In this document: positions 1 through 47,319 of the stretch, in pieces
Layout: every line of letters begins with the position of its first letter
How positions within the stretch are numbered: position 1 is the first letter of the stretch
Assembly (NCBI GenBank): GCA_016778675.1
Contig: JADHPA010000003.1
Location: 1-47,319, forward strand
Length of the DNA stretch: 47,319 nt
Direction of reading: 5' to 3'
DNA from: Candidatus Pelagibacter sp.
GTDB lineage: Bacteria > Pseudomonadota > Alphaproteobacteria > Pelagibacterales > Pelagibacteraceae
Translations under genes and position numbers: made by a program
The notes under the pieces: generated by a model
Database searches by the model: none
The model's input: only the letters and a program-made list of their open reading frames with translations
What the model was told of the DNA's origin: nothing

Positions 1-196
1 AGTCAAAATGAGCTGACTGCTCTATCGCATGAACGCCTGCGTCTGTTCTTCCAGATCCTATCAAAACCACTTTTTCTTTTAAAAGTTTTGATAATTTGAT
101 TTGTATTTCTTTTTGAATTGATTTTCCTTTAGATTGTATTTGCCAACCAACAAAACTTGTTCCTATATACTCTATCAAAATTTGATATCTAAACAT
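1..196 (-). CDS. truA: tRNA pseudouridine synthase A, N-terminal part (runs off window start)
   Basis: Manual minus-strand translation from ATG at 196: MFRYQILIEYIGTSFVGWQIQSKGKSIQKEIQIKLSKLLKEKVVLIGSGRTDAGVHAIEQSAHFD; GRTDAGVHA is the TruA catalytic signature. Confidence 0.95.
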   Translation of the reverse strand, partial: MFRYQILIEYIGTSFVGWQIQSKGKSIQKEIQIKLSKLLKEKVVLIGSGRTDAGVHAIEQSAHFD

Positions 197-1121
197 TTGT
201 TAATCTTGAGCCTTTTATTATTTGAGAACCAAGAACAAATTCATTAATATTTTGAGGCTTTTTTCCTTGTCTTTGAATTTCAATAACTTTTATAGATTTT
301 TGATCTCCACAGCTAATTTCTAAGTCACTAGTCATTACTTCACCTATCTCACCACTTTTAGTGCCTAATTCTGCTTTTAAAATTTTATATCTTTCTTCTT
401 TAAAAATAAAAAAAGCCCCAGGGCTTGGGTATAATCCGTTTATTTTACCAATTATATTTTCTGCATTATCACTCCATTTTATTTCACCCTCAGATTTTTT
501 AATTTTAGATGCATAGGTTGCATTTTTATGATCCTGCTCTTTAAATCTTACAGTATCATCAAGTATACCATCAATATTTTCTGATATTTTTTCTGAGGCT
601 AAAATTGAAAGTTTTGTTGATATTGTTTCTGCATTGTCATTTTCTTTAATATCTATTTTATATGAATTACAAACAGGTCCTGTATCAAGTTTTTCTCCAA
701 TTTTCATAATACTAATACCTGTTTCTTTTTCTAAATTTATAATTGACCTTTGAATAGGGGCAGCTCCTCTCCACTTTGGTAATAATGATGCATGTATATT
801 AATAAAACCTTTTTTGGATAAATCTAAAAAATCATTAGGAATAATTTGTCCATATGCAACTACTATAACTATATCGACATCTAATTTTTTAAAAAAATTA
901 AATTCTTCATTATTACCTTTTAAAATTCTAGGGGTCCTACATTCAATATTTAATTCCTCTGAAATAAGATGTATTGGTGATTTATTGTATCTTTGCCCTC
1001 TTTGTGATTTTTGTGGTGGCTGCGTATAAGTTGCAGATATCAAATATTTTTTTTTATGAAGTGCTTTAAGTATAGGTACAGCAAAAGATGGTGTACCCAT
1101 AAAGACAATCTTCCTTGTCAT
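189..1121 (-). CDS. fmt: methionyl-tRNA formyltransferase
   Basis: 310 aa; MGTPSFAVPIL start, NIHASLLPKWRGAAPIQRSI motif; followed by def. Confidence 0.96.
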   Translation of the reverse strand: MTRKIVFMGTPSFAVPILKALHKKKYLISATYTQPPQKSQRGQRYNKSPIHLISEELNIECRTPRILKGNNEEFNFFKKLDVDIVIVVAYGQIIPNDFLDLSKKGFINIHASLLPKWRGAAPIQRSIINLEKETGISIMKIGEKLDTGPVCNSYKIDIKENDNAETISTKLSILASEKISENIDGILDDTVRFKEQDHKNATYASKIKKSEGEIKWSDNAENIIGKINGLYPSPGAFFIFKEERYKILKAELGTKSGEIGEVMTSDLEISCGDQKSIKVIEIQRQGKKPQNINEFVLGSQIIKGSRLTNV

Positions 1122-1123
1122 TA

Positions 1124-1642
1124 CTAAACAATAATTCTTTTAGATTTAAATTTAGAAAGTTTTTTTATAATCATTGATTTTTTGAGTTTTGATAAATAGT
1201 CTATAAATAAAATACCCTCTAAATGATCAATTTCGTGTTGAATACATGTTGCTAATAAACCCTCTGCTTTTAATATTTGTTTTTTTCCATAATAATCTAA
1301 ATATTCAACCTCACACGTTTTTGGTCTTTCTATTTCTGCAAATTGATCTGGTACTGACAAACATCCCTCTTCATATCTAGATTTATTTTCATTTTTATTT
1401 TTTATAACTGGGTTTACAAAATACAGTGGCTCTTTTTTGTTTTCATCTCTACTAATATCCATAACAATAATTCTTTTAGGAATACCAATTTGAATAGCCG
1501 CCAAGCCTATTCCAGGTGCTGCATACATTGTATCAAGCATATCATCCATTAGCTTTCTTTCTTCATCACCCACTTTTTCAACAGGCTTTGAAACTTGCCT
1601 CAAAAATTTATTTGGTTCTGTCAAGATTTGTTTAACTGCCAT
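1124..1642 (-). CDS. def: peptide deformylase
   Basis: Motifs GIGLAAIQIG, EGCLSVP, QHEIDHLEGILF. Confidence 0.97.
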   Translation of the reverse strand: MAVKQILTEPNKFLRQVSKPVEKVGDEERKLMDDMLDTMYAAPGIGLAAIQIGIPKRIIVMDISRDENKKEPLYFVNPVIKNKNENKSRYEEGCLSVPDQFAEIERPKTCEVEYLDYYGKKQILKAEGLLATCIQHEIDHLEGILFIDYLSKLKKSMIIKKLSKFKSKRIIV

Positions 1643-1668
1643 AATTATCTATTATTTTAGTATAATTT

Positions 1669-3453
1669 TTAAACTTTTAAAGGAAGAACTTTAAGCAGAA
1701 TCTTATTTCTTATTGGATCAATATCTAGCTGGTTAAGAGCACTAATTATAAAATATAATGTATCATCATCAATATTTTTTAGTTCATCTCGTCCAATAAC
1801 TTCAATAATTCTAAGTATTGTTGCTGCCATATCTCCACTATTTATAAATATTTGAATATCTGATGGCATTTCATAGTCATTGGGTTCATATAAAGTATTA
1901 AATTTATCAAGAACTTTTACTCCATCAGACTTTAAAGACTCAATTAAAATAATATCTTTTTTTGAGAAAAAATATTTTTTATCTTTTTTAATTTTTTTTA
2001 ATAAATTGTTTACATCTTTATTAATGTCACTTAAGCCATTTTCTAATATAAAATGATTAATCAATTTTGATTGATGTAAAATTTTATTATTTATTTTAAT
2101 ATCACTTAATTTATTTTCTTTTTTATCAATATAATTTTGATAAAAAGTTGTGTAGTTAGATGGGACTTCTTGTTCATCAATATCACTTAAAAGATTTCTT
2201 AATTCATCAGAAAATGCGTCTTCTATTTCATCGATTTTAAACGAGTTTTTTAGTGCATTCATTAGCTCAAGTTTTTTTTCTATATCTGTTGTAATCAAAA
2301 TTCCTTGATAAATTAAAGCCCTAACCTCAATAGCAGGGAGTGCTTTTGTAGATTCTTTAATGTTGAGTAGTTGATTTATCGTGAATTGAAATCTCTTATA
2401 AAGTTCAAATAATTCCTTTTCTGAATAATTGCCATCATGAGTGGCCTTTTCAATATTTATAATTTTATCTACTTCGTTAAGTTCAATATCATTAATTTTA
2501 TATAAAAGGTTTGATGTTGATAAATATCGCCATATTTTTTTTGCTGTTGAGTTTTTAGGTTCAAATTTAAAATCTGGGTTAGTTATATGAGATAAATGAA
2601 AATTTAAAATTGTATTTTCTGATATTTCTGTATCAGGTTCGTTGGTATAACCCATCAAATAATTAATTTTTTTTTCAAAAAACTTATCATTAAAATCATT
2701 AAGTTCTTTTTTTAAATCTATCAGTAGTTGGGCTTCTTCTTTTTTATTATTATGAATAAGGCAATAAATATTAAATTTAGATAAATAAACATCTTCTATG
2801 GAATCTTTAATTTCAGAAAATATTTCACAAGCCTTTTTAACATTTGACTCGGACAAATAATAATCAACTAAATATTTAGTTAATTTTGAATTCTCATTGA
2901 TAATTTGATTTTTTAATAGATAACTTTCAATTAATTGATAATTTGATTTTTTAATAAGCCAGTTAGACTTTATTTCTAAAAACTGTTCTTCTGTAATATT
3001 CTGCTTGGGATAAAATGCATTAGTAAAAAGTAAAATATCCATTATTTCTGAAGCATCTTGAGATAAATTAAGCTTATCAATACGCTTAAAAATATTTAAA
3101 ATTTGATCACCATTAGAATTAGACCACATATTTATATCTAGCCCATTTTCTTCTGGATCATATAAGCCTACTAATTTTACCTCTTTTGAGACTAAAGTTT
3201 GTGATTGCTCTATACTTAACTCACTATTACTTTGAGATTGCATTTCATAAATACTGTTCTGAGGAATTTCTTTGTCCTCATCATTTTTGGTATTTAAAAC
3301 TTTATTGGTATTGCTCTTTTCTTCTATACTCCAAATATCAATAGGTTCTTGTGATTGAACATTAAGACTTATAAAAAAAGAAAGCAAAAAAATTGAAAAA
3401 CATTTTCTATTTAACAATTTTAAATTTTTCATTTGGGATAATTTTTTCAACAT
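1669..3453 (-). CDS. hypothetical secreted/periplasmic protein (start probably Met8, ~3432)
   Basis: Long ORF; MKNLKLLNRKCFSIFLLSFFISLNVQSQ looks like a Sec signal peptide; no family recognised. Confidence 0.7.
   Translation of the reverse strand: MLKKLSQMKNLKLLNRKCFSIFLLSFFISLNVQSQEPIDIWSIEEKSNTNKVLNTKNDEDKEIPQNSIYEMQSQSNSELSIEQSQTLVSKEVKLVGLYDPEENGLDINMWSNSNGDQILNIFKRIDKLNLSQDASEIMDILLFTNAFYPKQNITEEQFLEIKSNWLIKKSNYQLIESYLLKNQIINENSKLTKYLVDYYLSESNVKKACEIFSEIKDSIEDVYLSKFNIYCLIHNNKKEEAQLLIDLKKELNDFNDKFFEKKINYLMGYTNEPDTEISENTILNFHLSHITNPDFKFEPKNSTAKKIWRYLSTSNLLYKINDIELNEVDKIINIEKATHDGNYSEKELFELYKRFQFTINQLLNIKESTKALPAIEVRALIYQGILITTDIEKKLELMNALKNSFKIDEIEDAFSDELRNLLSDIDEQEVPSNYTTFYQNYIDKKENKLSDIKINNKILHQSKLINHFILENGLSDINKDVNNLLKKIKKDKKYFFSKKDIILIESLKSDGVKVLDKFNTLYEPNDYEMPSDIQIFINSGDMAATILRIIEVIGRDELKNIDDDTLYFIISALNQLDIDPIRNKILLKVLPLKV
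2896..2956. repeat. 23-bp perfect direct repeat ATTGATAATTTGATTTTTTAATA (2896-2918 and 2934-2956)
   Basis: Two identical copies offset by 38 bp inside the 594-aa ORF. Confidence 0.85.
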
Positions 3454-3604
3454 CTTTGTTGGGGTATGGAAATTCTATTTTTCCTAATAACGTTATGACA
3501 CCTATAACAACTACTAAAATCAATAATGTTTTAATTAATAGGCCTTTGTTTCTGCTGCTGCTTGTATTTTTTGTAAATTGCATATAATCTTCTATTAATT
3601 TCAA
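3407..3604 (-). CDS. small single-pass membrane protein, unknown
   Basis: 65 aa with one hydrophobic segment (LLIKTLLILVVVIGVITLLG); same strand and short overlap with the downstream ORF. Confidence 0.55.
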   Translation of the reverse strand: MKLIEDYMQFTKNTSSSRNKGLLIKTLLILVVVIGVITLLGKIEFPYPNKDVEKIIPNEKFKIVK

Positions 3605-3642
3605 ATTAAGACATATTTGTGTTTTTTCAATAAAGAAAGCTT

Positions 3643-4155
3643 ATGAATTCAAATAAAAACATCATTTTTTTAGGAATGATGGGATCTGGAAAATCCTCTA
3701 TAGGAAGTTTAATATCAAAAAAACTAAAGCTTCCATTCATCGATATTGATAACTTAATTGAGGAGTCCTTAAGGATGTCAATTACAGAAATATTTGAAAA
3801 TAAAGGAGAGGATTATTTTAGAAAATTAGAAGAAAAAATCACACTTAAATCCTTAAAAAATAAAAAAAATGTAATTGCTCTAGGTGGAGGTGGTTTTATA
3901 AATGATAATATTAGAAAAGAGGTTATATCAAATCATATCAGTTTTTGGCTAGATTGGGATGAGTCAATTTTACTTCAAAGAATAAGAAATAGTAAAAAAA
4001 GGCCGTTAGTTTTTAAATCAACCGATAAGGAAATTAAAGAAATTATTAAAAAAAGAATTAAGGTATATTCTAAAGCACAATTTAAGATAAACTGTAATAA
4101 ACTTACAAAAACTGAAATACAAAAAAAGATAATAAAAATTTATGAGCTTAATTAA
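3643..4155 (+). CDS. aroK: shikimate kinase
   Basis: GMMGSGKSSIG P-loop, DIDNLIE, GGGGF; followed by aroB. Confidence 0.95.
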   Translation: MNSNKNIIFLGMMGSGKSSIGSLISKKLKLPFIDIDNLIEESLRMSITEIFENKGEDYFRKLEEKITLKSLKNKKNVIALGGGGFINDNIRKEVISNHISFWLDWDESILLQRIRNSKKRPLVFKSTDKEIKEIIKKRIKVYSKAQFKINCNKLTKTEIQKKIIKIYELN

Positions 4156-5248
4156 AATACAAGTGAATACTACCAATCATAAATATCCTATGTACATAGG
4201 AAATAATATTTTAAATAAATTTAATAAATTTTTAAAAAACGCTTCTATAAATTTAAATCATTGTCTTATTATAGCAGATAAAAATGTCCCCAAAAAATTG
4301 ATTAAAGAAGTACTTAAATCTTTACCAAGATACTCAACCATAATTCACTATTTCAATGCGAGTGAAAAAAATAAAAACCAAAATAGTGTACAAAAAATTT
4401 TATCAATTCTTTTAAAAAAAAACTTTAACAGAAACGATTGTTTAATTTCTATTGGAGGGGGCATAACAGGGGATGTCTCTGGGTTTGCAGCAAGTATATA
4501 TAAAAGAGGTTTAAAATTTATTAATATTCCAACTACTTTACTCTCACAGGTCGACTCATCAATTGGTGGTAAGACTGGTATAAATACCCCGCATGGTAAA
4601 AATTTAATTGGATCATTCTATCAACCAAGTTTAGTTATTTCTGATATTAATTTTTTAAAGTCTTTGCCAAAAAGGGAAATCGTTTGTGGTTATGGAGAAG
4701 TACTTAAACACGCTCTGATTAAAGATAAGAAATTCTTTTTATTTTTGAATAAAAATGGAACTAACATTTTAAGATTAAAAAGCCCATTCATTGAAAAAGC
4801 TATTTATCAAAGCTGTTTAATAAAAAAAAGAGTGGTTGAGGAAGATGAAAAAGAGATGGGGGTAAGAAAAATATTAAACCTCGGACATACTTTTGCTCAC
4901 GCATTCGAAGCAACACTTGGATACTCAAGAAGATTAAATCACGGTGAGGCTGTTATACTGGGTGTAAAAACAGCAGCAAAGTTCAGTCTAATAAATAAAA
5001 ATTTAAATATAAAAGATTTTCAAATAATTGAAAATCATCTTAATAAATTAAATCTTTCAAGTGATATTAATAAATTTTTTTCAATTAAAGATCTTAATAA
5101 AATTTTATCCTTTATGAAAAAGGATAAAAAAAACAATACAAAAAAAATTAATTTAATTTTATTAAAAAAAATTGGTACGCCTATTCATAAACTTGAATTC
5201 AATGAAAAAACAATTACCTCTTTTTTACAAAAAGAATTAATTCAATAA
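4142..5248 (+). CDS. aroB: 3-dehydroquinate synthase
   Basis: GGGITGDVSGFAAS, PTTLLSQVDSSIGGKTGIN, NLGHTFAHAFE motifs. Confidence 0.96.
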   Translation: MSLIKIQVNTTNHKYPMYIGNNILNKFNKFLKNASINLNHCLIIADKNVPKKLIKEVLKSLPRYSTIIHYFNASEKNKNQNSVQKILSILLKKNFNRNDCLISIGGGITGDVSGFAASIYKRGLKFINIPTTLLSQVDSSIGGKTGINTPHGKNLIGSFYQPSLVISDINFLKSLPKREIVCGYGEVLKHALIKDKKFFLFLNKNGTNILRLKSPFIEKAIYQSCLIKKRVVEEDEKEMGVRKILNLGHTFAHAFEATLGYSRRLNHGEAVILGVKTAAKFSLINKNLNIKDFQIIENHLNKLNLSSDINKFFSIKDLNKILSFMKKDKKNNTKKINLILLKKIGTPIHKLEFNEKTITSFLQKELIQ

Positions 5249-5497
5249 TATTTGTATTGAATGTATATAATTTTTAAGCTCTAAATCTAAGATATTATAA
5301 ATTTTTTTTGTTGATTCTATTTTAGATAATTGAGCAAGCTCATTAGATTTAATGGACAATTTTAAATGGTACCTTCCTTCTTGATTTTGCTTGTGGTTTT
5401 TATGCAGAAAACTTTTATCTTCAATTTTTAAATCCTGAATTTTAATTTCTTTTTGAAGTTTATTTTTAACAATTGTAATTAATTCATTTATATTCAT
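5237..5497 (-). CDS. BolA family protein
   Basis: The listed ORF extends to 5641, but MNINELITIVKNKLQKE at 5497 fits a BolA start. C-terminal region (HKNHKQNQEGRYHLKLSI...KIYNILDLELKNYIHSIQI) is BolA-like. Confidence 0.8.
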   Translation of the reverse strand: MNINELITIVKNKLQKEIKIQDLKIEDKSFLHKNHKQNQEGRYHLKLSIKSNELAQLSKIESTKKIYNILDLELKNYIHSIQILLN

Positions 5498-5522
5498 AAA
5501 TAATAATTTATTATTATATAGC

Positions 5523-6050
5523 ATGAAAAATATTTGTGATTGGAATAATTGTTTTGAAATAGGTGAATATAAAGCACCAATTGAAAAAGATAATAGTAAG
5601 AAATACCGATTACTTTGTTTGGCACATGTCAAAGAATTCAATAAGAATTGGAATTATTTTAAAGGTATGGATGATGAGCAAGTCTTTGATTTTCTTAAAT
5701 CTGATATGACATGGCATAAACCAACTCAAAGCTTTAGTTCTTCTGATAATTTTTTTAAAGTTTTGTGGAACACAACTTTAAAGGATGAATTTGATAAAAC
5801 AAAGCTTAGGGGTGAATATAACCATATGAATCAATTTAAATTTGATGCTAATGATATTAAAGCTTTTAGTATTTTGGGTGTTTCTGTTGGATTAAAATGG
5901 GAACAAATACAAAACAAATTCAAAACTCTTGTCAAAAAATTTCACCCTGATATTAATTTTGGAAATAAAGAATACGAAGAAAAACTTAAATTAATTACTT
6001 TAGCTTACGCCCAGCTAAAAAATACATATAGGGAAAAAATTGACACCTAA
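5523..6050 (+). CDS. J-domain (DnaJ-like) protein with N-terminal Cys/His cluster
   Basis: C-terminal J domain with HPD ([29 protein letters not shown]); N-terminus CDWNNC...CLAH; sits upstream of cobS. Confidence 0.85.
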
Positions 6051-7014
6051 TTTAAACATACAACCAGATATCAAAATATCTTTAAAACAATCTTTTGGAA
6101 TTGACTCAGATATGGAAGTGGACGCTTTCTCAAAAAAAAGTGAGTATGTCCCAGAAATAGATAAAAATTACAAATTTGATAGGGACACCACTCTTGCAAT
6201 AGTTTCGGGATTTGCATTTAATAAAAGAGTTCTAGTTCAAGGTTACCATGGAACTGGTAAATCAACTCACATAGAACAAATTGCTGCTAGATTAAATTGG
6301 CCCTGTATTAGAGTAAATTTAGACAGTCATGTAAGTAGAATTGATTTAATTGGTAAAGACGCAATAGTTGTAAAGGATGGAAAACAGGTTACTGAATTTA
6401 AAGAAGGTATTTTACCTTGGTCAATACAAAACCCAGTTGCTCTTGTTTTTGATGAATATGATGCCGGTAGACCAGATGTTATGTTTGTTATTCAGAGAGT
6501 TCTAGAAGCAGAAGGTAATTTTACTCTTTTAGATAAAAATAAAGTAATAAAGCAAAATAAATTTTTTAGACTGTTTGCAACATCTAATACTGTAGGATTG
6601 GGGGATACTACTGGATTGTATCATGGAACTCAGCAGATTAACCAGGGCCAAATGGATAGATGGAATATTGTAACATCACTGAACTATCTTGGCCTTGATA
6701 AAGAAATGGAGATTGTTTTAGCAAAAAATAAAAATTTGAATAATTCAAAAGGTAAAGAAAAAATCGCAAACATGATTAAAGTAGCCTCTTTAACTAGAAA
6801 AGGCTTTATAGCAGGAGATATATCTACCGTAATGAGTCCTAGAACAGTATTACATTGGGCAGAAAATACTGAAATCTTTAAAGACACTGGCTATGCATTT
6901 AGAGTCACCTTCTTAAACAAGTGTGATGACATTGAAAAAAATACTATAGCTGAATATTATCAAAGATGTTTTGGTGACGAACTGCCAGAGTCTATGGTTA
7001 ATATTCAGATTTAA
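6040..7014 (+). CDS. cobS: CobS-type AAA+ (MoxR-like) ATPase, annotated cobaltochelatase subunit; apparent TTG start
   Basis: Walker [10 protein letters not shown], Walker [11 protein letters not shown]; codon at 6040-6042 is TTG. Confidence 0.9.
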
Positions 7015-8823
7015 ATGAGCAGCAAAGAAAATAATTTTAAAGAGCAATTTAAACAAGCTTTAATTTCAACTGCAAAAGTAATTTCTGAAGATTATAAGTT
7101 GGATGTAAAAAAACTTGATAAAAGTTTAAGTAATAAAAAGATTGATTTTTTTGATGTAACTAATTTATCTAGTAAAAATGATTTTATTAGATTGAGAGCA
7201 GAAACAGATTCAGGAGCTTTAAAGAAAAAATTTTCAAATAAAGATATATTTAATAAAAACCTACCAAATAATCCATCTTGTAAATCTTTATATAATATTG
7301 CAGAAAAAATTAGATATGAGGTTTTGGGTGGAAAAATGCTCAAAGGTGTTGGAAAAAATTTAAACGAAAATTATAAACAAAAAATTAATTCTAATCATAA
7401 AGATCAAATCAAAACTAAGGATGATGTCCCTGTTGCTGAGGCATTTGAACTATTTATGTTAAAAAAATTTTTTAATTTAAAACTTAACTCAACATCATCC
7501 AAAATGTTAAATGTTTGGGAGAAAGATTTTTCAACATTTATTGATAAACACATAGATTTTTTAAATGAAAACTTAGAAGATCAAGACAATTACAGTTTAA
7601 AATTTTCTGAGATTTTAGAAAATATGGATATTTTTAACTCAAATAATGAAGAAAATAATCAGAATGAAGATGAAAAAGATAATTATCAAGATAATAAATC
7701 TGAGAATAGTGATGAAAATCAATCAGATGCTAAAGAAGATGAAAATAAACAAGATGAGGTAAAAGCTAGTCTTGATGCAGGATTTGATCTTAGTGATCAG
7801 CAAATGAATGAACAACTAGAGGATTCTGAATCATTAGAAGAAAGCTCAGAAAGTATTCTGCAAAAATCTAATCTTAACAATATTGATCAAGAATATAAAA
7901 TTTATACAAATGAATTTGATGAAATTGCGAAAGCAGAAATTTTAGAAGACTTAAAAGAAACTCAAAAACTACGAAAAAATTTAGATCAACAGTTAATAGG
8001 TTTTCAAGATCTTATAACTAAGCTTGCTAATAAATTACAGAGGCAACTTCTTGCTAAACAAAATCGATCCTGGGAATTTGATTTAGAGGAAGGTTTGTTA
8101 GATAGCTCAAAGTTAACAAGAGTAATTATGGATCCATATAACTCTTTATCATTTATGCGAGAGAAAGATCTTGATTTTAAAGACACTATAGTAACACTTC
8201 TAATCGATAACTCAGGTTCAATGCGTGGACGTCCAATTACTATTGCTGCTCTTTGTGCAGATATATTGTCTAGAACTTTAGAAAGGTGTTCTGTTAAAGT
8301 AGAAGTGTTAGGTTTTACCACTAAAAATTGGAAAGGTGGAAAAAGTAGAGAAGCTTGGACAAAAAGAAATAAGCCAAAGAATCCTGGAAGACTAAATGAT
8401 TTAAGACATATAATTTATAAAGGAGCTGACACTCAATGGCGACAGACTAAAAATAATATAGGTCTGATGCTTAAGGAAGGTCTTTTAAAAGAAAATATAG
8501 ATGGTGAGGCTATATCGTGGGCCTACAATAGAATAAAAAAAAGAAAAGAGGAAAGAAAAATTTTGATGGTAATTTCAGATGGAGCTCCTGTAGACGACTC
8601 AACCTTATCTGTCAATTCTGGAGATTTTCTAGAAAAACATTTAAAAAAAATAGTCAAGTTCATAGAAGTTAAAACTGATGTTGAAATTCTTGCAATTGGA
8701 ATTGGTCATGATGTATCTAGATACTATGAAAAAGCCATTAAGATAACAGACGTTCATGAGCTTGGTGATGTTATGATATCGCAGTTAAGCGGCTTATTTG
8801 AAACTAAAAAGAAATTACATTAA
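7015..8823 (+). CDS. cobT: CobT-type VWA protein, annotated cobaltochelatase subunit
   Basis: Acidic middle region and C-terminal VWA domain with MIDAS DNSGS ([13 protein letters not shown]); directly follows cobS. Confidence 0.9.
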
Positions 8824-10100
8824 AGTTTTAAAAGATCTTGATTTTTCCACTTTATATTCACTTCAGCACCTGTTCTTGTTTCAGAGTTTTTACATAAAAT
8901 ACTTGCATTATTTTTTTCAAGCAAAGTTTTTCCAATAAACATTCCAAGTCCTAATCCAGATTTTGACTTTATAGAAGACTTTAGAGATTTCACATAAGGT
9001 TCGCCAATTTTACTTAGTACATCCTTAGGATACCCCTCACCATCATCCTCGATCATAATTTCAGAAAACTCACTATTTGTTTTAAGTGTTATAAAAATTT
9101 TTTTTCTTGAAAATTTATTTGCATTACCAATAAAATTTCTCAAGCCATAAATTACCTCTATGGACTTATTAAATTTTAATGGATTAGAATTTTGATCATA
9201 ATTTACAATAAACTCTTTTTTGCTTATTTCTTTAAATGATTTAACAATCGCATCTATATATTTTGACAATGTAAGATTGCTATCAATAAAATTATCCTCT
9301 GCTGTTGGGTTTAATGTTAGCTTTTTAAGTATCTCACTACACCTATCTATCTGACTGACTAGCAATTCAACATCCTTTTTAACATCAATATCATCTTTAA
9401 ATTGTTTTAATAAATCTGATGAAATAATTTTGATAGTTGAAAATGGAGTTCCAAGAGAATGTGCAGCAGCAGCAGCTTGTCCTCCTAAGGATAAAAGTTC
9501 ATGCTCTTTTGACATGATTTCTTCCATTTTATTTAGTGCCTCTTTTCTTATTCTGGATTCTGATCCAAAGGTTGAAGCAAAATAATTCAAAAAAAGTAAA
9601 GCTATAATCAATGCTATTGGAATTGAATAGTAATAATAGCTGTCTACATGAAAATGTTCGTTAATTGGGTAGGGTAAAGGTTGATTAAAATAGGTAAGAA
9701 AAATAATTATTAAAACTGTGAAACTAACTAATAATAAATTGCTTCTAAAACCTAAATTGGATGATGAAAATATAGCCGGGATAATCAAAAAAATTGAAAA
9801 AGGATTTATAATTCCACCTGTTAAATAAATCAAACAACTCAGTTGTAAAATATCAATAAATAAAAAAAGAAATGCTATCTTATCTGTTAGTTGGGTGTTC
9901 TGATTAATACGGATTAAATAAAGATTGCTTAGCACCCCGATTAGAATTGTTGAATTTGTTAAAATTAGATTAAATCTAAAATCAAAAACAAAATAAATAA
10001 GGTTAACTGTTATAAGTTGACCGATAATTGCAATCCATCTTAAATTTATATAGGTAGATTTTTTTAATGAAAAATATTTTGAAGTTTCGAAAAACTTCAT
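8820..10100 (-). CDS. regB: RegB/PrrB-type redox sensor histidine kinase
   Basis: GGIINPF (RegB quinone motif GGxxNPF), H-box [15 protein letters not shown], linker Cys in [11 protein letters not shown]-binding [14 protein letters not shown]. Confidence 0.82.
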
Positions 10101-10102
10101 TA

Positions 10103-12184
<2,082 letters not shown>

Positions 12185-12278
12185 TTATAACATTTTTTAG
12201 AAAAAAATATGGAAATTTATCTTATAGCCGCACATTATAATGCCTATTAAACCTTTGTTTTAAAGGTTTTTTTGATAT

Positions 12279-12368
12279 TGGCGGAGAGACAGGGATTCGA
12301 ACCCTGGGTACCTTTAACAGTACACACACTTTCCAAGCGTGCGCTTTAAACCGCTCAGCCATCTCTCC
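12279..12368 (-). tRNA. tRNA-Ser (anticodon GGA), CCA encoded
   Basis: Reverse complement GGAGAGATGGCTGAGCGGTTTAAAGCGCACGCTTGGAAAGTGTG...GGTTCGAATCCCTGTCTCTCCGCCA; 7-bp acceptor stem, long variable arm. Confidence 0.97.
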
Positions 12369-13172
12369 TTAATTTTCAATAAATATCCATGGATGTTCTT
12401 TATAAACTGTATATTTTTTAAACCAGAAAGAGAGGTACCTTTCAGCAAGATAAGCATATAATCTTTTAGTATCATAGCCAGCAAGATTTTTAAATCCTAT
12501 TTTTTTTTCACATCTTTCTAACCAAACAAACAATTTTCTAAACCACTTGTTAGCAATTTTTGGTTTAGTAATAAACATAATATGAGGGTTAAATTTAGTG
12601 TTTGTATTCACATATGTTATAAAATCATCTCTATCTTCATCATCTAATAAATCAATTGCCAAATCTAAATTACCATAACCATGATGCATATCAAAATGTA
12701 ACTTTAGATTTTGATATCTTTCATTAAATAAAATCAATGGATTTCTAATAACTGATCTCCATCCACGTTTTAAAATTTTAATTTTTTTTACACCACTCAC
12801 ATCAATAGGATGACAGATTATTGACTCAAATTCACTCCAATCTGCTTCTGGCTGATAAAGCAAGTGTTCATTTAAATTGCTAATATCTATTTTTTTTTTT
12901 ATAGATGATGATTTAATCCAAAAACGTCTTTTTTGGCAAAAGCCTACCCAGCCATTATCATTAAGTTTAATCAAATTTTTCCAATACCAATAATGATAGG
13001 CAAGCTCTGAATAATATTCTTCTTTATAAAAAATATTATCTTTGCTATCACAATTTAAATAATCATTTGGAAAATGATTTTTTCCAACTCCAGCAATTTT
13101 ATATGATGTTTTTTCAATATGTGGTATTATTTTGTTTGTTACACAAAACATTTCTAAGTTATTAATTTTCAT
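12369..13172 (-). CDS. DUF4422-like (glycosyltransferase-associated) protein
   Basis: YYSELAYHYWYWKNL...GWVGFCQKRRFW resembles the DUF4422 pattern; sits in a glycan/methyltransferase cassette. Confidence 0.6.
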   Translation of the reverse strand: MKINNLEMFCVTNKIIPHIEKTSYKIAGVGKNHFPNDYLNCDSKDNIFYKEEYYSELAYHYWYWKNLIKLNDNGWVGFCQKRRFWIKSSSIKKKIDISNLNEHLLYQPEADWSEFESIICHPIDVSGVKKIKILKRGWRSVIRNPLILFNERYQNLKLHFDMHHGYGNLDLAIDLLDDEDRDDFITYVNTNTKFNPHIMFITKPKIANKWFRKLFVWLERCEKKIGFKNLAGYDTKRLYAYLAERYLSFWFKKYTVYKEHPWIFIEN

Positions 13173-14017
13173 TTTTTTTTAATAAAAACAATCTCATTAT
13201 ATCTACCTTTAAATATATTAATTTCTTTTAGGTTATCAATGAAATATTTTTTATCGTTATTATTAATATACTTGGAGTCAAAATCTTTGTTTTTTTTAAT
13301 CAAGTTAAGAATTTCTCTTAATGTTGGTTTTTCGTTTTCTAAATTCATATCTTTTCTTACATCTGGAAAATCAAGCTCCTCAACTATAAAAATTCCTTTT
13401 GGTTTTAATTTTCGAAACAAAATAAATAAACTTATAATTTGATCTTTAAGATAATGTCCAGCATCTTCAATGATAAAGTCAAAATTTTCATCTTTATTGA
13501 TAATTTTATTTTTTAATTCTAATTCTGAACTTGTATCAATTAAAAAATTTTTTATTCTTTTAGATTTATAAGTAAATAAATCTGGAAAAATATCACCACA
13601 CCAAATCTGAGCATTTTTAAAATAAAAAAATAATGCTGCTGCTGCGTTACCTCTAAAAGAACCTAATTCAAGTATATTTAAGTACTGTAATTTTTTTTTT
13701 TTAAAATATTTATCATAAAAGTGATTATAACTGTGTCCAGGAATCAACCTACTCTCTCTCTTAGCTGGCTTTTGGTATTGATTAATATAAAAATCACCCT
13801 TATCGCTATTAAAATATTGAAATAAATAATTTAGATCTTTATGAAATAAATGTTCATGATTTATTGAAAAATGATCTAAATTTTTAATTTTTGGATAGTA
13901 AAATTTATTTAACAGATAAATGAATGGAAGAATTAAGTTTAAATAAAATTTTTTAAACAAGCTTGCTTTTGCTAGTCTGTGTGAATAATAAATCTGTATA
14001 AATGTTTTAAATTTCAT
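13169..14017 (-). CDS. class I SAM-dependent methyltransferase, probably glycan/O-methyltransferase type
   Basis: NILELGSFRGNAAAA SAM-binding motif, FDFIIEDAGH, LKPKGIFIVEEL. Confidence 0.7.
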   Translation of the reverse strand: MKFKTFIQIYYSHRLAKASLFKKFYLNLILPFIYLLNKFYYPKIKNLDHFSINHEHLFHKDLNYLFQYFNSDKGDFYINQYQKPAKRESRLIPGHSYNHFYDKYFKKKKLQYLNILELGSFRGNAAAALFFYFKNAQIWCGDIFPDLFTYKSKRIKNFLIDTSSELELKNKIINKDENFDFIIEDAGHYLKDQIISLFILFRKLKPKGIFIVEELDFPDVRKDMNLENEKPTLREILNLIKKNKDFDSKYINNNDKKYFIDNLKEINIFKGRYNEIVFIKKK

Positions 14018-14088
14018 ATAAATAAATTAATTAATTAACTCAATTTGTTATCATCTTATTATATTTTTGATACTGTAAAGCTATTAAA

Positions 14089-14844
14089 ATGCATAATAAA
14101 TTATTAAAAAAAATTGCAGGTATATTTGGTTATAAATTGGTTGATAAAAATTATATCAAAAATAATAGAATCATTGAAAGCAATACATTTTTAACAATTG
14201 ACAAGATATTAAACTCTTTATTTATTGAAAAAAAAATAAATTGTTTAATTCAAATCGGCGCAAATGACGGTTTAAGATTTGATATATTAAATAAATATAT
14301 CAAAAGATATAAGGTAAAATCTATTTTAGTAGAGCCAATTAAAAAAAGTTTTAATGATTTGGTCAAAAATTTTGAAAGTTATGAAAATGTTATATTTGAG
14401 AATGTTGCTATCTCAGTAAACAATCAAATTTCCCACTTATATAAAATTAATCCCAAGAAAGAGGGGGAATATTATGGTGAACATTTCAAAGGTATCATGT
14501 CATTTGATAAAAAACATCTATTAAAACATGGGGTAAAAAAAAATGATATAGTAAAAGAAGAGGTTGTATCTACATCCATCACTAGTTTGATTAAAAAATA
14601 TAATTTAGATTTTTTAGATTTGATATTTATTGATGCTGAGGGTTATGATGCAGATATAGTTGAAGATTTTTTTAAAAATTCTTTAAAAAGACCTGTTATT
14701 ATTTTTGAATATCTTCATGTTTCTAATAAGAAATTTGAACATTTAATAACTGTTTTTAATGAAAATAAATATCTTTTTTTTTCTTTGAATGAAAATATAG
14801 TTTGTTTTCCTGATGAAAAACAAAATTATATTAAATTCAATTAA
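14089..14844 (+). CDS. FkbM family methyltransferase
   Basis: LIQIGANDGLRFD, LVEPIKKSFNDL, LDLIFIDAEGYDADIV are FkbM-like. Confidence 0.82.
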   Translation: MHNKLLKKIAGIFGYKLVDKNYIKNNRIIESNTFLTIDKILNSLFIEKKINCLIQIGANDGLRFDILNKYIKRYKVKSILVEPIKKSFNDLVKNFESYENVIFENVAISVNNQISHLYKINPKKEGEYYGEHFKGIMSFDKKHLLKHGVKKNDIVKEEVVSTSITSLIKKYNLDFLDLIFIDAEGYDADIVEDFFKNSLKRPVIIFEYLHVSNKKFEHLITVFNENKYLFFSLNENIVCFPDEKQNYIKFN

Positions 14845-15652
14845 CTATCCAATCTTTATATTTATCTACATTTTTTAAAATGTAATTAGGAAAAGTTTTA
14901 TCAATTTTACTCGCTTTATATTTTTCGTCTCTGCCTATAATATCATCTCCTAAATCAACTTTTTTTTTAATTTCATCTATCTGTAAATATTTTAGATCTA
15001 TCTTTTCTTTAAAATGATATGGATCATTTGTTTCACATAAATTTTTATATTTATAAAGAAGTTGTTCTGCACTTTTTAAATTACAAAAATGCCAACCACC
15101 ATTTTCAATAATATTGTTTAATCTAATTTTATCAATTCTCCAAAAGGGTCTTTTTTTAAATTTTAAATTTCTTAACCACTGTGGAGATTTCAAAAACTTT
15201 TGAACACATATTCTGCTTCCATACCAGTAAGGATTTTTTGTACTTTGTAAATTTATTTTATAATAATAATGATTTTGCTTAAAAGCAGCATAACGCATTT
15301 CTTTTTTAAATTTTTGTATTGAATCTGGATTTGGTATTTCATCCAAATCTGAAATAATAACCAAATCATTTTCTGAAGAAGATATAAGTCCTCTTAATAT
15401 AGCATTCCTTTGAAAATTTTCTCTTAGGTAAGGATCATCACCATCTGGCATATCTTCTACTGGAACATATATTATCTTTTTTTTAAAATTCGGAAATTTA
15501 TCTATATTAAATCTCAATTTTTTAGGATTATTCTGCCATGTTTTATTTCCTTCAACTATTACAAAATAGTCTACATATTCATTTAGGATGTTTAGTCTCA
15601 AATCTAACAATAAATCTTCATCCCAATATGAAAAACAATCGTAAATTTTCAT
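14837..15652 (-). CDS. glycosyltransferase family 17-like (beta-1,4-GlcNAc transferase type)
   Basis: [40 protein letters not shown]...[14 protein letters not shown] resembles GT17. Confidence 0.8.
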
Positions 15653-17460
15653 AAGCTATCTTTATTAATCTTTAGAACTCCTATGAAGGCTTCCTGAGGG
15701 ATTTCTACTTTACCAAATTGCTTCCCTCTGGCTTTTCCTTTTTTTTGTTTGTCTAATAATTTTCTTTTTCGATCTCTGGCACCCCCACCATGAATTTTAG
15801 TTAATACATCTTTTTTAAATCCTTTAATTGTCTCTCTTGCTATAATCTTTCCGCCAATAGCAGCCTGTACTGGAATCATAAAATTATGACGAGGAATTAA
15901 ATCTTTTAATTTTTCACATACCTCTCTTCCAACAGTTTGTGCAAAATCTTTATGAACCATCATAGACAATGCATCAACTGGCTCAGCGTTAACTAAAATT
16001 CCCAGTTTTACTAAATCACCTTCTCTGTGACCTATAATTTCATAGTCAAAACTAGCGTATCCACTGGTCATCGACTTAAGTCTATCATTAAAATCAAAAA
16101 CAACTTCGTTTAAAGGTATTTCATAATTTAAAACTGCCCTATTGCCAGAATAACTTAAATTTGTTTGTACACCTCTTTTATCTTGGCAAACTTTTATAAT
16201 TGACCCCAAATATTGATCTGGAGTTATTATTGTTGCTTTAATCCAAGGCTCTTCAATAAACTTAATTAGTGTTGAATCTGGCAAACTAGAGGGGTTTTGA
16301 AGTTCTATAACCTCTCCTTTATTCATATGGACTTTGTAAACCACACCTGGTGTAGTTGTTAATAAATTTATATCAAATTCTCTTTCAAGTCTCTCTGTAA
16401 TTATTTCTAAATGCAATAGACCTAAAAAACCACACCTGAAGCCTAATCCTAAAGCTGACGAAGACTCTGCCTCAAAAGAAAAACTAGCATCATTTAATTG
16501 TAACTTACCTAAACCATCTTTAAGTTTTTGATACTCAGAACTATCAACTGGAAACAGTCCACAAAAAACTACTGGTTTACTTCTCTTAAAACCTGGGAGT
16601 GCTTCTTGTAATGGTTTGGTTGCATCACATATAGTGTCTCCAACTTTTGTTTCAGACAAAACTTTTATTCCAGTTGTTATAAAACCAATTTCACCTGCAT
16701 TTAATTCTTTCATGTCAGTTGCTTTAGGAGTAAATACACCAACTTTTTCAACAATATATTCTTGATTTGTTGACATCATTTTTATCTTCATATTTTTGGA
16801 AATTTTTCCATCAATTACTCTAACTAAAATAACTACACCAAGATAAGTGTCATACCAACTATCGACAAGTAAACATTTTAAATCTGCATCTTTTTCTCCC
16901 TCTGGAGCCGGTAATGATACAATAATTTGTTCTAGAATTTCATTAATACCCTCACCTGTTTTTCCTGAACAAGGAATAGCATTTTCAGTATCAATGCCAA
17001 TTACTTCCTCAATTTGTGTTTTTGTTTTTTCTAAGTCTGAAGCTGGTAAATCAATTTTATTTAGAACTGGTACAATCTCATGGTTTATATCTAGTGCTTG
17101 ATAAACATTTGCTAGTGTTTGTGCTTCGACACCTTGTGTACTATCAACAATCAATATAGATCCTTCACACGCATATAAAGATCTGCTAACCTCATAACTA
17201 AAATCAACATGACCTGGTGTATCAATTATATTCAAGATATAATCTTTACCATCTTTAGATTTATAATTAAGTTTTACTGTTTGAGCTTTAATTGTAATTC
17301 CTCTTTCTCTTTCTATGTCCATTGAGTCTAATACTTGAGCCTTCATTTCTCTTTCAGTAAGCCCTCCACAACTATGTATTATTCTATCTGCAATGGTGGA
17401 TTTACCATGATCAATATGTGCAATAATTGCAAAGTTTCTTATATGATCAATTTTTGCCAT
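15649..17460 (-). CDS. lepA: elongation factor 4
   Basis: [37 protein letters not shown]-terminal [19 protein letters not shown]. Confidence 0.98.
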
Positions 17461-17462
17461 AA

Positions 17463-19871
17463 CTATGATCTAATCTTTGCGTCAGTTTTTGTTTCTACAG
17501 CTGATATAATAAGGTGATTAATTTTATTAAGGTCCTCTTCATTTAATGTTTTTTCTAAGGATTGGATAGTTACATTAAGTGCAATTGATTTTTTATTTTC
17601 AGGAATATTTGTACCCTCATAAACATCAAAAACTTTAACTGATTTTATTAATTCTTTATCTACATTGGAAATAATATCTATTAGTTCCTGTACTTTAAAA
17701 TTTTTATCTAACACAAAAGCAAAGTCTCTTTCTGATTTTTGAAAATCGGAATATTTATATTGAGTTTTTTGATCTTTTAATGATTTTTTAGGATGTTTAA
17801 TATTGTCTAAAAAGATTTCAAAACCAACTAAAGCTTCTGATTTAATATCTAATTTCTTTAAAATCTTTGGATGAATATCACCAAAAAAAGCTATTACCTT
17901 TTCTTTACCTTTGTTTAAGAAAACTCTTCCTGATTTTCCTGGGTGATAATAATTAGGTGTCTCATCATCTATATAAAATTTATCTTTATTAAATCCCGCT
18001 TCAACTAAACTTTGAATAACATCTCTTTTTACATCAAAAACATCAACTAACCTTTCTTTTTCAATCCAACTCTGTCTAGTCAATTTACCTGACCTTAAGC
18101 CACTAATTACTGTCTGTTGTTCACTTGGTTGACTTCCTTGAAAAGTAGGGCCAATCTCAAATATTGATAAATCCATAAATCCTCTTCCTAAATTCTTGTC
18201 TAAATGAATAATTAAATTTGAAAAAATTGAAGATCTTAATACGTTTAAATCTGAACTAATGGGATTAACTATCTTAATTTCTTTATTTTTTTCTAGAAAT
18301 AATTGATTAATTTTACTGTCTGTAAAAGACCAAGTTATTGCTTCTAGATACCCCTTTGAAGCTATAGATCTTTGTAAAAAATGAAATAGTTTTTGTTTTG
18401 AATTTAATGTGTCTCTAGCTCTATTCTTTTCAGGCTCAATCATTTTAATTTGATCATAGCCTTTAATTCTCACCAACTCTTCTACTACATCAACTTCTTG
18501 GGAAATATCAGGTCTCCATGGTGGAATTATCAAATCAAAAAAGTTTTTAGTTTTTTTAACTTCAAATCCTAAATTTTCTAAAATTTGTATCATTTCTTTT
18601 TTTGCAATATTAAATCCAGTAATTTTTTCAAATAAAACAGGATTAAATTTTATATTGCTGTTTTTTGTTTTTTCTGTTTTTTGGATATCGAATTCACTAA
18701 TTTCTCCACCACAAATTTCTTTAATTAATCTAGCTGCTTTTTCAAGACCTTGCTCTATGGATAGCGGATCAATACCTCTTTCAAATCTAAATTTTGCATC
18801 AGTATCTATATTTAAAATTTTAGAAGACTTTCTAATTGATCTTGGATTAAAATACGCTGATTCAATTAATACATTTTTTGTATCAAACTCTGTTCCTGTT
18901 CTAGTTCCACCTATTATACCACCAAGACCTAATACGCCTGAACTATCAGAAATTACACACATATCATTTTCTAATTCGTATTCTTTATTATCTAGTGCCT
19001 CAAATTTTTCACCTTTTTTAGAATTTCTAACAATGATTTGTTTATCAATTTTATCAACATCATATGCGTGCAAAGGTCTATTTAAATCAATCATTACATA
19101 ATTTGTAATATCAACTATTGCAGATATAGGTTTTTGACCGAGAGATATTATCTTTTCTTTTAACCAATCAGGACTTTCTGTATTTTTTACACCTTTAATT
19201 AAACAACTGCCAAATGATGTACAGGCCTGACCTTTTTCATTTAAAATTTTAACATTAACAGTTTGTTTTCCTTTTTTTTTTAATTTTTGCTCTTTTTTCT
19301 TTATTAGTTTGCCAGCTCCAGCTGCTGCTAAATCTCTTGCTATACCACTCACTCCTAAACAATCTGCTCTATTAGGAGTAATAGAAATATCAATTACATT
19401 TAAATCATTTTTTGGAAAATAATTTTTACCAATTTTTTTTTCATATTTTTTTGTTGAAAGTTCTATAATACCATCACTCTCTTCCGATAAATTTAATTCA
19501 GACTCTGAACAAAGCATCCCTGATGAGGTAACTCCTCTTATTTTGCTTACCACTAACTTCATTTGATTTTTTGGGATTACAGCACCTGGTGGAGCATAAA
19601 TTGTTAACAATCCTTCTTTTGCATTTGGTGCACCACAGACTACTTTTACAGGATTATCCGAGCCTATATCAACATCGCATACTTTTAGTCTGTCTGCATC
19701 TGGGTGTTTTTCTGCCTTTAAAATTTTAGCTACTATAAATGCATCAAGCTCACCTGATTGCTTATCTACACTTTCTACTTCTAAACCAATATCTGTAAGT
19801 TTATCTATAATTTCGTTTTCATTTAATTTTGTGTCTAAATGTTCTTTGAGCCAGTTAGTTGTAATCTTCAT
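17463..19871 (-). CDS. pheT: phenylalanyl-tRNA synthetase beta subunit
   Basis: 802 aa; [13 protein letters not shown], tRNA-binding domain [10 protein letters not shown], follows pheS. Confidence 0.97.
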
Positions 19872-20935
19872 CTACTTAGGCCTCTATAATTTGTTGGTAC
19901 ATCTATTGGATCAAATCCAAAGTGATTTAACCATCTATAGTCACAATCAAAAAAGGCTCTTAAGTCATTTATGCCATACTTAAGCATTGCCAATCTATCT
20001 ATACCTATTCCAAATGCATAACCTTGAAACTCATCAGGATTTACCTTCACATTTCTTAAAACGTTTGGGTGAACCATTCCACATCCCAAAACTTCAAGCC
20101 ATTTGTCACCTTCTCCAATAACTATTTTTCCATCTTTAATTTCATAACCAATATCAACTTCAGCTGAAGGTTCTGTAAATGGAAAATGACTAGGTCTAAA
20201 TCTCATTTTTATCTTATCAACTTCAAAAAACTCTTTAATAAAATAATTTAAGCACCCTTTTAAATGACCCATGTTAATATCTTTATCAATATGTAGTCCT
20301 TCTACTTGATGGAACATAGGTGCATGAGTTTGATCACTATCAGACCTATACGTTCTACCTGGTGCTATTATTTTAAAAGGCGGTTTATCATTTAACATTG
20401 TTCTAATTTGTACTGGAGAAGTATGGGTCCTTAACAATAATTCTTTTTTATCATCTAAATAGAAAGTGTCATGCATATCTCTTGCTGGATGATTGTCAGG
20501 CGTATTTAATGCTGTAAAATTATTATATTCATTTTCAATATCTGGTCCTTCTTCAACACTAAATCCAATTTCTGAAAAGATTGAGGAAATTTCATCTATA
20601 ACCTGTGACACTGGGTGTATCTTTCCCTGTGTGAAGGGTCTTTCTGGTAAAGTTATATCTACTTTTTCTTTTTCAAGTTTTTGATTAATTTCTTTTGTTT
20701 CAATATCATCAATTTTTTCGGATATTAAATTTTGTAGTTCATCTTTTACCTGATTTAAGTCTGATGCAAATTTCTTTCTTTCTTTTTCAGCTACCTTTCC
20801 CAGCATTTTAAATTGAGAACTAATTAGACCAGCTTTGCCAAATAAATCTGTCTTGATTTGATTAACTTGATTAAGGTCTAAATTACCTTTTAGCTTTAAA
20901 AGAAAATCATCTTTAATTTTTTTAATATCAGACAT
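19868..20935 (-). CDS. pheS: phenylalanyl-tRNA synthetase alpha subunit
   Basis: [35 protein letters not shown], class II motif 3 [14 protein letters not shown]. Confidence 0.97.
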
Positions 20936-20978
20936 ATTGAGAGATTATTTCTTCACCGAAGAAAAACAATAGTGAAGA

Positions 20979-21335
20979 TTAATTTAGTGCTGATTGAGCC
21001 TTTTGAACAATAGTTTTAAAGGCTTCTGGACTATCGTATGCTATTTCAGCTAATATTTTTCTATCTAGCTTAATGCCACATTTTGTTAAACCATTAATAA
21101 ATTTTGAATATGTTAAGCCCTCAGATCTAACACCTGCGTTAATCCTTTGAATCCATAATGATTTAAATTCTCTTTTTTTTGTTCTACGGTCTCTGTATGC
21201 ATACTGCATAGCTTTTTCCATAGCTTGCTTTGCAACTCTTATTGTACTTTTTCTTCTTCCCCACTGACCTTTTACAGCTTTTAAAACTTTTTTATGTTTC
21301 GCATGACTTGTGACACCTCTTTTAACTCTTGCCAT
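20979..21335 (-). CDS. rplT: 50S ribosomal protein L20
   Basis: [19 protein letters not shown]...[26 protein letters not shown]. Confidence 0.98.
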
Positions 21336-21336
21336 A

Positions 21337-21543
21337 TTATCCTCTTAAACTGTAAGGCATATATGATTTAACTATTTTGCCATCCTGTTTTGACATAGTA
21401 GTTGTGCCTCTTAATTTTCTAATTTGTGAATTTGTTCTTTTAATCATGCCATGTCTTTTTCCAGCCTGAGCCATCATAACTTTACCTGTAGCAGAGATTT
21501 TAAATCTTTTTTTTGCTGAACTTTTTGTTTTTAATTTGGGCAT
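21337..21543 (-). CDS. rpmI: 50S ribosomal protein L35
   Basis: [22 protein letters not shown]. Confidence 0.98.
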
Positions 21544-21596
21544 AATTCTGCGGTCTTATACAAATATTGTAATAGATTTACAACCTCTATTAAGGC

Positions 21597-22142
21597 CTAT
21601 AAAGGCTGAATAACCATAATCATTTGCTTCCCATCAAATTTTGGGTGTAGCTCTACTTTGCCAATATCTTGCATATCAGCTTTTATCTTGTCCATTAATT
21701 CCCTACCTAGATGTGAGTGTTGCAGCTCTCTACCTTTAAATCTTATTGTAAATTTTACTTTATCACCTTTGCCAATAAATTTTTTAGCATTTTTAACTTT
21801 AAAATCATAATCATGAGTTTCTGTAACAGGTCTCATTTTGATCTCTTTCAACAAAACAATTTTTTGTTTTTTCTTTGCAACGTTAGCTTTTTTTTGAGCA
21901 TCATACTTAAATTTACCCATGTCGATAATTTTACATACGGGTGGTTTAGCATTTGGAGCTATCTCGATTAGATCTAAGCCTTGTTCTTTAGCCATTGAAA
22001 TGGCTTCGTTAGTATTTATTATTCCAATATTTTCTCCGTCACTTCCAATTACTTGTACTTCTGGAGCCGTAATTCTATTATTAGACTTAGGTCCTTTATC
22101 TTTAGTTCTTCTTTGAAAATAATTTTGTTTAAAATCTGCCAC
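21597..22142 (-). CDS. infC: translation initiation factor IF-3 (GTG start)
   Basis: NNRITAPEVQVIGSDGENIGII...EIKMRPVTETHDYDFK; codon at 22142-22140 on minus strand is GTG. Confidence 0.97.
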   Translation of the reverse strand: MADFKQNYFQRRTKDKGPKSNNRITAPEVQVIGSDGENIGIINTNEAISMAKEQGLDLIEIAPNAKPPVCKIIDMGKFKYDAQKKANVAKKKQKIVLLKEIKMRPVTETHDYDFKVKNAKKFIGKGDKVKFTIRFKGRELQHSHLGRELMDKIKADMQDIGKVELHPKFDGKQMIMVIQPL

Positions 22143-24059
22143 TTAGTTTGAGGATGCTTTGTTTAAAGCTGAGAAAGTTTTTAAAAATAAGTTTAATTCC
22201 ATATTTTCTTGTTTGTTAGTATCCAATCTTCTAATCGTTACTGAGTTACTGTCAACTTCTTTTTTACCACAAATCAATAAAAGTGGTATTTTTGATAAAG
22301 AATGTTCTCTAATTTTATAATTTAAATTATGATTTTTTAAATCAACTTCAGAGCTCATACCAGCTTCTCTAATTTTTTCATTTACTTCTTTTGCATAGTT
22401 ATCAAACTCCTCCGAGATTGGAATTACAACAACTTGTAAAGGAGCTATCCAAAAAGGAAATTTTCCAGCATAATTTTCTATTAGAATTCCTATAAATCTT
22501 TCTAAAGAACCAAACAAAGCCCTATGTAACATCACGGGTATTTTTTTTGTTCCATCTTTATCAACAAAAGAAGCATCTAATCTTCCAGGTAAATTAAGAT
22601 CAACCTGCAATGTTCCACATTGCCAATCTCTACCAATGGCATCTCTTAGAACAAATTCAATTTTTGGACCATAAAATGCTCCTTCACCTTTGTTAATTGT
22701 ATATTCAAGTTTTGATGCTTTCACCGCATCTAATAAAGCTTTCTCTGCTTTGTCCCAAACATTGTCATCACCAACTCTTAAATCAGGCCTATCTGAATAT
22801 TTTAATATTACATTTTTAAATCCGAGATCTTTGTAAATATCTAAAATTAAATTAGTAACTATTAAGCATTCTTCAGTAATTTGATCCTCAGTACAAAATA
22901 TATGTGCATCATCCTGAGTAAAAGCTCTAACTCTTAATAGACCATGTAAGGCTCCTGAAGGTTCATATCTATGCACCTTTCCAAATTCTGAAATCCTTAA
23001 TGGAAGATCTCTATAGCTTTTTAAACCTTGATTAAAAACCTGTACATGACCTGGGCAATTCATAGGTTTAATAGCAAATACTTTTTCATCTGGTGTCTCA
23101 GATGTATACATGTGCTCACCATACTTTTCCCAATGACCAGATTTTTCCCAAAGAGCTCTGTCTAAAACTTCTGGAGTATTTACTTCCTTGTAGCCAGCTT
23201 TCTCTTGTCTCCCCCTCATATAAGCTACTAATTTTTGAAATAATTTCCAACCTTTTTCATGCCAAAAAACTGCTCCTGGACTCTCTTCTCTAAAATGAAA
23301 TAAGTCCATTTCCTTTCCTAGCTTTCGGTGATCTCTTTTTTCTGCTTCTTCTATTCTTTTTAAATATTCATCTAAATCTTTTTGTGAAGCCCAACTTGTT
23401 CCATAAATCCTTTGTAACATTTCATTATTGGAGTCTCCTCTCCAATAAGCTCCCGATACTTTAGTTAATTTAAAATATTTTCCAATTTTTCCTGTTGAAG
23501 GTAAATGTGGACCCCTACATAAATCATGCCAATCACCATGAAAATATATAGAAACATCTTCTCCCTTGGGAATACTTTCAATAATTTCAGCTTTATACAC
23601 CTCTCCAATCTCTTTAAAGTGAGATATTGCTTTATCTCTATTCCAAACTTCTCTTGTTGTTGGAACGTCTCTATCAACAATCTCTTTCATTTTATTTTCA
23701 ATTTTTTTTAAATCTTCTTCTGTAAAAGGTTCTTTTCTGGAAAAATCATAATAAAAACCATTTTCAATAATTGGTCCTATGGTCACTTGTGTTCCAGAAA
23801 AAAGTTCCTGAACTGCCATTGCTGTTATATGAGCTGTATCATGCCTAATGGTTTCTAGGCCTTCTTTATCTTTGGGAGTAAAAATTTTAATTGTACAATC
23901 TTTATCTATAACATGACTTAAATCTTTAAGCTCATCATTTACACTAATTATGCTTGCTTGCTTAGATAAAGACTTACTAATCTTTTCTGCAACCTCAAGA
24001 CCTGTTACTTTATTTGGAAAATCTAAAGTGTTTCCGTCTGGTAATGTAATTAATGGCAT
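22143..24059 (-). CDS. thrS: threonyl-tRNA synthetase
   Basis: TGS domain, HDTAHITAMAVQELF, KPMNCPGHVQVF, HRALFGSLERFIGILIE. Confidence 0.98.
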   Translation of the reverse strand: MPLITLPDGNTLDFPNKVTGLEVAEKISKSLSKQASIISVNDELKDLSHVIDKDCTIKIFTPKDKEGLETIRHDTAHITAMAVQELFSGTQVTIGPIIENGFYYDFSRKEPFTEEDLKKIENKMKEIVDRDVPTTREVWNRDKAISHFKEIGEVYKAEIIESIPKGEDVSIYFHGDWHDLCRGPHLPSTGKIGKYFKLTKVSGAYWRGDSNNEMLQRIYGTSWASQKDLDEYLKRIEEAEKRDHRKLGKEMDLFHFREESPGAVFWHEKGWKLFQKLVAYMRGRQEKAGYKEVNTPEVLDRALWEKSGHWEKYGEHMYTSETPDEKVFAIKPMNCPGHVQVFNQGLKSYRDLPLRISEFGKVHRYEPSGALHGLLRVRAFTQDDAHIFCTEDQITEECLIVTNLILDIYKDLGFKNVILKYSDRPDLRVGDDNVWDKAEKALLDAVKASKLEYTINKGEGAFYGPKIEFVLRDAIGRDWQCGTLQVDLNLPGRLDASFVDKDGTKKIPVMLHRALFGSLERFIGILIENYAGKFPFWIAPLQVVVIPISEEFDNYAKEVNEKIREAGMSSEVDLKNHNLNYKIREHSLSKIPLLLICGKKEVDSNSVTIRRLDTNKQENMELNLFLKTFSALNKASSN

Positions 24060-25214
24060 TTAATTTAATAATTTTTTGTATTCTGAATATGTAGAAAAAC
24101 ACATTTTTTCAACATTAAATTTCTTAATTATATTTTTTCTACCTTCTATGCCAATAGATTTCAATCTAGATTCATCTAATTGTAAAACTTCTACTATTTT
24201 TTCAGATAAAGATTCTGGATCACTAGATTTAAATAAAAAACCTGTTTTTTTATCAATGATTGTTTCATTAGATCCACCTATATCGCTAGCTATTATTGGC
24301 TTTTCCATTGATTGAGCCTCAACTGCAACCCTACCAAAGGCCTCTGGCTCTATAGAAGCTGAAACAACTAAACTAGATATTTTATATGCAAGTGGCATAT
24401 TTTTACAATGTTCTATAAATTTTAATTGGCCTGTTAGTCTATGTTGCTCTGCTAATCTTTTTATTTTTTTTGTATAAATATCTCTTCCCTGGTCACTTCC
24501 AAGAATGACGGCATAAAATGATTGAAAGCCTAATTTTTTGTTAGCAAGGTTTAATGCTTCAATAAAAATCTCCTGTCCCTTCCATGAGGTTAAACGACCA
24601 GGCATTAATATTATTTTTTTACCTCTAGTTAATTCCCATTGAGAAATAAGTTTGTTTTCCTGGTCTTCTAAAGTTGTAGAAGGATCAAAGTAATCTACAT
24701 TAATTCCTCTAAATATTACTAAAAATTTTTTTTTTACATTAAGATACTTTTTATAATTATGACTGATGTGTGAAAAAATAAAATTGGAACCTGCTATAAT
24801 TAAATCTGATCTAACCATTACTGAATTGTAAAATTTTTTAATTGAATTATTAAAATTATACGTTCCATGAAATGTGGTAACAAATTTTCTTCTAGTTATT
24901 TTGGTTGCAATTAGGCATGACCACGCTGGTGCACGGCTTCTTGCGTGCACTATCGAAATATTATTTAACAAAATAATAAAGATTAAAGCTATAGAATTAA
25001 AAATTATTAATAATGGATTCTTACTATGTACAGGAAGTTTAATTAATTTAACTTTTTTTTTATCTATGAATTTTAATAACTCCCCTCCACTAGTAACTAT
25101 ATAAGACGAGCAATTATTTTCTGGTAGGTAATGTGCAAGATCATAACAACCTGTTTCTGCCCCACCATATCCAAGCTTTGGTATTACTTGCAAAACTTTT
25201 AATTTTGAAGACAT
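24060..25214 (-). CDS. glycosyltransferase family 4
   Basis: LQVIPKLGYGGAETG, ILMPGRLTSWKGQEIFIEAL, EPEAFGRVAVEAQSMEKPIIASDIGGSNE. Confidence 0.92.
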   Translation of the reverse strand: MSSKLKVLQVIPKLGYGGAETGCYDLAHYLPENNCSSYIVTSGGELLKFIDKKKVKLIKLPVHSKNPLLIIFNSIALIFIILLNNISIVHARSRAPAWSCLIATKITRRKFVTTFHGTYNFNNSIKKFYNSVMVRSDLIIAGSNFIFSHISHNYKKYLNVKKKFLVIFRGINVDYFDPSTTLEDQENKLISQWELTRGKKIILMPGRLTSWKGQEIFIEALNLANKKLGFQSFYAVILGSDQGRDIYTKKIKRLAEQHRLTGQLKFIEHCKNMPLAYKISSLVVSASIEPEAFGRVAVEAQSMEKPIIASDIGGSNETIIDKKTGFLFKSSDPESLSEKIVEVLQLDESRLKSIGIEGRKNIIKKFNVEKMCFSTYSEYKKLLN

Positions 25215-25256
25215 TTGATAGAACTATATATTAAGAATGAATTCTAATAAACTGAT

Positions 25257-26012
25257 ATGAATAAATTTAAATATCTCAAAATTTCAAATAACAAACAAAT
25301 AAGATATCTTACCAATAATTATAAGAAAAACTTGTACGTTGTTTTTCTACACGGTTTTATGTCAAATATTGAGGGTGAAAAACCAAATACTATTTTTAAA
25401 TATACCAAAAATAACAAACTGGGTTTTCTTGCACTTGAATACTCAGGTCATGGAAAATCAACTGGTAAATTTACAGATGGCAATATCAGCAAGTGGACTA
25501 GAGAAGTAAAAATAACTATAAAAAAAATAGTAGGTAAAAATCCATTTATCTTAGTAGGTTCAAGTATGGGTGCATGGCTTTCACTTAACCAATTTAAATT
25601 TTTTGGAAATCAAATTAAAGGTTTTTTAGGCATTGGTTCAGCTCCAGAATTTTTACAGAACCTAATGTGGAAAAAGTTCTCCAAACCAATGAAAAAAGAA
25701 ACAATTAAAAATGGAATTTATCATTTAAAACATGGCAATTATGAATATCCAATTACTTATCAGTTAATAAAAGATGGAAGAAAAAATAGAATTTTAAACA
25801 AAAAAATAAAATCTTTTATAGACGTTGTGATGATCCACGGAAGCAAAGATGAGGTTGTTCCAAAAGTATATTCAAAAAAAATTTTAAAGATATTTACTAA
25901 TGCAAAAAAGAAATTAGTAATAATTAAAGATGGTGATCACAGCCTTTCAACAAAAAAGGGGCTGAAAAAAATAATTTTAGAACTTAATAAAATTGTCTCT
26001 AATATAGCTTAA
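25257..26012 (+). CDS. alpha/beta hydrolase (ABHD10-like)
   Basis: VFLHGFMS, LEYSGHGKS, nucleophile elbow GSSMGAW, HGSKDEVVP, DGDHSLS. Confidence 0.85.
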   Translation: MNKFKYLKISNNKQIRYLTNNYKKNLYVVFLHGFMSNIEGEKPNTIFKYTKNNKLGFLALEYSGHGKSTGKFTDGNISKWTREVKITIKKIVGKNPFILVGSSMGAWLSLNQFKFFGNQIKGFLGIGSAPEFLQNLMWKKFSKPMKKETIKNGIYHLKHGNYEYPITYQLIKDGRKNRILNKKIKSFIDVVMIHGSKDEVVPKVYSKKILKIFTNAKKKLVIIKDGDHSLSTKKGLKKIILELNKIVSNIA

Positions 26013-26858
26013 GCCCTCTACGTAACTTGGAAACTTTAATTTGTAATTAAAATAATCTTTAATTTTTTCATTACTCACTTTTTTTGACTCTTTGTAAAAA
26101 TTTTTTAACATTTCACTTTTTATTTCATCTACTTCAATTTTTTTAACATTTTTAATTCCTAACAATTTTGCTGCATATAATATAATTTCCTCAGAGGATG
26201 AGGGTTTATCATCTGCTAGATTATATATTTCTCCTGATTTAAATTTAAAAATTGAAGCAAATAAAAAGTTTGCAATATCCACTACATGAATTCTTGAAAA
26301 GTAGTGATCTGTTTTATTAATTATATTTACTTCACTTGATTTTAAGCGTGAAAGAGTATTTTTTTCATTAGAATAAATTCCTGATAATCTAAAGATTTGA
26401 ATCGGTAATTCATTATTTTTAGCAAATGAGATCCAAGAATTTTCTGTTTCAAGTCTTGCCAAACCCTTATCTGTAAATGGGTTTGTTTTGCTACTTTCAT
26501 TTACCCATTTTCCTTTATGATCACCATAAACACTAGTTGAAGATAAATAAGTTATCCATTTTACTTTTGAAGTTTTAATGAATTCGGAAAAATTTTTTAA
26601 AACAATATCTTCTTTATTAATTGGAGGTATAGAAATTAAGATATGAGTTGCTTGATTTAATTTAATTAATAGATCTCTATCAAATTTTTTATCATCAAAA
26701 AGATAATTATTATATTCAATACCATTAGAGGTTTTTTCTGATGATTCTGACCTAGAAGTTACTGATAAATTAAGCTTGTAGTTCTCTGTACTTAATTTTT
26801 TAATAAAATTTTTTGCTACTTGGCCAAAACCAAAACAAAAAATATTTATTTCCTTCAC
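25977..26858 (-). CDS. NAD-dependent epimerase/dehydratase-like SDR (YeeZ-like)
   Basis: NIFCFGFGQVAKNF nucleotide-binding start, TYLSSTSVYGDHKGKWVNE, RIHVVDIA. Confidence 0.8.
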   Translation of the reverse strand: MKEINIFCFGFGQVAKNFIKKLSTENYKLNLSVTSRSESSEKTSNGIEYNNYLFDDKKFDRDLLIKLNQATHILISIPPINKEDIVLKNFSEFIKTSKVKWITYLSSTSVYGDHKGKWVNESSKTNPFTDKGLARLETENSWISFAKNNELPIQIFRLSGIYSNEKNTLSRLKSSEVNIINKTDHYFSRIHVVDIANFLFASIFKFKSGEIYNLADDKPSSSEEIILYAAKLLGIKNVKKIEVDEIKSEMLKNFYKESKKVSNEKIKDYFNYKLKFPSYVEGLSYIRDNFIKF

Positions 26859-26859
26859 T

Positions 26860-29800
26860 TTAACTTACTTCTTTTATAATGGGTTTTATGCTTAAAGGGT
26901 TTTCAAGTTTATCAATCATTTCTTTTGGACAAATTTGAATAAAGTTAGAAATTTCTTTATCAAAATTTTCAATTATCTTTTTAGATAAATTTGAATTTGT
27001 CTCAATATGATGCTCTTTGATTAATCCTTTTAAATAATTAATCCAGTATTCTGTTTCTGGCGTTTGCCAAATTATACTTTCTGGATTAGCTTTTTTATCA
27101 AATTCATTATTAATATTATAAACGAAAGCTATACCTCCCGTCATACCTGCTCCGAAGTTATCTCCAACATCACCTAAAACAACTACTGTTCCCCCTGTCA
27201 TATATTCACATGCATTAGAATCGCAACCCTCAATAACTGATACTGAGCCTGAATTTCTAACAGCATACCTCTCTCCTGCTTGACCAGCTGCAAAAAGCTT
27301 ACCTGAAGTTGCTCCATATAAAACCGTATTTCCAATTATTGTATTTTCATATGAAACAAGATTACTTTCATCTGGAAGTTTAACAACTATTGTTGCTCCT
27401 GAAAGTCCTTTACCAACATAATCATTTGCATCTCCTTTTAAAATGAGTTTCAGTCCTTTTATACCGAAGGCTCCAAAAGATTGTCCTGCTGTTCCCTTAA
27501 AATTTAAAGTTAAAAAATTTGCCTCTAAAGCTTCTGATCCATATTTTTCGTATAAGTGATTAGAAATTCTAGTTCCAACAGTTCTGTGTATATTTTTAAT
27601 AATAAATTCTTTTTCTAAAACTTTTACTTTTCCTATCTTATCTTTTATTTCAGGTAAAATCTCTTGATCCAAAGTATCTGGAACTTCATTTATTTCTGGT
27701 GTTGTACAATATCTTGTATTATCTCCAGCATCTGTTTGAACAAAAAGTGGATTTAAATCTAAATCATCAAGATTGGGTGATGCTTTACTGATCTGGCGCA
27801 ATAAGTCAGTTCTGCCAATTACCTCATTTAAAGATTTAAACCCTAATTCAGCTAAAATTTCTCTTACTTCTTCACCAATAAATCTAAATAAATTCACTAC
27901 TTTATCAGGAGTGCCTGTAAATTTTTCTCTTAGTTTTTCATCCTGAGTACAAACTCCGACTGGGCATGTATTTGAATGACATTGTCTAACCATTATACAT
28001 CCCATTGCCACAAGTGCTGTAGTCGCTACTCCATACTCTTCTGCACCCATCATGGCTGCAATAACCACATCTCTTCCAGTTTTAATTCCCCCATCTGTTC
28101 TTAATGTAACTTTATGTCTTAAATTATTTAAAGTTAAAACCTGATTGGCTTCTGTCAATCCCATTTCCCAAGGTATGCCTACATATTTAACACTTGTTTG
28201 AGGCGTTGCACCTGTGCCACCATTGTGTCCTGAGATTAAAATTATATCGGCTTTAGCTTTTGCAACACCGGCTGCTATTGTTCCAATTCCTGAAGATGCT
28301 ACTAATTTTACTCCAACTCTTGCTTTAGGATTTGCTTGCTTTAAATCATAAATTAGCTGTGCTAAATCCTCTATTGAATAAATATCATGATGAGGGGGAG
28401 GTGATATTAATGTTACTCCAGGTGTTGAATGTCTTAATTTAGCTATCTCTTTTGTAACTTTAAATCCAGGTAATTGTCCTCCTTCTCCAGGCTTTGCTCC
28501 TTGTGCAATTTTAATTTCTATTTCATTACAGTTATTTAAATATTTTAAAGTTACTCCAAATCTAGCTGATGCAATTTGTTTTACTCTTGAATTTGCACTA
28601 TCTCCATTTTGCATTTTTACAAATCTTTTTTCATCTTCTCCACCTTCTCCACTACAAGATGCACCTTTAATTCTATTCATTCCTATAGCTAAAGTTTCAT
28701 GAGCCTCTTTTGATAATGCTCCATGAGACATACTCCCACTTCCAAATCTAGTTAATATATTTTCAATTGGCTCAACTTCTGAGACTTGAATCGGTGATTT
28801 TAAATTTTTAGTTTTAAAACCAATTAAATCTCTAAGATGAATAGGTGGTAGGTTATAAATTCCTTCTGCATATTTTTTATATGCCTCATATGAATTAGAT
28901 GAGACAGCACTTTGTAATAAATGTATTAGCTTTCCTTGATATTGATGCACTTCACCATTTTTTCTATACCTGTATATGCCACCAATAGGCAATACAGAAT
29001 CTGTGCTTTCAAAAGCTTCTTTATGAATTGTTCTTAATTTTTTTTCTATTCCAATTAAACCTATGCCTGAAATTTTTGATAGAACTCCAGGAAAATATGC
29101 TGATGCCACTGTCCTACTTAAACCAACTGTCTCAAAATTACATCCCCCTCGATAAGAACTGATAACTGAAATTCCCATCTTCGACATAATCTTCAAGAGT
29201 CCATAATTTACTGATTGCACATATCTTTCTATGCATTCATCATATCCATACTTACCAAATAATTTTTTTTCAAATCTTTGGTATAGACTATCTAATGCTA
29301 GATATGGGTTAACTGTGGTAGCTCCTACTCCTATAAGAGTTGCAAATGAATGTGTATCTAGGGCCTCTCCTGTTTGAGCATTAATAGACACATAACCTCT
29401 TAATTTTTTTTTAATAAGATGTGTATTAACTGCTCCAACACTTAAAAGCATTGGAATTGGCAACCTTTCATTTGAAATATTTTTATCACTTAGCACCAGT
29501 TGAGTTAGGCCCTGCCTAGCAGATATTTCAGACTCCCTTTGAATTCTTTCAATGGCACAATCTAGATTTTCATCTTTTGAAAAAGTACAGTCGATGGTTT
29601 TAGAATTTTGACCAAAAAAATTTATAAACTTATCTAATTGTGAATTAGATAAAATAGGACTGTCTAAAACATATATATTTTCTTTAATTAAGTTAGTAAA
29701 ATCCAATATATTTCCAAGATTACCAAAACGAGTTTTTAAACTCATAACTTTATTTTCTCTAAGAGAGTCAATTGGTGGATTTGTTACTTGGCTAAAATTT

Positions 29801-31365
29801 TGTCTAAAAAAATGATAAAGAGGTCTATACCTATCAGACAATACCGCTAAAGGCGTATCATCACCCATTGAACCAATGGCCTCTTTGCCGTCTTCGGCCA
29901 TGGGATGTAGAATAAGCTCTAAATCCTCTAAACTATATCCAAAAGCATGCTGTCTTTTTCTAAGTTCGTCTCCTGAAAAGATAGATTTTTCATTCTTAAT
30001 TGGAAATTTTTTATCTAAATCAATAATTTGATTATTAAAGTGTTTAAATTCTTTAGCTAAATAATCTTTAATTTCTATATTGGTAAATACTTTACCTTTA
30101 GCAATTCTAACACCAATTATTTCACCAGGTCCTAATCTACCTTTTTTAACTATTTTTTTCTCATCGATCTCAACCATTCCTGTTTCAGACCCAGCACACA
30201 ATATTCTATCTTTAGTAATTGTATATCTCATTGGCCGTAAACCATTTCTATCGGTAGCTACTAAGGCCCATTCATTATCTGTTGCTGCAATTGCTGCAGG
30301 ACCATCCCATGGCTCCATTGTACTATTTAAGAAGTTAAATAATTGTAAATGATCCTTTGGAAGTGTTTTGCTTTTTTTAGACCAAGCATCAGGAATTAAC
30401 ATTAATTTCGCAAGTGGTGCTGATTGACCTGAAATATTTAATAATTCAAATACACTATCAAGAGAAGCTGAGTCTGATGACCCTGGTGGAATAACAGGCT
30501 TTAAGTTTTCCATATCATCAAATAATGGGCTATCCATTTCTTGCTCATGGACTTTCATCCAATTGAAGTTTCCTTTAAGTGTATTAATCTCACCATTATG
30601 AGCTATTGCTCTAAAAGGTTGAGCCAGATCCCAACTTGGTGCTGTGTTTGTAGAAAATCTTTGATGAAATATTGCAAATCTAGAAATGAATCTTTCATCT
30701 TTTAAATCTTCATAAAAGTCTGCAATTGATTCTGCTAAAAACATTCCTTTATAGATAATTGATTTTGAGCTTAACGAGCAAATGTAAAAATCTTTAATTG
30801 CATTTTTAATTGCTTCCTTTTCAATTTTTCTTCTAGTTTCGTAAATTTTTCTCTCTAATTCTTTTTCAGTTAAATTTTTATTATTATGTTTAAATAAAAC
30901 CTGCGTAATTTCTGGCCTAGTAAGATTTGCTTTTTCTCCTAGAACTTTTGGATTTACAGGTACTTGTCTCCATCCGTAGATACTAAAGTTACTTTTTGTT
31001 AATTCACTTTCAACGACTGTTCTTGCATTTTCTTGAGCTTCATAATTATTTCTTGGTAAAAATATCATTCCAACACAAATTTCAGATCCATCATGATCGT
31101 GGCCTGTAATTTCAATTTTTTCAGCAAAAAAATCAGATGGAATTTCTATATGTATCCCAGCTCCATCTCCTGTCTTGCCATCGGCATCGACTGCACCTCT
31201 ATGCCAAACAGCTTTTAAAGCATTAATTCCATATTCAACTACTTTTCTTGATTTTTTTCCTTCTGTGGAAGCAATTAAACCTACTCCACAAGCATCATGC
31301 TCCATCTCTTTTGAATAAACATGTCCTTCTTCAAGTATTTTGAGATTTTTTTTATAATTTTTCAC
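26860..31365 (-). CDS. gltB: glutamate synthase large subunit
   Basis: 1501 aa; EHDACGVG (N-terminal nucleophile Cys), SGHNGGTGATPQTSVKYVGIPWEMGLTEANQVL, CDSNACEYMTGG. Confidence 0.98.
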   Translation of the reverse strand: MKNYKKNLKILEEGHVYSKEMEHDACGVGLIASTEGKKSRKVVEYGINALKAVWHRGAVDADGKTGDGAGIHIEIPSDFFAEKIEITGHDHDGSEICVGMIFLPRNNYEAQENARTVVESELTKSNFSIYGWRQVPVNPKVLGEKANLTRPEITQVLFKHNNKNLTEKELERKIYETRRKIEKEAIKNAIKDFYICSLSSKSIIYKGMFLAESIADFYEDLKDERFISRFAIFHQRFSTNTAPSWDLAQPFRAIAHNGEINTLKGNFNWMKVHEQEMDSPLFDDMENLKPVIPPGSSDSASLDSVFELLNISGQSAPLAKLMLIPDAWSKKSKTLPKDHLQLFNFLNSTMEPWDGPAAIAATDNEWALVATDRNGLRPMRYTITKDRILCAGSETGMVEIDEKKIVKKGRLGPGEIIGVRIAKGKVFTNIEIKDYLAKEFKHFNNQIIDLDKKFPIKNEKSIFSGDELRKRQHAFGYSLEDLELILHPMAEDGKEAIGSMGDDTPLAVLSDRYRPLYHFFRQNFSQVTNPPIDSLRENKVMSLKTRFGNLGNILDFTNLIKENIYVLDSPILSNSQLDKFINFFGQNSKTIDCTFSKDENLDCAIERIQRESEISARQGLTQLVLSDKNISNERLPIPMLLSVGAVNTHLIKKKLRGYVSINAQTGEALDTHSFATLIGVGATTVNPYLALDSLYQRFEKKLFGKYGYDECIERYVQSVNYGLLKIMSKMGISVISSYRGGCNFETVGLSRTVASAYFPGVLSKISGIGLIGIEKKLRTIHKEAFESTDSVLPIGGIYRYRKNGEVHQYQGKLIHLLQSAVSSNSYEAYKKYAEGIYNLPPIHLRDLIGFKTKNLKSPIQVSEVEPIENILTRFGSGSMSHGALSKEAHETLAIGMNRIKGASCSGEGGEDEKRFVKMQNGDSANSRVKQIASARFGVTLKYLNNCNEIEIKIAQGAKPGEGGQLPGFKVTKEIAKLRHSTPGVTLISPPPHHDIYSIEDLAQLIYDLKQANPKARVGVKLVASSGIGTIAAGVAKAKADIILISGHNGGTGATPQTSVKYVGIPWEMGLTEANQVLTLNNLRHKVTLRTDGGIKTGRDVVIAAMMGAEEYGVATTALVAMGCIMVRQCHSNTCPVGVCTQDEKLREKFTGTPDKVVNLFRFIGEEVREILAELGFKSLNEVIGRTDLLRQISKASPNLDDLDLNPLFVQTDAGDNTRYCTTPEINEVPDTLDQEILPEIKDKIGKVKVLEKEFIIKNIHRTVGTRISNHLYEKYGSEALEANFLTLNFKGTAGQSFGAFGIKGLKLILKGDANDYVGKGLSGATIVVKLPDESNLVSYENTIIGNTVLYGATSGKLFAAGQAGERYAVRNSGSVSVIEGCDSNACEYMTGGTVVVLGDVGDNFGAGMTGGIAFVYNINNEFDKKANPESIIWQTPETEYWINYLKGLIKEHHIETNSNLSKKIIENFDKEISNFIQICPKEMIDKLENPLSIKPIIKEVS

Positions 31366-32804
31366 TAAGCAACCATTTCTTTTTTGATTTCTTTGCTTTC
31401 AAGAAATTTTTTTATGGATGCTGCAGCATCTCTTCCATCCTTGATTGCCCATACAACAAGAGAAGCTCCTCTTACTATATCTCCAGCAGCAAAAACACCT
31501 GGTAAACTAGTTTCCATTGTATCAAAATCAGTTTTTAATGTTCCCCATTTAGTAACTTGCAAATCATCTGAACCAAAAAGTTTGGGTAAGTCCTCTGGAT
31601 CAAACCCCAAAGCCTTAATAACAATATCTGCTTTAATATTAAAATTTGAATCTTTTAGTATTTCTGGCTTTCTTCTTCCACTTTCATCTGCTTCGCCAAG
31701 TTTAATTTTATTTACAACTAATTCTTCAACTTTATTTGTACCTAAAAATTCTTTTGGACTTGATAGCCAAACAAATTCAACACCTTCCTCCTCTGCATTA
31801 GCTACTTCTCTAGCTGATCCAGGCATGTTTTCTTTGTCTCTTCTATACAAACATTTTACTGATTTAGCTTTTTGTCTAACTGAAGTTCTTACACAATCCA
31901 TTGCTGTATCGCCTCCACCAATTACAACAACATCTTTTCCTTCAGCATTTAAAGTTCCATTATCAAATAATTCTACCTTATCACCTAATCCTTTTTTATT
32001 TGAAGCTGTTAAAAATTCCATTGCAGGAAAAATATTTCCTAAATCATTTCCTGGTAATTCAATCTCACGAGCTTTATAAACACCAGTAGTAATTAATAAT
32101 GCATCATGTTTTTTTCTTAGTTGATCTAAACTTGCATCTTTACCAGCTTCAAAATTTTGGATAAAATTAATTCCACCTTCTTCTAATAATTTAGTTCGTC
32201 TTTCCACTACGTATTTTTCTAATTTAAAATTTGGTATACCATAAATCAATAATCCGCCTGCCCTATCATATCTGTCATAAACAGTAATCTGATAGCCTAG
32301 TTTACGAAGTTGTTCTGCCGCTGCTAAACCGGCTGGTCCTGCTCCTATAATTCCGACACTTTGATTTTTCTCATTGTTAACCTTTATCGGATTTACCCAT
32401 CCTTGCTCCCATGCATTATCTGTTATATATTTTTCAATTGATCCAATAGTTACAGTGCCATGACCTGATTGCTCAATTACACAGTTTCCTTCACATAGTC
32501 TGTCTTGTGGACAAATTCTTCCACAAACTTCTGGCATATTATTTGTACTTTGAGATAGTTCATATGCTTCTTTTAATCTTCCTTCTGCTGTTAGTTTTAA
32601 CCAATCTGGAATATTATTGCTTAATGGACAATGTACTTGGCAAAATGGAACTCCACATTGAGAGCACCTGCTTGATTGTTCACTAGCTCTTTCATTTATA
32701 AATTCTTTATAAATTTCATTAAAATCTTTTTTTCTATTATCAACTTCTCTTTTAGGTGGTGTTTGTTGACCTATATCTACAAATTTTAGCATTTTATCTG
32801 ACAT
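31365..32804 (-). CDS. gltD: glutamate synthase small subunit
   Basis: RCSQCGVPFCQVHCPLSNNIPDW, GICPQDRLCEGNC-type Fe-S signature, GAGPAGLAAAEQLRKLGY. Confidence 0.97.
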   Translation of the reverse strand: MSDKMLKFVDIGQQTPPKREVDNRKKDFNEIYKEFINERASEQSSRCSQCGVPFCQVHCPLSNNIPDWLKLTAEGRLKEAYELSQSTNNMPEVCGRICPQDRLCEGNCVIEQSGHGTVTIGSIEKYITDNAWEQGWVNPIKVNNEKNQSVGIIGAGPAGLAAAEQLRKLGYQITVYDRYDRAGGLLIYGIPNFKLEKYVVERRTKLLEEGGINFIQNFEAGKDASLDQLRKKHDALLITTGVYKAREIELPGNDLGNIFPAMEFLTASNKKGLGDKVELFDNGTLNAEGKDVVVIGGGDTAMDCVRTSVRQKAKSVKCLYRRDKENMPGSAREVANAEEEGVEFVWLSSPKEFLGTNKVEELVVNKIKLGEADESGRRKPEILKDSNFNIKADIVIKALGFDPEDLPKLFGSDDLQVTKWGTLKTDFDTMETSLPGVFAAGDIVRGASLVVWAIKDGRDAAASIKKFLESKEIKKEMVA

Positions 32805-32987
32805 ATTTTTTATTCCAAAATGTATATTATATTAGGATTTTCTTTTAAAAAAGACAAATAAGGTCATATATACTGACTTATAATTTTTATTATACGTTGA
32901 TTACTTGGCTTATTATACTTTTTGCATATCTAATATGTTTAAATCGAATTGTTTTATTTAAAGATTATTTAAGCTACGAAGCTTTTA

Positions 32988-33755
32988 ATGCTCACAAATT
33001 TAATTGAAATTATAATTTTATCTTTAATTCAAGGTGTATCAGAGTTTTTGCCAATTAGTTCTTCTGCACACTTAATTGTTGTTTCTACTTTATATGATTT
33101 TAAATCGAGCTCTTTGCTAATAGATGTAAGTTTACATCTTGGTTCCCTAATGGCAATTATCTTTTTTTTTAGAGAAGAATTATTTAACATTAAACATAAT
33201 CAAAAATTATTATTATTAATAGTTTTTGGGTCTATACCACTGATAATAGTTGGTTATGTTTTGTATAAAACAGGTCTAATTTATTTTTTAAGGGATATTA
33301 AAATAATTGCCTGGACTACTTTAATATTTGGAATTATTTTATATTTTGCTGATAAATGTAAATTTGATAAAAAGATTTCTTCTAATCTTAATTTAAAAAT
33401 AGTTTTATATATCGGTTGTTTTCAAATTTTAGCATTAATTCCAGGAGTGAGCAGAGCAGGAATTACAATGACAGCTTCAAGGTTCTTAAGATTTAATAGG
33501 TTTGATTCTAGTAAAATTTCTTTTTTACTAGCTATACCCGCATTGGCTGGAGCAAGTGTTTTAAATTTAAAAGATATCATTGGACAAAGTTTTGAAATTA
33601 ATTATCTAGTCTTTATAGCAATAACATTGTCTTTTTTATTTTCTTATTTTACAGTAAAGTTTTTTTTAAAGTACATTGATAAATTTTCTTTAAATATTTT
33701 TATAATTTATAGAGTTATAGTTGGAATAATTTTACTTTTAATAATTTACAATTAA
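32988..33755 (+). CDS. uppP: undecaprenyl-diphosphatase
   Basis: LIQGVSEFLPISSSAHLIVV and PGVSRAGITMTASRFL motifs. Confidence 0.95.
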   Translation: MLTNLIEIIILSLIQGVSEFLPISSSAHLIVVSTLYDFKSSSLLIDVSLHLGSLMAIIFFFREELFNIKHNQKLLLLIVFGSIPLIIVGYVLYKTGLIYFLRDIKIIAWTTLIFGIILYFADKCKFDKKISSNLNLKIVLYIGCFQILALIPGVSRAGITMTASRFLRFNRFDSSKISFLLAIPALAGASVLNLKDIIGQSFEINYLVFIAITLSFLFSYFTVKFFLKYIDKFSLNIFIIYRVIVGIILLLIIYN

Positions 33756-34639
33756 TTCTTTTTAACTATTGGGGCTAGTTGTGAAAATAAAACTCCAAAT
33801 AAAATGAATAAACATCCAAAAAGATTATTGATATCTAAAATTTGATCTAATAAGATCCATGCAGCTATTGTTGCAAAAACACCTTCAAGAGAAAAGATTA
33901 TAGCAGATGGTGCAGGAGAAATATTTTTTTGTGCATAAATCTGCAAAACAAATGCAAGTCCACCTGATAAAATACCTGCATATAAAATTTGAAATTTTTC
34001 TTTTAAAATATTTGACCAAATAAAATCTTCAAAATATAATCCTATAATTAAGGATAAAAACGCAACAATTAAAGTTTGTATTGCCCCAATCGTTAAAGGT
34101 AAATTATAATTTTCTATAATCTTTCCAGTAAATATAATGTGAGTACTCCAGAAAAAAGCACCCAATATTACTAATGTGTCACCAATTCTGACTGTCGCAC
34201 TATAAAAATTAGTTAATAAATATCCTCCTACTACACAAAGAATGACTGAGGGCCAAATGCTCCAATGAATTGGTTTTTTGTATATCAAAAAAACTATAAC
34301 TGGGACCAATGGTACATAAAAAATCGTAAAAAAAGCAGCATTCGCTACATCAGTATACATCAATGCCACTTGTTGAAGAGCCGAACCTAAAAATAATGAA
34401 AATCCTATTAATACTGCTAAATTGATAAATTGTTTTTTATCTTTTTTTAGAGATTTTGAAATATTTTTTCTTTCAAAAATAAAGGCTAAAGGTGTTACTG
34501 CTAAAAATCCGACAAAAAATCTTACTGCATTAAATGTAAAAGGACCAATATCGTCCATTCCTGTATCTTGGGCAATAAAAGTTGTTCCCCATATCAATGT
34601 GCAAAGTAATGCACTAAATAATGAGGCTGTTTTTGACAT
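33752..34639 (-). CDS. EamA/DMT family transporter
   Basis: About 10 hydrophobic segments; LLCTLIWGTTFIAQ and C-terminal EamA repeat. Confidence 0.9.
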   Translation of the reverse strand: MSKTASLFSALLCTLIWGTTFIAQDTGMDDIGPFTFNAVRFFVGFLAVTPLAFIFERKNISKSLKKDKKQFINLAVLIGFSLFLGSALQQVALMYTDVANAAFFTIFYVPLVPVIVFLIYKKPIHWSIWPSVILCVVGGYLLTNFYSATVRIGDTLVILGAFFWSTHIIFTGKIIENYNLPLTIGAIQTLIVAFLSLIIGLYFEDFIWSNILKEKFQILYAGILSGGLAFVLQIYAQKNISPAPSAIIFSLEGVFATIAAWILLDQILDINNLFGCLFILFGVLFSQLAPIVKKN

Positions 34640-34645
34640 GAAGGT

Positions 34646-35917
34646 TTATACGGCTAACTTATAAGCAAAATTTTTACCCAGATTTTCTTTAAGGTCATTA
34701 TTAAACCTGGCTGCTTCTGCTCCATCAATTATTCTATGATCATACGACAAAGAAATAGGAAGCATTGTTCTTGTTTTAAACTTACCATCAATAAAAATTT
34801 GTTTTTTTTGTGCTTTACCTACACCTAATATTGCAACTTCAGGAAAATTGATTATTGGAGTAAAAAATGAACCTCCAATACCTCCTAAACTGGTAATGGT
34901 CATAGAGCCACCAAAGAATTCTTTTTTATCTATTCTTAAATTTTTACATTGTTCACTAACTGTTTTTAACTCGTTACTTATTAAAGAAATATTTTTATTA
35001 TCTGCATTTCTAATCTTTGGAACCATTAAGCCATGAGTGGTATCTACTGCAATGCCAACGTGAAAGTATTTTTTCATCGTTATTTTTCCATTCTCAATAT
35101 CATCAATTGAAGAGTTAAAACTAGGAAATTTCTTTAATGATGCCACTAAAGCTTTTACAATAAATGCTAATGGAGTAATTTTTTTTCTTTCACCAGTATA
35201 CATATCTGTAAGCGAAGCTCTAAAATCTTCCATCTCAGTTATATCTACTTCATCATGATTGGTTACATGTGGTATCGTTGTCCAAGAATTTACTAAATAA
35301 GTAGAAGCTAGTTTTTTTACTCTTGGTATATCTTTAATTTCAACTTCACCAAAATCAGTATGAGAAAACTCGCTTACAATTTTTTTAGGCTGGGTTTCAA
35401 TTTTTAGCTGATCACTATTAACTTTAGTTGCTATAAAATTTTTAACATCATTCTCTATAACTCGTCCTTGCCTCTCACTACCTACTATTTCATTAATATC
35501 AACTCCAAGTTCTCTAGCAAATTTACGAACCTTCGGACTTGCAGAGGAAAGTTCTCCAATATTATTCTTAATTAAATTATGTACTGGATTTATTTGTTCA
35601 ACTTTTTTTTCATCTTTTTGATTAACAGTAAGTTCTTCTTTGTTTACAACTTCCTTTTCTACAACCTTTTTTTCTTCTTTAGATTCTTCTAAAGTTAAAA
35701 TTAAATCACCTTCTGAAACTTTGTCTCCTACTTTAATTTTAACTGACTTAATTTTACCATCAACAGAAGATGGTATTTCAACGCTAGATTTGTCACTTTC
35801 AATTGTAATTAATGGGTCATTTTTAGATAATGACTGACCGTTTGAAACTAATACCTCTATAACCTCAACATTTTTAAATTCGCCAATATTTGGTACTTTA
35901 ATTTCTTTATAAGTCAT
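34646..35917 (-). CDS. aceF: pyruvate dehydrogenase E2, dihydrolipoamide acetyltransferase (one lipoyl domain)
   Basis: Lipoyl domain IESDKSSVEIP, E3/E1-binding domain ASPKVRKFARELGVDI, catalytic LPISLSYDHRIIDGAEAARF. Start placed at MTYKEIKVP rather than the listed upstream Met. Confidence 0.93.
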   Translation of the reverse strand: MTYKEIKVPNIGEFKNVEVIEVLVSNGQSLSKNDPLITIESDKSSVEIPSSVDGKIKSVKIKVGDKVSEGDLILTLEESKEEKKVVEKEVVNKEELTVNQKDEKKVEQINPVHNLIKNNIGELSSASPKVRKFARELGVDINEIVGSERQGRVIENDVKNFIATKVNSDQLKIETQPKKIVSEFSHTDFGEVEIKDIPRVKKLASTYLVNSWTTIPHVTNHDEVDITEMEDFRASLTDMYTGERKKITPLAFIVKALVASLKKFPSFNSSIDDIENGKITMKKYFHVGIAVDTTHGLMVPKIRNADNKNISLISNELKTVSEQCKNLRIDKKEFFGGSMTITSLGGIGGSFFTPIINFPEVAILGVGKAQKKQIFIDGKFKTRTMLPISLSYDHRIIDGAEAARFNNDLKENLGKNFAYKLAV

Positions 35918-35918
35918 C

Positions 35919-38900
35919 TTACAGTTTTGTTGGCATCGGCTTATTGCCATCAATATTATATTTTTTTATAGCTTCTTTTGCATATTTTGAAGCAATTAAC
36001 TGTTCTTTTGCTAAGACACTTAACCCATAAGCAACTATATGTTCTTTATCTACTTCAAAAAATTTTCTTAAATTTTTTCTAGTATCACTTCTGCCATATC
36101 CGTCAGTTCCTAATGAGTAAAAGCTTTTATTTGTGTAAGGTCTAATTTGATCTGAATTCATTCGCATATAGTCTGATGCAGCTAAAATAGGACCCTCACT
36201 TTTACCTAGACATTTTTCAACAAATGAAACTTTTTGTTCTTTATCAGGATTTAAAAGATTATATCTTTCAACTTCCATTCCATCTTTTCTAAGTTCATTA
36301 AAGCTAGTAACGCTCCAAATTTCACTATCTATTTGGTATTCACTTTGGAGAATTTCAGCAGCAATCATCATCTCTCTTAAAATTGTACCAGAGCCTAAAA
36401 GTTGTATTTTTGTTTTTTTATATTTTGTAAATTCTTTAATTTTATACATACCTTTAAGAATTCCCTCTTCACAATTTTTATCTTTTGGCATTTCTGGATG
36501 TGAATAATTCTCATTCATAGTTGTAATATAATAAAAAACATTCTCATTTTTTTCATGCATTCTTCTTAGGCCTTCTCTAAAAATTACTGCTAATTCATAA
36601 TGAAATGTTGGATCATATGTTACACAATTCGGTATTGTTGAAGCTATTAAGTGGCTATGACCATCTTGATGCTGTAATCCTTCACCTGCTAAGGTTGTTC
36701 TTCCTGCTGTTGCCCCAATTAAAAATCCTCTAGCCTGACTATCTCCAGCAGCCCAAGCAAGATCGCCTATTCTTTGAAAACCAAACATTGAATAAAAAAT
36801 ATAGATTGGTATCATTTCAATATCATGATTTGTATATGCTGTAGCGGCTGCAATCCATGAAGACATTGCACCCGCCTCATTAATTCCCTCTTCTAATACC
36901 TGACCACTTTTATCTTCTCGGTAAGAACTCAATTGAGCTGAATCTTCTGGTTCATATTTTTGACCTTCATGAGCATATATCCCAATTTTTTGAAAAAAAC
37001 CTTCCATTCCAAATGTACGTGCTTCATCAGGAATTATTGGAACTAATCTTGGCGAAACATTTTTGTCTCTTAATAAATTTGTGAACATTCTTACCATTGC
37101 CATGGTTGTCGACATTTCTTTTTCACCAGTTGACACTTTCATAAAATCAAAAATATCTTTTGGAGGTGCTTTAATCGGTTTTGCATAACTGGTTCTTTCT
37201 GGAAGGTATCCACCAAGACTTAGTCTTCTCTCTTTGATGTATTTAATCTCCAGAGACTTCTCATCTGGTTTGTAGTATTCAATATTTTTTACCTGTTCGT
37301 CTGTTAAAGGAACATCAAAACGATCTCTGTAATATAGTAAATCATCTACATCCAGTTTCTTTGTTTGGTGAGTAGTGTTAACACTTTCCCCTGTTTTACC
37401 CATTCCATAGCCTTTAATCGTTTTCGCTATTATAACTGTTGGGCTACCTACATTTTTTGATGCTTTGTCATAAGCTGCATAAACTTTATGTGGATCATGA
37501 CCTCCTCTATTAAGTCTCCAAATATCTTTATCGGATAAACTAGAAACCATTTCTTTAGTTTCAGGAAATTTTCCAAAAAATTTTTTCCTAACATAGGCAC
37601 CATCACGAGCTTTCATTGCTTGATACTCGCCATCAACAGTTTCATTCATAAGTTTAACTAGGTGACCAGTTTTATCGTTAGCAATTAAAGAATCCCAATA
37701 TGAGCCCCAGATTACTTTTATTACATTCCATCCAGCGCCTCTAAAACTTCCCTCTAATTCTTGAATAATTTTTCCATTACCTCTTACTGGCCCATCTAAT
37801 CTTTGAAGATTACAGTTTACTACAAAGATTAAGTTGTCTAGTTTTTCCCTTGCTGCCAATCCTATAGCACCTAAAGATTCGGGCTCGTCCATTTCTCCAT
37901 CACCAAGAAATGCCCAAACTTTTCTACCTTCATCTTTAATTAAACCCCGATTAATTAGATATTTCATATATCTTGCTTGGTAAATCGCAAGCATTGGTCC
38001 TAGACCCATTGAGACAGTTGGAAACTGCCAAAATTTTGGCATCAACCAGGGATGTGGGTATGATGAAAGTCCACCTGGCTTTACTTCTTGCCTAAAGCGA
38101 TCAAGCTGCTTTTCATTCAATCTACCTTCCAAAAATGCTCTAGCATACATGCCAGGTGCACTATGGCCTTGAAAATATATTAAGTCCCCACCAAATTTAT
38201 TATTTTTTGCTCTCCAAAAATGATTCATTCCAACATCGTATAAAGTAGCTGCAGATGCGAAGGTACCTATATGTCCTCCCAATTCTGGAAATTTTTTATT
38301 TGCTCTAACAACCATTGCAGCTGCATTCCATCTAATTAATGATCTTATTCTTCTCTCTATATTTTGATCACCATTTGATTTACTTTCAGCTTCAGGTGGG
38401 ATTGTATTAATATAAGGTGTATTTTGAGTGTAAGGAATATTGGCCCCTTTTTGATATGCTTTATTGATTAATTCTTTAATTAAAAAATGAGCTCTTTGAT
38501 TTCCATCTTTTTCAACAACGGCAGATAAAGATTCTATCCAATCTTGAGTTTCTAAAGGATCGATATCATTTTCACTAATAACTTGAATTGAAGATTGTTT
38601 TTTTTCTTTAATTGGCTCTGGTGATAACGTTTTTTCTTTTTCAGTAACTAAAGTAGACTCTGCTTCTTTAATAATACTTTCAGTGTCTTTAGGTATAATC
38701 TTTTCAACTGGTGCATCATTTGTAGATTTAATATTAAGTATTAAATCTCCCTTGGATACTTTGTCACCAACTTTAACATTTAAAAATTCTACTTTTCCAG
38801 AAACTGTTGCTGGAATTTCAACACTAGATTTATCACTCTCTATAGTAATTATTGGATCATTAACTTTAATTTCATCTCCAACTTTTACTAAAAGTTCTAT

Positions 38901-38954
38901 AATTTCAACTTTTTCAAAATCTCCAATATCTGGGACAAGCAGCTTTTCACTCAT
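35919..38954 (-). CDS. aceE: pyruvate dehydrogenase E1, homodimeric type, with N-terminal lipoyl domain fusion
   Basis: Residues ~1-80 are a lipoyl domain (IESDKSSVEIPA); AceE homology starts at NDIDPLETQDWIESLSAV; GDGEMDEPESLGA ThDP motif; QHQDGHSHL. Confidence 0.95.
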   Translation of the reverse strand: MSEKLLVPDIGDFEKVEIIELLVKVGDEIKVNDPIITIESDKSSVEIPATVSGKVEFLNVKVGDKVSKGDLILNIKSTNDAPVEKIIPKDTESIIKEAESTLVTEKEKTLSPEPIKEKKQSSIQVISENDIDPLETQDWIESLSAVVEKDGNQRAHFLIKELINKAYQKGANIPYTQNTPYINTIPPEAESKSNGDQNIERRIRSLIRWNAAAMVVRANKKFPELGGHIGTFASAATLYDVGMNHFWRAKNNKFGGDLIYFQGHSAPGMYARAFLEGRLNEKQLDRFRQEVKPGGLSSYPHPWLMPKFWQFPTVSMGLGPMLAIYQARYMKYLINRGLIKDEGRKVWAFLGDGEMDEPESLGAIGLAAREKLDNLIFVVNCNLQRLDGPVRGNGKIIQELEGSFRGAGWNVIKVIWGSYWDSLIANDKTGHLVKLMNETVDGEYQAMKARDGAYVRKKFFGKFPETKEMVSSLSDKDIWRLNRGGHDPHKVYAAYDKASKNVGSPTVIIAKTIKGYGMGKTGESVNTTHQTKKLDVDDLLYYRDRFDVPLTDEQVKNIEYYKPDEKSLEIKYIKERRLSLGGYLPERTSYAKPIKAPPKDIFDFMKVSTGEKEMSTTMAMVRMFTNLLRDKNVSPRLVPIIPDEARTFGMEGFFQKIGIYAHEGQKYEPEDSAQLSSYREDKSGQVLEEGINEAGAMSSWIAAATAYTNHDIEMIPIYIFYSMFGFQRIGDLAWAAGDSQARGFLIGATAGRTTLAGEGLQHQDGHSHLIASTIPNCVTYDPTFHYELAVIFREGLRRMHEKNENVFYYITTMNENYSHPEMPKDKNCEEGILKGMYKIKEFTKYKKTKIQLLGSGTILREMMIAAEILQSEYQIDSEIWSVTSFNELRKDGMEVERYNLLNPDKEQKVSFVEKCLGKSEGPILAASDYMRMNSDQIRPYTNKSFYSLGTDGYGRSDTRKNLRKFFEVDKEHIVAYGLSVLAKEQLIASKYAKEAIKKYNIDGNKPMPTKL

Positions 38955-39083
38955 ATATTAAAATGACTTATACACTGAATATAACCTAACATTGGTATTA
39001 TTTTATGGAAATAAATAGGCTTTTTTGTAACAACTTTATTTAAAAAATTAATAAATCTTATCAATTTATATAAAAATAAAGTT

Positions 39084-40271
39084 TTAAGTTCTTTCAATGC
39101 ACATAGCTATGCCCATTCCACCACCAATACAAAGAGAGGCACAGCCCTTACTTTTGTTCTCTCTAATCATTTCATGAATTAAGGTTACCATTATTCTAGC
39201 TCCAGATGCGCCAATTGGATGACCTAATGCGATTGCACCACCATTAATGTTAACAATTTTTTTTGGTATTTTAAGTTCCCTTATAACTGCAATACATTGT
39301 GCTGCAAAAGCCTCATTAATTTCAAATAGATCAATATCTTCAATATTCCAGCCAGCCTTTTTTAATGCCATATTAATAGCCTGAATTGGACCCAGTCCCA
39401 TTAATGCTGGATCGACCCCACAAGTTGCCCAAGATGTTATCTTCGCTAATGGTTCAATGCCTCTTAGTTCTGCTTCTTCTCTTGACATCAATACAGTTGC
39501 TGCTGCACCATCATTTATTCCTGATGAATTTCCTGCTGTGACTGTTCCATTATTTTTAAATACAGTTTTTAATTTTTTTAAATCTTCTATGTTTAAATTA
39601 TCTCTTGGATGTTCATCTTTCCCCAGAATTAATTTATGATTATCAATATTAAATTCTAATTTGATTATTTCATTATCAAATTTATTTTTACTTATTGCTT
39701 TCTGAGTTTTTTCTTGAGAATTTAAAGCAAAAATATCTTGTTCATCCCTAGAAATTTTATATTTTTCAGCAATATTTTCAGCAGTAACTCCCATGTGATA
39801 ATTGTTAAATGAGTCTATTAATCCATCTTTTAGCATTGTATCTAATAGTTTTTTTTCATCTAATCTTTTATCTTCTCTAAAGAATATAGAGTGAGGTGCC
39901 CTAGACATGTTTTCCTGACCACCTGCAATAATAATATTATTTTCTCCTAATTTGATTGATTGATATCCTGAAACTATTGCTCTTAATCCAGATCCACATA
40001 CTTGATTAATAATATGGGCAGGTTTTGAAATTGGAACTCCAGCATAAATTGATGCCTGTCTTGCCGGATTTTGTCCAAGTCCAGCAGTAAGAACGTGACC
40101 CATGATTATCTCATCAATTTCGTTAGGTTTTAAATCTGATCTAATGATTGCCTCTTTAATAGTTGATGCACCTAATTTTTCAGCACTAATATCTTTTAGC
40201 GATCCCTTATATGAGCCTATTGGTGTCCTCAATGCAGCTGTAATCACCACATCGTTTGATTTTTTGGTCAT
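39084..40271 (-). CDS. acetyl-CoA acetyltransferase (thiolase)
   Basis: NQVCGSGLRAI, GGQENMSRAPHS, NEAFAAQ, GGAIALGHPIGASGARI, CIGGGMGIAM. Confidence 0.95.
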   Translation of the reverse strand: MTKKSNDVVITAALRTPIGSYKGSLKDISAEKLGASTIKEAIIRSDLKPNEIDEIIMGHVLTAGLGQNPARQASIYAGVPISKPAHIINQVCGSGLRAIVSGYQSIKLGENNIIIAGGQENMSRAPHSIFFREDKRLDEKKLLDTMLKDGLIDSFNNYHMGVTAENIAEKYKISRDEQDIFALNSQEKTQKAISKNKFDNEIIKLEFNIDNHKLILGKDEHPRDNLNIEDLKKLKTVFKNNGTVTAGNSSGINDGAAATVLMSREEAELRGIEPLAKITSWATCGVDPALMGLGPIQAINMALKKAGWNIEDIDLFEINEAFAAQCIAVIRELKIPKKIVNINGGAIALGHPIGASGARIMVTLIHEMIRENKSKGCASLCIGGGMGIAMCIERT

Positions 40272-40345
40272 TGCTAATACATCATAATATTTTATAAGTT
40301 AATTTACATTAAAAACTTTGATATGTTGGGTAAATTATTTAATAA

Positions 40346-40422
40346 GGACCGCTGGCCAAATTGGATAAGGCGCTCGGCTACGAACCGGGAGATTCCAGAT
40401 TCGAGTTCTGGGCGGTCCACCA
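40346..40422 (+). tRNA. tRNA-Arg (anticodon ACG), CCA encoded
   Basis: GGACCGCTGGCCAAATTGGATAAGGCGCTCGGCTACGAACCGGGAGATTCCAGATTCGAGTTCTGGGCGGTCCACCA; cloverleaf with 7-nt loop CTACGAA. Confidence 0.95.
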
Positions 40423-40438
40423 AAAAGGATAAAATAAA

Positions 40439-40537
40439 ATGTTAGATTGGTTATTAAAATCATCACTACAAAAATCAGTAATATATTTTTTTATTATAGT
40501 ATTTATAATTTTATTAATTTTAACTTTCACATTATAA
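40439..40537 (+). CDS. putative 32-aa membrane microprotein (not in ORF track)
   Basis: Manual translation MLDWLLKSSLQKSVIYFFIIVFIILLILTFTL*; AAGGA about 9 nt upstream of ATG; lies between tRNA-Arg and a co-oriented thioesterase. Confidence 0.5.
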   Translation: MLDWLLKSSLQKSVIYFFIIVFIILLILTFTL

Positions 40538-40543
40538 ATAACC

Positions 40544-40969
40544 ATGAGCAACAAATTTGAAGAGATAAGTATTAAACCTGGCTTTATGAAGCACAACGGT
40601 GGTGTTTTATTCCGAACTATTTCTGATACTGAATATGAATTTAAAACTACAATTAATAAAAATCATTTAAATGCTGCTGGAATTACCCATGGAGGTTTTC
40701 TTTCAGCTTTAATCGATGCAGGAGCAGGCACAGCAGCACACAGGGCTGCTGGAAATGCACCGTGTGTAACTATTTCTTTAGATTTAAAATTTATTGGTTC
40801 TTCAAAAGTAGGTGATGAAATAATTGGTTTTACAAAAATATTAAAAAAAACAAATACACTAGTATTTTTATTTTGTGAGCTAAAATGTAACGATAAAATT
40901 ATAACTTCGGCATCAGGTTTGTGGAAAATTCTAAAAATAAAACCATCTAATTTAGGTCCTGGTGGTTAA
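40544..40969 (+). CDS. PaaI/hotdog-fold family thioesterase
   Basis: HLNAAGITHGGFLSALIDAGAGTAAHRAAG...VTISLDLKFIGSSKVGDEI. Confidence 0.88.
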   Translation: MSNKFEEISIKPGFMKHNGGVLFRTISDTEYEFKTTINKNHLNAAGITHGGFLSALIDAGAGTAAHRAAGNAPCVTISLDLKFIGSSKVGDEIIGFTKILKKTNTLVFLFCELKCNDKIITSASGLWKILKIKPSNLGPGG

Positions 40970-41103
40970 GTTTTAACAAATCTAATATTAAACAAAAAAA
41001 TGAGAACTTTTTCCCTAACGATTCGGTCATGTTTTAACCTATTTTTGTTCTTTATCACTAACAACATATGGTGGGGTATAAATTAAAGATACCATAAATA
41101 GAA

Positions 41104-43584
41104 ATGAGTAAAAATAAAATTACTGCTGTTCTCGGTCCAACTAACACTGGCAAAACCTATTTAGCGATTGAAACAATGCTATCATTTGATTCGGGAATGA
41201 TTGGTTTTCCCTTAAGACTGCTTGCACGAGAGGTATATGACAAGATAATAAAAAAAATTAGCCTAGATAAAGTTGCACTAATTACTGGTGAAGAAAAAAT
41301 TATTCCAGCAAATGCAAAATATTTTCTTTGTACGGTAGAGTCAATGCCAGTTAACAAACATTTAGATTTCGTTGGAATTGACGAAATACAAATGTGTGCA
41401 GATCATGAAAGAGGTCATATTTTTACTGACAGACTATTAAACCTTCGTGGAGAAAAGCTAACTATGTTTATGGGGTCTAGCACTATTAAAAATATCATAA
41501 ACAAATTAGATGAAGATACCGAATTCATTAATAGAGAAAGACTTTCTAAACTTTCATATGTGGGCCATAAAAAGATTTCAAGAATAAATAGAAAAACAGC
41601 TATAATAGCTTTTTCTACTGAAGAAGTTTATGCAATCGCAGAACTTGTAAGGAGACAAAAGGGTGGAGCAGCAATAGTTATGGGTTCTTTAAGTCCAAAG
41701 ACTAGAAACGCACAAGTAGAACTTTATCAATCAGGTGATGTTGATTTTTTAGTTGCTACTGATGCGATAGGAATGGGTATTAATATGGATTTAGAAAATG
41801 TCTATTTCTCAAATTTAAAAAAATTTGATGGGAAAAAACAAAGACGCCTCAATATGTCTGAGATTGGTCAAATAGCTGGAAGAGCAGGCAGATATTTAAA
41901 TGATGGAAATTTTGGTATTACTGGAGATTGCAAAGAAATTGCTGCGGAAGAAGTTGAATTACTTGAAGGTCATAAATTTGAAGAGATTAGAATGTTGTTT
42001 TGGAGAAATTCAAATTTAAATTTTAATAATGCTTTAAGTTTAATTAAATCACTAGAAGAAAAACCAAATACACATTGGTTAAGAAAAATACATGAGTGTG
42101 GAGATGAAAAGGTTTTAAGATATTTTTTAAAAGATTTAAAAAGATTTAATATTGAAAACAATAAAGAGACCCTAGAATTGCTGTGGGAATGCTGTCAAAT
42201 ACCTGACTTTGTAAAAAAGACGTATGGCAATCATATAGAGGTTGTGAGTAAAGTTTTTGGTTTTTTAAACAGCAAAGAAGGCAGAATTACTAATGATTTT
42301 ATGCGTCTACAACTGATGAAATTAGATAAATTAGAAGGAAATGTAGATTCTTTATCAAATAGAATTGCAAATGTTAGAACTTGGTCATATGTTTCTAATA
42401 AAATTAACTGGGTTGAAAATCAGGGGTATTGGATTGAAAAAACAAAATTATTAGAAGATAGATTGTCTGATAGATTACATGAGGAGCTTACCAAAACTTT
42501 TATCGACAAAAGAGCCAGTGTGCTAGCAAGAGGATTAAAACAAGATATAGAATTTAAAACTGAGATAATGGAAGATAATAAAGTAATAATTGATGATCAA
42601 TTTATTGGGAGCTTAAAAGGCTTAAAATTTGAAATGGATTTAAAAGTTGGAGCCTTGGAAACTGATATTAAGTCACTAAAAAAAGCAGCCAGACAAACAG
42701 TAGGTCCAGAATTACAAAAACGGATTGGATCGATCATAGAAACTGGATTAATAGAAATAAAAGATGATTTTAAAATTTATTGGAAAGATTTTCCTATTGC
42801 AAAATTAACTACTGGTAAAGATTATCTCAATCCAGATTTACTTTTAATTGTAGATGATATTTTAGAAAATAATGATAAGCAAAAACTATCTGATTTTCTT
42901 GAAAAATGGATTAAAGAAAAAATTAATTACATACTAAAAAGTCTGATTGATTTAAGAAATCTAAAAGAAAGTAATTCATCAATAAAAGCTTTGGCTTATC
43001 AGCTATATGAAAATAATGGCGTTATAAAAAGAGAGATTGTTTCTGACTATTTAAAAAAACTTGGCCAGGATGAAAGAAAGATTTTAAGAGATATGGGTGT
43101 TAAATTTGGGAGATATCATGTTTTCTTATTTAGATTACTAAAACCAGAAGCTGTCTCCTTAAGAACTTTATTGTGGAAAAACTTTAATCAAAAATACTTT
43201 GATCTAACACCTCCAACATTTGGCTTAAATTTTTTAGAAGATAAAGATATTAAGAATAAAAATTTTATGCTTCTTTGTGGATTTGAAAATTTTGATAATT
43301 ATTATGTTAGGATCGATATTTTAGAAAGGTTATTTGTTCAGATAATAAACTCAAATAATGATAAAGATAAAGATATAAAACTAGTTCCTGAAATGCTAAA
43401 TTTATTGGGATGCAGCAAGGATAACTTTAAAAACTTAATTAAGAAAATGAATTATAAAATAATAGAAAAAGATAAGGAGATATATTTTAGATATAATCCA
43501 AAAAGACAAATTAAAAAAGCTTTTAAAAAGAAAGAAACTTCAAATAGTCCTTTTAAAGTTCTAAAAAATTTTAATTTTAATTAA
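41104..43584 (+). CDS. SUV3-like DExH-box helicase
   Basis: Motif I LGPTNTGKTY, motif II VGIDEIQM, VATDAIGMGINM, QIAGRAGRY as in mitochondrial SUV3. Confidence 0.88.
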   Translation: MSKNKITAVLGPTNTGKTYLAIETMLSFDSGMIGFPLRLLAREVYDKIIKKISLDKVALITGEEKIIPANAKYFLCTVESMPVNKHLDFVGIDEIQMCADHERGHIFTDRLLNLRGEKLTMFMGSSTIKNIINKLDEDTEFINRERLSKLSYVGHKKISRINRKTAIIAFSTEEVYAIAELVRRQKGGAAIVMGSLSPKTRNAQVELYQSGDVDFLVATDAIGMGINMDLENVYFSNLKKFDGKKQRRLNMSEIGQIAGRAGRYLNDGNFGITGDCKEIAAEEVELLEGHKFEEIRMLFWRNSNLNFNNALSLIKSLEEKPNTHWLRKIHECGDEKVLRYFLKDLKRFNIENNKETLELLWECCQIPDFVKKTYGNHIEVVSKVFGFLNSKEGRITNDFMRLQLMKLDKLEGNVDSLSNRIANVRTWSYVSNKINWVENQGYWIEKTKLLEDRLSDRLHEELTKTFIDKRASVLARGLKQDIEFKTEIMEDNKVIIDDQFIGSLKGLKFEMDLKVGALETDIKSLKKAARQTVGPELQKRIGSIIETGLIEIKDDFKIYWKDFPIAKLTTGKDYLNPDLLLIVDDILENNDKQKLSDFLEKWIKEKINYILKSLIDLRNLKESNSSIKALAYQLYENNGVIKREIVSDYLKKLGQDERKILRDMGVKFGRYHVFLFRLLKPEAVSLRTLLWKNFNQKYFDLTPPTFGLNFLEDKDIKNKNFMLLCGFENFDNYYVRIDILERLFVQIINSNNDKDKDIKLVPEMLNLLGCSKDNFKNLIKKMNYKIIEKDKEIYFRYNPKRQIKKAFKKKETSNSPFKVLKNFNFN

Positions 43585-44012
43585 TGATTAATTTTTTTAA
43601 AAATAAAGAAAAAACCATTTCAGGAGATAATGACTCATTATGTAAGATTACAGCTCTACTTATACATGCTGCAAAAATTGATGAAAATTACGAAGAGACT
43701 GAAAAAGATATAATTAAAAAAACTTTAATTGAACTAGGAGCAGAAAAATCAAGCATAGATGACATTATTTCAAAAGCAACTACTATTGAAGAAAATTCCA
43801 ATCAAATACTTGATTTTACTAGAGAAATAAAAAATTCACCAGAGTCTGATAAAATTAAAATTATTGAATCATTGTGGAAAATTATTTATTCAAATAATAA
43901 TGCGGATATGTATGAAGCAAACTTAATGCGAAGACTTGCTGGTTTGTTATATATAAATCCTAAAATAATGGGTGATTTAAAAGAAAAAATAAAACAAGAA
44001 TTAAAAAAATGA
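43584..44012 (+). CDS. TerB-like (tellurite resistance / co-chaperone DjlA N-terminal type) protein
   Basis: [24 protein letters not shown]...[28 protein letters not shown] resembles the TerB fold. Confidence 0.75.
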
Positions 44013-44335
44013 CATACCTAGTAAATGAAAAATGTATTAAATGTAAATTAATGGACTGTGTTGAGGTTTGCCCTGTCGATTGTTTTTACGAAGGAAAAAA
44101 TATGCTTGTAATTAAACCGGAGGAGTGTATAGATTGTGGCGTTTGCGAGCCAGAATGCCCTGTTGACGCTATAGTAGCTGACACTGAGTCTGGTAGCGAA
44201 AAATGGCTTGAAGTAAATACTAAGTATTCAGAAATCTGGCCGAATATAACAGTTAAAAAAAATCCTCCTGAGGATAATGAAAAATATAGAAATGAAGAAA
44301 AAAAGTACGACAAATATTTTGGCGAAAATCTTTAA
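44009..44335 (+). CDS. fdxA: ferredoxin FdxA
   Basis: [21 protein letters not shown] ... [16 protein letters not shown] Fe-S cluster motifs. Confidence 0.95.
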
Positions 44336-45185
44336 AAAATCTACTAAGAAAAAAACTAAAAAGAAAACTGCTGCGAAGGTGGTAAAAAAAGTCTCAAAGC
44401 CAAAAATAAAAAAAGTTAAAAAAGTAGTTACTTCAAAAAAAACTAAAGTTATTAAAAAGACTACAGTAAAAATAAAAAAAAATTTAAAAACAATTTCAGT
44501 AAAAACTGCACCTCAAAATATTGAAATTAAGACTGATAATTTAAGAATTTCAAAAAGTAATGAAATTAAACCTGAAATTATAAAGGTAAAAAAACAAGAA
44601 ACTGAAAAAAAAGAATACAAAGTAAAAGACTATGTTGTGTATCCAAAACATGGCGTTGGTCAAATTACTGAATTTAAAAAAATCAACATTGGTGGAATAG
44701 ATGTTGAAACTTATGTCCTTAAATTTGAAAAAGATAAAGCTAATGGAATGGTGCCAGTAAATAAACAGTCTCACCTTAGACCACTTGCAACCATCAACCA
44801 AGTTAACAAATGTATATCCATTTTAAAAAGTAAACCAAAAGTCAAAAGATCAATGTGGAGTAGAAGAGCCCAAGAGTATGAAGCAAAAATATCTTCTGGT
44901 AAAATCTATGAACTTGCTGAGGTAGTAAGAGATTTAAATAAAGGTGATGATTTGATGGTTGATCAATCTTATAGCGAAAGACAACTTTTTGAAAAAGCAT
45001 ACGAAAGAATTTTATCTGAATTTCAAATAGTAATGGGTGTATCACTAGAGGATACACAGAAAAAACTAGATAAGGCACTTAAGAGAAATCTTGAAGGACA
45101 AGCCAAGGCTGCTGTAGCAGCTCCTACTAAAGCTGTAGAACCTGATGAGCCTGAGGCTGATCCAATTACCGATACTGAGGATTAA
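44277..45185 (+). CDS. CarD family transcriptional regulator with long lysine-rich N-terminal extension (start 44277 or 44292)
   Basis: CarD core [27 protein letters not shown]...[13 protein letters not shown]; residues 1-~110 very Lys-rich. Confidence 0.88.
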
Positions 45186-45195
45186 AAATTAGAGC

Positions 45196-45239
45196 AAAAA
45201 AAACGCCTCTCACACATAACGTTATGAGAAGCGTTTTTT
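45196..45239. terminator. bidirectional intrinsic terminator between carD and the 29-aa basic peptide gene
   Basis: AAAAAACGC(45198-45206)/GCGTTTTTT(45231-45239) stem extended by TCTCA/TGAGA; T-run on both strands (8 A on the left, 6 T on the right). Confidence 0.85.
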
Positions 45240-45254
45240 GAAAAGATTAAGATA

Positions 45255-45344
45255 CTATCTTTTTCTTCTCTTAGCTTTTTTAGCTTTTTTAGCTTTTTTC
45301 TTAGTTTTCTTTTTAGCTTTTTTAGCTTTTTTTCTTGTAGCCAT
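45255..45344 (-). CDS. 29-aa Lys/Ala-rich highly basic peptide (histone-tail-like), not in ORF track
   Basis: Manual translation MATRKKAKKAKKKTKKKAKKAKKAKRRKR*; SD AGGGAG at 45351-45356, 6 nt before ATG; own promoter and terminator. Confidence 0.75.
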   Translation of the reverse strand: MATRKKAKKAKKKTKKKAKKAKKAKRRKR

Positions 45345-45366
45345 CTTTAGCTCCCTGTTTAAGTTA

Positions 45367-45387
45367 AACGAATCAAATTGATTCGTT
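45367..45387. promoter_or_regulatory. perfect 10+1+10 inverted repeat AACGAATCAA-A-TTGATTCGTT in the leader of the basic peptide gene
   Basis: Read directly; begins a few nt downstream of the predicted transcription start on the minus strand. Confidence 0.8.
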
Positions 45388-45396
45388 GATAACTTA

Positions 45397-45425
45397 TTTT
45401 TATTTTTTTATGCAAGTGATGTCAA
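45397..45425 (-). promoter_or_regulatory. candidate sigma70 promoter for the 29-aa gene
   Basis: Minus strand TTGACA (45425-45420), 17-nt spacer, TAAAAA (45402-45397). Confidence 0.65.
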
Positions 45426-45539
45426 TTCTTTAATTCAATAACAATTTTAAATTTTTTCTAAAAAAATTTTTATTTCTTTAAATTTTTTTAAGTAAAAAAA
45501 GTTATAGTTTATGCGATTAATAATCCATTTATAAAAAAA

Positions 45540-47243
45540 TTAAAAAAGTTTTTCAATTTCATTTTTATAAGTTTCTAAAATTTTATATCTTTTTAATTTT
45601 AATGTTGGAGTCATCATGTTGTTTTCAATTGTAAATTGCTTTTTTATTATTAAAAATTTTTTTATTTTTTCTATTCTTGATAGATTAATATTTATTTTTT
45701 CTAATTCAATTTGAACTTCTTCTACACTAATGTCGTTATATTCTGGGCTTAGTACTAATAAAGCAACTAGAAAAGGTTTGTTATCACCGCATACTAAACT
45801 TTGTTCAATATATTTAGATTTATTTAAATCATTTTCAATTTTTATTGGTGAAATATTATCTCCGCCAGGTGTAATAATTATATCTTTTTTTCGATCTGTT
45901 ATTTTTAAAAACTCTCCATCAAATTCTCCAATATCTCCAGTAGATAACCATCCATTTTTTAAAACTTTATTGGTCTCTTCTTCATTTTTCCAATAACCTA
46001 GCATCACATTTTCACCCTTAATCAATATTTCTCCATCGTTTCCTAATTTTACTGAATTTCCCATAAATGGTTTTCCAACCGTATCAACTCGAATATCTTT
46101 TATAGAATTACAACTAACTACTGGTGATGTTTCTGTTAAACCATAACCTTGTAAAGTTGGTAAACCAATTGCGTTTAAGAACGAACCAACTTCATAGTCT
46201 AAAGCTCCACCTCCTGAAATAAAAGCTTTTAAATTTCCACCAAATTGTCTCTTAATTTTTTTTCTTACTAAAGCCTCACAAATAAAATTAACAATACTTT
46301 CACTTAATAATAATTTTTCTTTATTTAATTTTTTCCTACCCAATATGACAGTCTGGTTTACTAGCAGTTTTTTTAAACCCTTTGATTTTGCAAATGTTGA
46401 ATTAATTTTCTGATATAAATTTTGATAAAATCTTGGAACAGCTGTCATTATTTCTGGAGAACAATCACCCATATTTTTTATAAGTTTATCTATGCTTTCT
46501 GCATAAAAAACTTGTGCGCCAACCACTATCTGTACAAATTGAACTGTATGCTCATATGAATGTGAAAGTGGCAGCCAAGTTAAAAACTTTGGAATTTTAG
46601 AAATAAATTCTTTTAATAATAGATTCGCACCCTCACAATTATTAAGAATACCTCCATGACTTAACATTACACCTTTTGGGTTTCCTTGTGTTCCAGAAGT
46701 ATAAATTATGCACGCTATATCCTTTCTTTGAATATCTAAATTAAAGAAATCTTTACTACTACTAATTTTTTTTTCAAAAATTTCATCTATGTTTAAATGA
46801 AATTTACTATCAAAATCATCTATGATTTCAAAAAAAATAATTTTTTTTATAAATTTTTTTTTAGGAATTATTGTTTTAATCTTTAAATATAAAGTTTTAT
46901 CAGAAATAATTAAAATACTTGGAGTGCAATCATCAATAATATATTCATAATCTCTTTCGGTATAAGTAGTGTATGCTGGTACAGTTATTCCACCTGAAAG
47001 CATAATTGAAAGGTCAGATATCAACCACTCAGGTCTATTTTCTGATACTAACAAACATCTATCGCCCTTATTGATGTATTTATTTATTTCTTCAGATAAT
47101 TTTATAATATTTAAGTAAACACTTTCCCAAGAATATTCTTTTTGGGGTCGTTTTAACGATTTTAAAAAAATATCCTCTTTATTTTTTTTTCGGTATTGGT
47201 GTTGAAATAATTCTAATAAATTTTTAATGTTGTCTATCTTCAT
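45540..47243 (-). CDS. long-chain acyl-CoA synthetase (AMP-dependent synthetase/ligase)
   Basis: ACIIYTSGTQGNPKGVMLSH, GYGLTETSPVVS, GWLSTGDIGEFDGEFLKITDRKKDIIITPGGDNISP. Confidence 0.93.
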   Translation of the reverse strand: MKIDNIKNLLELFQHQYRKKNKEDIFLKSLKRPQKEYSWESVYLNIIKLSEEINKYINKGDRCLLVSENRPEWLISDLSIMLSGGITVPAYTTYTERDYEYIIDDCTPSILIISDKTLYLKIKTIIPKKKFIKKIIFFEIIDDFDSKFHLNIDEIFEKKISSSKDFFNLDIQRKDIACIIYTSGTQGNPKGVMLSHGGILNNCEGANLLLKEFISKIPKFLTWLPLSHSYEHTVQFVQIVVGAQVFYAESIDKLIKNMGDCSPEIMTAVPRFYQNLYQKINSTFAKSKGLKKLLVNQTVILGRKKLNKEKLLLSESIVNFICEALVRKKIKRQFGGNLKAFISGGGALDYEVGSFLNAIGLPTLQGYGLTETSPVVSCNSIKDIRVDTVGKPFMGNSVKLGNDGEILIKGENVMLGYWKNEEETNKVLKNGWLSTGDIGEFDGEFLKITDRKKDIIITPGGDNISPIKIENDLNKSKYIEQSLVCGDNKPFLVALLVLSPEYNDISVEEVQIELEKININLSRIEKIKKFLIIKKQFTIENNMMTPTLKLKRYKILETYKNEIEKLF

Positions 47244-47250
47244 AAAAAAA

Positions 47251-47319
47251 TGGTGGGCGAAGAGAGAATCGAACTCTCACTTCTTGCGAAACACGATTTT
47301 GAGTCGTGCGCGTCTACCA
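47251..47319 (-). tRNA. tRNA-Leu (anticodon CAA), 5' part outside window
   Basis: Reverse complement TGGTAGACGCGCACGACTCAAAATCGTGTTTCGCAAGAAGTGAGAGTTCGATTCTCTCTTCGCCCACCA; loop CTCAAAA, long variable arm, CCA. Confidence 0.93.

Follow-up and report, generated by a model that had tools for sequence, protein, structure and literature searches.

The minus strand at positions 45255..45344 of this 47,319-nt stretch of Candidatus Pelagibacter sp. DNA (hereafter the window) carries a reading frame of 29 codons that was previously unlisted. It raises the question of whether so short and so basic a frame is a gene and, if so, what its product does and what sets its amount.

A conserved gene convergent to carD

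We confirmed that this frame is a real, conserved gene. Read from 45344 to 45255 with its stop codon, it encodes MATRKKAKKAKKKTKKKAKKAKKAKRRKR, and a recount of the translation (16 K, 4 R, 6 A, 2 T, and 1 M) agreed with the Lys/Ala/Arg composition claimed in the original prediction. The expression signals listed there were also found on the same strand: a Shine-Dalgarno (SD) sequence AGGGAG at 45356-45351, 6 nt before the ATG; a -35 element TTGACA at 45425-45420, conserved across the order; a palindromic leader, CGAATCA-ATT-TGATTCG (CGAATCAATTTGATTCG), at 45385-45369; and an intrinsic terminator, a GC-rich hairpin with a T-run at about 45236-45196, placed between the convergent genes and supported by its conservation and its fold. 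The -10-like hexamer TAAAAA (about 45402-45397), 17 nt after TTGACA, is weak but conserved in the alignment. As the terminator follows the frame and the next gene is convergent, a leader peptide acting in attenuation was rejected. That neighbor is carD (44277-45185, plus strand; PF21095 and PF02559), whose product has a lysine-rich N-terminal extension of about 80 residues with a histone-tail-like composition before the CarD domain; the start chosen for carD overlaps an upstream ferredoxin-like gene. At the far edge of the window, a tRNA gene is cut (47254-47319, minus strand; RF00005).

Because of its low complexity, the peptide used alone in protein searches retrieved only near-identical copies, and carD was used as an anchor together with the pattern of the ribosome-binding site (RBS). 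Eighty named SAR11 loci were collected in this way, bringing the total to 83, of which two end too close to carD to be scored. A frame of 22-35 aa restricted to K/R/A/T/P lies at the same place, convergent to carD, in all 81 scorable loci of the genus, and GGGAGCTAAAG precedes it in every one; this is far beyond chance. The coding sequences comprise 78 distinct versions that give 51 distinct peptides of 20-35 aa. Between nearest neighbors among these 78, codon differences were synonymous in 71 cases, exchanged residues within K/R/A/T/P in 33, and led outside this set in 0, when random single changes would be expected to fall outside it in 53% of cases and to create stops in 12%. All length changes keep the frame. 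The comparison across SAR11 that the original prediction had proposed thus found the gene present at the carD locus with its K/A composition, its RBS, and synonymous variation, and the frameshifts or RNA-only conservation that would have refuted it are contradicted by the in-frame length changes and the 71/33/0 codon pattern.

The leader appears to behave as a hairpin at the 5′ end of the mRNA rather than as a plain operator, a reading that we disfavor. When identical leaders of the genus are counted once, 65 have an A-U pair flanking CGAATC...GATTCG, 53 a G-U pair, 4 a G-C pair, and 1 no pair at this position, and loop lengths run from 4 to 6 nt; both the pair pattern and the variable loop speak against a pure operator. 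The spacing from TTGAC to CGAATC is 34 nt in 99 of 123 leaders, and the same order (TTGAC[A/T], 32-36 nt, CGAATCA) recurs in other genera and in a second family within the order; several genera other than that of the window form the stem from the same 5′ arm in another register, TCACTTAA...TTAAGTGA. Because it lies close to the expected transcription start, the hairpin probably shields the mRNA at its 5′ end.

Complementarity between the rhtB loop and the peptide start site

The original prediction stands with respect to an autonomous, conserved Lys/Ala/Arg gene with promoter, leader hairpin, and terminator; what it missed is that the RBS of this gene is the apparent target of a small RNA, rhtB (RF01814). 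When the RBS was searched for with mismatches allowed, most genomes of the genus showed one additional site, CGGGAGCTAAAGATG, and this site falls inside rhtB, on the opposite strand. The rhtB of Ca. Pelagibacter ubique was described by Meyer et al. in 2009 as a bulged hairpin, followed by a U-run in about 50% of cases, and no target was named (PMC2704228). Its core is a 47-nt stem-loop with an outer stem GATAGTCC...GGACTATC, an inner stem AGCC/GGUU, and a 13-nt loop, AUCUUUAGCUCCC, which is the antisense of GGGAGCUAAAGAU. This loop is exactly antisense to the SD, spacer, and start of the peptide gene; in the window, the corresponding text is GGGAGCTAAAGATGGCTA (45355-45338, minus strand), which spans the SD, spacer, start, and first codons and is complementary to the rhtB loop over 14-18 nt.

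In all 51 genomes where both loci could be read, mRNA positions -11 to +3 are fully paired with rhtB, within an uninterrupted helix of 14-18 bp, and the duplex energies computed range from -31 to -38 kcal/mol. Position -1 is G-C in 46 genomes and A-U in 5 (mRNA A for G, sRNA U for C), with 0 mismatches. Two events are required to explain this change on the carD tree, although the test does not reject a single clade (p-AU 0.34); we therefore score it as one or two compensatory events and not five. Position +9 is paired in 45 of the 51 genomes (A-U in 25, G-C in 19), and position +4 is mismatched in 22. The loop of a related genome gives -37.6 kcal/mol against the peptide RBS of the window, whereas the strongest of the 236 other candidate starts reaches -24.0 kcal/mol and the strongest site anywhere else -27.5 kcal/mol. 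The extended, conserved complementarity and the compensatory change are those of a trans-acting antisense sRNA and its target. We strongly infer from these patterns that rhtB pairs with the peptide mRNA at its RBS, and with this RBS as the apparent rhtB target, the locus would therefore also be one half of an sRNA-mRNA pair. In a deep lineage (G159; L361, L347), both the peptide, MAAKRKAAKKSKKKAKKRSR, and the rhtB loop, CTCTCGG, have diverged, and the loop still pairs, with one G-U. Three viral contigs (L366, L367, and L368) carry a phage gene starting MANNLEAVIPKVLAMGMM with RBS text identical to that of the window, probably by coincidence; the RBS text in viral contigs, seen at these three phage genes and at one internal site, is unrelated to the peptide.

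RF01814 exceeds the Rfam gathering cut-off (55 bits) in 226 of 397 genomes of the order, with scores up to 90 bits, and is all but confined to the genus of the window, whose peptide RBS carries GCTAAAG. In the other genera, no hairpin with the outer-stem pattern was found, the weak matches in g8, g9, and f2 lack the loop, and the peptide RBS differs in genera without rhtB. No match above the cut-off was found in the assembly of the window itself (G000, 78% complete), where a weak RF01814 match at 45317-45383 (plus strand) is simply the antisense of the peptide RBS; the congener G007, whose peptide is near-identical, has a full-score rhtB (L231). The RNA was likewise undetected in some genomes of the genus, a few of them more than 90% complete (e.g., G174 and G148). 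In many loci, an extended -10-like element, TGATATTAT, lies about 7 nt before the rhtB stem, and only 19 of 70 loci have a T-run directly after the stem; the -10-like element and the T-runs support the annotated strand and suggest that rhtB has its own promoter. Upstream of the stem, AATGCA is also conserved in some loci (L198-L239 and L318-L345), with a TGnTATTAT-like element following after about 17-20 nt; the two are possibly an unusual -35 and an extended -10. In several genera without rhtB (L134, L137, L139, L142, and L149), the peptide leader contains a CTCC a little ahead of the GGAG in the SD, and the leaders of the second family (L151-L159) read CCTC...CCC...GGGGGGAG; the CTCC, which is missing from the rhtB-bearing genus, is a candidate cis anti-SD that could hide the SD.

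Peptide function and alternative readings

What, then, would rhtB control? At the same locus, other genera of the family hold versions of 21-58 aa (e.g., MAKRRKKAKK...RRKR), and the second family holds proteins of 80-99 aa that contain KAAPKKKK repeats and begin with a sequence of the type MEELKxIFAKAKKKAKKK. The lysine/alanine/proline repeat composition is clear in these long relatives, whereas the short forms are mostly K/R/A/T. The likeness to the lysine-rich tails of bacterial H1-like and AlgP proteins that had been proposed is strengthened by the long versions in the sister family. Since these H1/AlgP-like versions and the 21-58 aa forms share one locus, the peptide looks like a size-reduced H1-like protein, in which a lysine-rich ancestor was cut to a bare peptide, the homology of these low-complexity versions resting on synteny and leader and not on alignment. 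The opposite course, in which a short form grew longer in the second family, is also conceivable because the tree is not rooted for this trait. Pfam and NCBIfam models gave no match to the 29, 58, 85, and 91 aa forms, PHROG models and chains of solved structures none to the peptide, and the carD neighbors at 28 loci in other alphaproteobacterial families include no such gene. A literature search of mainly open-access papers found nothing on the peptide, nor on RF01814 beyond the 2009 description.

Taken together, we consider it likely that the product of the locus is a polycationic, H1-like peptide and that trans-acting rhtB blocks its translation, which would set the amount of peptide. A short mRNA carrying the 5′ hairpin, the strong SD, and the terminator would be transcribed from TTGACA. 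In the genus of the window, the 13-nt loop of the trans-encoded rhtB would cover the SD, spacer, and AUG; ribosome binding would thus be blocked, and the amount of peptide would therefore be set post-transcriptionally. The pairing may also trigger decay of the mRNA. An SD free of rhtB would allow translation of the peptide, which is probably disordered and would bind nucleic acid by charge, nucleoid DNA first and RNA second. The repression is suggested by the site that is covered, and the nucleic-acid binding by the composition and by analogy with AlgP-type tails. A bolder version, in which a nucleoid-compacting micro-histone gated by rhtB forms a post-transcriptional switch between growth and dormancy and acts like a toxin when released, is rather doubtful.

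It is also possible, but unlikely, that the peptide is a ribosome or RNA accessory factor that binds rRNA or mRNA instead of DNA, like the tiny basic ribosomal proteins. Its size and charge would fit, and a composition limited to K and R cannot separate DNA from RNA binding. However, none of the solved chains, ribosomal ones included, matched it, a length that varies between 21 and 99 aa and the lack of a fixed motif are unlike a buried ribosomal protein, and the KAAP repeats of the long forms are of the AlgP/H1 type. Quite unlikely, in our view, is a type I toxin-antitoxin-like pair, in which excess peptide would inhibit growth by nucleoid collapse or ribosome poisoning and rhtB would be the antidote RNA. 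A small peptide with an antisense RNA over its RBS is indeed the type I layout, and so basic a peptide could be harmful in excess. Nevertheless, the usual type I toxin is a hydrophobic membrane peptide, whereas the 51 distinct peptides here contain only K/R/A/T/P/S/M, and the peptide gene is kept throughout the order, including in genera without rhtB, and thus appears independent of this RNA.

We regard as very unlikely that the peptide serves as a binder of polyphosphate or another polyanion, as does AlgP of Pseudomonas aeruginosa, which has KPAA repeats and an H1-like composition, sits on polyphosphate granules, and affects their spacing (PMC9239181); the short forms are without the helical N-terminal domain of AlgP. 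Similarly small is the chance that the shared RBS text is a protein-binding or translation-enhancing element common to both loci and not a pairing site. The text GGGAGCTAAAGATG is itself a good RBS, and three phage contigs use the same one, but in rhtB it lies on the strand opposite the predicted transcript, in a conserved stem-loop with an upstream -10, the base at -1 changes in both loci together, and genera without rhtB have lost the text. That the locus encodes no protein, only a noncoding RNA in which an A-rich frame arose by chance, as its highly conserved leader and short, terminated transcript might suggest, is scarcely credible, being already contradicted by the substitution pattern (K/R/A/T/P only), as well as by the in-frame length changes and the long coding relatives.

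The main result is that an orphan RNA family, the rhtB motif, whose role was not described in 2009, has gained a specific candidate target. In the largest SAR11 genus sampled, the start site of the peptide pairs exactly with rhtB, which suggests that the RNA switches the peptide off. Our analysis also adds a SAR11-wide protein gene that has no family model and whose product tryptic proteomics would miss. It describes, for a single streamlined order, a size series from H1-like proteins of 80-99 aa to peptides of 20-35 aa and a putative sRNA regulator restricted to one genus, and it points to specific sRNA control in SAR11, thought to have few regulators. If the bolder version is true, a micro-histone gated by rhtB operates in bacteria that rank among the most abundant groups of the ocean.

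Comparison with known systems

The type I systems tisB/istR-1 and dinQ/agrB use a trans-encoded antisense RNA and, as here, combine a very small protein with an antisense RNA that overlaps the RBS. However, the SAR11 peptide is cationic and not hydrophobic, and its gene is conserved without the RNA in other genera. Alphaproteobacterial sRNAs of the CcsR or "cuckoo" type carry an anti-SD, a C-rich hairpin loop complementary to the SD, and the rhtB loop has such a C-rich sequence as well, but it also covers the spacer and AUG of one gene and is the single loop of a 47-nt stem-loop. The N-terminal extension of SAR11 CarD is lysine-rich like the peptide, but it is fused to an RNA-polymerase-binding protein, and the relation is one of adjacency. 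The C-terminal domains of AlgP and PhaF share the low-complexity, K/A/P-rich composition seen in the KAAPKKKK-type repeats of the 80-99 aa relatives, and fragments of AlgP-type tails and KPAA peptides bind DNA (PMC9239181); the form found in the genus differs in having no AlgP-type N-terminal domain, few or no prolines, and no family model match. Finally, RF01814 is the partner RNA itself, with matches over the cut-off and the same bulged hairpin as in the 2009 description (Meyer et al. 2009, PMC2704228), which gave it no target, whereas its loop is here found to be antisense to the peptide RBS.

Follow-up and report, generated by a model that had tools for sequence, protein, structure and literature searches.

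What a short perfect palindrome does between a consensus promoter and the gene for a very basic peptide is the question raised by the minus strand near the end of the window (the whole stretch of Candidatus Pelagibacter sp. DNA analysed here, 47,319 nt). The first-pass annotation had described TTGACA-N17-TAAAAA followed by a perfect 10+1+10 palindrome, and the sequence bears out both elements at the coordinates given for them. The −35 element TTGACA lies at 45420-45425, and the −10 element TAAAAA, identified by inspection of the sequence and strongly conserved inside Pelagibacter, follows at 45397-45402 after a 17-nt spacer. Judged from the −10 spacing only, transcription is predicted to start at 45389-45390. 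The inverted repeat AACGAATCAATTTGATTCGTT (45367-45387) begins 2-3 nt beyond this predicted +1; its position, arms and perfection were as annotated, but the central base had been printed from the other strand, which is immaterial. The same positions are predicted to fold as RNA into a 9-bp stem with a 3-nt loop. The 5′ arm holds the heptamer CGAATCA (45379-45385, TGATTCG on the plus strand), a candidate CcrM/GcrA-type site, and the 3′ arm holds a second heptamer, TGATTCG, in inverted orientation (45369-45375). Next come a Shine-Dalgarno sequence, AGGGAG, read from the sequence (45351-45356; AGGGAGCTAAAGATG is near-invariant in Pelagibacter), and the Lys/Arg/Ala-rich gene of 29 codons (45255-45344, ATG at 45344). 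An intrinsic terminator hairpin at 45196-45239 (17-pair stem, −21.5 kcal/mol, then a U run) is common to the peptide gene and a convergent CarD-like gene on the plus strand (44277-45185; PF02559 and PF21095 matches), and a comparable hairpin is also present in relatives.

Taken without comparative data, a short perfect palindrome is only mildly unusual in such AT-rich DNA. AACGAATCAATTTGATTCGTT occurs once in the window, where chance would give 0.01 matches with up to 3 mismatches allowed. Inverted repeats with arms of at least 10 and a spacer of at most 8 numbered 10 in the window against 2.4 in shuffled sequence, and those whose arms each contain 3 or more G/C numbered 3 against 0.55. A consensus promoter match within 500 bp was not significant either (1 observed, 2.2 expected). 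The observation is nevertheless real, because promoter, 5′ arm and gene recur together in orthologous leaders, and not because the palindrome is rare.

These leaders were collected through the neighbouring carD-like gene (PF02559). A direct protein search with the 29-aa peptide reached 3 genomes only, since its low complexity masks it, and the convergent carD-like gene was therefore used as the anchor; its nearest named counterpart, in a Candidatus Pelagibacter MAG, has 99% protein identity to that of the window. The search yielded 159 untruncated loci from 10 genera of the SAR11 order, namely Pelagibacter, five others of its family and four of a second family (genera are labelled g1-g10 and families f1 and f2 below). 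A Lys/Arg/Ala peptide gene lies convergent with carD in all 159. Another 7 loci failed extraction, and each of them ends at or close to a contig edge. At 19 carD-like loci from alphaproteobacteria outside the order, sampled at class level, no such Lys-rich ORF lay alongside.

All of the 159 leaders share the promoter, the 5′ arm and the gene. CGAATC was present in 159/159, a count that is partly circular because the extraction pattern demanded [CT]GAATC, although only truncated loci were lost by it. TTGAC[A/T] lies 38-41 nt upstream of CGAATC throughout (TTGACA in 155, TTGACT in 4). The start codon, in contrast, follows CGAATC at anything from 36 to 63 nt, so that it is the promoter, not the start codon, that fixes the position of the element. 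Strings of the promoter-CGAATC type with a Shine-Dalgarno sequence were found in 150/247 genomes of the order and none were found in a reversed control, and TTGACA-N30-37-CGAATCA occurs exactly once per genome, always at the peptide gene, in 29 of the 41 genomes searched.

The inverted repeat as a whole fared less evenly among the orthologues: its 5′ arm is invariant and its folding is kept, but its second arm varies by lineage. The latter reads GATTCG in Pelagibacter, most members of which retain the full heptamer, GATTCA in f2 and GATTTG in g8 and g9, where G-U pairing preserves the stem. In g5-g7 the arms outside CGAATCAC are new yet complementary, as in CACTTAAA/TTTAAGTG and CACATAAT/ATTATGTG. 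Between the half-sites the spacer measures 4 to 8; long spacers in f2 start with AC and end with GT, or start with AA and end with TT. Two conserved half-sites at a fixed spacing, as a dimeric operator would have, were thus not found among these leaders, and a palindromic operator for a dimer was rejected on the variable spacing and the second-arm changes in f2 and g5-g9. By this comparison the conserved unit is the 7-mer CGAATCA/TGATTCG rather than the full 21-bp palindrome. As five genera have lost the second heptamer and yet keep the folding, the second arm seems to be retained mainly for the RNA.

Folding is indeed general. All 94 distinct orthologous 5′ ends were predicted to fold better than shuffled sequences (mean z −3.5, 94% below −2), and pairing begins within 0-5 nt of the predicted +1 in 89 of them and at 7-8 nt in the other 5. 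In g5 and g7 this predicted gap before the stem, 7-8 nt, is long for a protector of the 5′ end. The covariation sought as a mark of an RNA hairpin was absent from lineages that keep both arms, as counted with a fixed structure, 420 of 500 shuffles pairing equally well; retained arms are almost invariant and therefore give no signal on shuffling. Sliding the partner, on the other hand, lowered pairing from 0.86 to 0.25-0.53. The 5′ stem-loop of the annotation thus survives in so far as folding is preserved when the second arm changes, but its core lacks covariation. Sequence comparison indicates that the 5′ arm is conserved as sequence and the 3′ arm as structure, and that the hairpin is conserved is more certain than the part proposed for it in stability. 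Searches of Rfam gave nothing over the gathering cut-off, the best scores being rli38 at 28.8 (cut-off 49) and rhtB at 26.5 (cut-off 55), and no carD or basic-peptide leader is named among the structured RNAs of Cand. P. ubique in Meyer et al. 2009 (PMC2704228).

Control of access to the Shine-Dalgarno sequence, also suggested by the annotation, finds no support in Pelagibacter: the sequence lies outside the stem, and occlusion by the 5′ hairpin was rejected there. In f2 and g7 leaders a separate element can pair with it (CUCC or CUCU with GGAG), and in one genome (G045) CCC/GGG of this element is swapped for CGC/GCG. This element, absent in Pelagibacter, may provide translational control in f2 and g7.

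The conserved heptamer resembles a known methylation-linked motif, a reading absent from the first-pass annotation and new here. CGAATC is followed by A in 158 of the 159 leaders and by G in one, and the A is retained even in lineages whose RNA leaves it unpaired. On the strand opposite to the gene the heptamer is accordingly TGATTCG in 158 and CGATTCG in one, all of which fit YGAKTCK. According to PMC7987155, TGATTCG, or more broadly YGAKTCK, is the extended GcrA motif proposed for activation in Caulobacter crescentus, and GcrA sites both up- and downstream of promoters are said there to be active; the GcrA findings of Haakonsen 2015 and Wu 2018 are used as relayed in PMC7987155 and PMC7403470. 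A CcrM in SAR11 has been noted previously, together with the scarcity of GANTC in CcrM-bearing genomes (PMC3973325). GAATC lies near +5 of the predicted start in 159/159 leaders, inside the −40 to +40 range taken for GcrA/CcrM-regulated promoters. A GcrA gene was found in the window's own genome and in 21 of 26 genomes, and a CcrM-type RAMA-domain methylase in 23 of the 26; the latter was not found in the window's own assembly, which is 78% complete. CcrM methylates GANTC with any N, and plain GANTC with a free N was rejected as the sole constraint, N being always A in the 5′ arm.

The heptamer recurs at other genes. TGATTCG was found 9-52 nt upstream of the clpX start in 27/27 genomes from both families, within otherwise variable intergenic DNA. 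In the clpX leader of one Pelagibacter genome (G103) TATAAT is followed by 13 nt and TGATTCG, a post-start position similar to that in the window, where TAAAAA is followed by 11 nt and CGAATCA. Upstream of recA in f1, approximately 30-40 nt from the gene and after a conserved GAACAAAATGTGTACATTT box, the site reads TGATTCG, CGATTCG, TGAGTCG or AGATTCG, the first three of which fit YGAKTCK; the recA site is absent in f2. At clpX and recA the heptamer is preserved without a palindrome. Single copies were also seen elsewhere: in the g5 genome G104, one CGATTCG precedes an HU gene (PF00216) by 11 nt and another precedes clpP by 1 nt (G104:C1:253973 and 348020). The window itself holds three heptamers, one of them at 41187-41193 inside a helicase gene (41104-43584), and in the complete genome G012 CGATTCG lies 79 nt upstream of the orthologue of this gene.

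Coding DNA, in contrast, avoids the word. The main test used 766 kb of coding DNA from G012 (1,343,202 bp), in which the heptamer had the lowest ratio of 4757 7-mers, with 2 copies observed and 35 expected. Synonymous-codon shuffles of the same DNA gave ratios of 0.39 for GAATC (z −21.5) and 0.42 for GATTC (z −18.0) with controls at about 1, and GACTC and GAGTC were not depleted. The ratio for GAWTC was 0.39 in G104 (g5) and 0.41 in G037 (f2), so that it is close to 0.4, with z near −20, in three genera from both families; for the heptamer it was 0.06 and 0.22 respectively. GASTC was slightly enriched in the coding DNA of the three genomes (1.3-1.5). Both orientations are depleted, which makes avoidance at the RNA level, for example through an RNase, unlikely. 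Over the stretches from the three genomes the heptamer was 19 to 44 times as dense between genes as within them, on small intergenic counts of 1 to 4. One f2 intergenic copy resembles part of a tRNA gene.

The peptide gene is real and under selection: single codon changes among close pairs were synonymous in 66% of cases, against 18% expected. Its products consist of 54% K, 20% A and 14.5% R and are 21-99 aa long over the order (21-35 aa in Pelagibacter, 40-99 aa in f2). Those of f2 contain AAPKK repeats and have a fixed MEELK or MEDLK start. Comparison of the peptide with Pfam and NCBIfam models gave no match. The peptide is probably a DNA- or RNA-coating protein; its gene may be highly expressed, as the annotation had suggested.

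We consider it somewhat better than an even chance that a promoter-proximal CcrM/GcrA-type site and a 5′ RNA hairpin together control this Lys/Arg-rich peptide gene. A strong σ70-type promoter would drive the single small gene through a control region of two layers. At the DNA level, TGATTCG at about +5 to +11 of the predicted start would be the CcrM/GcrA-type site, with its GANTC core methylated by CcrM, and the second arm in Pelagibacter would supply a further, inverted heptamer. GcrA on σ70 RNA polymerase would act through this site in its methylated or hemimethylated state and raise initiation, so that transcription of the peptide gene would follow passage of the replication fork; the methylation, GcrA binding and the direction of its effect are inferred. 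At the RNA level, the hairpin at or near the 5′ end most likely shields the short mRNA from 5′-end-dependent decay. This arrangement suggests that the peptide gene is linked to chromosome replication in SAR11. We are surer of a DNA site as such than of its assignment to GcrA; the weak points of the reading are a site that lies beyond the start, an avoidance narrower (GAWTC) than GANTC and a core without covariation.

The second of these points leaves room for another factor, as coding DNA avoids GAWTC and not GASTC whereas CcrM accepts any N. A DNA-binding protein other than GcrA, a repressor or activator with a small regulon including clpX and recA, might read TGATTCG independently of methylation; the avoidance is strongest for the heptamer, and N is always A or T at clpX and the peptide gene. 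The recA sites, however, include TGAGTCG, which the GcrA consensus allows, and GcrA and CcrM are both encoded, and we regard such a protein as rather unlikely. We hold it unlikely, too, that the RNA is all that matters, with a 5′-terminal stem-loop stabilising the mRNA, a 5′ arm constrained by initial transcription or an RNA-binding protein, and no methylation-linked control. The folding of all lineages despite second-arm change, and the f2 spacers that lengthen with complementary ends, are as expected of it, but it does not account for an A that is invariant though unpaired, for the agreement with the GcrA motif, for the avoidance of this word on both strands of coding DNA or for the heptamers before clpX and recA that have no palindrome.

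The hairpin might alternatively serve the peptide itself, which would bind its own leader and repress its own translation. Arg/Lys-rich peptides can bind RNA hairpins, and hairpin and peptide gene co-occur in every genus seen; the Pelagibacter hairpin nevertheless leaves the Shine-Dalgarno sequence uncovered, and we think such autoregulation improbable. Least probable of all, with hardly any weight in our estimate, is the roadblock that the annotation had envisaged, in which a dimeric repressor on the 21-bp palindrome over +1 blocks transcription. The location over the start site and the near-invariance of the arms inside Pelagibacter would suit it, but it appears largely refuted already by the changes in the second arm, with its loss in g5-g7, and by the variable half-site spacing, which together make a fixed-spacing dimeric operator unlikely; the site is, besides, single in each genome and has no regulator gene next to it. 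What stands of the proposed operator is a DNA site, in the form of the 7-mer CGAATCA/TGATTCG.

SAR11 cells are among the most abundant in the ocean and poor in regulators, and how their gene expression is coupled to chromosome replication is poorly known. A 7-bp word that has been purged from coding DNA but is fixed before clpX, before the peptide gene and before recA of one family makes this question testable in cultured strains. The locus also flags an order-wide family of very basic peptides that match no Pfam or NCBIfam model and may be a main chromosome-coating protein of these small genomes. More tentatively, and as a possibility that we hold to be short of probable, SAR11 may run CcrM/GcrA control in a reduced form, with a small set of strictly conserved targets (clpX, the Lys/Arg-rich peptide, HU in at least one lineage and recA in one family) and a site just past the transcription start. 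At the peptide gene the methylation site would be the 5′ hairpin arm as well, so that a single word would both couple transcription to replication and control the mRNA of a peptide that coats the chromosome.

Several known systems share parts of this design. Like the 5′ stabilising stem-loop of the E. coli ompA type, the SAR11 hairpin is a stem-loop at or near the mRNA 5′ end that is placed relative to the promoter and not the start codon; unlike it, its 5′ arm is invariant in sequence across genera and the mRNA is tiny and monocistronic. The Pelagibacter leader resembles symmetric operators of the lac type over +1 in that a near-perfect inverted repeat covers the bases transcribed first; across the SAR11 order, however, the half-sites differ in spacing and the second of them is not conserved. 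The peptide recalls lysine-rich histone H1-like or protamine-like bacterial proteins in its extreme Lys/Ala/Arg content and, in f2, its AAPKK-type repeats; it differs from them in having no Pfam or NCBIfam match and in its small size in Pelagibacter. With the GcrA/CcrM epigenetic promoters of Caulobacter (such as mipZ, podJ and ctrA P1) the leader shares TGATTCG/YGAKTCK at a σ70 promoter and a pair of nearby GANTC sites, which has been reported for mipZ; both GcrA and CcrM are encoded, and GANTC is scarce in coding DNA, in SAR11 as far as GAWTC goes (PMC7987155, PMC3667746, PMC3973325). In the best-described Caulobacter cluster GANTC lies between −35 and −10 (PMC4287350), whereas the SAR11 site lies just beyond the predicted start. 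The paired candidate sites of SAR11 form an inverted repeat transcribed as a hairpin, avoidance is restricted to GAWTC, and the putative targets are clpX, recA and the Lys-rich peptide gene.
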